This document shows, one piece after another, positions 1 to 40,568 of a stretch of 40,568 bases of DNA. The DNA comes from Nitrospinota bacterium. Lineage in GTDB: Bacteria; UBA8248. The position numbers were made by a program, and so were the translations under genes. How positions within the stretch are numbered: position 1 is the first letter of the stretch; each line of letters starts with the position of its first letter. The DNA is taken from assembly GCA_026706735.1 (NCBI GenBank), contig JAPOYD010000157.1:1-40568 (forward strand), given 5' to 3'. The notes below the pieces were generated by a model, which was not told the DNA's origin, did not search any database, and was given only the letters and a program-made list of their open reading frames with translations.

Positions 1-555
1 GGTGACTTTTCTGCGCTTATGCCGCCTCGCGAATTCAAAAGACGCCCGGATGACGCGCTCCACGCCCTTGTAGGTGTGCACTTCTTCCTGAAGAGCGACC
101 TCGTCTTTCGTGCCCTGCTTGAAAAACCCGCCCACGTTCACGAACAGGCCCTCGGTGTTCTCGCGCACGACGACGTGGTCGATGTCGCCCGCCCCCATAT
201 TCTTGAGGGGTGTCAAATCCTCATGGTAGAGCCTGCAGGGGCGGATGTTAGCGTACAGATCCAGCCCGAAGCGGACCCCCAGAATCACCTCCTCTTGCAC
301 GATGGAACCGGGAACCCTCGGATCGCCGATGGCCCCTTGAAAAACGGCGTCAAAACCCGCCCGAAGCGTATCGCACCCATCCTCAGGCATGCCCCTGCCC
401 TCTTCCAGATACCGATCGCTCCCCCAGTCGAAGTATTCGAACTCAACCGGGAACGAGGCTGCTTCCGCCGCTACCCGGAGCGTCTCCTCCGCCTCAGGCA
501 TCACTTCGTTCGCAATTCCGTCACCGCGCACTACCGCTATGCGAGCCACTCTCAT
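1..555 (-). CDS. Isocitrate/isopropylmalate dehydrogenase family protein, tartrate dehydrogenase-like (3' end cut by window)
   Basis: This is the N-terminal 185 residues of a beta-decarboxylating dehydrogenase; the C-terminus lies outside the window. Members oxidise a 2-hydroxy diacid (tartrate, malate or 3-isopropylmalate) with NAD and a divalent metal. Visible motifs are the N-terminal VVRGDGIANEV (usually GDGIG-E), the FQGAIGDPRVP segment typical of the tartrate dehydrogenase/decarboxylase branch, and VVRENTEGLFVNVGG, which forms part of the substrate and NAD site. The ATG at 555 follows a GGGGGAGAG purine run closely. It is divergent from the Ldh_2 gene at 732, so the two may share control and substrate class. 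The exact substrate is inferred only at family level; isopropylmalate dehydrogenase is the main alternative. Confidence 0.85.
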   Translation of the reverse strand, partial: MRVARIAVVRGDGIANEVMPEAEETLRVAAEAASFPVEFEYFDWGSDRYLEEGRGMPEDGCDTLRAGFDAVFQGAIGDPRVPGSIVQEEVILGVRFGLDLYANIRPCRLYHEDLTPLKNMGAGDIDHVVVRENTEGLFVNVGGFFKQGTKDEVALQEEVHTYKGVERVIRASFEFARRHKRRKVT

Positions 556-572
556 CTCTCCCCCGCTCCAGA

Positions 573-599
573 GCGCATTTCCCGAAAAGAAGCGCATTT
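573..599. promoter_or_regulatory. Direct-repeat operator candidate in a divergent intergenic region
   Basis: GCGCATTT occurs at 573-580 and again at 592-599, a 19-base period close to two helical turns. The decamer TTCCCGAAAA at 579-588 recurs at 649-658. The repeats sit between two divergent dehydrogenase genes, where a shared regulator would bind. No convincing sigma-70 promoter was found here: TAATAT at 673-678 has only a poor -35 match. Confidence 0.3.
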
Positions 600-731
600 T
601 GACAAAAGGCGAGCACAACCCGCAAGGCGAAGCGAAGCCCTGCCAGACTTCCCGAAAAACGCATAGACGGGCTAATATGGCGCAATACTCACGGCATCAT
701 CAAAATCAACATTTTTTTCGAGGAGATGTTC

Positions 732-1829
732 ATGGTCGAGTCCGGTCCACTGCCCGAAGGCACGGTGCGGTTTCCCGCCGAAGTCATCGAGGAGTTCGTC
801 TACACCATTTTCCGCAACAAGGACGTGCCCGAAGACGACGCCCGCCTGGTGGCGAAAGTATTGGTCAGCGCCGATTTGAGAGGCATCCGCAGCCACGGGG
901 CGGCGCGGCTGACCTTCTTCATGGTTCGCATCGAGAACGGCGTGCTCAACAACAGGCCCGACATGAAATTCTACAAGGGAAGCGACACCACCGGCCTTCT
1001 CGACGCGGACGACGCCATCGGCATCGTCGCCTCGAACCGCGCAATGGACGAGGCCCTCGCCATGGCGGAAAAACACGGCTCCGGCTTCGTGACCGTGCGC
1101 AACAGCAGCCACTTCGGGTATGCAGGCTATTGGGCCCAAAAGGCGATGGAAGCGGGCTTCATCGGCATCAGTATGACGAACGGGGGGCGGCGCACCGCGC
1201 CCACCTTCGGGGCGGAGGCGATCTTCGGCACGAACCCGATGAGCGTGGCGATACCCGGCGGACCGGGAGGAACCGATTTTCATCTCGACATGGCCACCGC
1301 CGTAACGGCCGTGGGCAAAATAGAGACGGCGCTGCGCGAAGGGCGCGAAGTCCCCAAGGGCTGGGTGCTTTCCTCGCTGGGAACGCCTACATTGAACGAG
1401 AAAAGCATCCTGAACTACGAGGTTCCGCTCGCGCCCCTGGGCGGCGAAGGAGACGAGAATGGAGGCCACAAGGGCTACGGCCTCCAGTTGATGGTGGATA
1501 TTCTTTGCGGCGTGCTCTCGGGCGCGGGCCTGGAAAGCCGCCTGGCGGGCGCGGCAGGCACGGCGAAATCCGCCACGGGCCACTTCATGGGCGCGATCAA
1601 AACGTCCGGCTTCAGGGACTTATCCGTCATATTCGAGGATATGACGAAACTCTTCGAGACCATCCGGGGGGCGAAAAAAGCGCCGGGCCACGATCGCATC
1701 TACATTCACGGCGAGCCCGAGGCCATTGCCGAGGAAGAGAACAGGCGCATCGGCGTACCCATCACGCCCGCCGTTTTGGAGCAGATGCAAAGGCTGAATG
1801 AAGAACTGGAGCTCGGCTTCGAACTTTGA
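732..1829 (+). CDS. Malate/L-lactate dehydrogenase family (Ldh_2) oxidoreductase
   Basis: This 365-residue NAD(P)-dependent 2-hydroxyacid dehydrogenase belongs to the Ldh_2 family (malate, ureidoglycolate, sulfolactate and related dehydrogenases). Family landmarks are ADLRGIRSHGAAR near residues 47-59 with the conserved His55, NSSHFGYAGYW (second conserved His), GTNPMSVAIPGG and the HKGYGLQLMVDIL segment. The ATG at 732 is preferred because GAGGAG (720-725) lies six bases upstream; an in-frame ATG at 726 touches the Shine-Dalgarno sequence directly. It is one of three Ldh_2 paralogues in the window (with 23280 and 26654) and is divergent from a tartrate dehydrogenase-like gene. Cytoplasmic; substrate not determinable from sequence. 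Confidence 0.9.
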   Translation: MVESGPLPEGTVRFPAEVIEEFVYTIFRNKDVPEDDARLVAKVLVSADLRGIRSHGAARLTFFMVRIENGVLNNRPDMKFYKGSDTTGLLDADDAIGIVASNRAMDEALAMAEKHGSGFVTVRNSSHFGYAGYWAQKAMEAGFIGISMTNGGRRTAPTFGAEAIFGTNPMSVAIPGGPGGTDFHLDMATAVTAVGKIETALREGREVPKGWVLSSLGTPTLNEKSILNYEVPLAPLGGEGDENGGHKGYGLQLMVDILCGVLSGAGLESRLAGAAGTAKSATGHFMGAIKTSGFRDLSVIFEDMTKLFETIRGAKKAPGHDRIYIHGEPEAIAEEENRRIGVPITPAVLEQMQRLNEELELGFEL

Positions 1830-1856
1830 GGTTTCAGGCGCTTCAAATGCGGTTTT

Positions 1857-2444
1857 TCAGGAGCGAACCGCTTGCCTGAGGTATTCGACAACCGCGGGAG
1901 CATCCCATTTCCGGGCGCCGATGATCTTTTGCAGGAGACGGCCCTGGCGGTCCACGATGAACGTCTCCGGCACGCCGGTCGTTCGGTAGAGTTTCTTGAT
2001 GCTCCCGCGCGGGTCGAACAGAATCGGGAACGTGAGGCCGAAGCGATCGACGAATTTCCGGACCGCATCCGCCCCCAGGGCGTCGATGCTCACCGCCAGG
2101 ATCTCGAACGGCGCGCCGTCTTTTTTCATTTGGACGTAGAGGCGCTGCAAATCCGGCATCTCATCCAGACACGGAACGCACCACGTGGCCCACACGTTGA
2201 TGAGCACCACCTTGTTCTTCTGGCTCGCGAGAGAGGCGCTCCCCCCGCCCAGAAGCGGGTATTCAAAAGACGGTACCTGCCGGCCGATTTCGAGATTGGG
2301 GGCGGGCGCTTGCTCGACACGCTCCGTCGTCAGGCGCTCGCCCACTGCCCAGAGCAGCGTCAAAAGCACCGGCGCCAGAATGAACGAAACGGCCAGGCGC
2401 TTCGCCTTTCGCTGGTCTGGTTTCGGGCTGTTAGACGCTTCCAT
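1857..2444 (-). CDS. TlpA/ResA-type membrane-anchored thioredoxin (second copy)
   Basis: This 195-residue thioredoxin-fold protein has one N-terminal membrane anchor (about residues 17-34) and a periplasmic domain. The redox motif is WATWCVPC (Cys89, Cys92), with the cis-Pro region GVPETFIVD. In cytochrome c maturation, TlpA/CcmG/ResA proteins reduce the apocytochrome CxxCH cysteines before haem ligation. It is last in the ccm operon and its reading frame abuts the first thioredoxin: the ATG at 2444 lies just past that gene's stop at 2449. An in-frame ATG at 2462 would overlap by 14 bases but has no visible ribosome site. Having two tandem TlpA-type proteins suggests one serves cytochrome c and the other a different client or partner; that split is inference. 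Confidence 0.88.
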   Translation of the reverse strand: MEASNSPKPDQRKAKRLAVSFILAPVLLTLLWAVGERLTTERVEQAPAPNLEIGRQVPSFEYPLLGGGSASLASQKNKVVLINVWATWCVPCLDEMPDLQRLYVQMKKDGAPFEILAVSIDALGADAVRKFVDRFGLTFPILFDPRGSIKKLYRTTGVPETFIVDRQGRLLQKIIGARKWDAPAVVEYLRQAVRS

Positions 2445-2448
2445 ACTT

Positions 2449-3132
2449 TCAGCTTTTCTCATCGAGCAGGTGACCCACCAAGGCGAAGGCGGCCTCGCTG
2501 TCCCATTCACGGGGACCTACGCCGTAGCCCGCCACCTGTCCTTTCCTGTCCAGGAGATAGGTCGTCGGCAGGCCCCGAACCTTGTATAGCGCCTTCGCCT
2601 TGTGCTCGGGGTCGAGGATGATTGGAAAAGTCAGTTTCAGCTTCGCGACGAACTCGCGCACATCATCCTCATTGCCCTGGTCCAGTGAAATCGCCACGAT
2701 CTCGAGACCTTGCGATTTGTATTTCGCATAAAGCCGCTCCATGGAGGGCATTTCCCGGATGCACGGCTGGCACCACGTCGCCCAGAAATTCACCAGGACG
2801 AGCTTTCCCTCATGCAGTGTGAGGGAATGATTCTGCCCGTCCAGTGTCTTGAGCATCACATCCGGGGCATCAGAACGCTTCACCTGCTTCAGAAAAATCA
2901 TGTCGCGGTAGAGAGAGGCGTCATCTCCTGCGCCTTCCTTTGGCATTACCTGCGCCTGCTTTCTTTCCACCTCTCGCGCCGGCCGCTCCCCTTGTTCTCC
3001 GAAATACACAATCATCCAGACAACCAGGGCGAGGCTGATCACCATTCCAGTCAGCCGCCATTTGATGCTCCGGCGGGGCGGAGAGAGACCGTCAAGGCTG
3101 CGAGCAAGTCCGGTCTTGGGATTGTATTTCAT
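2449..3132 (-). CDS. TlpA/CcmG-type membrane-anchored thioredoxin (first copy)
   Basis: This 227-residue protein has a basic N-terminus, a membrane anchor at about 25-43, a linker, and then a TlpA-like thioredoxin domain. The active site is NFWATWCQPC (Cys121, Cys124); GLPTTYLLD carries the cis-Pro loop. It is the probable CcmG equivalent, supplying reductant to haem-binding cysteines in the periplasm. The ATG at 3132 has GGGAG seven bases upstream. It follows ccmH by 32 bases and precedes the second TlpA copy in the same operon. The N-terminus (about 24 residues before the anchor) is longer than in usual CcmG. Confidence 0.9.
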   Translation of the reverse strand: MKYNPKTGLARSLDGLSPPRRSIKWRLTGMVISLALVVWMIVYFGEQGERPAREVERKQAQVMPKEGAGDDASLYRDMIFLKQVKRSDAPDVMLKTLDGQNHSLTLHEGKLVLVNFWATWCQPCIREMPSMERLYAKYKSQGLEIVAISLDQGNEDDVREFVAKLKLTFPIILDPEHKAKALYKVRGLPTTYLLDRKGQVAGYGVGPREWDSEAAFALVGHLLDEKS

Positions 3133-3164
3133 CTGAAAACTCCCGGCTTGCGGAGTATGGCGGC

Positions 3165-3653
3165 TCAGCCCTCGAAATCACCAAGCTCGCGCTGCAAGCG
3201 ATTTTCCAGGGGATCATCCGGGGCGGCGTCTTGCGGAACTTCTCTTTTGTCTTCGCTTTGCTCAGCGTCGTCGGGGCGCTTCGTCCACGCCCTCACCAGG
3301 ACGAATACCACGCCGAAACCCGCCAACAATCCCCCGAAAGGAAGGAGCCAAGCGGTAAGATAAAAACCCTCCGCCGGTGGCTTTGGCAGGACTTCCCGGC
3401 CGTACACTTCGACGAAATACCGAACGATCTGCTCTTTCGACTCACCGGAGAATATCTTGCGGCGCACGAGTTCGCGGAGTTGGGCGCCCTCGCTGCTCGG
3501 GCAGTCGTGGAGCAATTTCCCCGGACAGACGGGGCTCATGAGTTCGCTCGCCACTTCGGAGAAGGTGGTCTTCGCTCCAGGCGAGGCGGCCTCCACCGCT
3601 GGATGCGCGTTGAAAGCGGCTACGAGGCATAAGGCGAGAACAAGTCGCGTCAT
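3165..3653 (-). CDS. ccmH: Cytochrome c maturation protein CcmH (CPG...C variant)
   Basis: This 162-residue periplasmic/inner-membrane protein handles apocytochrome thiols for haem ligation. It has a signal peptide (residues 1-22), a soluble three-helix region, a TM segment at about 98-121 and an acidic cytoplasmic tail. The redox motif is SPVCPGKLLHDCPS (Cys43, Cys51; C-x7-C) followed by LRELVRRKI, rather than the classic LRCxxCQ of alpha- and gammaproteobacteria. This spaced variant is known from other phyla. The ATG at 3653 overlaps the ccmD stop by 4 bases (ATGA) and has GGGGAG upstream. The adjacent thioredoxins probably reduce its disulfide. Confidence 0.88.
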   Translation of the reverse strand: MTRLVLALCLVAAFNAHPAVEAASPGAKTTFSEVASELMSPVCPGKLLHDCPSSEGAQLRELVRRKIFSGESKEQIVRYFVEVYGREVLPKPPAEGFYLTAWLLPFGGLLAGFGVVFVLVRAWTKRPDDAEQSEDKREVPQDAAPDDPLENRLQRELGDFEG

Positions 3654-3784
3654 GGAGAATCTCCCCTGGGGGAAAGTTTTTTCTCCTCCTCGATCAAAAT
3701 ATCCATCCGCGCCTTGAGAGTCCACCAGTAAAGCGCAAATCCGCCCAAAACGACGATGTACGCCGCCGCCACGTAGCCCATCAT
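3650..3784 (-). CDS. ccmD: Haem exporter small subunit CcmD
   Basis: This 44-residue protein has a single membrane helix (about residues 4-23, AAAYIVVLGGFALYWW) followed by a charged cytoplasmic tail with EEEKK. CcmD stabilises CcmC with holo-CcmE in the haem-handling complex. The gene is recognised by position and topology: its ATG at 3784 overlaps the ccmC stop (ATGA) and its own stop overlaps the ccmH start (ATGA). Start codons are tandem (3784 and 3781). Size is in the usual CcmD range. Confidence 0.85.
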   Translation of the reverse strand: MMGYVAAAYIVVLGGFALYWWTLKARMDILIEEEKKLSPRGDSP

Positions 3785-4476
3785 CCGTCCTCCCGCGCGG
3801 CGCGCGCCTCTTCCACCCGTACGTTCAGACGCTCGATTTGTGCGCGCTTTCGGACGAAACACACGAAAAGGAGCGTAAATGCCAGCAGGGAACTCCACAA
3901 GGCGACGTGCATGGAATCGGGCAGATCTCTCAACCCGCCCGAACGCATCACCACAGGCTTGGGATGCAGGGTGCGCCACCATTCCACCGACATGTGCACG
4001 ACGGGCACGTTCAGAAAGCCCACAATCCCCATTACGGCGGCGAAGCGCGCCCTCTGCTCGGGTTCCGTCATATAGGCGCGCAGCATCAGATACCCCACAT
4101 ATATCATCCAGAGAATGAGCGTGGTGGTGAGCCGCGCGTCCCACGTCCACCACACGCCCCATACAGGACGGGCCCAGATGGGTCCGGTAATGAGCACCAG
4201 CGTGCAGAAGACGACTCCCGCCTCAGCGCTGGCGTGCGCGCGGATGTCGTCGTCCGGATTCCTTTTCGCCAGATATCTAATTGAAAAAATGAAGACCAGG
4301 AAAAAGGCGAAATACGCCACCCAGGCCGATGGAACATGGATATAGAATATACGCTGCGGCGGCCCCTGGAGCCTGTCGGTCCCGGCGATGAACAAATCCG
4401 CAAAAATAGCGAAGGCAAGGACGCACAAGGTGAGAACTGGCAACCACCCGAACGCTCCCCGCTCGTTTCGACGCAT
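3781..4476 (-). CDS. ccmC: Haem exporter/haem-loading protein CcmC
   Basis: This 231-residue inner-membrane protein has six predicted helices and loads haem onto CcmE. The periplasmic tryptophan-rich WWD-type motif appears as WGVWWTWDARLT, with flanking His-containing helices (YIHVPSAW; VPVVHMSVEWW) that match the CcmC axial histidines. The ATG at 4476 has GGAGGAG eight bases upstream; an adjacent TTG at 4479 is less likely. ccmB lies 79 bases upstream across an AT-rich gap with a promoter candidate, and ccmD is coupled downstream. Confidence 0.95.
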   Translation of the reverse strand: MRRNERGAFGWLPVLTLCVLAFAIFADLFIAGTDRLQGPPQRIFYIHVPSAWVAYFAFFLVFIFSIRYLAKRNPDDDIRAHASAEAGVVFCTLVLITGPIWARPVWGVWWTWDARLTTTLILWMIYVGYLMLRAYMTEPEQRARFAAVMGIVGFLNVPVVHMSVEWWRTLHPKPVVMRSGGLRDLPDSMHVALWSSLLAFTLLFVCFVRKRAQIERLNVRVEEARAAREDG

Positions 4477-4538
4477 CAAGTTCTCCTCCCGGCGGCGCAG
4501 AAGGGCGGCAATATATAAAGTAACTCAATAGAGATAAT

Positions 4539-4566
4539 AGTATAAGGCATTGATATTATTCTTCAA
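4539..4566 (-). promoter_or_regulatory. Internal sigma-70-like promoter before ccmC
   Basis: On the minus strand, TTGAAG (4561-4566) and TATACT (4539-4544) are separated by 16 bases in the only notably AT-rich gap of the ccm operon. The -35 box overlaps the ccmB stop region. It could give extra ccmC-D-H transcription independent of ccmAB. This is a sequence match only. Confidence 0.4.
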
Positions 4567-5245
4567 GAATATATTCAAACACCACCGAGGCGGCCACCAA
4601 GAATACCACATCATACACCAACATCAAGCGGATCCAATCCCTCGAATCCGCCCATCCGCCACCGCCGAGATGCGCTTCGGTCGCTTTGACGGCAGCGATC
4701 AGAACCGGCACGAGAGCGGGAAACATCAATACGGGCAGCAATACCTCACGCGTTCGCGTACGCGCGCTCATGGCGGAGAACAATGTGCCGGCGGCAGCGA
4801 CTCCGAGGGTGGCTGAGGCAGCGATGAGTGCGAGCGCACCGGCCGACTTCCACACATCCGCATGATAGAGAACCGCCAGAACGGCGAAGCCCACAAACTC
4901 CATGATCCCCATCAAAACGGCAACGGACACCACTTTGCCCAGATACAACGCGGAAGGATCGGCGGGGCTTGCATACATGGCCGAAAAACCCGTGCTCTCG
5001 CGCTCCACGCCCATGGTACGAGACAGCCCGATGACGCAGGCGAACAGGAACGATATCCACAAGATGCCCGCCTGCACGGCCCGGGCGTTCTCCCCGCTTC
5101 CGCCGCCGGGGCCGAAGGCGAAGCTGAACAGCGTGAGCACGAGCAGCGCAAAAACCACCATGACGAGGAGACTTTCCTTCGTCCGCCATTCGAGGCGCAA
5201 GTCCTTTTCCACCACCGCGAGGAGGACGGAAAAAAAACGCCTCAT
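4556..5245 (-). CDS. ccmB: Haem exporter permease CcmB
   Basis: This 229-residue, six-helix ABC permease partners CcmA. The N-terminal VVEKDLRLEWRTKESLL is the characteristic CcmB opening, and GLSRTMGVERESTGF followed by the SPADPSALYLGK loop is the family signature. Working with CcmA, CcmC and CcmD, it drives ATP-dependent release of holo-CcmE. The ATG at 5245 overlaps the ccmA stop (ATGA), indicating translational coupling. Length is normal for the family. Confidence 0.95.
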   Translation of the reverse strand: MRRFFSVLLAVVEKDLRLEWRTKESLLVMVVFALLVLTLFSFAFGPGGGSGENARAVQAGILWISFLFACVIGLSRTMGVERESTGFSAMYASPADPSALYLGKVVSVAVLMGIMEFVGFAVLAVLYHADVWKSAGALALIAASATLGVAAAGTLFSAMSARTRTREVLLPVLMFPALVPVLIAAVKATEAHLGGGGWADSRDWIRLMLVYDVVFLVAASVVFEYILEE

Positions 5246-5946
5246 GCCGAACCTCCGGCGTATTCGTCGAACGCGGCCGACACATCCTCTTCGCTCGAAT
5301 TTTCAACATCCTCCTCATAGACAAGCCTGCCCCCGGCCAGAACGGCGATTCTTTCCGCCATCTCAAAGGCTTTTGACAGGTCGTGCGTCGTGAACACCAC
5401 GATGTACTCACGAAGGTCCCGCATCAAATCGATTACACTCTCCAAGCGTTGCACTGCGTTCGTGTCCAGGCCGGAAAACGGCTCATCGAGCAGCACAACC
5501 TCGGGTGTATGCAAAAGCGTGCGCATAAACGCCGCACGCTGTCTGAACCCCTGACTCAAGACACGCACGGGCTCATCCAGACGTTCTTCAATTTCGAGCG
5601 TGCCCGCCAGAAGATCCACGCGCGTCAGCATTTCTTCGCGCTCCACGTCGAAAAGCCTGGCGAAGTATTCGAGGTTCTCCCGGACCGTCAACCCTTCGTA
5701 GAGCATGGGCTCGTGCGAGAGCAGGCCGATTCTACCCTTCGCCTCGCGGGAGATTGGCTGGCCGGACAGGCGCACCGCCCCTTGGGTCGGCTTCAGCAAG
5801 CCGGCTAACGTCTTGAGAAGGGTGGTCTTGCCCGACCCGTTCTTGCCCAAAAGAGCCAGCGTCTCTCCCGGGGAGACGGACAGGTTCAAATCCTTGAGTG
5901 CCCACCTCCATCCATATCGCCTGGATACGCCAATAGCCTCCAGCAC
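5242..5946 (-). CDS. ccmA: Haem exporter ATP-binding protein CcmA
   Basis: This 234-residue ABC ATPase has Walker A GKNGSGKTT, signature LSQGFRQRAAF (a variant of LSGGQ), Walker B VVLLDEPFSGLD and the switch His in VVFTTHDLS. It powers release of haem-loaded CcmE from CcmC/D. The start is taken as GTG at 5946: it lies just after the upstream gene's stop (5960) with GAGGGCGG at a suitable distance, and no in-frame ATG exists between that stop and the Walker A region. It is coupled to ccmB by a 4-base overlap. Confidence 0.93.
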   Translation of the reverse strand: MLEAIGVSRRYGWRWALKDLNLSVSPGETLALLGKNGSGKTTLLKTLAGLLKPTQGAVRLSGQPISREAKGRIGLLSHEPMLYEGLTVRENLEYFARLFDVEREEMLTRVDLLAGTLEIEERLDEPVRVLSQGFRQRAAFMRTLLHTPEVVLLDEPFSGLDTNAVQRLESVIDLMRDLREYIVVFTTHDLSKAFEMAERIAVLAGGRLVYEEDVENSSEEDVSAAFDEYAGGSA

Positions 5947-5959
5947 GGCATCCGCCCTC

Positions 5960-6862
5960 TTAGTCCGAGAGTTCCTTGAGGCGCTCGAAGCGCGGGGCGC
6001 GCTCCCGGGCATACTCGTCTGAGCCGATTTTTCCCGACGCAAGCCTGTCGTCGAGTGAAGCGATGGCGCGCAGTATCTCCTCGCGCTCCACCTGAGCGGA
6101 GTAGGCCGTGTTCCTTCTTTTGCGGATATAAAGCCCAAGCCCCAGGCTCAGGACGACCACGGCGCCGCCCACGACGTAGAAAACGCCCAAGCCGCCCATC
6201 GAATCGGGCGCCTGCATGTCGATGCGCACTACGGTGCCCGCCCGGGCAACCCCCATGAAGCGGTTGTATTCGCGGTTCTGAAACTCGACGGCGGGCTGTG
6301 CAGCAAGTCCGATAGCCTGCGCCTGTACGTGGTCTTTCTCGGGCATGACGACGAAACCCGGCGTGTCGTAGAGAATCGGCTTCTCCACCCGGATGCCCCC
6401 GAATTCATCCTCCAGGCGATAGAGGAGGACGATGAATTTCCGCCCCGGCGGGATAGGCTCCGTCGTGCGGAGTTCATCCCCTGCCGAAGTGAGGAATTTG
6501 GGGTCGAGTCCTGCGGGCGCCGCGCCCCAACGCGCCCTGGGATTCCTGATGTTGCTGCTTCTGGGCAACGCGAAGCGAAGCGTGGGAGCGCCGCCTCTCG
6601 AGACGATGGTGGCGCTGCCCTCGTTCTCGAAATCCATCATCTCCATGACCTCGAAAAAACCCTTCTCCAGCCGGACGGTGAGGATGTTGCGCTTGAGTTT
6701 CAGCGGGGAGAGGTCTGTCGTCGTGGGGCCGGAGGTTCGAACCTTCGCCTTGGGCGGCGCGGCTTTGAGCTTCGCTGGTCCTGCATAAGACAAGTAGGGA
6801 GAAGAAAACAGCAAAAACAAGCCCAGGACGATCAGGCAGCACCTGGCAGCGACGTGTTTCAA
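5960..6862 (-). CDS. Ccm-operon membrane protein with signal peptide and C-terminal anchor, function unknown
   Basis: This 300-residue protein is not a recognised named family. It has a signal peptide (about residues 1-27), a large periplasmic region rich in beta-strand-like sequence, a TM helix near 222-243 followed by RKRR, and a cytoplasmic helical tail with EEILRAIASLDDRLASGKI. The tail resembles the short helical region of the preceding gene product, which has EFDKEMGKLSDEDY. The start is TTG at 6862, overlapping the upstream TGA (TTGA); no suitable ATG precedes the signal peptide. Its place between the CcmI-like gene and ccmA suggests a role in apocytochrome or haem handling. That is inference. 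Confidence 0.75.
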   Translation of the reverse strand: MKHVAARCCLIVLGLFLLFSSPYLSYAGPAKLKAAPPKAKVRTSGPTTTDLSPLKLKRNILTVRLEKGFFEVMEMMDFENEGSATIVSRGGAPTLRFALPRSSNIRNPRARWGAAPAGLDPKFLTSAGDELRTTEPIPPGRKFIVLLYRLEDEFGGIRVEKPILYDTPGFVVMPEKDHVQAQAIGLAAQPAVEFQNREYNRFMGVARAGTVVRIDMQAPDSMGGLGVFYVVGGAVVVLSLGLGLYIRKRRNTAYSAQVEREEILRAIASLDDRLASGKIGSDEYARERAPRFERLKELSD

Positions 6863-7467
6863 CTTAGCTGGCGCCCACAGGAGGAGCAGAAATTATCCGC
6901 TTCATCCACCGCGTTGCCGCAAGAGGCGCAAAACCGGGGTTTCATACTTTTCATTTGCTCATCTGATGACGAAACGGCTGATTCATCCTGCGATTTACCC
7001 ACATTTTTTCTGTAGCGCAGGATCTCCGCCTCCAGGCGCTCATCGAGCGAGAGGGGTTTCTCTACCGCGACTTTCCCGGGAGGCGGATGTTCTGTTTCGA
7101 GCCGGGCCGCCGTCTGCGCCGCCTCCCGCTCGGTAACCTGAACGGGCGCCATCCCCTCCTTAACCCCTCTGGCGTCGAGGCGTCTCAGCACTTCCACCGC
7201 CTGCGCGCGGGCGGGCGCCATCATCTGGGCGTAGTCTTCGTCCGAGAGCTTCCCCATTTCCTTGTCGAACTCGATATCCATGATGTTCTTGTAAGCCTGC
7301 TCTCTTTCCATCAACAGCCGCGTCAACTCGCGGTTCGAAAGCGGCTGCGCGCTATCCTCATCCGGCAATACGCCCTGGGCCGTCTGAGGGCGCATGATGG
7401 GCCAGATGGTGTAGAAAAAAGCCGCGCCGACTGCTCCCAAAGCGATGACGGCCCCCAGAATGTCCAT
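6859..7467 (-). CDS. CcmI-like membrane protein with C-terminal zinc ribbon
   Basis: This 202-residue protein has an N-terminal TM helix (about 4-23), then a helical stretch REQAYKNIMDIEFDKEMGKLSDEDY like the N-terminal cytoplasmic region of CcmI/CycH proteins, a variable charged linker, and a zinc ribbon at the extreme C-terminus with Cys180, Cys183, Cys194 and Cys197 (CASCG...CSSCG). CcmI normally has a TPR domain that chaperones apocytochrome; none is seen here. The ATG at 7467 lies 4 bases after the ccmF stop. It is coupled by overlap to the next gene. Zinc binding is inferred from the four Cys. It may replace CcmI. Confidence 0.75.
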   Translation of the reverse strand: MDILGAVIALGAVGAAFFYTIWPIMRPQTAQGVLPDEDSAQPLSNRELTRLLMEREQAYKNIMDIEFDKEMGKLSDEDYAQMMAPARAQAVEVLRRLDARGVKEGMAPVQVTEREAAQTAARLETEHPPPGKVAVEKPLSLDERLEAEILRYRKNVGKSQDESAVSSSDEQMKSMKPRFCASCGNAVDEADNFCSSCGRQLS

Positions 7468-7471
7468 CGTT

Positions 7472-9436
7472 CTAAGCCCGCTTCTTTCTTCGCCTGCCCC
7501 AGCGTTCCGGCAGGAAGCAGACGATGGAACCGAGCGTGAAGACGACGCCTCCCGCCCACACCCAGTTCACCAACGGGTTGACCATGAACTTGAACGTGGC
7601 GGTGCCGTCGGGGTCCGCCTCGGCGAAGACCGCGTAGATGTCCGAACGCGCCCCCCGGCGGATGCCGGGCTCCGTCGTCGGCTGCGGGGGCGTGAAGTAC
7701 AGTCTTTTCTCCGGCTCCACCTCCCCGATGCGAAATCCCGCCCGGTAGACGCCCAGGCGGGCGAAGGCGGAGCGGTATTGCGGCGTCGTGCTCTCGCGAA
7801 TCCCTTCGTAGCGCATCCGCACGCCGTCGAGCGCGAAACTCTCGCCCAGGCGCAGACGCACCTCACCCACCTCCTGATAGGCCGAGGACGCCGCCACGCC
7901 CACGAACAATATCGCCATCCCCAGGTGGACGATGTAGCCGCCGAAACGCCTCTTGTTGCGCATGGTGAGCTCCCACGCGGCCCGGGCGATGCGCTCTCCC
8001 TGGTGACGCACGCGCGAAGAGATTCCTCTCCAATACTCCAAAACGATCGTTCCCACCACGAACGCGCAAAGCCCGAACGCGAGCGCCGCATAGACATGGC
8101 GGACACCGAATAGCGCCAAAACCAGAAGAGCCCCCACGGCGACTACCGAAGGGTATATGAAACTCCTGTTCATCTGTTTTCGAGAGGTTCTGCGCCATGC
8201 GAAAAGAGGCCCCGCGCCGCAAAGCAGAATCAGCAAAAGGCCAATCGGCACGTTCACCTGATTGAAGAACGGCGGCCCCACGGTGACTTTGACGCCCTTC
8301 ACGGCTTCGGAGACCACCGGAAATATGGTCCCCCAGAAGACGGCGAACGTGATGCCGACGAGCACGACGTTGTTCAGCAGGAAACTCGCCTCCCGCGAGA
8401 AGAAGCTCTCCATCTCGTGTTCGCTCTGAAGCTCGGGCAGACGCCAAATCATCAGTCCGAAGGAGATGACGAGCGCCACCAGCAAGTAGACCAGAAACGC
8501 CCAGCCGAACGATGAGTTCGCAAAGGCGTGCACGCTCGATATGATGCCGCTTCTCGTGAGGAAAGTGCCGAAAATCGTGAGCGCGTAGGTGATGATGATG
8601 AGCGAGACGTTCCAGACTTTGAGCATCCCGCGTTTTTCCTGAATCATCACCGAGTGGAGAAAGGCGGTTCCCACCAGCCAGGGCATGAGGCTCGCGTTCT
8701 CCACCGGGTCCCACGCCCAGTATCCGCCCCAGCCGAGCTCCTTGTAGGCCCACGCGCCGCCGAGCAGGATGCCGACGCCGTTGAAGAACCAGGCGAACAA
8801 CGTCCAGCGGCGCGTCGAGGTGATCCAGTCGGTATCGAGCTTTCCGCTCGCCAGAGCGCCGATGCAAAAGGCGAAGGGAACGGCGAAACCCACGTAGCCC
8901 AGGTACAGGTTGGGCGGGTGGATCACCATCCCCCAGTCCTGCAGCAGCGGGTTCAGGCCGCGCCCGTCCGCAGGCGGGGCGGTGAGCGTATCGAAGGGCG
9001 GGGTGACGAAATTGAGAATCACCAGGAAGAAAAGCGCCGTGGCCATCAGGGTGGCCGTCACGTAGGGCATCAGCTCCAGGTTCCTGTCGCGGTTTTGCCG
9101 GATCACGACGTACGCATACACGCACAAGAGCAGAAGCCAGAGCAGCAGGCTCCCCTCCTGCCCTCCCCAGAAAGCGCTGAAGCGATAAAACCCGTTCAGC
9201 GTGTTGTTGACGTGCCCCGCGACGTACTCCACGCGGTAGTCACGCACCATGAGCAGATAGATGAGGCACGCGCTCGCGCCGCTCACCAGCCAGAAAACAC
9301 CGACGGCGGCGTTTCTGCCTGCGGCGATGAGGTCTGCTCTCCGCTTCAGCGCGCCGAAGATGCAGGCTCCTATTCCGAACACCGCCAGGACGAGCGACGC
9401 CAGCAAGCTATAGTGTCCGAACTGAATGGCGATCAA
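7472..9436 (-). CDS. ccmF: Cytochrome c haem lyase subunit CcmF
   Basis: This 654-residue polytopic membrane protein of the haem-handling family ligates haem to apocytochrome c with CcmH. The periplasmic WWD-type motif is WGGYWAWDPVENASLMPW; His-bearing segments such as WGMVIHPPNLYLGY and GTAFLHSVMI match family axial ligands. A large C-terminal periplasmic region (SSAYQEVGEVRL onward) and a final TM helix are typical of CcmF. The start is TTG at 9436 with GGGAG seven bases upstream; no ATG fits, since the protein would then lose its first helix. It follows ccmE by 73 bases. Confidence 0.96.
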   Translation of the reverse strand: MIAIQFGHYSLLASLVLAVFGIGACIFGALKRRADLIAAGRNAAVGVFWLVSGASACLIYLLMVRDYRVEYVAGHVNNTLNGFYRFSAFWGGQEGSLLLWLLLLCVYAYVVIRQNRDRNLELMPYVTATLMATALFFLVILNFVTPPFDTLTAPPADGRGLNPLLQDWGMVIHPPNLYLGYVGFAVPFAFCIGALASGKLDTDWITSTRRWTLFAWFFNGVGILLGGAWAYKELGWGGYWAWDPVENASLMPWLVGTAFLHSVMIQEKRGMLKVWNVSLIIITYALTIFGTFLTRSGIISSVHAFANSSFGWAFLVYLLVALVISFGLMIWRLPELQSEHEMESFFSREASFLLNNVVLVGITFAVFWGTIFPVVSEAVKGVKVTVGPPFFNQVNVPIGLLLILLCGAGPLFAWRRTSRKQMNRSFIYPSVVAVGALLVLALFGVRHVYAALAFGLCAFVVGTIVLEYWRGISSRVRHQGERIARAAWELTMRNKRRFGGYIVHLGMAILFVGVAASSAYQEVGEVRLRLGESFALDGVRMRYEGIRESTTPQYRSAFARLGVYRAGFRIGEVEPEKRLYFTPPQPTTEPGIRRGARSDIYAVFAEADPDGTATFKFMVNPLVNWVWAGGVVFTLGSIVCFLPERWGRRRKKRA

Positions 9437-9509
9437 CTGAGAACTCCCGGGGTGGAGCGGATTTTCAAGACGACATGAGAGACAAGGACCGTTTTCGCGG
9501 GCTTTTAAG

Positions 9510-9986
9510 TTATCTGGCCTCGGACATCTGCTTGCGCTTCACGGCTTCTTTCATCATGGCCTCGTGATCCGTCGGCATGCTTTCGCCCGCGTCTTTCATC
9601 TCCTCGAACTTCGAAGGGCACGCGACCATCAGGTTCTTCGCCACCAAGACCCCCTTGGCGTCCAGTTTTCCCTCTGCGATGACCGGAAACCCGTTTTCGA
9701 GCAAATCGGGGGGGACCCCCTTGTAGCTCACGGGCAAAGTCCCCTTCTCACCCTGTATATGAAAGGCGAGCTGCATGGCGTCGGGATTTTTCTGAAGCGT
9801 TTTAGGCACGATCTTGCCCTGCACCCTGATACCGCGGCCGCCCAGCGTCGGCGCCTTTTGGGACACCTCATCCACGGTCAGGAAATACACCAGGTTCTCG
9901 CTCTGAAAACCCGAGATGCCCAGATAGGCGAACCCGCTCAGGATGACTGCGCCCGCGATGAGAAATTTGATTTTCTGAACGCTCAT
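9510..9986 (-). CDS. ccmE: Haem chaperone CcmE, Cys-type with CxxxF motif
   Basis: This 158-residue haem chaperone has an N-terminal membrane anchor (about 7-25) and a periplasmic OB-fold. Canonical CcmE binds haem covalently through the His of HxxxY; a second class uses Cys in CxxxY. Here the motif reads VACPSKFEE (Cys123, Phe127), so the His is Cys and the Tyr ligand is Phe (codon TTC). The ATG at 9986 has GAGAGGG upstream; an in-frame TTG at 10007 is less likely. It is the first gene of the ccm operon, behind a good promoter candidate. Fold and position make the assignment firm despite the motif change. Confidence 0.93.
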   Translation of the reverse strand: MSVQKIKFLIAGAVILSGFAYLGISGFQSENLVYFLTVDEVSQKAPTLGGRGIRVQGKIVPKTLQKNPDAMQLAFHIQGEKGTLPVSYKGVPPDLLENGFPVIAEGKLDAKGVLVAKNLMVACPSKFEEMKDAGESMPTDHEAMMKEAVKRKQMSEAR

Positions 9987-10022
9987 CCATTCCCTCTCGG
10001 CGGCCAAGAAAAGCGTCTTTCA

Positions 10023-10051
10023 AGAATACGACGCTCTTTCGTTTCTTTCAA
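10023..10051 (-). promoter_or_regulatory. Sigma-70-like promoter of the ccm operon
   Basis: TTGAAA (10046-10051) and TATTCT (10023-10028) on the minus strand have a 17-base spacer. The site is just upstream of ccmE (start 9986) and downstream of the ilvC hairpin, as expected for a separate ccm transcript. Confidence 0.55.
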
Positions 10052-10101
10052 CCAGTTCGAGAACATAACCCCCAAACATTTCAACATTTTTCAAAGAAAT
10101 A

Positions 10102-10128
10102 CCGGCGGAGTCCGGAAAACCCCGCCGG
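10102..10128 (-). terminator. Hairpin terminator candidate after ilvC
   Basis: CCGGCGG (10102-10108) pairs with CCGCCGG (10122-10128), seven perfect base pairs with a short loop. On the minus strand the hairpin is followed by TATTTCTTTG, a weak U-rich tail. It lies 25 bases past the ilvC stop. Confidence 0.5.
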
Positions 10129-10152
10129 CCTGTATTTCTCGAGAATCCCTTC

Positions 10153-11190
10153 TTATTTCACTTCCCGTTCCTCGATCCACGGCATCATGGCGCGCAGACG
10201 GCGTCCGACTATCTCGATGTCGTGCTCCTTCTCCTTGCGCACCACCGTGTTGAACGTCGGACGGTTCACCATGTTCTCGTTGATCCATTCGCTGGCAAAT
10301 CTCCCGGTCTGGATATCACGAAGGATTCCGCGCATCCGCTCGCGCGTCGCATCGTCGATGACGACCTTGCCCCGCGTGATGTCTCCGTACTCGGCGGTGT
10401 CGGAAACCGAATAGCGCATCATGGTGATGCCGCCCTGGTAAATCAGGTCGGTGATCAGCTTTACCTCGTGGAGGCACTCGAAATACGCCAGCGCGGGCTG
10501 ATAACCCGCCTCCACGAGGGTTTCGAACGCGACGCGAATCAACTCGGTGATGCCGCCGCACAGCACCGCTTGCTCGCCGAAGAGGTCCGTTTCGGTCTCC
10601 TCCTCGATGGTCGTCTCGATGATGCCGGCGCGGGCGCAGCCCACCGCCTTGCCGTAAGCCAGAGCATAGTCCTTCGCCTTTCCCGTGGCATCCTGGAAAA
10701 CGGCCACGAGTCCGGGTACCCCGCGCCCGTCTTCGTACTGGAATCTCATCGTGTGGCCCGGGCTTTTGGGCGCGATCATCACGACGTCGATGTTATCGGG
10801 GGGAATGATTTGCCCGTAATTCAGGTTGAATCCATGGGCGACCACCAGGGCGTCGCCGTCTTTCATGTTGGGCTCGATGTCCGTATTCCAGATCGCCGGC
10901 TGAAGGTGATCCTGTGTGAGGATGACCACCATGTCGCCCGCCTTGGCCGCCTCGGCCGTTTCCATCACCTCGAGGCCGTCATCCTCGGCCTGCTTCCAGC
11001 GCGGGGAGGATTTTCTTAAACCCACGACGACGTCCGCGCCGCTGTCCTGAGCGTTCAGCGCATGGGCGCGCCCCTGGCTTCCGTAACCGATGACGGCGAT
11101 TTTTCTGTTTTGCAGCAGATTCAGATCGGCATCGGCGTCGTAGTAGATTTTCAGGTCTTTCAACAACTGTTCTTCATTCGCTTCGCTCAT
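10153..11190 (-). CDS. ilvC: Ketol-acid reductoisomerase (class I)
   Basis: This 345-residue cytoplasmic enzyme isomerises and reduces 2-acetolactate or 2-aceto-2-hydroxybutyrate in valine, leucine and isoleucine synthesis, using NADPH and Mg2+. The Rossmann motif is [20 protein letters not shown] is the cofactor-phosphate loop. [17 protein letters not shown] and the C-terminal knotted domain with [16 protein letters not shown] (metal-binding Asp/Glu) are all present. Length fits class I. The ATG at 11190 has GGAGG upstream; the frame stays open to GTG 11265, but family members begin near SEANEEQLL. It is monocistronic with its own promoter. Confidence 0.98.
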
Positions 11191-11249
11191 GGCCTTTGGC
11201 CCTCCAGGATTCGCAGCCCTCGCCGCGCCATCAAAAAAACGATCCACAT
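11187..11249 (-). CDS. Possible 20-codon leader peptide upstream of ilvC
   Basis: A short open frame, [20 protein letters not shown], begins at ATG 11249 and ends in a TGA that overlaps the ilvC ATG (ATGA). Seven of its 20 residues are Ile, Val or Leu (2, 1 and 3) or Met, a composition that would suit sensing of branched-chain amino acids. No good ribosome site is visible: GAGG is about 15 bases away. No attenuator stem set was worked out. It may equally be untranslated leader. Confidence 0.25.
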
Positions 11250-11316
11250 GGTTCGGAAAAAACACCTCTTTATAGAATTCGGTTTCTTGCGGAAAACCGC
11301 TGAAAAAAGAGACCCT

Positions 11317-11345
11317 AATCTAGGAGCCGGAAGCGAGAGCGTCAA
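11317..11345 (-). promoter_or_regulatory. Sigma-70-like promoter of ilvC
   Basis: On the minus strand TTGACG (11340-11345) and TAGATT (11317-11322) are 17 bases apart. The implied transcript has a leader of about 120 bases with a tight GCGG-TTTT-CCGC hairpin (11289-11300) near its 5' end. Confidence 0.6.
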
Positions 11346-11482
11346 GGCGCCCAGCGCATCGGGGCGCGAATTCCAAAAACACCTGATCCTCCTCTCGGGC
11401 CCGCCCCTTCGAAAACCCCCGGCGAATACCACCAACTCTATGGCGGAAACATTTCGCTCCTCACCAGAGGCACGGGAGACGC

Positions 11483-11516
11483 AAAAAAAGCCGAAGCAAA
11501 GCGCCCCGGCTTTTTT
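11483..11516 (-). terminator. Rho-independent terminator of the desaturase gene
   Basis: A ten-base perfect stem (11484-11493 with 11507-11516, AAAAAAGCCG/CGGCTTTTTT) has a 13-base loop and runs into T residues on either strand. It lies just past the desaturase stop, and separates it from the ilvC promoter. Confidence 0.85.
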
Positions 11517-11527
11517 CGAGTTGTCTT

Positions 11528-12934
11528 CTATACCGCAGAGGAAATGACGGGCCTTTCGATTCCCTTGAACGCAACCGCAATCTCATCAGCCGCTTTCGAG
11601 GCCGCATCGCTCGCTTCCTGCGCGAGCGACTTCGCTCTTTCAGCCGTCTGATGGGCGGATTCCGTCGCCCTGTCCTTCGCATCCGCCAGATACGCGCTCG
11701 CCTGTGCGGAGAACTCTCCGGCTTCCGCTGCGGCGTATTTGGCCTGCTCAACGGCCGCCATCGCCATGTCCTTGCCCTTCTCCAGCATCTGGCGAACCGC
11801 CTGATCAGCGTCGTCTTTCTTGTGCATAAGCGCAACGGAGGCGTGCGAGAGCGCCGCATCGACCGATTCCATGGCCTTCCGTGCCGATTTCACCGCAGCC
11901 TCGCTCGCTTCCGCCAAAGAGGGCATTGTGGGGACTTCGAGCGGCATCGTGGGGTCCGTCATGGTATGGAGCACTTCGGCCCGCACTTCCGCTGAACCCA
12001 GCCTCCTCGCTTCGGAGGCGCGCAAGCCCTCCTCGTCCACCATGATGTCGAGTCTTTTCGCCACGATGCGCTGGCTCGGCTCCCTCACCCCCCAGGCCAG
12101 GCCCACGAGCTCCATCAGCTTGATGAGCCGGTAGGTAATATCCACCTCAAACCACCGCTGGCCGTGGGCGGCCGAGCGCTGATCCGCATGGTGGTTGTTA
12201 TGCCAACCCTCACCAAAGGAGAAGATCGCGACGAGCCAGTTGTTGGTGCTCTCCTCGTCCGTGTTGTAGTTTCGGTAGCCGAAGGTGTGCGTCACCGAAT
12301 TCACCGCCCAGGTGCAGTGCCACAAAACGACCGTTCGCACGAATACGCCCCAGACGAGCCAGGACATGCCCAGACCGCCGTACACTTCCCCGGCGAAGTA
12401 AATGACAACCGCCGTCAGGACATAGATGGGGAAAAAGAACATGTCGAAAAAGCGCTGCCACTTATCGCGGTGCAAATCCTTGGCGAAGCGCGAGTACTCC
12501 TGGTAGGTGTGCGCGTCCGGCAGGCTGACGAAAAGCCATCCGGCATGCGCCCAAAGAAAATTCACGAGCGGGGAATGGGGGTCCGGCTCCTCGTCCGATT
12601 CCTTGTGGTGAATCCGGTGCATCGCCACCCATTCAATGGGTCCGCTCTGAAGCGCCTGGCAGGCGCAAAACGTCAGGAAATACTCCACAGGTTTATACGT
12701 CTGGAAACTCCTGTGCGTCAGGAGCCGATGGTAGGAAACCGTCACTCCCACCATTCCGGCGACGAAATACATCACGATTCCCAGGACGAGGCCGGAAACG
12801 CTGAAATATCTCAAGTCAAAAGCCATCAGGGCGAGCAGATGAATCACCCCGATGATGAAAATCGTCTCCCACTGCAGCTTTCTTTCGGCTTTTCTGTGAA
12901 TCGCGAGGCTGGGTTTCTGCGGCGCGGTAGACAA
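11528..12934 (-). CDS. Acyl-CoA/acyl-lipid delta-9-type desaturase with Ala-rich helical C-terminal extension
   Basis: This 468-residue membrane di-iron desaturase introduces a double bond in fatty acyl chains. The three His boxes are HRLLTH (69-74), HRIHH (106-110) and HNNHH (245-249), with hydrophobic helices between them. The catalytic part ends near residue 300. The remaining 160 residues are unusual: from about 340 to 455 they form an Ala/Glu/Lys-rich, glycine-poor amphipathic helix (for example EQAKYAAAEAGEF, AKDRATESAHQTAERAKSL) resembling phasin- or LEA/apolipoprotein-like sequence. The start is taken as TTG 12934 after GGGGGAAAG; TTG 12955 is the alternative. A strong terminator follows. 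Confidence 0.9.
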   Translation of the reverse strand: MSTAPQKPSLAIHRKAERKLQWETIFIIGVIHLLALMAFDLRYFSVSGLVLGIVMYFVAGMVGVTVSYHRLLTHRSFQTYKPVEYFLTFCACQALQSGPIEWVAMHRIHHKESDEEPDPHSPLVNFLWAHAGWLFVSLPDAHTYQEYSRFAKDLHRDKWQRFFDMFFFPIYVLTAVVIYFAGEVYGGLGMSWLVWGVFVRTVVLWHCTWAVNSVTHTFGYRNYNTDEESTNNWLVAIFSFGEGWHNNHHADQRSAAHGQRWFEVDITYRLIKLMELVGLAWGVREPSQRIVAKRLDIMVDEEGLRASEARRLGSAEVRAEVLHTMTDPTMPLEVPTMPSLAEASEAAVKSARKAMESVDAALSHASVALMHKKDDADQAVRQMLEKGKDMAMAAVEQAKYAAAEAGEFSAQASAYLADAKDRATESAHQTAERAKSLAQEASDAASKAADEIAVAFKGIERPVISSAV

Positions 12935-13262
12935 GTTCTTTCCCCCATTCTCCAATAATCTATCAGGGTATCGTGGAACTTCATTTTAGATATGAGCGGG
13001 CGATGTGCCGAGACAACTCTTCATCAACCTCAGACACTGTGTTGAATCGCGGTTATCATGGGCCAGAAGCAAGGAGAAATCAAGCCCCCCGAAAGAAATC
13101 ACTCCCCCGGAATCCGAATCTTTCACCAATTTTGCCAAAGCCGATCATTCGGGTTCGACACATGGCGAATAAGGAGAGTTCGGCGATCCGCATTGTCATT
13201 TCGCCGATTCTCCCGTAAGAAGCGTAATCCACACCAAAACGTCATCCAGCGAGGAGAACACC
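12935..13262. other. Intergenic region, divergent promoters expected
   Basis: This stretch of 328 bases separates the desaturase (minus) from the hydrolase operon (plus). No convincing gene or RNA was seen. It must hold both promoters, but only a weak minus-strand pair was noticed. It does contain the inverted repeat listed separately. Confidence 0.5.
13176..13212. promoter_or_regulatory. Inverted repeat upstream of hydrolase operon
   Basis: TCGGCGA (13180-13186) and TCGCCGA (13201-13207) form a perfect seven-base inverted repeat. Flanking GAG and CTC bases extend it with a small internal loop. It lies 56 bases before the hydrolase start, and could be an operator or a 5'-UTR hairpin. There is no T-run, so a terminator is unlikely. 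Confidence 0.35.
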
Positions 13263-14147
13263 ATGCCCGAAGTGAGAACAAACGGCGTCAGTCTTTATTA
13301 CGAAGCCAGCGGCGAGGGCGCGCCCATCGTCTTCGTCCATGAATTCGCGGGCGACTACCGCAGTTGGGAAGACCAGGTTCGCTATTTCAACCGCAGATAC
13401 AGGGTCATCACCTACAACGCGAGAGGTTTCCCGCCCTCCGAGGTGCCTGAAGACGCATCGCAATACAGCCAGGACATCGCCGTGAACGACCTGGCCGGCC
13501 TCATCAGGGAATTGAACCTCGCACCCGCCCACGTCGTGGGACTTTCGATGGGCGGCTATGCGACCCTCCATTTAGGCCTCCGACACCCCGAACTTGCCCG
13601 CTCCATCGTCGTGGCCGGCTGCGGCTACGGCTCCGACATGGATCAGCGCGAACGATTCCAAAAAGACGCAGAAGTTGTGGCTGACCGGTTTCTGAACGAG
13701 AGCATGGACAAATTCGGTCCCGTCTACACCGCCGGCCCCACGAGAATGCAGCTTAAGAGAAAAGACGCGATCGGCTATCAGAAATTCATCGATCACTTCA
13801 TGAGCCACTCCCCTCTGGGCTGCTCCTACACGATGCGCGGGGTGCAAAGCGCGAGGCCCTCGGTCTATGAACTCGGAGAGCAGATGAAGAACTGCTCCGT
13901 GCCCACGCTCGTTCTCACGGGAGATGAAGACTTTCCCTGCCTGGAGCCCGGGCTGTTCATGAAGCGCAACATTCAGACGGCCGCCCTGTTCACCTTCCCC
14001 AACTCGGGGCACCTCATCAACCTCGAAGAACCCGCCATGTTCAACCGGGTCGTTCTCGAGTTCATCACCGAGGTGGATGCCGGACGCTGGCCGACGCGCG
14101 ACCCGCTTTCGATGGGAGAATCCGCGCTCCTGCCGGATGAGGAATAG
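13263..14147 (+). CDS. Alpha/beta-fold hydrolase
   Basis: This 294-residue serine hydrolase has nucleophile elbow GLSMGG (Ser95), an acid in LTGDEDFPC and a catalytic His in NSGHLINLEEP; the oxyanion region is FVHEFAGD. The fold suits ester, lactone or C-C bond hydrolysis, and the substrate is unknown. The ATG at 13263 has GAGGAG at a six-base spacing. It leads a three-gene operon with an SDR 21 bases downstream and a triple RidA protein, next to a convergent liv-type importer. This suggests catabolism of an imported amide, ester or amino-acid-like compound. Confidence 0.88.
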   Translation: MPEVRTNGVSLYYEASGEGAPIVFVHEFAGDYRSWEDQVRYFNRRYRVITYNARGFPPSEVPEDASQYSQDIAVNDLAGLIRELNLAPAHVVGLSMGGYATLHLGLRHPELARSIVVAGCGYGSDMDQRERFQKDAEVVADRFLNESMDKFGPVYTAGPTRMQLKRKDAIGYQKFIDHFMSHSPLGCSYTMRGVQSARPSVYELGEQMKNCSVPTLVLTGDEDFPCLEPGLFMKRNIQTAALFTFPNSGHLINLEEPAMFNRVVLEFITEVDAGRWPTRDPLSMGESALLPDEE

Positions 14148-14168
14148 TTTTTACGTCAAGGAGAAGAC

Positions 14169-14930
14169 ATGCCGGGCAAGCTGGAAGGGAAAAGAACGAT
14201 CGTTACGGGCGCCTCATCCGGTATCGGCGCGGCCATCGCGCGCAGGTTCAGCGCGGAGGGCGCATCCATCTGGGCCGCGGGCGGCTTCAGCCAGGAGCGC
14301 CTCGACGGAATCATCGCCGATTGCAGCGCGGGAGGCGGCAAAATCGACGGACGATGCTACGACCTGAGAGACGCGAGAAAAGCAAACGACCTCATGAGCG
14401 ATGGCGCGCAATTCCTGGGCGGTCTCGACATCATGGTGAACTGCGCCGCCATGCGGGGACACAAGAGTTTTTTGGAGTTCACCGACGAGCAGATCGACGA
14501 GTTGTATGAAGTAAACGCGAAATCCGTGTTCATCGCCACGCGTGAGGCGGCCAGGCTCATGGCGCCTCAGGGCAAGGGAAAGATCCTGATGATCGGCTCC
14601 ATCGACGGGGAGCGGGGGGTTCCCGGCAACGCGCTCTACTGCGCCACGAAGACCTCCATGCACAATTTAACGCGCGCCCTGGCCGTGGAACTCGGCCCTC
14701 TTGGGCTGCGCGTCAACTGCCTCATGCCGGGAACCACCGAGAGCGAGCGCGTGAAGGAGATCCACATCAACGACCCCGAGCGCGCCAAGGCGAAACTGCC
14801 CCGAATCCCCGTGAACCGATTTGCAAGTCCAGAGGAGATGGCCGAAGTCTCGCTCTTCTTGGTTTCGGACGAGAATGATTTCATGAACGGCGCCTTCATC
14901 TCATGCGACGGCGGCACACTGGCGATGTAG
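14169..14930 (+). CDS. Short-chain dehydrogenase/reductase
   Basis: This 253-residue classical SDR has the cofactor motif TGASSGIG (13-20) and the full catalytic set: Asn116, Ser144, Tyr157 and Lys161 (YCATK). The PG motif PGTTESERV and C-terminal CDGG are also present. It oxidises an alcohol or reduces a ketone with NAD(P). AAGGF after beta-2 lacks an obvious Asp, giving no clear cofactor preference. The ATG at 14169 follows AAGGAG. Cytoplasmic; second gene in the hydrolase operon. Confidence 0.9.
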   Translation: MPGKLEGKRTIVTGASSGIGAAIARRFSAEGASIWAAGGFSQERLDGIIADCSAGGGKIDGRCYDLRDARKANDLMSDGAQFLGGLDIMVNCAAMRGHKSFLEFTDEQIDELYEVNAKSVFIATREAARLMAPQGKGKILMIGSIDGERGVPGNALYCATKTSMHNLTRALAVELGPLGLRVNCLMPGTTESERVKEIHINDPERAKAKLPRIPVNRFASPEEMAEVSLFLVSDENDFMNGAFISCDGGTLAM

Positions 14931-15013
14931 CCTGACTGTGGTCCCTGAGAAGAGGAATACCCCATCCATACGAGAGCATCACGATTTGCCAGCCCACGGA
15001 GGTATGTCGAGCG

Positions 15014-16384
15014 ATGAAGAAAACCCCTGTCGTTTGTGAAAATGTCACTCCCGCTTTCCCGTCCTACCCGGTGGCGGTCAAGGCCGGCGAACTTCTGTTC
15101 GTCTCGGGTTTAAGGCCCGCTGGCCTGGCGGGTTTCGCGGACCTGCCCGAAGCGGGGCGCGAGCAGATGCAGGGCTATCCGCTCGCCGACCTTACCGAAG
15201 AGCGGGTCGTCGCCGATTCCTGGGCGGTCCACGACAGCCTTGAAAAAATCCTCGTCGCAGCGGGCACGCACCCCGATCAGGTGCTGCGCCAGCATATCTG
15301 GCAGCGCGACAAACGCTATTTTCCCAGCTACGAGCACGTCCGGGTGCATTGGCAGCCGACGCCCGCTCCCAGCAGTGGACTGGGCGTAACGGATGTCATC
15401 GGTCGAGGAAGGCACTGGATCGGGATCGACGCCATCGCCGCCTGCACGCAAACCGGCGGCGTGTTCGGCAAACGACAAGTTTTGACCGACGTATACAACC
15501 CGGATCTGCCTGCGGCCTCACACTACTGCCAGGCGATACGCTCGGGCCCGTTCGCCTTTTTTGCCGGCCACATCCCCATCAAAACGGCGGAGCCTGGAAA
15601 ACCGCTGGTCAACTCGTATGACGACGTACCCGAGGAGGGCCGTTTTCTTTCGACGGGGCGCAGCCATCCCGACAGCCGACATGGCCCGATTGCATCGCAA
15701 ACCTGGTACGTCTACAACGAACTGCGCCGCACGCTCTCGGGCCACGGCATGGATATGGAAGACGTCGTGAACGTGTCGATTTTCCTGAGCGACCTGCGCG
15801 ATTTCTCCACTTTCCACCGGGTGCATACCCACTTCTTCGCCGAAGTCCAGCCATCGCTTTGCGTCGTGGGATTCGACGAGGTGGGCCACCGCGGCACGCG
15901 CATCGAGATCGAAATCACCGCCATGGACCGGAAAAGCGGTCTTGTCCGTCAATCATTCCCCTGGCCGGGAGCGGTGCCCTTCGCGGCTCCCGCCGTCACG
16001 CAAGCGGGGCCGGTTTGTTTCTTCTCGGGCATGGTGGGCGTCGATGAGGCGGGAACGCTCGTACGGAGCACGGACGACCTGCCCGAGGCGGGGCTGCTCG
16101 CCGTGCGGTCTTTGGAGGAAATAGAGCGGCGGCCGGGCCTCGCCGCGCAATGCTGGTCAGCGTGGGAGCAGCTACGCGCCGGCGCGGCGGGTGCGGGGAT
16201 GGAACTGACGGACATCGCCATGACCAGGGTGTACCTCTCCGATCCGGCGGACCTGGCAGTCTACGAGGCGGTTCGAGAGACTTTCATCGTCGAGGACCTG
16301 CCCGCGTTCGAATGCGTGATCGTGCATGGCCCCGGCCCGGTCGCGGAAGCGCTGGTCCAAATCGACGCCATCGGTGTGAAATAA
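15014..16384 (+). CDS. Triple-domain RidA-like (YjgF/YER057c/UK114) protein
   Basis: This 456-residue protein is built from three RidA-like modules: about residues 13-142, 165-304 and 320-455. Each has the strand opening (LLFVSGLRP; FAFFAGHIP; VCFFSGMVG), the central helix with a D-V/I-VY/FLSD-type strand, and a closing strand ending in I-I/E-A (IGIDAIA; IEIEITAM; VQIDAIG). Ordinary RidA is about 130 residues and trimeric, so one chain could form a pseudo-trimer. The conserved Arg that binds the imine carboxylate in RidA aligns with Ser120, Leu282 and Phe432, so deaminase activity is doubtful. GGAGG lies 11 bases before the ATG. Confidence 0.85.
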   Translation: MKKTPVVCENVTPAFPSYPVAVKAGELLFVSGLRPAGLAGFADLPEAGREQMQGYPLADLTEERVVADSWAVHDSLEKILVAAGTHPDQVLRQHIWQRDKRYFPSYEHVRVHWQPTPAPSSGLGVTDVIGRGRHWIGIDAIAACTQTGGVFGKRQVLTDVYNPDLPAASHYCQAIRSGPFAFFAGHIPIKTAEPGKPLVNSYDDVPEEGRFLSTGRSHPDSRHGPIASQTWYVYNELRRTLSGHGMDMEDVVNVSIFLSDLRDFSTFHRVHTHFFAEVQPSLCVVGFDEVGHRGTRIEIEITAMDRKSGLVRQSFPWPGAVPFAAPAVTQAGPVCFFSGMVGVDEAGTLVRSTDDLPEAGLLAVRSLEEIERRPGLAAQCWSAWEQLRAGAAGAGMELTDIAMTRVYLSDPADLAVYEAVRETFIVEDLPAFECVIVHGPGPVAEALVQIDAIGVK

Positions 16385-16386
16385 CG

Positions 16387-16408
16387 AAGACGACAAGTTC
16401 GTCGTCTT
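16387..16408. terminator. Bidirectional hairpin between convergent operons
   Basis: AAGACGAC (16387-16394) pairs perfectly with GTCGTCTT (16401-16408) around a six-base loop. It begins just after the RidA stop (plus) and lies just past the livF stop (minus), as expected for a shared terminator. No U-run follows on either strand, so it may act as an mRNA 3'-end stabiliser. Confidence 0.5.
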
Positions 16409-16414
16409 GGGGAG

Positions 16415-17098
16415 TCAGAACCAGGCCCACAAATCTTCTTTTGCGCGTAGTTCTTCGCTTGCGCCGTCGAACACCACGCGCCCTCCTTTGAGCACGATTG
16501 CCCGCTCGACGATGTCCAGGGCGGCGAGCACGTTCTGTTCGACGAGGATCAGCCCGGTACCGAGTTCCGAGTTGATGCGCAAGAGCGAGCCCAGCACGTT
16601 TTTCACGATAGCAGGCGCGAGTCCGGCGGTCGGCTCGTCGAGCAGGAGGATTTGCGGCCGCGTCATCAAGGCCAGCGCGACCGCGAGCATCTGCTGTTCT
16701 CCACCGCTCATGTCGCCTGCGAGCTGATCCTGGCGTTCCCGCAGCAGCGGGAAAAGGGCATAGGCCTCCTTGAGAAACGAGGAGTCTGATTTCGAACCGG
16801 CGATGTGGAGATTCTGCTCGACCGTGAGGTTCGGAAAAACGTTCTGAACCTGCGGCACGAAGCCGATTCCCAGCATGACGTTGCGGTGAACCTGATCCGG
16901 CACGATGGGCGAACCACCGAAATCCACGGCGCCGGATACATCCCTGACGCCGCCGACCAGACATTTGAGAAACGTTGACTTGCCCGAACCGTTGTGACCG
17001 AAAATTCCCATCCGTATACCAGTATCGAAAGACAGCGACACGTCGTTCACGGCGACAAGTGGCCCGTAGCGGGCCGTGAGGTTTTGGACTTCGAACAT
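16415..17098 (-). CDS. livF: Branched-chain amino acid-type ABC transporter ATPase LivF
   Basis: This 227-residue ABC ATPase has Walker A GHNGSGKST, signature MSGGEQQML, Walker B ILLLDEPTAGLAP and the switch His replaced by Gln in VEQNV, as is usual in LivF. It pairs with LivG to power the HM permease. Last gene of the importer operon; the ATG at 17098 lies 13 bases after the livG stop. The imported compound may be an amino acid, amide or aromatic acid, as in many Liv-type systems. Confidence 0.93.
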   Translation of the reverse strand: MFEVQNLTARYGPLVAVNDVSLSFDTGIRMGIFGHNGSGKSTFLKCLVGGVRDVSGAVDFGGSPIVPDQVHRNVMLGIGFVPQVQNVFPNLTVEQNLHIAGSKSDSSFLKEAYALFPLLRERQDQLAGDMSGGEQQMLAVALALMTRPQILLLDEPTAGLAPAIVKNVLGSLLRINSELGTGLILVEQNVLAALDIVERAIVLKGGRVVFDGASEELRAKEDLWAWF

Positions 17099-17111
17099 CG
17101 TTCTCTCTCGA

Positions 17112-17882
17112 TTACTGCGGGTGTTCGCCGCCGAAATACAGATCCGTTAGCTGCGTATCGCGTGTGAGTTCGTCAACGGAGCCGCTGGCCAGAACACATC
17201 CGTTGAACATAAAAACCGTGCGATCGCTGATGTCGCGTATGAACGAGATGTTGTGCTCCACAACGCAGACCGCACGCCCGGCCTGGGCCTCTTCGCGGAT
17301 GACGCGGATAATCGTTTCATACGCCTGCCCTTCGACACCCGCCATGGGTTCATCCAGCAACAGGCACGCCGCGTCGCTCATCAACGCCCTGGCGAGGCCG
17401 ATCCGCTTCTGCTGGCCGTAGGAGAGTTCGATCGCCATCTCGTGCATCTTTTCAGCGAGACCCACCCGCTCAAGAAGCACCATGGCCTTTTCCGTCGCTT
17501 CCTGGCGGAAGGCGTCGACCGAGCGGCGGCGGAACAGAATGCGCGCCAGGGATTCTCCGGGGTAGCGCCGCGTCGCTATCAGCAGGTTGTCGATCACCGA
17601 CATCGAGTGAAACATGCGGGTGTTCTGCCAGGTGCGGGCCAGCCCGATCCGCGCGCGGTGGTGCATGGGCAATTGATCCACGCGATGGCCTTCCAGAATT
17701 ATTGAACCCGCATCGGGGGGAATCACGCCTGAGATCAGGTTGAACAAAGACGTCTTGCCTGCCCCGTTGGGACCGATGAGGCCGACGATCTCGCCCGCCT
17801 CGAAGCTCAGGTTGACGTCGTCCGCCACCACGATTCCGCCAAAGCTCTTGTGCAGATCCTCGACCCTGACGATTGTGCTCAT
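17112..17882 (-). CDS. livG: Branched-chain amino acid-type ABC transporter ATPase LivG
   Basis: This 256-residue ABC ATPase has Walker A GPNGAGKTS, signature LSYGQQKRIGLARAL, Walker B CLLLDEPMAGVE and the switch region VVEHNISFI. The LivG-type insertion after Walker A (GHRVDQLPMHHRARIGLARTWQ) is present. The ATG at 17882 overlaps the livM stop (ATGA). It partners LivF beneath the LivHM permease. Confidence 0.94.
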   Translation of the reverse strand: MSTIVRVEDLHKSFGGIVVADDVNLSFEAGEIVGLIGPNGAGKTSLFNLISGVIPPDAGSIILEGHRVDQLPMHHRARIGLARTWQNTRMFHSMSVIDNLLIATRRYPGESLARILFRRRSVDAFRQEATEKAMVLLERVGLAEKMHEMAIELSYGQQKRIGLARALMSDAACLLLDEPMAGVEGQAYETIIRVIREEAQAGRAVCVVEHNISFIRDISDRTVFMFNGCVLASGSVDELTRDTQLTDLYFGGEHPQ

Positions 17883-18793
17883 TCCGCTCGCCTCCTCGCC
17901 CTGAAGGCCGCGCTCGCGCTCCACGCCTCGAGCCCGCCCCCGCCGCGGCTGCCTCCCGTCAGGCCCTGGGGCCGCGCGAAGAGGAAGAAAATGACGAGCG
18001 TCGTATAGATGACGCCCTGAAGCGGCGCCATGATGGAGACGGGCAGACCGAGAAACGTGATGGCCTGCGGAAGGGTCGTCAGGAGCACTGCGCCCACCAG
18101 GGGTCCCCATGTGGTGGCGGCGCCGCCCACGACCACCATCGTCAGCAGGGCCGCCGAAGTGAATATGCCGAACTGCTCGGGCGTGACGTAGGCGAAGTAA
18201 TGCGCGTAGAGAGCACCCGCCAGGCCGGCCATTCCCGAGCCGATGGCGAACAGGACGATCTTGATGTTCATCGCGTTGCGGCCCAGGGCGCTGAAGGCTT
18301 CTTCGTCGTTGCGCATGGCGGTGATGGCCCGCCCGTAATCCCCCTCGACAATCCAGCCCACAAGCAGGACCGCGCAGGCGGCGACAACCGCGATGAGCAA
18401 TACGAAGACGAGGCTTCTCGACGGGCCTTCGTTCAACACCGGAATGTTGGTCAGCCCGCCGGCCGCGCCTGTGAATTCGAGGTTGTTGATAACGTGCAGG
18501 ATACCCAACTGAAACCCGATGCTGGCGATGACGAGGTAATCGCCCGACACGCGAAGCGAGGGCAGCGACACGCCGAACGAGAGCACCATTGCGATTGCTG
18601 CTCCTATGAGGATGGAGAGCGGAACCGGAATCTGCAGGTGAATCGCCAGCAGGCCGGAGCAATAGGCCCCGATGGCGTAGAAGATGGGATGGGCGACGCT
18701 CATCAGTCCGCCGTATCCCAGAATGAGGTTGAAGCTCGTAGCGAGGATCACGTTGATCCCGATGAGCACCATCACTGTCAGGATGTATTCCAT
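17879..18793 (-). CDS. livM: Branched-chain amino acid-type ABC permease LivM
   Basis: This 304-residue polytopic permease has about eight to ten helices. The opening ILATSFNLILGYGGLMSVAH is the LivM signature, and GDYGRAITAMRNDEEAFSALGRN is the cytoplasmic EAA-like coupling loop that contacts the ATPases. The C-terminus is charged (RARRRAE). It overlaps livG by 4 bases and follows livH by 7. Confidence 0.94.
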   Translation of the reverse strand: MEYILTVMVLIGINVILATSFNLILGYGGLMSVAHPIFYAIGAYCSGLLAIHLQIPVPLSILIGAAIAMVLSFGVSLPSLRVSGDYLVIASIGFQLGILHVINNLEFTGAAGGLTNIPVLNEGPSRSLVFVLLIAVVAACAVLLVGWIVEGDYGRAITAMRNDEEAFSALGRNAMNIKIVLFAIGSGMAGLAGALYAHYFAYVTPEQFGIFTSAALLTMVVVGGAATTWGPLVGAVLLTTLPQAITFLGLPVSIMAPLQGVIYTTLVIFFLFARPQGLTGGSRGGGGLEAWSASAAFRARRRAE

Positions 18794-18800
18794 TTCCGGC

Positions 18801-19748
18801 TCAGTCTCCCGCAGGGTCGGCCACCGCCACGGCGGCGGAGCGTCCCGATGGTCTCACCAGCCCGCTCAGCCGGCGCGGCAAGGCGAACCCGCGCGGGAAG
18901 AAGATGATGACGACGAATATCAGAATATAGGCCAGCAACGCCTGCCATTTGGACGCGATGACCAGAATGCTGAACGCCTGTATGAGACTCAGTGCAATCG
19001 CCGCGATTCCGGCGCGAAAGACGTTGCCGATCCCGGCCAGAATCGTCGCGATGACGGCGAAGATCAAAAGATGCTGGAGCGGCGTGGAGGGAAACAGCGC
19101 CGCCTTGGTCCCGAAAAGGTACATGCCGGCTGTGATGAGCACGGCGGCGATGGAGATCGAAACACCGTAAGCGCGCTTGCGGCTGATTCCGTATATCTCC
19201 GCCAGATTCTCGTTATCGGCGACGGCGATCAGATACTGGCCGTAGCGCGTGTGGTGGATGAACAGATAGAGGATCAGCATCAACACCGCCGTCACCGCGA
19301 TCGCCATCAAGTCCCAGTGACTGATCGCAATGCCGGCGTATAAGTCGACGGGCCACAACAGGCTCGGGTAAAGCGTCTGAGGCTCAGTCCCGAAGGCAAG
19401 TTCGGTGAGGTATACCGAGAACTCCGAAAACACGATCGTGAAGATGAACAGGGTCAGGATTGAGGAGTTGCGGTCGCGGAACACCATGAAGGCGCAGCGC
19501 TCGAGCGCGAGCGAGACGGCGAGCGTTATCAGGAGCCCGAAAATCAGGGCGGGAACCAGCGGTAATCCCCAGTGCCTGAACGCCACGAGCAGGGAGTAGT
19601 AGGCGAACACCATCACCCCGGCCTGGGCGAAGTTCCATATCTTGTTGACCTTGAGGACGAGCGAGAAGGCGACCGCAAACAGGCAGTAATAGGTCGCGGC
19701 GGCAAATCCCGTCCACAAGAGTTGCCCCAAAATCCCCCAGGTCAGCAT
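18801..19748 (-). CDS. livH: Branched-chain amino acid-type ABC permease LivH
   Basis: This 315-residue permease has the typical N-terminal sequence with NKIWNFAQAGVMVF and the coupling loop TRYGQYLIAVADNENLAEIYGIS. It forms the transmembrane channel with LivM. No strong Shine-Dalgarno is visible before the ATG at 19748. Upstream is a GC-rich hairpin separating it from the binding-protein gene, so it is probably translated less than that gene. Confidence 0.94.
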   Translation of the reverse strand: MLTWGILGQLLWTGFAAATYYCLFAVAFSLVLKVNKIWNFAQAGVMVFAYYSLLVAFRHWGLPLVPALIFGLLITLAVSLALERCAFMVFRDRNSSILTLFIFTIVFSEFSVYLTELAFGTEPQTLYPSLLWPVDLYAGIAISHWDLMAIAVTAVLMLILYLFIHHTRYGQYLIAVADNENLAEIYGISRKRAYGVSISIAAVLITAGMYLFGTKAALFPSTPLQHLLIFAVIATILAGIGNVFRAGIAAIALSLIQAFSILVIASKWQALLAYILIFVVIIFFPRGFALPRRLSGLVRPSGRSAAVAVADPAGD

Positions 19749-19777
19749 GGCTTGACGTCACACACGATATAATCCCG

Positions 19778-19803
19778 GTGGGCGCGCCCGTCGGCGCGCC
19801 CAC
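19778..19803 (-). promoter_or_regulatory. Strong intercistronic hairpin between binding-protein gene and livH
   Basis: Eleven perfect base pairs (19778-19788 with 19793-19803, GTGGGCGCGCC/GGCGCGCCCAC) close a four-base loop. There is no T-run, so it likely protects the upstream binding-protein mRNA or attenuates transcription into livH. Such hairpins commonly raise the ratio of binding protein to permease. Confidence 0.7.
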
Positions 19804-19822
19804 GCAGAGGAAGCATACGGGA

Positions 19823-21007
19823 TCAATCCTTCTGGGAGCCGATAAGCGTGAATTTTCCGCCCTTCACCTGCCAGAAGTAGACCGGCTTCTTGACCGTGTG
19901 ATCGTCGTTGATGGTCACCGTATTGGTCAATGGCTGCTCGAACGTCTTTATTGCCACCAGCGCCTTGCGCATGTTCTCACCGGTGATCGGCAGCTTCTTG
20001 TCCAGCACCCACTTGTAGAGCGCCGCAACGATATAGGGCGCATCGTAGAAATACTGCGTATAGGGCAGCCCGATGGGCATGCGCTTGTACGCCTTCTTCC
20101 AGCGCTCGATATAGGCGGGCAGGTTCTTGTTGTCCTCCACGCTGGGGGCCAGCGCGGTCACGATGATGCCCTCCGCTCCCTTGCCCAACTGCTGGATCAT
20201 TTTGGGGTTGAAGGCCGTCTGGTAGCTCGTGATCTGGGTCTTGACGCCGAGCTGGCGCATTTGCGCGACGACGGCCGTGAAATCGCGGATCACGCTGTGG
20301 ATGTGGATGATGTCCGGGTTGGCTGCTTTCACCTTGAGCACCAGGCCGGTGAAGTCCGAACGCTCCTGCTCGTAGGACTCATAGACGACGATTTTGCCGC
20401 CGGCCCTCTTGAAGCTGTTGCTGAAGACCTTGGCGCCGTCGCGGCCCGTCTCGTGATTCACGTGCAAGACGGCGGCGCGGCGCTTGCCCATCTTCTGATA
20501 GGCGTATTTGCCTAGGGCGTTCATATCCACGTCCGCCAGCGGGAAAGTCGTATAGACGTAATCGCCCAGCCGCGCGATGGCCGGCGCGTTTGCGCCTACG
20601 CTGAGCATCAGCACCTTCTCGCGGTTGGCGATGGGCGCAACCGCCTTGACCACGTTGCTGAACGCGGTGATGTACACGGGCACCTTCTCCACGTGGACGA
20701 AGCGGTTGACCACCGCGATGCCGACCTCGGGCTTCGCCTGGTGATCCAGAATGATGGCTTCGAGCGGATGGCCGTTGACGCCGCCCTTGGCGTTGATGTC
20801 CTCGACCGCCCAGCGGACCGCCTGCATCTGATCCTTGCCGAAAATCGCGGCGGGCCCGGTCAGCGGATCCGCAACCCCGAAGCGAAGCGGTTTCTTCTTG
20901 GCCGCTGGCGCGTCACCAACAAGCGGGCCGCCCAACAAACCAATCGCTACGATGAGCGCAACCCAGAAAGTGGCGCGTTTCAAAACGCGCGAAAAAATGT
21001 GGTTCAT
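19823..21007 (-). CDS. Periplasmic substrate-binding protein of Liv-type ABC importer
   Basis: This 394-residue type I periplasmic binding protein has a signal peptide (about 1-35, ending near GDAPAA). The mature N-terminus LRFGVADPLTGPAAIFGKDQ matches the Leu/Ile/Val-binding (Peripla_BP_6) family; DINAKGGVNGHPLEAIILD is the next conserved block. It captures ligand for LivHMGF. GGGAG lies eight bases before the ATG at 21007. A near-consensus promoter is 57 bases upstream of the start. Ligand unknown; the neighbouring hydrolase, SDR and RidA genes argue against ordinary branched-chain amino acids only. Confidence 0.92.
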   Translation of the reverse strand: MNHIFSRVLKRATFWVALIVAIGLLGGPLVGDAPAAKKKPLRFGVADPLTGPAAIFGKDQMQAVRWAVEDINAKGGVNGHPLEAIILDHQAKPEVGIAVVNRFVHVEKVPVYITAFSNVVKAVAPIANREKVLMLSVGANAPAIARLGDYVYTTFPLADVDMNALGKYAYQKMGKRRAAVLHVNHETGRDGAKVFSNSFKRAGGKIVVYESYEQERSDFTGLVLKVKAANPDIIHIHSVIRDFTAVVAQMRQLGVKTQITSYQTAFNPKMIQQLGKGAEGIIVTALAPSVEDNKNLPAYIERWKKAYKRMPIGLPYTQYFYDAPYIVAALYKWVLDKKLPITGENMRKALVAIKTFEQPLTNTVTINDDHTVKKPVYFWQVKGGKFTLIGSQKD

Positions 21008-21063
21008 CGACTTTTCTCCCGTGTGGATATGGACTCAGAATTCAACTGTTTGAGAGTGAGGCG

Positions 21064-21093
21064 ATTACAACACGGCCCCTTGATCCCTGTCAA
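21064..21093 (-). promoter_or_regulatory. Near-consensus sigma-70 promoter of the liv operon
   Basis: A perfect TTGACA (21088-21093, minus strand) and TGTAAT (21064-21069) are 18 bases apart. It directs transcription into the binding-protein gene and livHMGF. Confidence 0.75.
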
Positions 21094-21195
21094 TGAATAC
21101 GCGGTAGGCGGCACAAGAACAGGAAGAAAAATTCCAGATGTTTGCAGGCGCGGACCTCATCTCCCGTGGGCGCGGTGGTACTGGTCGGCGACATA

Positions 21196-21226
21196 GGCCT
21201 CATCCGTCACGCCGAGCGTGGAGGCC
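21196..21226 (-). terminator. Two-part hairpin after the SDR gene
   Basis: GGCCTC (21196-21201) pairs with GAGGCC (21221-21226). Inside, CACGC pairs with GCGTG around a three-base loop. It starts 3 bases past the SDR stop on the minus strand and precedes the liv promoter. There is no clear T-run. Confidence 0.45.
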
Positions 21227-21228
21227 GC

Positions 21229-22017
21229 TTACGGCGTCGCCCTGCGTCCGCCGCCATCCATGTAAATGGAACTGCCGTTCACGTAAGAACACGCGGCGGA
21301 GGCCAGAAACGCCGCGACGTTCGCCACCTCTTCGGGTTCGGCGATCCTGCCGGCCGGCGTCCTGGCGCCGACACCTTTCAAGAATTCCTCGACATCCTTG
21401 CCGGCCTTATCCGCCGGAGCCTGCATGATGTCGCGCGCGCGCTGCGTGTTCGTCATGCCCGGGCAGATGGTGTTCACCTGAATCCCCTCCCCCGCCACGG
21501 CGTCGGAGAGCGCTCTCGTGTTGTTGAGCACCGTGATGTTCGCCGCACTCGTGGGGATGTTCCCCCGTGCGGGGCTCGTGCCCGCTCCGCCCGCGATGTT
21601 CACGATGCGGCCCCAGCCGTTTTTCTTCATGTGGGGAATCACCAACTGGGACATGCGCAGATACCCGTAAGTCTTGAGCGCGAGCGCCTCGGTGATCCAC
21701 TCCGCATCGAGCGACAGGATGTCTCCGCCCCGAGCTGCGCCTGCGCTGTTGATGAGGATGTCCACGCCGCCGAAATTCGTGACGCACGCATCAACCACCT
21801 TCTCGCAACCCTCAAGCGTCGTCAGATCGGAGGAGACGGACATCCCTTCGCCGCCTGCGGCGTTCACATCTTCAACCGCCGTAGCCAAAAGTCCTTCATC
21901 GCGCGCCGTGACACACACGCGAGCGCCCTCTTTCGCCAGCGCGATCGCGCATTCGCGTCCGATGCCGCGGCTCGCGCCCGTCACGATCGCAATCTTTCCC
22001 GTCAAACCTAGGTCCAT
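21229..22017 (-). CDS. SDR-fold protein lacking the catalytic tetrad
   Basis: This 262-residue protein has an SDR Rossmann fold, with TGASRGIG (13-20), NSAG (90-93) and a C-terminal YMDGGG motif. The usual Asn-Ser-Tyr-Lys set is absent. Aligned positions read Lys115, Gly143, Thr156 and Asn160 (TSAAN in place of YxxxK). Some SDR subfamilies naturally lack YxxxK. It is therefore either a dehydrogenase with altered chemistry or a binding protein. AAGGAG precedes the ATG. It lies 47 bases after the alcohol dehydrogenase gene and probably shares its transcript. Confidence 0.88.
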   Translation of the reverse strand: MDLGLTGKIAIVTGASRGIGRECAIALAKEGARVCVTARDEGLLATAVEDVNAAGGEGMSVSSDLTTLEGCEKVVDACVTNFGGVDILINSAGAARGGDILSLDAEWITEALALKTYGYLRMSQLVIPHMKKNGWGRIVNIAGGAGTSPARGNIPTSAANITVLNNTRALSDAVAGEGIQVNTICPGMTNTQRARDIMQAPADKAGKDVEEFLKGVGARTPAGRIAEPEEVANVAAFLASAACSYVNGSSIYMDGGGRRATP

Positions 22018-22064
22018 CCTTTTCTCCTTAGAAAATCATGAATAAAACGATGAAATACTGCTGC

Positions 22065-23153
22065 TTAAGCCAGCACGAGCTGGCAAGGATTCGTGGCCCG
22101 GTACTCGGCCTTCTTGTCCGTAATCTCCATCACTTTGGGCAGGTTTTCGATCCCGTGCTCCTCGTGGGTTATGAGAGAGCGTACGTCGATCCTTCCGCTG
22201 GCCACCCATTGTCCGCCCAGGGCCACGGTGTCTGCGCCATGACCTTCCGGGAAAATCCACTGAATCCCCTGCGAGCGCATGAAAACCGGGTCGAATTTCA
22301 CATCTCCGATGAGCCCCGCGATCTGGATGACGCGCCCGCCGATGCGCACCATGCGCGTCGCCTGGTGAAGCGTGGCGTGGCCCGAGAGGCCCTGATCCGC
22401 GTTGCCGCCGGCGCACTCGAATACGAGGTCGACGCCTTTGCCCGCCGTGATCTCCATCACCTTCTCGACGGGATCATCCACTCTCGCGTCGATGACCTCA
22501 TCCGCCCCGAACTTGCGGCTCAAGGCGAGGGCCTCGTCTTTCACGTCGCTCACATAAACGGCCCCCGCTCCGCAGGTGCGCGCGGCCTGTAAGGCGTAGA
22601 GGCCCATGACCCCCTGGCCTGTGATGGCCACCGTCTCGCCCGTCTGGATCTTCGCATCACGCATGGCGGCGACCGTGGAGGAAAGCGGCTGCAGGCAGGC
22701 GATGGATGTATCGTCCAGCGTCTGGGGCGGCCTCACGAGGCCGTGCGCCGGCAGCGAGATGTATTCGGCGAACGCGCCCGGCGTGTTGATGCCCACGTGC
22801 AGCTTATCGATGCAGTACATCTCCCTGCCCTCGCGGCAGAAACTGCATTCCAGGCACGGAACGTGGCCGGAAGTGCACACCCTGTCGCCGGGCATTAAGT
22901 GCTCAACACCATCGCCCACCTCGACGACTTCCGCGCTCATCTCATGCCCCAGCAACTGGACGGGCGCGTACTTTTCGAGCATTTCCCTCAAAAGCGCCGA
23001 ATTGATGGTTCCGACGCCTAAGGACCTCTGCACGTCGGTGATGCTCGGCTGCACACGCCGCACCTTGCACACGGCCCAGCCCGGCTTCACCTCGGGGTCC
23101 GGCACTTCATCCAATCGCATATCGCCAAAGGCGTAGAAACGCCACGCTTTCAT
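22065..23153 (-). CDS. Zinc-dependent medium-chain alcohol dehydrogenase
   Basis: This 362-residue MDR-superfamily enzyme has GHE (69-71) and four structural-zinc Cys at 100, 103, 106 and 114 (CLECSFC...C). The catalytic-site segment reads SITD (37-40) where most members have CGTD, so the zinc ligand Cys is Ser. The Rossmann motif is GQGVMG. It oxidises an alcohol with NAD(P). The ATG at 23153 is chosen for a GGAGG ten bases upstream and homology start MKAWRF. First gene of a two-gene operon with the SDR; divergent from an Ldh_2 gene. Confidence 0.9.
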   Translation of the reverse strand: MKAWRFYAFGDMRLDEVPDPEVKPGWAVCKVRRVQPSITDVQRSLGVGTINSALLREMLEKYAPVQLLGHEMSAEVVEVGDGVEHLMPGDRVCTSGHVPCLECSFCREGREMYCIDKLHVGINTPGAFAEYISLPAHGLVRPPQTLDDTSIACLQPLSSTVAAMRDAKIQTGETVAITGQGVMGLYALQAARTCGAGAVYVSDVKDEALALSRKFGADEVIDARVDDPVEKVMEITAGKGVDLVFECAGGNADQGLSGHATLHQATRMVRIGGRVIQIAGLIGDVKFDPVFMRSQGIQWIFPEGHGADTVALGGQWVASGRIDVRSLITHEEHGIENLPKVMEITDKKAEYRATNPCQLVLA

Positions 23154-23246
23154 GCTTGCGAACCCTCCACTTGTAAAGGCAAACTCACCGCAATAGCTCT
23201 TAACACTCTTTTCCCCATCCGCCAAGACTGGGCGGGAGATTTGTTT

Positions 23247-23267
23247 GCGCGCGGCTTTCCGCCCGCG
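23247..23267 (+). promoter_or_regulatory. Hairpin just upstream of Ldh_2 ribosome site
   Basis: GCGCGCGG (23247-23254) pairs with CCGCCCGC (23259-23266) with one mismatch around CTTT. It ends a few bases before the GAGGAG of the 23280 gene, so it could modulate translation of that mRNA. Confidence 0.35.
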
Positions 23268-23279
23268 TGAGGAGAAAAC

Positions 23280-24329
23280 ATGCCGGACATCAAGGTTCAT
23301 GCGAAAAATCTTCATGCCTATCTCGCACGCGTCTATGAGGCTCTCAGACTATCCGAAGCGGACGCCAATGCCTGCGCAGCCCAGTTGGTGGACGCCGAAC
23401 TGAGGGGCGTGAGTTCGCACGGGTGCGTTCGCTTCGGTGTCTTCGTGGAGCGCCTGAGAAACGGGACGGCGAACCCGAGACCCCACGTCCATACGATCAC
23501 CGACCTGCCCGCATTTTCTCTGCTGGATGGGGACTACGGCATGAGCGCCGTCGTCGCGCGGCGCGCCATGGAGGTCGCCATCGAGAAGGCGAAGGCCGGC
23601 GGCATCGGGGCTGCAGCGATTCGCAAGTCCTCCCACACGGGCCACATCGGCTATTTCGCCGCCATGGCGCTCGAACACGGCATGATCGGCATGGTCATCA
23701 GCGGCGCGGTGGGAAACCTCGCCCCGTGGGGCGGGTTCGAGAGAATGATCGGGAACAACCCGGTCGCCTTCGCGGTTCCCTCGAACCAGGAATATCCGAT
23801 CCTCTTCGACATCGCCACGTCCAAGGTGGCAAGAGGCTACGTGCTCCTGGCCGCCAGGACGGGGGAGCCGATCCCCGAGGGCTGGGCGCTCGACCCTTCG
23901 GGCAACCCGACCACGGACGCCGCCCTCGCCGCCAAGGGAACCATGCTGCCCCTGGGCGATTACAAGGGATACGGCCTTGCGCTCATGTTCACCTTTCTGA
24001 CTGGAGCGCTTACAGGCAACGGTTTCGACGCCGATCAGCCCGACTGGCTGGAGACGGACAAACCATTCGGCCTGCCCATGTTCGCCATGGCGATAGACCC
24101 GGAGAGATGCCTGGGCGGCGGTTACAAGGCGGCGGTGGATGAGGCCGCGGCGCGCATCAAGGCCTCAGGCCTGGCGCCCGGCTTCGATGAAATCCGCATC
24201 CCGGGCGAAGGGGCTCACCGCAGGTATCAGGCCGCCCTGGCTGAGGGCATCACGATCAAAGAAGCGCTCGCGCAGGACCTGGACCGGATAGCGGCGGAGG
24301 TGGGCGTGACGCCCTTGTCCGGGGGCTGA
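23280..24329 (+). CDS. Ldh_2-family 2-hydroxyacid dehydrogenase (possible sulfolactate-type)
   Basis: This 349-residue NAD(P)-dependent dehydrogenase has ELRGVSSHGCVRF (conserved His47), RKSSHTGHIGYF, GNNPVAFAVPS and YKGYGLALMF. Family members include malate, ureidoglycolate and (R)-sulfolactate (ComC) dehydrogenases. GAGGAG precedes the ATG. The genes for a split UxaA/SuyAB-type lyase begin 143 bases downstream on the same strand. That pairing resembles ComC plus SuyAB, in which sulfopyruvate is reduced to (R)-sulfolactate and then desulfonated. Other 2-hydroxyacids remain possible; it is also close to a zinc alcohol dehydrogenase. Confidence 0.9.
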   Translation: MPDIKVHAKNLHAYLARVYEALRLSEADANACAAQLVDAELRGVSSHGCVRFGVFVERLRNGTANPRPHVHTITDLPAFSLLDGDYGMSAVVARRAMEVAIEKAKAGGIGAAAIRKSSHTGHIGYFAAMALEHGMIGMVISGAVGNLAPWGGFERMIGNNPVAFAVPSNQEYPILFDIATSKVARGYVLLAARTGEPIPEGWALDPSGNPTTDAALAAKGTMLPLGDYKGYGLALMFTFLTGALTGNGFDADQPDWLETDKPFGLPMFAMAIDPERCLGGGYKAAVDEAAARIKASGLAPGFDEIRIPGEGAHRRYQAALAEGITIKEALAQDLDRIAAEVGVTPLSGG

Positions 24330-24472
24330 GTATAATGAAAATCCCCCGCCTTTGTTGAAGTGTTGGCTCCCATGCGCTAGTTTTATGGCTCGTTGATTGG
24401 ACGTTCTTTACATATCCATCACATGACCGGGTGCGAGGCGTATTCGCGCCCTGAATTTTTGAAGGAGAAGAT

Positions 24473-24766
24473 ATGCCGGTAACTGCAATGATCATCGAAG
24501 AAAGAGACAACGTCGCCACCTGTCTCGAAAAAGTGGCAAAGGGAGGCTCGGTTCGCCTCATGCTCAACGGAAAAATGGGCAAGACGCTCAAGGCCAATCA
24601 GGCGATCCCCTACATCCACAAAATCTGCATCAAGCCCCTGAAAAAGGGCGAACACTGCATGAAGTACGGCCTGTCCATTGGCGTGGCGAGCAAGGACATC
24701 AAGGTGGGCGACTACATTCACGTTCATAACATAGAGAGCGCCCGCGGCCGCGGCGACCTCGCGTAG
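24473..24766 (+). CDS. UxaA-family hydro-/sulfo-lyase small (SAF-domain) subunit
   Basis: This 97-residue protein matches the N-terminal SAF domain of the altronate/galactarate dehydratase family, encoded here as a separate subunit. The conserved block is HCMKYGLSIGVASKDIKVGD followed by YIHVHNI, which contains the His residues typical of the family. In SuyAB the same split arrangement is found as SuyA. GAAGGAG lies before the ATG at 24473. The large-subunit gene follows 15 bases later. Substrate not certain; altronate, galactarate-like or sulfolactate are candidates. Confidence 0.85.
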   Translation: MPVTAMIIEERDNVATCLEKVAKGGSVRLMLNGKMGKTLKANQAIPYIHKICIKPLKKGEHCMKYGLSIGVASKDIKVGDYIHVHNIESARGRGDLA

Positions 24767-24781
24767 AGAAGGAGGTCCACG

Positions 24782-25993
24782 ATGGCCAGAAGAAACGGAA
24801 GAGGCGCAAGCTCATCGAAACGCCTGAGAAAAACCTGGTGGGGATATCCCCGGGAAAACGGCGACGTGGGCGCGAGAAACTACCTGCTCTTACTGAGCGG
24901 AACTCTTTATGCGAACTCCACATGCGAGCGCGTCGCGAGGACCTTAAGACATAGCGTCGCCCTCACACATCCACTGGGCCGCTGCCAGATAGGCCCCGAC
25001 ATCCAGCGCACGTTCGAGACCCTCGTAGGACACGGACAAAACGCCAACGCGGGCGCCGTCATCGTCATCGATCATCACCGCGAGGAAGGCTGCACGGCGG
25101 ACGAAATAGCCCATGAAATCGCAAAAACGGGAAAACGGGTGGAGGCGATCAACATCCGCGAAGACGGCGGCGCGATAGACGCCACCGCCAAGGCCACGCG
25201 CATCGGCATGGAGATGCTCAGAGAACTCACGAACGAACGCCGACAGGAAGTTTCCGTCAGCAAGCTCCTGTTGGGCCTCAACTGCGGAACGTCGGACACC
25301 ACCTCGGGCCTCTCCCACAACAAGGCCACCGGCTGGGTGACGGACCAGGTGGTCAAGCTGGGCGGACGCGCACTTTTGGCCGAGACCACGGAGATGATGG
25401 GCGGCGAAGACGTGCTGGCCGCCAAATGCGTGAGGCCGGCCCTGGGCAAGCGCATCTGGAAAATGGTGGAAGAGATGGAAGAGCGCATCCTCGCCTGCGG
25501 CGTCGACCTGAGGGGCAGCCAGCCCACGGGCGACAACATGGAGGGCGGCCTGACCACGATTGAAGAGAAATCCCTGGGCGCCATCCAGAAGGCGGGCTCC
25601 GCCCCCATCGTGGACGTGATCCCGTGGGCGAAACGCGCGAACCGCAGAAGCGGGCTCCACGTGATGGACACCCCGGGCCACGGGGGTGAATCCATCACCG
25701 GTATCGCGGCGGGAGGCTCTCAGGTGCTCATCTTTTCCACGGGCGGCGGCCACACCATCAACCACCCCCTGATGAGCACCATCCGCATCACGGGCAATCC
25801 GCTTTCAGCGAGGCTTCAGGCCGACACCACGGACGTGGACGTGACGGACATCTTCGAGGGCGCGCCCATCGAGGTGGCGGGACGGCGCGTCTATGACGAG
25901 GTGATCGAAGTCGCTAGCGGGAAGATGACGAAGGCCGAAATCCTGCATGAGGACAACGCCTTCGCCATCAACAGGAATGGGCCCAGCGTCTAG
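24782..25993 (+). CDS. UxaA-family hydro-/sulfo-lyase large subunit, SuyB-like
   Basis: This 403-residue large catalytic subunit of a metal-dependent lyase has LNCGTSDTTSGLSHNKATG, the NMEGGLTTIEEKSLGAIQKAG block, and MDTPGHGGESITG followed by FSTGGGH. LTHPLGRCQIGPD and AGAVIVIDHHREEG recall (2R)-sulfolactate sulfo-lyase SuyB more than altronate dehydratase, which normally has GCSQLG and a Cys after the VLVLGLG segment. This ranking is from memory of family sequences. SuyAB would yield pyruvate and sulfite. The AAGGAGGT ribosome site is near perfect. No sulfite dehydrogenase or exporter is in the window, which weakens the sulfolactate idea. Confidence 0.85.
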   Translation: MARRNGRGASSSKRLRKTWWGYPRENGDVGARNYLLLLSGTLYANSTCERVARTLRHSVALTHPLGRCQIGPDIQRTFETLVGHGQNANAGAVIVIDHHREEGCTADEIAHEIAKTGKRVEAINIREDGGAIDATAKATRIGMEMLRELTNERRQEVSVSKLLLGLNCGTSDTTSGLSHNKATGWVTDQVVKLGGRALLAETTEMMGGEDVLAAKCVRPALGKRIWKMVEEMEERILACGVDLRGSQPTGDNMEGGLTTIEEKSLGAIQKAGSAPIVDVIPWAKRANRRSGLHVMDTPGHGGESITGIAAGGSQVLIFSTGGGHTINHPLMSTIRITGNPLSARLQADTTDVDVTDIFEGAPIEVAGRRVYDEVIEVASGKMTKAEILHEDNAFAINRNGPSV

Positions 25994-26008
25994 GAGATTC
26001 ACCATCAG

Positions 26009-26069
26009 CCCCGGCGGATGTTCTCCGGGGGTTTGGTTCACGCGGCAGGCAATGCAGATGCTCATTGCC
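26009..26069 (+). other. Two small hairpins before the methyltransferase-like gene
   Basis: CCCCGG (26009-26014) pairs with CCGGGG (26025-26030). A second, seven-base stem pairs 26048-26054 with 26063-26069. They fill the 87-base gap after the lyase gene. They may attenuate read-through; neither has a real T-run. Confidence 0.3.
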
Positions 26070-26080
26070 CGAGGCCTTAG

Positions 26081-26653
26081 ATGAATCCCCTCCCCTACGC
26101 CGAGGCCATCGCGATACTCGCCGAAGAAGAGCGGGGGGACGGCTGGCTCGCATTTTGCGAGAGGGAAAACCTTTATCAGCTTCCCGTGGTCGAATGGCTG
26201 GACGCGCTGAGGGAGGAAATCCTGGCCCTTGCTCCCGAAGCGCCTCTGGAAGTGGGAGCCGGCGACGGCACGATCGGAAAAGCACTGCAGGCGCGCGGTG
26301 TGAACCTGAAACTTTCCGACCCCGCCGGACGCGAAGGAACCGAAGCCCTGGGCGCGCGGGATGCGCTCATCATCCATGCACCCGATTTCGTGTTCTCCTG
26401 CTGGCTGCCGTATGATTCAGGCGCTGAACAACAGATATTGGAGGCGATGAGCCTCCACTGGTATCTGGCGGTGGTGCAGCAAGGGCCAGGCTACGCCGGG
26501 AGCGAAGCGCTTTGGGACGCCCCCGGCTGGAGCGTGCGGGAATTGAGCGAGGTGAACAACTGGTCGGTTTCGCGGGCTGATTTTCTGAGCGAGGTCGACT
26601 CGGGCGAGCACGTCCGGCACGGGATGGCCTATCTGTTCACGCGTGAGGAGTGA
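26081..26653 (+). CDS. Small methyltransferase-like protein, function unknown
   Basis: This 190-residue protein contains LEVGAGDGTIGKAL, a good match to motif I (SAM-binding glycine-rich loop) of class I methyltransferases, then a DALIIHAPDFVFSCWLPYD stretch reminiscent of motif IV. It is shorter than most such enzymes, and a substrate domain is not evident. GAGG precedes the ATG at 26081. The next gene starts immediately after its stop. It is probably a degenerate or minimal methyltransferase. No named family was recognised. Confidence 0.65.
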   Translation: MNPLPYAEAIAILAEEERGDGWLAFCERENLYQLPVVEWLDALREEILALAPEAPLEVGAGDGTIGKALQARGVNLKLSDPAGREGTEALGARDALIIHAPDFVFSCWLPYDSGAEQQILEAMSLHWYLAVVQQGPGYAGSEALWDAPGWSVRELSEVNNWSVSRADFLSEVDSGEHVRHGMAYLFTREE

Positions 26654-27703
26654 ATGAGCGGACATACGACGGGCGAAAAACTCCATGTATTCTTGCACAG
26701 GGCCTTCAGCAAGCTGGGCATGCCGGATGAGGACGCCGCATGGACGGCGGATACGCTCGTGACGGCCGAGTTGCGCGGCGTCACCAGCCACGGCGTGATC
26801 CGCATGCCACACTACGCCAGACGTCTGGAGGTCAAGCTGGCGAACCCGGCGCCTGATTTCCGCATCATAAAAGACGCAGGCGCACTCGCGCTCGCAGACG
26901 GCGACAACGGCATGGGCCAGGTGGTATCCAAACGCGCGATGGAAGAGGCCATCGCCCGCGCCCGAACCCACAACGTGGGCGTCGTCCTACTCAAGGAGAG
27001 CAACCATTTCGGCGCCGCCGCGACGTATGCGGCCATGGCCCCCGAAGCCGGCATGGTGGGCCTCGTGACGACGAACACGCTGCGCGTCCTGCCCCCGGCA
27101 GGAGGCAAGGAACCCAAGATCGGCAACAATCCCGTCTCTATCGCCCTGCCGAGCGACCCGCCCATGGTGCTGGACATGGCTCTCTCCGTCGTGGCGCGAG
27201 GCTACATCATCGAGGCGGCGCGCGCGGGCGAACTCATCCCCGAGGGCTGGGGACTGGACAACGAGGGAAGACCCACCACCGACCCCCATCAGGTTCTCGA
27301 AAGCTCCCTTCTTTCCCCGATTGCAGGCTACAAGGGCAGCGGTCTTTCCATCGCGATCGACGCCATTCTGGGTTCCCTCGCGGGTGGAGGCCACAGCCAC
27401 GAGATCGTGGGCATCAACGAGTTTCACGGGAAAAGCCGCGTCACGAGCGTTTTCGCCGCCATCAACGTAGAGTCGCTGCTCCCAATATCGCAATTCCGGG
27501 CTTCCGCCAATGCCTTTATCTCCATCATCAAGGCCACACCGAAAGCCGCGGGTGTGGAGACGATTTTCATGCCCGGCGAAATCGAGCATCAAAGCGAGAC
27601 GAAGCGCCGACGCGACGGGTTCGAGCTATCGCCCGAACGGCTCGCTGAACTCGATGAAATCGCCCAACGGCTCGACCTCCCCCCGCTGGAGCGTGGACAA
27701 TGA
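26654..27703 (+). CDS. Ldh_2-family 2-hydroxyacid dehydrogenase
   Basis: This 349-residue Ldh_2 paralogue has ELRGVTSHGVIRM (His47), KESNHFGAAATY, IGNNPVSIALPS and YKGSGLSIAID. The second His motif SNHFG is canonical, unlike the SSHTGHIGYF form of the 23280 gene. GTGAGGAG precedes the ATG, which abuts the preceding stop. Its stop overlaps the inositol-monophosphatase-family gene by 4 bases. It might oxidise a hydroxyacid produced or used by the neighbouring lyase; substrate unknown. Confidence 0.9.
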   Translation: MSGHTTGEKLHVFLHRAFSKLGMPDEDAAWTADTLVTAELRGVTSHGVIRMPHYARRLEVKLANPAPDFRIIKDAGALALADGDNGMGQVVSKRAMEEAIARARTHNVGVVLLKESNHFGAAATYAAMAPEAGMVGLVTTNTLRVLPPAGGKEPKIGNNPVSIALPSDPPMVLDMALSVVARGYIIEAARAGELIPEGWGLDNEGRPTTDPHQVLESSLLSPIAGYKGSGLSIAIDAILGSLAGGGHSHEIVGINEFHGKSRVTSVFAAINVESLLPISQFRASANAFISIIKATPKAAGVETIFMPGEIEHQSETKRRRDGFELSPERLAELDEIAQRLDLPPLERGQ

Positions 27704-28602
27704 ACGACCCTACCCCCCACGAGTTGGCCGAAGCCGCTTCCAGATTCGCCCGCGAGGCGGGAGAAATCCTGATGGGGCTTTTCGGGAAGCAGGTGGAAGT
27801 GGATTACAAGAACGAGGCCGAAACCGACCCGGTGAGCGAAGCCGACCGTGCGAGCCAGGAGTTTCTGACTAAGGCGATAAACGAAAATTTTCCGGCGCAT
27901 GGCGTATTGGGTGAGGAGAAGCCCGAAGACGAAGAAGAAGCCAGAGCGCAAGGCGCGCGCGAGGTACCCGAATATCTTTGGGTTCTGGATCCCCTGGACG
28001 GTACGAAAAATTTCCTGAACGGCCTGCACGTCTGGGGCTGCTCCGTGGGGGTCCTGAAGCGCGGGCGTTCGATTGCAGGCGCCATTTTCACGCCAGAGGA
28101 CAAAGGAACCATCTACCACGCATACGAGGGGGGCGGAGCGTTCCGCAACGATCACCGAATCGAAGTTGCGGGAGAGGACAAGCCAACGGGAAAGCGCATC
28201 GCCGCCCTGCCCGGCTCCTACTGGACGCAGTTTCGCCCCACGGGGCCACTCAAGAAAAACCTGGGCGAGGTACGCGCCACCGGATCGATGTGCTACGAGC
28301 AGGCCCTCGTGGCGCGCGGAGGCCTTCACTACACTCTTTTCGGCGTTCCCAGCATCTGGGACGTGGCGGCAGGCTCTATTATCGTGAAACAAGCGGGGGG
28401 CATGACGCTCGCCCGGCGCGACCGCACGAACAGATGGCGCGAACTGGATACCTTCTTCTCAGGGGAGAACACGCCCAAAGACCTGGACGCCGCTCGAAAG
28501 TGGCGACAATCCCTGCTCATCGGCAACCCCGTCCTCGTGCAATACATCGCGAAACACATCAAGAAAGTGAACCGGCGCAAACTCGGGCGCAAAAACCGCT
28601 AG
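27700..28602 (+). CDS. Inositol monophosphatase family protein
   Basis: This 300-residue Mg2+-dependent phosphatase of the IMPase/FBPase superfamily has metal-binding GEE (71-73), DPLDGTKNF (Asp97, Asp100) and C-terminal WDVAAG. The family acts on inositol-1-phosphate, histidinol phosphate, PAP (3'-phosphoadenosine 5'-phosphate) or sugar phosphates. Motif order and length fit. A basic C-terminal tail (KKVNRRKLGRKNR) is present. The ATG at 27700 overlaps the upstream stop, and GGAG is eight bases upstream. Last gene in the island before an AT-rich convergent gap (28603-28680), where nothing else was seen. Confidence 0.88.
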   Translation: MNDPTPHELAEAASRFAREAGEILMGLFGKQVEVDYKNEAETDPVSEADRASQEFLTKAINENFPAHGVLGEEKPEDEEEARAQGAREVPEYLWVLDPLDGTKNFLNGLHVWGCSVGVLKRGRSIAGAIFTPEDKGTIYHAYEGGGAFRNDHRIEVAGEDKPTGKRIAALPGSYWTQFRPTGPLKKNLGEVRATGSMCYEQALVARGGLHYTLFGVPSIWDVAAGSIIVKQAGGMTLARRDRTNRWRELDTFFSGENTPKDLDAARKWRQSLLIGNPVLVQYIAKHIKKVNRRKLGRKNR

Positions 28603-28680
28603 CAACCGCTCGGAACGAAGGTGAATCTAACTCTATTCTACTTTAAGATAGCATAATAACATATTGATATTTAATGATTT

Positions 28681-29997
28681 CTAATTCAAATCTGGCACCC
28701 GAACCGGCGAGAACCGATCGCTCTGGGGCCCTTTGCCTTTCCCGCCCAAGCCCTCAATCTCCATGACTCGCTCCTCCTGCGGATTGCGATAAGCGGAGCC
28801 GGATATCACCTCGAATTCATACTCGGGAGCGGGGCTGCCTCTTTTGGGTGATTTCCCGCGTATGGGAAATGAAAACGGACGATTCTCTCCGGGTCTCAAA
28901 CCCCTGAGCCAGTGCCTTGTGCGGCAGCATTTTTTTCCGTTTCGGATAAGTTCTACCTGCAAGCCAACATCGAAGGAAAAATCAGGGTCCGCATTATGCA
29001 GCGTGCCGTGGGCGCGCAGATAGGGCCTGCAGGATTTACATCTGGGCTTCCTGAACACCTCGACTTCGGCGCTCTCGACGCGCACCCGCCGATGGACCTG
29101 TCGATTCCGCTCCTGCGCCATCTTGTTGATGGAGGAGAGGATTCGCTCCTTGTGAGCCGAAACGGGGTAGCGCACAAGAAATTGCTCGAGCGCCGCGACG
29201 CGGCCCGAACGCTCGGCTCCTTCCAGCGCCCGCGCCTCCATGCGCTGCTGCATGAGAGCGGCTTCTTTCGAACCTTCGAATCTGCGGATAAAGGCCTTCC
29301 AGTCCGCCTCTCGCTCGGAGCGCATCGCCGCTTCGAATCTCGCCGCGCGAAAAATGTCCTTCGCCTCGGGAAGATATGAGCTCTGAGGATTGTCAAAGAC
29401 GTATCTTTCCAGTTCGAGAACATCGCCCGAGGCTTTCGCCGCGTCAAGCAAGAGTCTTTCGAGGCGCTGAGTCGCCGCTTCTGTCCACTCGCTCCGCGCC
29501 TTTTTGTATTTCGCAATGAAGGCTCTGTAGGAGGAGACGTCGTCTTTTTCTCCCAGAGCTTCATATTCACTCTTTTGAAGATCGACGTTGGAAGGCCGCC
29601 GAAACCAACCTTCGGGAAAGCGCTTTTGAAATGCTTCAAGGGCGCCAGGCTCCTTCGATGCAAGCGCTTCCTGATACATTAGTTGCTCCCACCAGTAGCG
29701 CGCCCTGCGGACGTATTCGCCGTCAAAATGATAGTCCAGATACTCCTTATAAGCGCGGGCCGTATGCCTCCGAGTCGCCCTTTCAAAATCGTACTCATCG
29801 AGTTCTGCGAGAAACACTTTCGATTGGGGATGGGTGGGGTTGTCGTAAACGAACCAGCGCTTTTCGTTCATCACATCGCGCGGCGCTACCCTGCGCACGC
29901 GCGGACTTTCCAGACATCCAACGAGAGTCAAGCTGAGAATGAAGCAGAAAAGAAAGAACAACAGCCGATTCCAGATCAGGCTCGCATGGACGCTCAT
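28681..29997 (-). CDS. Lipoprotein with helical repeats, function unknown
   Basis: This 438-residue protein has a signal peptide with lipobox LVGC (Cys28), so it is probably lipid-anchored. The body is charged and helical, with recurrent W/Y/F-rich helix pairs resembling tetratricopeptide-like or sel1-like repeats (for example EYLDYHFDGEY, RYVFDNPQSSYLPEA, QFLVRYPVSAHKE). The C-terminal domain has a Cys pair in KPRCKSCRPY and another in GKKCCRTR. The ATG at 29997 has GAGG eight bases upstream. The outer- or inner-membrane face cannot be told. It is adjacent to the SCO1664/DUF3090 pair, but 45 bases separate them. Confidence 0.75.
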   Translation of the reverse strand: MSVHASLIWNRLLFFLFCFILSLTLVGCLESPRVRRVAPRDVMNEKRWFVYDNPTHPQSKVFLAELDEYDFERATRRHTARAYKEYLDYHFDGEYVRRARYWWEQLMYQEALASKEPGALEAFQKRFPEGWFRRPSNVDLQKSEYEALGEKDDVSSYRAFIAKYKKARSEWTEAATQRLERLLLDAAKASGDVLELERYVFDNPQSSYLPEAKDIFRAARFEAAMRSEREADWKAFIRRFEGSKEAALMQQRMEARALEGAERSGRVAALEQFLVRYPVSAHKERILSSINKMAQERNRQVHRRVRVESAEVEVFRKPRCKSCRPYLRAHGTLHNADPDFSFDVGLQVELIRNGKKCCRTRHWLRGLRPGENRPFSFPIRGKSPKRGSPAPEYEFEVISGSAYRNPQEERVMEIEGLGGKGKGPQSDRFSPVRVPDLN

Positions 29998-30042
29998 CGC
30001 CGACACCTCAGCGTTTCACCATTTTTCCGGGCGTATTCGTAA

Positions 30043-30828
30043 CTATTCGAAATGCCAGTGCCGACGCCGGTATTCTTCGGGCGTCGGCAGGCACGGGTTC
30101 TTCCTGAAGCGGACCACCCTTTCCAGGAATATTTCCACCTCCTCGGGTTCGAGGAGCTCGTCTATCTCACGCCTCAAGGAACTGTTGCTATCGCGCAGGC
30201 TGGCCTCCAGCCTTTTGACGTCGCTCAACTGCGCCTCGGGCAGGGAAACGCCCGCATAGTCCCAGATAACCGTGCGCAGCTTGGGTTCCGCATGAAACGT
30301 GAGGCCGTGATCGATTCCCCAGACGCGGCCGTCTTCGGATTTGAAGCAATGGCCTCCCTTGCGATCCGTGTTGTTCACCATGATGTCGAATGCGGCGATC
30401 AGCACCAGTTCCGGACGCTCCTCCGCACGGAGCGTGAAATAGTTCGATTTCCCGTCATAGGGTACGCACAGCTGCATGGAACCCTCCCCATGTGGACCTT
30501 CGCGAATCACCGTCGGGGGAACGAGGTGCCATCCCAGATGATGGCTCACCAGAAAAGAACACCTTTCCCGGAAATGAAGCGTTCCGTAGGGAAAATCCCA
30601 TAGCGGCCTCTCCCCGCTCGCAGGCTTGTATATCCCCCAGAACTGGAATTCCTCTGCGCCCATCTTCACTGCGAACGTATAGTTCGAGCCCTGCGGCACC
30701 AATTCGCCGCCCAGAATTTCCGAGTTAAGAAGAAGATTCTCGATTTCCTCCGGTTCGAAGCGATACGCCTGCGATTCGGACGCATCCACCGTTTCCTGGG
30801 CTTCAGGAGGAGAAAATTTCCGGGCCAC
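30043..30828 (-). CDS. SCO1664-family protein (distant PI3/4-kinase-like)
   Basis: This 261-residue protein matches a conserved family (SCO1664 type, TIGR03843) with distant similarity to phosphatidylinositol 3/4-kinases. Family blocks seen are YKPASGERPLWDFPYGTL, GWHLVPPTVIREGP, NNTDRKGGHCF and GIDHGLTFH. The last two resemble kinase catalytic and metal-binding segments. Members are known chiefly from Actinobacteria and Chloroflexi, where they sit beside DUF3090 genes, as here. The GTG at 30828 is chosen for AGGGA upstream and because the upstream gene ends at 30861. Function experimentally undefined, to my knowledge. Confidence 0.85.
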   Translation of the reverse strand: MARKFSPPEAQETVDASESQAYRFEPEEIENLLLNSEILGGELVPQGSNYTFAVKMGAEEFQFWGIYKPASGERPLWDFPYGTLHFRERCSFLVSHHLGWHLVPPTVIREGPHGEGSMQLCVPYDGKSNYFTLRAEERPELVLIAAFDIMVNNTDRKGGHCFKSEDGRVWGIDHGLTFHAEPKLRTVIWDYAGVSLPEAQLSDVKRLEASLRDSNSSLRREIDELLEPEEVEIFLERVVRFRKNPCLPTPEEYRRRHWHFE

Positions 30829-30860
30829 GAGATTTCCCTGTCGAGTAGGATAGAGCCGAT

Positions 30861-31439
30861 TTAATGACGAAAATGCCCGTTCGTATTGGGGTCGACCTTG
30901 CCGGTGGCCACCATGGCGTGACGAGAGAGCGCATCCGTCCCCCGCCCGGAGGAGCATTCATCGAGGCTTTGGTTGATGAATTCATCCAGCTTTGCATGCG
31001 CGAGACTCACCTGCAGCGCGGCGGGGCCGACGGCCTCTTCTTCGTACTCCTCTTCTTCGGAAGACCCCCCCTCCGAGGCGACCTCGTCGCGTTCATCGTA
31101 AAAAAAGACGGTGACGCGACTTTTGCCCGGGCCATACGCCAGCCCCAGACGACTCACCTTGAACTCGAGCAACCCCTCGGAACTCACCGGGGTGGAACCG
31201 ACCTCGGCGATGTCGGGAAAATCCGGCTCCTCGCCCGAGCGCTCCCCTTCCCCTTTCGCCTCCACCATCTTTTTCATCGCCATCGAAAGGCCGTAGACCT
31301 GTTCTTTTTCCAACCAAAGGGTGGCGGCCGCTTTCGTCGGGCAATCGATCAGAATGCGGAAAATCCTCTTTCCCGCAACGCCAATCGCTTCCGTTTTGAT
31401 TTTTTCGACCTCGCCGAAATTATGTTTGGCAGAATCCAT
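30861..31439 (-). CDS. DUF3090-family protein lacking its C-terminal zinc ribbon
   Basis: This 192-residue protein partners the SCO1664-type gene. RIFRILIDCPTKAAATLWLEKEQVYGLS, LGLAYGPGKSRVTVFFYD and the C-terminal HAMVATGKVDPNTNGHFRH match DUF3090 (TIGR03847). Known members carry a Cys-rich ribbon between the HAMVA-like and NGH-like segments. Here those segments are nearly joined, and no Cys remains. An acidic insert (SSEEEEYEEE) is also present. The ATG at 31439 has GGAG about 13 bases upstream, a long spacing. A promoter candidate lies 51 bases upstream. Confidence 0.8.
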   Translation of the reverse strand: MDSAKHNFGEVEKIKTEAIGVAGKRIFRILIDCPTKAAATLWLEKEQVYGLSMAMKKMVEAKGEGERSGEEPDFPDIAEVGSTPVSSEGLLEFKVSRLGLAYGPGKSRVTVFFYDERDEVASEGGSSEEEEYEEEAVGPAALQVSLAHAKLDEFINQSLDECSSGRGTDALSRHAMVATGKVDPNTNGHFRH

Positions 31440-31489
31440 GTGAGATATAAAACTCCGCGATGCGATATGAGACGGCTCGTGATGGGTAT

Positions 31490-31518
31490 ACCATAAACGG
31501 ATGTCCCACCCTTGTCTA
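31490..31518 (-). promoter_or_regulatory. Sigma-70-like promoter of the DUF3090/SCO1664 operon
   Basis: TAGACA (31513-31518) and TATGGT (31490-31495) on the minus strand have a 17-base spacer, near the start of the DUF3090 gene at 31439. It is back-to-back with the plus-strand promoter. Confidence 0.5.
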
Positions 31519-31545
31519 TTCAAATTTTCCCCGCATACCTTCGGG

Positions 31546-31574
31546 TTTCAACAGCAGGAAATTGCGTCTATAAT
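31546..31574 (+). promoter_or_regulatory. Promoter with consensus TATAAT upstream of small membrane gene
   Basis: A perfect TATAAT lies at 31569-31574. Seventeen bases upstream, TTTCAA (31546-31551) is only a weak -35 match. It lies 50 bases before the ATG of the 53-residue peptide gene and supports its expression. Confidence 0.4.
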
Positions 31575-31624
31575 TCAGCAAACAGCCCGCCCAGCATTTC
31601 ATCCAGGCGCCGGGAAACCACCGT

Positions 31625-31786
31625 ATGGCGAAAAGAAATCCCCGAAAACCCGCCAGAGTCAAAAACGGCCTGCTCGAATATCTGCTCCTGAGCGTTCTCG
31701 TACTCGTCGTCGTGGTAACGGCGTGGACGCTCTATGACAACGGAATCATCGACACGTTTGTCGAACTCATCAAAGGCGCTCGCTAG
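31625..31786 (+). CDS. Small single-pass membrane peptide (53 aa), function unknown
   Basis: The frame encodes a basic N-terminus (MAKRNPRKPARVK), then NGLLEYLLLSVLVLVVVV, a continuous helix of about 20 hydrophobic residues, and a short polar C-terminal tail. Gly followed by LLEYLLL resembles the Gly-x-E-Y junction of Flp-type pilins, though Glu is two residues closer to the Gly than usual, and no pilus genes are near. It could equally be a small membrane-complex subunit. A TATAAT box lies upstream; the ribosome site is weak (GGGAA). It is convergent with the AhpD-like gene. Confidence 0.5.
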   Translation: MAKRNPRKPARVKNGLLEYLLLSVLVLVVVVTAWTLYDNGIIDTFVELIKGAR

Positions 31787-31799
31787 AGCGCAATGCGCC

Positions 31800-32408
31800 T
31801 CAGAGCCTCGCTTCCTCTCTTGCAAGGTCTGCAGGTTCCGCCGCACTCTCGAGCGCTTCATCCAGACGAACGCCCAGCCCCAGCGCCACACGATTGATGA
31901 AATTAAAATAGGCCGTCACCGACACCAATTCGACGATGGCGGCGTCATCGAGCCCCTCCTCTCTCAGTTTTTCCACGTCTGATTTTCGCACCTCGGCCGG
32001 TGATTTCGTGAGCTTGCGGGCAAAGCCGAGCATCGCCCGTTCGCGATCCGTGAGATTCGCGCTTTCCGGGTCGCGCTTGAGCGTCTTTGCGCGCTCATCA
32101 TCACCCAACGCCAGACGGAGAAACTCCCCGTGGCTGGTGGTTCAGTAGAAACAATCGTTTTCCTTCGATACCGCCGTGGCGATGAACTCGCGCTCCGCTT
32201 TCGTGAGATTCTCCTCCGTCTGCATCAGTGTGACGTAGAGTTGGCGGTGCGCGCGCATGATCTCGGGGCGGTTTCCGAACGGACGCGAGATGTTGGCGAT
32301 GTAGCCGAGCGCCTTGAGATTGGCGTCGTAGGTTTGTTTTACGATTCCCGCCGCCTCTTCCACAGGAACGGTATATACCCAAGCGGGCGCTCTTTTGGCA
32401 TCGCTCAT
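31800..32408 (-). CDS. AhpD-like (CMD-family) peroxidase-related protein with in-frame TGA, candidate selenoprotein
   Basis: Two frames separated by a single TGA (32144-32142) make one 202-residue protein, with no frameshift. The sequence is C86-F-Y-[TGA89]-T-T-S-H93, exactly the AhpD/carboxymuconolactone-decarboxylase redox motif C-x-x-C-x-x-x-H, with TGA in place of the second Cys. Glu74 lies 12 residues before Cys86, as in AhpD. Downstream coding runs another 113 codons with family-like helices (ERAMLGFARKLTKSP; VTAYFNFINRVALGLG). A SECIS-like hairpin follows the TGA. This fits selenocysteine insertion giving CxxU. Alternatives are a nonsense mutation or sequencing error. The ATG at 32408 has GGGGGAG upstream. 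Likely reduces hydroperoxides. Confidence 0.85.
32110..32134 (-). promoter_or_regulatory. SECIS-like hairpin after in-frame TGA
   Basis: Counting bases after the TGA on the minus strand, bases 8-18 pair with 22-32 (nine of eleven positions, one being G-U). The mismatches are G-G and C-C. With the closing pair opened, the apical loop is GUUUC, bases 18-22. Bacterial SECIS elements sit right after UGA with a G near the start of the loop, and this spacing is in the accepted range. It is within the coding sequence. Hand-folded only. Confidence 0.5.
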
Positions 32409-32453
32409 CGGTCCGCATCTCCCCCAAAAATTCAACATATCAAAAGTAAACGA

Positions 32454-32478
32454 CCGAATCTCCATATCATGGATTCGG
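32454..32478. promoter_or_regulatory. Inverted-repeat operator candidate between AhpD-like and hydrolase genes
   Basis: CCGAATC (32454-32460) and GATTCGG (32472-32478) are perfect inverted arms. Allowing a two-base insertion extends them to CCGAATC-CAT/ATG-GATTCGG, ten pairs. The site is midway in a 169-base divergent region, typical of a shared regulator. Confidence 0.4.
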
Positions 32479-32577
32479 AGCAAACAAAATCAGGCGGGAA
32501 AAACCAGGAGCCGGCTACACAGCTTCGCCTAAAAAGTGATAGCCTCCCCAAAATCGCCACACACCAGAGGTTGTTCA

Positions 32578-33384
32578 TTGGCCCGGCTCATATCCAAAAC
32601 ACTGCCAACACGCGACGGCCCGCTCGCCTATACGGAAGCGGGAGCCGGCGATAAAGAACCCCTCCTCCTGGTACACGGCGGCTTCGGGGCGGCGAACCAC
32701 TGGGCGAAAAATCAAGCCTTCTTCGCCGCGCACTACCGTACTTTGGCGATCGATCTCCCCGCCTTCGGAGAAAGCTACCGGCCGCCCAAACCGCACACGG
32801 CCGCATCCGTCACGCTGGGCATCGGTCGGCTGCTCGACGGGCTTGGAATCGAGAAGTGCCTGTGCGTGGCTTTTTCCTTCGGAGCGACGATGAGCGTGAC
32901 GTATTGCCAGGAATACGCCTGGCGATTCAAGAAACTCGCTCTGCTGGGTCCGGGGGGCTTGGGGATCACGGGCGACGTCAAGCTCGGCGATGAGCGCCGC
33001 GCCACGAGGGAGATGAGTCCTGAGGAGAAGCACGCGGTGTTCGTTCACAACCAAAAGGCGCTGATGTTCAAAAATCCGGCCTACGCAGATGAGGCATACC
33101 TCTCCCAAGCATGGAAGAACCTCAAGAATTCGAGGATGAACATCTACGCCATGAACCGCGAGCCGTATCTGCCCGATCTGCTACCGGCGTGTGCCATGCC
33201 GTTGCTCGTATTGTGGGGAGACGCCGACGTCATCGCCTACCCCACGCCCGAAGAACGCCGGAGCGCTTGCCAAAAAGCCGCCCCCCATGCAGAAGTGGAT
33301 ACTATTCCCGACGCCGGACACATGGCCCAGTGGGAGCAACCCGAGGTATTCAACGAACGCGTACTAAAATTTCTAAGGTCTTAA
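32578..33384 (+). CDS. Alpha/beta-fold hydrolase
   Basis: This 268-residue hydrolase has an oxyanion region LLVHGGFGAANHW, nucleophile VAFSFGATMS (Ser100; AFSFG, first Gly of GxSxG is Ala), acid in LLVLWGDADVI and His in PDAGHMAQWEQPE. The start is TTG at 32578 with AGAGG seven bases upstream; a GTG at 32536 gives an unconvincing N-terminus. It leads an operon with an SDR and a flavin-reductase-like gene. It is divergent from the AhpD-like gene. Substrate unknown. Confidence 0.87.
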   Translation: MARLISKTLPTRDGPLAYTEAGAGDKEPLLLVHGGFGAANHWAKNQAFFAAHYRTLAIDLPAFGESYRPPKPHTAASVTLGIGRLLDGLGIEKCLCVAFSFGATMSVTYCQEYAWRFKKLALLGPGGLGITGDVKLGDERRATREMSPEEKHAVFVHNQKALMFKNPAYADEAYLSQAWKNLKNSRMNIYAMNREPYLPDLLPACAMPLLVLWGDADVIAYPTPEERRSACQKAAPHAEVDTIPDAGHMAQWEQPEVFNERVLKFLRS

Positions 33385-33413
33385 ATACCCATCATCGCTG
33401 AGGAGAGCGTTTC

Positions 33414-34181
33414 ATGAGCAAAACGAGCTTTGATTTTTCCGGGCAGGTCGCCGTCGTCACGGGCGGGTCGCGCGGCATCGGCAAGGGATCGGCGGAGAAG
33501 TTCGCCGAGGCGGGCGCCAAGGCGTATCTCATCGACATCGACGTCGAACCTGGAGAAGCGGCCGCCGCCGGCATCCGCGAGAACGGGGGCGACGCCACCT
33601 TCATCGATTGCGACCTCACGGACTCGGTGGCCGTGAAACAGATGATAGAACGCATCGTGAACGAGGCGGGCGCCATCGACATTTTCGTCAATTCCGCCGG
33701 CGGTTTTCACCAGCAGCTATCCACGGGCGATACGTCGGAAGACGAGTGGGACGCCGTGGTGGACAGGAACCTGAAAAGCGTGTTCCTGACCTCGAAACAT
33801 CTGACGCCCGTTTTCGAAAAACAAAAGAGAGGCTGCGTGATCAACCTGGGCTCCATGTCGGGAATCACCACGCTCCAGCCTTCTTCCCCGCCCTATGCGG
33901 CGGCCAAGGCGGGCGTTCATGCCCTGACCCGCGTGCTCGCCTACGAGCTTGGGCAATACAACGTGCGCGTGAACGCCATCGCACCCGGAACGACGGCGAC
34001 CGAGCGCGTCATTGCGGTGCGCTCGGAAGAACAGCGCGAGATGATCGGCAAGGGCACGCTTCTCGGCCGCATTGCCGACGTGGAGGACATGGTGGGCTGG
34101 GTGCTCATGCTGGCCTCGCCCGAATCCGCCTATCTCACGGGCCAGACCATCGCCGTAAACGCGGGCCGACACATGTCGTAG
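33414..34181 (+). CDS. Short-chain dehydrogenase/reductase
   Basis: This 255-residue classical SDR has TGGSRGIG (16-23), Asp41 after beta-2 (LIDID, suggesting NAD preference), NSAG (93-96), Asn119, Ser147, Tyr161 and Lys165 (YAAAK). PGTTATERV and a C-terminal AVNAG are also present. All catalytic residues are intact, unlike the 21229 SDR. GAGGAG is eight bases before the ATG. Confidence 0.92.
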   Translation: MSKTSFDFSGQVAVVTGGSRGIGKGSAEKFAEAGAKAYLIDIDVEPGEAAAAGIRENGGDATFIDCDLTDSVAVKQMIERIVNEAGAIDIFVNSAGGFHQQLSTGDTSEDEWDAVVDRNLKSVFLTSKHLTPVFEKQKRGCVINLGSMSGITTLQPSSPPYAAAKAGVHALTRVLAYELGQYNVRVNAIAPGTTATERVIAVRSEEQREMIGKGTLLGRIADVEDMVGWVLMLASPESAYLTGQTIAVNAGRHMS

Positions 34182-34225
34182 ATGCAATGATTGTTACGCA
34201 CGAACAGCCATTTTGAGGATTTTTA

Positions 34226-34849
34226 ATGAGCGAATACCTAGAATTCGACCCAAACGAGATAGAGAGGCGCGCGATTTACCGCCTGCTCACGGGCTCCATC
34301 GTCCCTCGCCCCATCGGCTGGGCGTCGTCCATCAGCAAAGAGGGGGTCCACAACATCGCGCCATTCAGCTTTTTCACCTGCGTGTGCGTGGCGCCGCCGA
34401 TGATATCGCTCACCGTGGCGAGAAACCCCGACGGCACCAAGAAACACACCCTCATCAACGCGCAGGAAACCGGGGAATTCTGCTTCAACGTCGTCACCCA
34501 CCGCCATTGGGAGCAGATGGTGGACACGGCGAACGGCATCCCTGCGCAAGAGAGTGAATTCGACGCCACAGGCCTCGAACCGATACCCGCAAAGAAGGTG
34601 AAGGCCCCGCGCATCAAGGACGCGCCCATTCACTTCGAGTGCAAGACCCACAACGTATTCGAACTGGGGCCGAACAAACACCCGCTCCTGATCGGGGAAG
34701 TCGTCTATTTCCACGTCAACCCCGATGTCATGACGGGCGGATACATCGACATGAAAAAACTCGAGCCCATTGGGCGCTTGAACGGCTTCTGGCAATGTAC
34801 GCTCGGGGAGTTTCTGGAAAGAAGTTTCGAGGACGGACAACCGAGGTAG
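34226..34849 (+). CDS. Flavin reductase-like FMN-binding split-barrel protein
   Basis: This 207-residue protein has the flavin-reductase (PF01613) features: SIVPRPIGWASS near the start, NIAPFSFFTCVCVAPP, and TLINAQETGEFCFNVV. These match the DIM6/NTAB-type branch that binds FMN and may act as a reductase partner or as an oxidoreductase. It is third in the operon after hydrolase and SDR. GAGG lies eight bases before the ATG at 34226. Partner enzyme not present in the window. The convergent AT-rich gap 34850-34920 shows nothing more. Confidence 0.88.
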   Translation: MSEYLEFDPNEIERRAIYRLLTGSIVPRPIGWASSISKEGVHNIAPFSFFTCVCVAPPMISLTVARNPDGTKKHTLINAQETGEFCFNVVTHRHWEQMVDTANGIPAQESEFDATGLEPIPAKKVKAPRIKDAPIHFECKTHNVFELGPNKHPLLIGEVVYFHVNPDVMTGGYIDMKKLEPIGRLNGFWQCTLGEFLERSFEDGQPR

Positions 34850-34920
34850 GACCGAGAGCGATCCAAGGGAACCGAGAATCTACTTTACATATATCACATA
34901 ATTATCTGTTAATTGGTTCT

Positions 34921-35127
34921 TTATCCTGTATCAAATCCGGCGCCTTCAACGGCGGCGCGCAAGGCGCCAAGGTTCGTCGTCCCCTCATCGAAAACCACCG
35001 TCGCCCTGCCTCCCTCCAAATCGACGGCGGCCTCGCACACGCCTTCCACGCCGCTTAACGCCTCCTGAACCGCGGATTGGCACATCCCGCAACTCATCCC
35101 GCCTACGACTATTTCCACTTTGGCCAT
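34921..35127 (-). CDS. copZ: Copper chaperone (HMA domain), CopZ-like
   Basis: This 68-residue soluble ferredoxin-like HMA protein has the metal motif GGMSCGMC (Cys13, Cys16). It delivers Cu(I) to the neighbouring P-type ATPase. GGAGAG precedes the ATG at 35127. It is last in the tetR-htrA-copA-copZ operon, 55 bases after copA. Zn or other soft-metal binding cannot be excluded by motif alone. Confidence 0.88.
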   Translation of the reverse strand: MAKVEIVVGGMSCGMCQSAVQEALSGVEGVCEAAVDLEGGRATVVFDEGTTNLGALRAAVEGAGFDTG

Positions 35128-35182
35128 TTCAATCTCTCCACAAGAAATCGAGTCGGTAGACCGATAAGCCCGCATCCGGAAT

Positions 35183-37594
35183 CTAGCCCGCACTCCTCGA
35201 TTGACCGGGCTTCCAGTTTTTGAGCAACAAGGTGTTCGACACGACGGATACGGAACTGAACGCCATGGCCGCCCCTGCGACGACGGGGCTCAAGAACCCG
35301 AAAGCCGCGAGAGGGATGCCGAGAATGTTGTAGAAAAACGCCCAGAACAGGTTCTGGCGTATTTTCCTCAACACGGTCCTTGAGAGGTGAATTCCCGATA
35401 CGACACCCATCAGATCGCCCTGCATCAGCGTGATGTCCGACGCCTCCATCGCGATGTCCGTCCCCGTACCGATGGCAAAGCCTACATCTGCGGCGGCCAG
35501 TGCGGGAGCGTCGTTGATGCCGTCGCCCACCATGCCCACCTTTTTGCCCTCTCTTTTGAGCCGCTGCGCCACCGCCGCCTTTTCGTCCGGCATCACGTCC
35601 GCCATCACGTGAGAAATGCCCGCTTCCGCCGCTACTGCCTGCGCCGTGCGCTCGTTGTCGCCCGTCATCATGTAAACCTCGACTCCCATGCCCTGGAGAG
35701 CCGCAACCGCTTCCGCAGAGTTCTCCCTCAGGGTATCGGCGACGCCGATGACGCCCAGCAGGCTATCTCCATCCGCGATGAAGATTACGGTTTTCCCCTG
35801 CGATTCGAGGCGGCGAATCTCATCCGGAGACCCAAGCGCTGCCACGCCGCGCTCCGCCATGAACTTCTCGTTGCCCAGATATATTTTTCGCTCACCCACA
35901 TTCGCTTCCAGGCCATGCCCCGGAAAGGCGCGAAAGTCGCGCATATCGAGTAATTCCACGCCGCGCGCGCCGGCCTCATCCACTATCGCCTTTCCCAAGG
36001 GATGCTCGGAACCTCGCTCCGCACTCGCCGCGAGCCTGAGCAACTCCTCTTCGGTGAGTCCGTTCAGCGGCAATATGTCGGTCACCACGGGCGTCCCCTT
36101 GGTCAGCGTGCCCGTCTTGTCCAGAATGACGGCGTCCAGCTTGTGCGCCGTCTCCAGAGATTCGCCGCCTTTGATGAGAACCCCTGCCTCGGCCCCTTTC
36201 CCGGTGCCCACCATGATGGCCGTAGGCGTCGCCAGCCCTAAGGCGCACGGGCAGGCGATGACCAAAACGGCGACGGCGTTGATGAGCGCGGGCGTGAACG
36301 GCCCGGCGGCGTCCCAGAGAATGTACGTAATGAGTGCGATCCCCAGCACGATGGGCACGAAAATGCCCGAAACCCTGTCCGCGGTGCGCTGAATCGGCGC
36401 CCTGGAGCCCTGCGCCTGCTCCACCATGCGGATGATCTGCGCCAGCACCGTTTCCTTCCCCACCTTCAAGGCCTGGAACTTCACCGCCCCGTCGATGTTG
36501 AGCGTGGCCCCGGTAACGGCGTCCCCCTCCCCTTTTGCGACAGGAACGCTCTCGCCCGTCAGCATGGATTCATCGACGGAAGTGGCTCCCTCCAGGATAA
36601 TCCCGTCCACGGGATATTTCTCGCCAGGGCGCACCATCACGACGTCGTCTACGCGAACCTCGCCCACGGGAACCTCGCACTCCTCCCCGTCGCGGAGCAC
36701 CCGCGCCGTCTTCGCCTGAAGGCCCATCAGCTTCTTGATGGCTTCAGAAGTTCTACCCATGGCGCGTTCTTCGAGCACCTTTCCGAGCACGATGAGCGTG
36801 ATCAAAACTGCGGACGCCTCGAAATACACGTGATGCCCGCTCAAGCCCCACAGGGTCACCACGCTGCTGTGCAGCCAGGCCGCGCTCGTGCCCAGGGCGA
36901 CGAGAACGTCCATATTCGCGCCGCCGCCCATGAGCGAATGGTACGCTCCCCGGTAAAACCGCCAGCCCACGATGAACTGCACGGGCGTGGCGAGCGCGAA
37001 CTGCCACCACCTGGGCAATTCCCATCCCCCCGCGCCGGGAAGCATGCCCGCCATCTGGAAGAGAAGCGGCGCGGACAAAACGGCGGAGAGCACGAGCAGA
37101 CGCACGCTTTTCCTGAATTCGCGCTCGCGTTTCAGTTTCTCCGTATCCTGTTCTTCATCCATCACGGGACGGGCCGGATACCCCGCCCTGGCCACATAAT
37201 CAAAAATTTCATCGGCGCGTGCGATGGCCGGCTGGAACTCGACACGGCCCTGGGCCTTCGAGAGGTCCACGCCGGCGGACACGACGCCATCGAGCCCGCT
37301 TAATTGCTCTTCCAGGCCAGCGGCATCCGCCGCGCTCTCCATCCCCTCTATCGTGAACTCGACGAGAGTATGCGGAACGCGGAATCCGGTTTTCTCCACT
37401 CTCTTGGTGATGTCGGCGGGCGTGACCTGAGCGGGAACGAATTCGACTTGCGCGCGCGCCAGGGCCAGATTCACATTCGCGCGCAACACGCCGTCGAGCG
37501 CGCCGAGTCGTTTTTGCAACCTCGCCGAGCAGGCGGCGCAAGACATGCCCTCGACCGGAAATTCGAGCGTTTCGGGAATTGAATTTATCGACAC
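35183..37594 (-). CDS. copA: Cu(I)-exporting P1B-type ATPase CopA
   Basis: This 803-residue copper pump has N-terminal HMA1 with intact GMSCAAC (Cys19, Cys22), and an HMA2 whose motif is degenerate: GMESAAD (84-90), where both Cys are lost (Ser87, Asp90). The TM metal site CPC is in [14 protein letters not shown] is the phosphorylation site; SEHPLG and GDGINDAPA mark the nucleotide and hinge regions. TM8 has [13 protein letters not shown], which with the CPC fits a Cu(I) ATPase. The GTG at 37594 has GGAG upstream. It lies 9 bases past htrA. Confidence 0.95.
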
Positions 37595-37603
37595 GCCATA
37601 CTC

Positions 37604-38752
37604 CTAGCCCAGGGCCTGAAGTTTTACGCTTATGCTCATCTCACTACCCTCGCGCATCAATCGCACTTCCACCACGTCGCCCACTTTGTGCGCATCGAGG
37701 GCGTCCAGCAGGTCATCGATCGAAGAGATGGAGTGCTCCCCCACGCCTACAATCACGTCACCGAGCACGAGGCGGCCTTCCCGGTTTCTCCCGGTGCCGC
37801 GCAGCCCCGCGCCTTCAGCCGCGCTGCCTTTTTGCACGCGAATGATCAGTACGCCCCGTATCCCGAAGCGCTGCGCCGTACCCCTGTCCGCCACATGGAT
37901 GCCGAGCCCGGGCCTGATGACGCGGCCATGACGGAGCAACTGGGGCACCACCCGGTTCACCGTATTCACGGGAACCGCAAAACCAATGCCTGCGTTGGAG
38001 CCTGAGGGGCTGAAAATAGCGGTGTTGACGCCTATCAGGCGCCCGGCGCTGTCCAGCAGAGGCCCCCCGGAATTGCCCGGATTGATCGCGGCGTCGGTCT
38101 GGATGACGCCGCTGATTTTGCGGCCCGACACGCCATTGATCTCACGCCCCAGAGCGCTGATGATTCCCGTCGTGAGCGTCTGGTCCAGCCCGAAGGGATT
38201 GCCGATGGCGAACACCCGCTGGCCCACCTGCAGGTTCGCGGACTGGCCGATAGCGATAGGCTTCAAGCGACGCTTCGGCGCGTTAATGAATAGAACCGCC
38301 AAATCCTGATCCGGGGCCATACCCACGACGCGCGCATCCCACTCGGAATTATCCGCCAGGGTGACGCGCAGGACGCTCGCTCCCTGGATGACGTGAAAGT
38401 TCGTGATGATGTGGCCCTGATCGTCCCAGACGAAGCCCGAACCCGTGCCTTGCGGAATCTCGAATAAATTGAGGCTGAACCTGTCGCGCCTCATCGCCAG
38501 CCTCGTGATGTAAACGACCGATGGGGAGGAGAGGCGGAAAAGCTCTATGTTGGATTTTTCCTCGGCGGCGAGATCTCCGCGCGGGGTAACGATGCGGGGC
38601 ACGGCGTCCGGATCATGAAGGTTGTCGAAATAACCCCTTGCGAACAGCCATGCGAGAGCGACGCCCAGCAAGAAAAAGCACCAGACGATCCACCGCCATC
38701 CGCTGGAATAGGTTACGCCTTCACGCCTGAATTCACGACCTCCCCCGTTCAT
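37604..38752 (-). CDS. Membrane-anchored HtrA/DegS-type serine protease with PDZ domain
   Basis: This 382-residue S1C protease has an N-terminal membrane anchor (about 20-38), a trypsin-like domain with the triad NFHV (His), DLAVL (Asp) and GNSGGP (Ser), and one C-terminal PDZ domain (RGVLIIRVQKGSAAEGAGL onward). This is DegS-like architecture. It degrades or senses damaged envelope proteins. The ATG at 38752 overlaps the tetR stop (ATGA), with GGGGAG upstream. Its place between a repressor and a copper pump suggests envelope copper-stress repair; that is inference. Confidence 0.92.
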   Translation of the reverse strand: MNGGGREFRREGVTYSSGWRWIVWCFFLLGVALAWLFARGYFDNLHDPDAVPRIVTPRGDLAAEEKSNIELFRLSSPSVVYITRLAMRRDRFSLNLFEIPQGTGSGFVWDDQGHIITNFHVIQGASVLRVTLADNSEWDARVVGMAPDQDLAVLFINAPKRRLKPIAIGQSANLQVGQRVFAIGNPFGLDQTLTTGIISALGREINGVSGRKISGVIQTDAAINPGNSGGPLLDSAGRLIGVNTAIFSPSGSNAGIGFAVPVNTVNRVVPQLLRHGRVIRPGLGIHVADRGTAQRFGIRGVLIIRVQKGSAAEGAGLRGTGRNREGRLVLGDVIVGVGEHSISSIDDLLDALDAHKVGDVVEVRLMREGSEMSISVKLQALG

Positions 38753-39384
38753 TTCGACTCCCCGTTTTGCATCCAAGGCAGGCCCATGAAAGCACGCTCG
38801 CAGTCTTCGCGCAAAAACACCTCATCCTGCGAACACCTCGCGATGATATGCGCGCCCTGAATCTGAGAGAAAAAAGAACGCGCATGCGCGAGCGGATCAA
38901 GCTCCTCCGGAAGGTCACCCTCCTCTTTGGACTGCGCCAATACGAGGGCGATTCTCTCGAAAACCCCGTCCCACACCCTTTTCAACCGCAAGCGCATCTC
39001 TTCGTCCAGGGCGCTGAGCTCGAGCGAGAGGTTGCCGATGGGGCATCCGCAGCATGGGGAGTCCTGAATCGGCATACGGGCGTAGGATTCCGCCAGACGC
39101 CTGATTTTCTCGCACCCGCTCGATTCGATATCAAACGAGGGGGACAGGTAGTTCTGGTGCAGGAGAAATTCATAGTGCTCGATAACGGCCAGTCCCAGGT
39201 TCTTCTTGGAGCGGAAAAAATAGTACAAACTCCCCCGGTTCACCCGCGCGGACTGCGCCACCATATCGAGCGAGGTAGCGTGAAACCCTTTGTGATAGAC
39301 GAGCCTCGCGGCCGCTTCGATGATCTTGCGCTTCGTCGCGGACGCCTTTGGCCCCTTGGGCGTCGCCGTTGCTGTTTCCACCAT
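38749..39384 (-). CDS. TetR-family transcriptional regulator
   Basis: This 211-residue repressor has an N-terminal helix-turn-helix (TSLDMVAQSARVNRGSLYYFFRSKKNL, about 37-63). The ligand domain has Cys91 and a CCGC cluster at 111-114 followed by PIGNLSLEL, plus Cys184 and Cys195. Several TetR proteins share a single Cys before IGNL, so the cluster is richer than usual and might bind copper. The ATG at 39384 is chosen for GAGG spacing; ATG 39387 is the alternative. First gene of the operon, likely autoregulated through an inverted repeat at the promoter. Confidence 0.9.
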   Translation of the reverse strand: MVETATATPKGPKASATKRKIIEAAARLVYHKGFHATSLDMVAQSARVNRGSLYYFFRSKKNLGLAVIEHYEFLLHQNYLSPSFDIESSGCEKIRRLAESYARMPIQDSPCCGCPIGNLSLELSALDEEMRLRLKRVWDGVFERIALVLAQSKEEGDLPEELDPLAHARSFFSQIQGAHIIARCSQDEVFLREDCERAFMGLPWMQNGESK

Positions 39385-39460
39385 CATCCACCTCGGTAAA
39401 TTGAAAAATTGCTTGGCAGCGCGAAACTCCTGAATCAATCGTCAAGCGATACACAAGGCA

Positions 39461-39489
39461 AGTATAAAGTTTATTAGTTAGTTAGTCAA
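39461..39489 (-). promoter_or_regulatory. Consensus-like sigma-70 promoter of tetR-htrA-copA-copZ
   Basis: TTGACT (39484-39489) and TATACT (39461-39466) on the minus strand are 17 bases apart, each box one or two bases from consensus. It is among the strongest promoter matches in the window. Confidence 0.7.
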
Positions 39490-39493
39490 CTAA
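39478..39493. promoter_or_regulatory. Inverted-repeat operator overlapping the tetR -35 box
   Basis: TTAGTT (39478-39483) and AACTAA (39488-39493) are perfect six-base arms with a four-base centre. They cover the -35 box, a typical position for TetR autorepression. It lies in a run of TTAG repeats, so exact register is uncertain. Confidence 0.5.
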
Positions 39494-39529
39494 ATTTTTA
39501 ATCTGCCCTTGAAACAAGTCTGCAACCCG

Positions 39530-40468
39530 TTATGCGGAGAGTTCTCGTAAGTGCGCGACGACGGAGCGTTCCAATGCGTCGAGGTTGTACCCACCCTCGA
39601 GCAGACAGATGAGCCGCCCCTCGCAAAGGCTTTCGGCAAGCGTCTTCACCCAGCCGGTCATGCGGGCGAAACCGGCCTCCGTGATCATCAGCCCCCCCAG
39701 CGGATCGTCTCGGTGCGCGTCGAACCCCGCCGATACGACGATCGCTTCGGGCCCGTGCGCCTCGATGGCGGAGACAACGCTTTCCTGGAATTTCGCCAGG
39801 TATGACTCCTCGGGAGTTCCCGCCGCGACGGGAATGTTGAGCGTCTTCCCTTCTCCGGCCCCTTCTCCCGTCTCGCCTGCGAGCCCCGTACCCGGGTAAT
39901 GGGGATGCTGATGCAATGAGACAAAAAAAACGTCCGGATCGCGCCAGAAGATATCCTGCGTGCCGTTTCCGTGGTGCACGTCCCAATCCACGACGGCGAT
40001 TTTCTGAAGCCCATGTTTTTCCTGAAGATACCGGACCAGGATGGAGGCGGTGGCGAAGAGGCAAAAACCCATCGACTGAAAGGGCAAGGCGTGGTGGCCC
40101 GGCGGTCTGGCGGCGCAAAAGGCGTTGTCGACCTCCCCGGCAACGAGAGCATCCGCCGCACTCAGGGCCGCATCCACGGAGGCCAGGGCGGCCTCATAGC
40201 TTCCGGGGCCGGCCAGCGTGTCTCCGCCATCGAGAATACACCTGCCGCCGGCACACGCTTCGCGCACGAAGCGGTGGTGCGATTCCTCATGCACTCGCAA
40301 CACCCATTCACTCGCGTCGTGGGGCGTGATTTCCATGCCTCTCAGCGACGGGACTTGCGGGAGAATTCTCTCGGGCGTCAAGCGTCTGGCGCGCTCCATG
40401 TTCTCCACATGCTGACCGTTGTCGTGCATAAGCGATTCAGGCGTCCAGAAATACGCTGTTCGGCTCAA
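39530..40468 (-). CDS. Histone deacetylase/acetoin-utilisation (AcuC)-family hydrolase
   Basis: This 312-residue zinc-dependent deacetylase has RPPGHHALPF, DWDVHHGNGTQ (Asp and His zinc ligands), FVSLHQHPHYPGTG and SAGFDAHRDDPLGG, all diagnostic of the HDAC superfamily. LEGGYN closes the active site. Bacterial members act on acetyl-lysine, acetylpolyamines or related amides. The start is TTG at 40468, overlapping the permease stop as TTGA; GTGAG is upstream. The next in-frame ATG would remove only 13 residues. Translational coupling to a peptide transporter hints at amide or polyamine use. Confidence 0.9.
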   Translation of the reverse strand: MSRTAYFWTPESLMHDNGQHVENMERARRLTPERILPQVPSLRGMEITPHDASEWVLRVHEESHHRFVREACAGGRCILDGGDTLAGPGSYEAALASVDAALSAADALVAGEVDNAFCAARPPGHHALPFQSMGFCLFATASILVRYLQEKHGLQKIAVVDWDVHHGNGTQDIFWRDPDVFFVSLHQHPHYPGTGLAGETGEGAGEGKTLNIPVAAGTPEESYLAKFQESVVSAIEAHGPEAIVVSAGFDAHRDDPLGGLMITEAGFARMTGWVKTLAESLCEGRLICLLEGGYNLDALERSVVAHLRELSA

Positions 40469-40568
40469 TGGAGTCTCACCCTTGGATCGAGGACGGAATA
40501 CATCAAGTCAACGATGAGGGTCAAAGACACGAAAATCAGGGCGGTGATGGTCACCGAAGCCTGCACAA
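40465..40568 (-). CDS. Oligopeptide/dipeptide ABC transporter permease, C-terminal end (5' part outside window)
   Basis: The last 33 residues read QASVTITALIFVSLTLIVD followed by LMYSVLDPRVRLH, the well-known C-terminus of DppB/OppB or DppC-type permeases (VDLLYxxLDPRIR). It is the final TM helix plus short tail. The stop TGA (40467-40465) overlaps the deacetylase TTG start. Substrate cannot be told from this fragment. Confidence 0.85.
   Translation of the reverse strand, partial: VQASVTITALIFVSLTLIVDLMYSVLDPRVRLH

Follow-up and report, generated by a model that had tools for sequence, protein, structure and literature searches.

AhpD-like proteins carrying selenocysteine (Sec) at the second position of the redox pair (CxxU) were described in 2005 from the Sargasso Sea, with 27 sequences assigned to COG2128 (PMC1088965), and again in 2008 from the GOS data, where the AhpD-like 1 family comprises 299 sequences (PMC2398784). 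A 2026 review likewise lists an AhpD-like protein (TIGR01926, CxxU; PMC13188914). For the cysteine-containing relatives, PMC3141380 describes a relay in PA0269 formed by Glu36, Cys48, Tyr50, Cys51 and His55, with the spacing Glu-x11-Cys-x-Tyr/His-Cys-x3-His also found in M. tuberculosis AhpD, whose third relay position is occupied by His.

The window, i.e. the whole stretch of 40,568 nucleotides analysed here (contig C181 of the source genome), harbors on its minus strand, at 31800..32408, a gene for a further protein of this type. Domain, CxxU motif and a SECIS-like hairpin past the UGA are common to the window gene and the AhpD-like CxxU family, and no difference at family level was found; the window gene comes from another lineage, within which the hairpin sequence is conserved. 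It thus adds a well-supported member to a selenoprotein family that has been described since 2005. An earlier note on this DNA had stated that AhpD-like selenoproteins occur in some bacteria and in marine metagenomic data, and had proposed that the internal UGA is read as Sec in a CxxU protein, a proposal well supported by the sel genes, the TGA column and the coding conservation past the TGA described below.

Gene and reading frame

The frame extends from an ATG at 32408 to a terminal TGA at 31802-31800 and contains one internal in-frame TGA (32144-32142), so that the earlier description of a single TGA interrupting one open frame holds in sequence and translation alike. With the internal TGA counted as an amino acid, the product is 202 residues long and the TGA codon corresponds to residue 89, embedded in the translated context SKENDCFY-(TGA)-TTSHGEFL. 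The assignment of the gene rests on this translation, on profile matches and on the lineage comparison. Upstream of the ATG, GGGGGAG at 32419..32425 was recognised by eye as a probable Shine-Dalgarno sequence. A standard gene caller would truncate this gene at the TGA even though it is a full selenoprotein gene. A mechanical scan of the window gives 33 frames joined by a TGA, and relatives were compared for the frame at 32144 only. An Rfam search of the window returned no match above the gathering scores.

Family, active site and predicted structure

The protein matches Pfam CMD with 36.4 bits (cut-off 23) and the NCBIfam model TIGR01926 (peroxidase-related enzyme) with 152.7 bits, above the curated cut-off of 81.8, and therefore belongs to the latter family. 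The redox pair C-x-x-C/U of TIGR01926, with a His four residues on, corresponds to Cys86, residue 89 and His93. Cys86 (32151..32153), the sole Cys codon of the gene and by translation and conservation the presumed resolving partner, and residue 89 (32142..32144) occupy columns that do not vary across 21 sequences if U is treated as C, and His93 (32130..32132) is conserved in at least 90%. The CFY-U-TTSH context and the TIGR01926 score together agree with the note, which had placed the TGA at the second active-site Cys of the AhpD type. By conservation, Glu74 (32187..32189), Tyr88 (32145..32147) and His93 are the equivalents of Glu36, Tyr50 and His55 of PA0269, with the relay taken from PMC3141380; the spacing of Glu74, Cys86, Tyr88, residue 89 and His93 matches that relay, and the note had thus been right to place Glu74 at the correct distance. 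M. tuberculosis AhpD and PA0269 are nevertheless more distant relatives and differ from the window protein, which has Sec at the second redox position; in M. tuberculosis AhpD, moreover, the third relay position is the His mentioned above instead of Tyr.

Membership in NF041238 (AhpD_rel_CFYUT), whose name contains the CFYUT motif present in the window protein, is ruled out by a score of 88.3 bits against a curated cut-off of 175. Homology to this model of 357 positions extends over residues 4-190, which match its positions 146-343 only.

The best sequence matches in the PDB are 2oyo, 3c1l, 2pfx, 6k40 and 2prr (E 1.9e-30 to 1.9e-24). The TIGR01926-type structures 2oyo, 3c1l, 6k40 and 2prr share both sequence and fold with the window protein, and in the residue-level alignment, which was made for 2oyo, the latter has a Cys at the column of the TGA. 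An AlphaFold2 model computed from five sequences is of moderate quality (pLDDT 70.6, pTM 0.65, low at both ends), with block means of at least 74 from residue 51 to 170. Foldseek retrieves with this model the same structures as the sequence search, with 6k40 in first place (E 8e-10) at a TM-score of 0.66, normalised by query length, and an rmsd near 8 Å; the best Foldseek matches superpose on the model with rmsd values of 6.9-8.6 Å. Helix 87-101 of the model starts at the CxxU motif.

The TGA column in relatives

The lineage sample consists of 18 genomes, which are returned alike by searches at family, class and phylum level, so that the two broader searches do not widen the sample. They yield 18 matches at E<=1e-25 including that of the window itself, and the TGA stands at the second redox position in 17/17 of the others. 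Close orthologues are found in five other genomes, four of them complete and 64% (G016), 62% (G010), 60% (G011) and 60% (G015) identical to the window protein. The orthologue of G014 (L053, L100; contig C198) is disrupted by two or more frame changes and keeps the TGA; it may be a pseudogene or reflect an assembly error.

Among four relatives in named genome contigs, three have the TGA at this column and derive from MAGs labelled Gemmataceae, Planctomycetes and Planctomycetota, while the fourth (L080, labelled Gammaproteobacteria) has Cys. Plasmid records with a match number 565; the six examined, taken from the 15 listed, are all CxxC. Alignment with Cys-containing homologues, which the note had suggested as a check, hence places a Cys at the TGA position in all seven examined (L080 and the six plasmid matches). 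In the lineage search no genuine stop was seen at the TGA column among the matches listed. Those with an internal TAA or TAG were considered as counter-examples and dismissed, as 9/9 listed (L045 among them) are a CxxC paralogue, with motifs such as CHFC, CAYC and similar, that stops at its normal end.

No gap is needed to align the window gene with its four complete orthologues, over 81 codons ahead of the TGA and 112 codons past it. After the TGA the pairwise amino acid identity is 58-76%, with dN of 0.19-0.36 and dS of 1.4-2.9, and the region past the TGA is therefore maintained as protein. The constraint is slightly weaker there than before the TGA, where the pairs share 60-83% of their residues at dN values of 0.11-0.32 (for two of the ten pairs dS is not computable). 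The gene thus shows one of the marks of a bacterial selenoprotein gene, namely a UGA within the frame that falls on a conserved Cys column and is followed by conserved coding sequence.

Selenium machinery

The source genome is a draft of 3.79 Mb in 191 contigs, 93.7% complete and 3.2% contaminated. The sel genes that the note had proposed to look for are all present in it: selA (578.2 bits, cut-off 267.9) and selB (382.9 bits, cut-off 242.25) lie about 1 kb apart on contig C22, selD (334.3 bits, cut-off 125) on contig C112 and the tRNA-Sec gene (75.8 bits, gathering score 47) on contig C114, the latter being reported by ARAGORN as tRNA-SeC with anticodon tca, that is, tRNA-Sec(UCA). In 14 control genomes the same cut-offs are passed by selB in 2, selA in 1, selD in 2 and tRNA-Sec in 5. 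The selD gene (L010) itself carries an in-frame TGA within GG-U-GSK, and judged by its sequence selenophosphate synthetase is probably a selenoprotein too. In 4/18 lineage genomes (G002, G009, G013 and G017) selA is below the cut-off or was not found. AhpD genes of the TGA type are contained in three of these, G009, G013 and G017, the last at 98% completeness (8% contamination) and the other two at 70 and 79%.

The hairpin past the TGA

The GU-loop hairpin reported in the note downstream of the TGA is indeed present at 32131-32115 (minus strand; identified by folding and conservation). It starts 10 nt past the TGA and consists of a 7 bp stem and the apical loop GUU; a SECIS-type hairpin just past the UGA with G (GU) in its apical loop is a further mark of bacterial selenoprotein genes. 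Its folding energy does not differ significantly from that of shuffled sequences (z -1.51; 13/200 fold at least as well) and was rejected as proof. Standard pairs account for 97.8% of the pair cells across 13 SHGEF/SHGAF-type sequences, compared to 33-71% when the partners are slid by 1-3 columns, and the loop residues G, U and U are invariant. In these 13 sequences no stem pair is changed on both sides, and covariation was accordingly discarded as proof as well.

The site shows synonymous constraint. Five of the seven codons of S H G E F L R (CAC GAG TTT CTC CGT) are identical in the window gene and the four orthologues, which is reached by 1/20,000 within-gene synonymous-codon shuffles in a test whose seven codons were picked after the hairpin had been seen and which ignores relatedness. 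Over the whole gene, 15/87 degenerate columns with a single amino acid have one codon only, and five of these 15 lie among the seven codons. In the five SHGQ-type relatives only 2-3 of the 7 pairs form, and in at least two of them (L047 and L037) a shifted hairpin is possible. L113 and L114, which belong to the seven Cys homologues, also fold well at this site, L113 even better than the window. Given these two homologues, the insignificant energy and the missing covariation, the hairpin alone proves nothing.

Alternative explanations for the internal TGA

Three other explanations were weighed and rejected, each on the evidence that stands against it. The TGA could have arisen in a normal CxxC gene by nonsense mutation, or through faulty assembly or base calling, which would be in line with the draft state of the genome, the lack of the gene in all six sister species (see below) and the broken copy of G014. 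A base-call error is implausible because all 17 other lineage matches carry the same TGA, which also recurs in three of the four relatives from named MAGs, and protein-level constraint past the TGA speaks against a pseudogene; both are very unlikely, and mutation or error is the least probable of the three explanations. General reassignment of UGA in the lineage to an amino acid such as Trp, Gly or Cys could account for the in-frame TGA of many AhpD/CMD genes of the genome and of selD. Against this, release factor 2 is present above its cut-off (501.8 bits, cut-off 370), the window gene itself terminates with TGA, the TGA codons of the AhpD-like genes sit on redox positions, and selA, selB, selD and tRNA-Sec are all found. 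In addition, 36 long and mostly non-overlapping ORFs of the window, tallied mechanically, end with TGA in 13, TAG in 13 and TAA in 10 cases, which is a rough sign only of TGA termination, since some of these ORFs are on the wrong strand. Reassignment is likewise very unlikely, if a shade more conceivable than mutation or error.

UGA could also act as a real stop, the functional product being either a short form of 88 residues or a downstream fragment reinitiated at the TTG at 32108, where a mechanical ORF does begin. When selenium is low, Sec insertion is expected to fail and to leave a short product, which would fit such a truncation. However, the match to CMD spans the TGA, as does the CxxU...H motif, and the codons directly past it (SHGEFLR), which a fragment reinitiated further down would not need, are conserved in five orthologues. 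Truncation is therefore highly improbable, albeit the least remote of the three. With frame, homology, TGA column, conserved hairpin and presence of the sel genes all obtained by computation, the internal stop codon is, judged from sequence, almost certainly read as Sec at the second redox position of the AhpD-like protein.

Proposed mechanism and function

With high confidence, the gene encodes a 202-residue, all-helical TIGR01926-type protein in which SelB and tRNA-Sec(UCA) would decode UGA 89 as Sec under the direction of the hairpin. Sec89 would then sit at the N-terminal end of a helix, activated by a proton relay of Glu74, Tyr88 and His93. In this arrangement Sec89 may reduce a peroxide or another oxidised substrate, Cys86 would resolve it under formation of a selenenylsulfide, and a thiol donor would re-reduce the latter. 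In M. tuberculosis AhpD the second redox residue is reportedly the attacking one.

Peroxidase activity, which the note had proposed, is suggested by the conserved active site, which contains a counterpart of each of the five residues in the relay of AhpD-like peroxidases, with Sec replacing one Cys. A selenoprotein serving instead as thiol-disulfide adaptor, or as an enzyme with another substrate, is a serious alternative that we rate at somewhat below an even chance: the debrominase Bmp8 appears among both the sequence and the structure matches, and PA0269, which has the same relay Tyr, shows only weak H2O2 activity according to PMC3141380.

Probable Sec-containing AhpD paralogues and a UxxU form

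The AhpD family is unusually often selenium-built in the source lineage. In the source genome, 14 AhpD/CMD genes were found with TGA at the second redox position (contigs C181, C155, C79 with two, C99, C178, C10, C28, C76, C117, C47, C31, C188 and C95), compared to two with CxxC (C84, C75); ten further CMD genes have neither CxxC nor CxxU in the stretch read. The genes on C95 and C117 show unusual redox spacers (CQPU, CNNU).

One paralogue (L018, contig C79, 15253-15783) has TGA at both redox positions, GGUYGUAMNHG, resulting in a UxxU motif (UYGU), and scores 95.1 against the TIGR01926 cut-off of 81.8. Its relative on C155 reads CYGU. The double-TGA paralogue is found in 7/7 genomes of the genus as well as in G014, G015, G016 and G017, and thus in at least 11/18 lineage genomes (further loci L038-L043 and L103-L106). 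In the available part of the review (PMC13188914), the motif UxxU is listed under Prx-like, mercuric-reductase-like and FmdB families, and AhpD-like proteins are listed with CxxU, one AhpD-like entry being a fusion with three Sec. In the selenoprotein literature on UxxU, as far as covered, no description of an AhpD-like UxxU was found, a negative that is no proof of novelty. Sec is thus probably the usual AhpD-type active-site residue in this lineage, and the conserved paralogue, with both redox Cys replaced by Sec (U-Y-G-U), is likely to be a diselenide enzyme that is absent from the review table as far as available. The paralogous Sec and Cys sites of the lineage, the UxxU form included, offer a direct comparison, within one fold, of the advantage of Sec over Cys.

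Gene neighbourhood and history

The gene is missing in 6/6 sister species of the genus, in which its flanks are contiguous (L101, L102 and L089-L092, compared to window 31800-32430), and it is therefore dispensable. Junction alignment reveals short remnants of the gene ends in several of these species, with break points that vary by species; G008, for example, retains roughly 30 bp from the 3' end and 60 bp from the 5' end, the corresponding lengths in G004 are about 66 and 26 bp, and G007 has no remnant. A DUF3090 gene on one side and a short-chain dehydrogenase on the other flank the orthologue in G011, G014, G015 and G016, which agrees with the contig of the window; the contig of G010 includes the DUF3090 side only. 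The simplest reading is that of an old gene of the lineage which was lost by the sister species, and transfer back into the species of the window is conceivable.

The immediate neighbours of the window gene are the DUF3090 gene and an alpha/beta hydrolase, and no adjoining partner gene was recognised. The hydrolase (32536-33384) is located between the AhpD-like gene and the short-chain dehydrogenase; it is found likewise in the two sister-species stretches compared (G007 and G008), and no match to it was found in the surroundings of the orthologue of G011, G014, G015 and G016. On the plus strand, a small ORF of 53 codons (31625-31786), which by eye resembles a single membrane helix, runs convergent to the AhpD-like gene.
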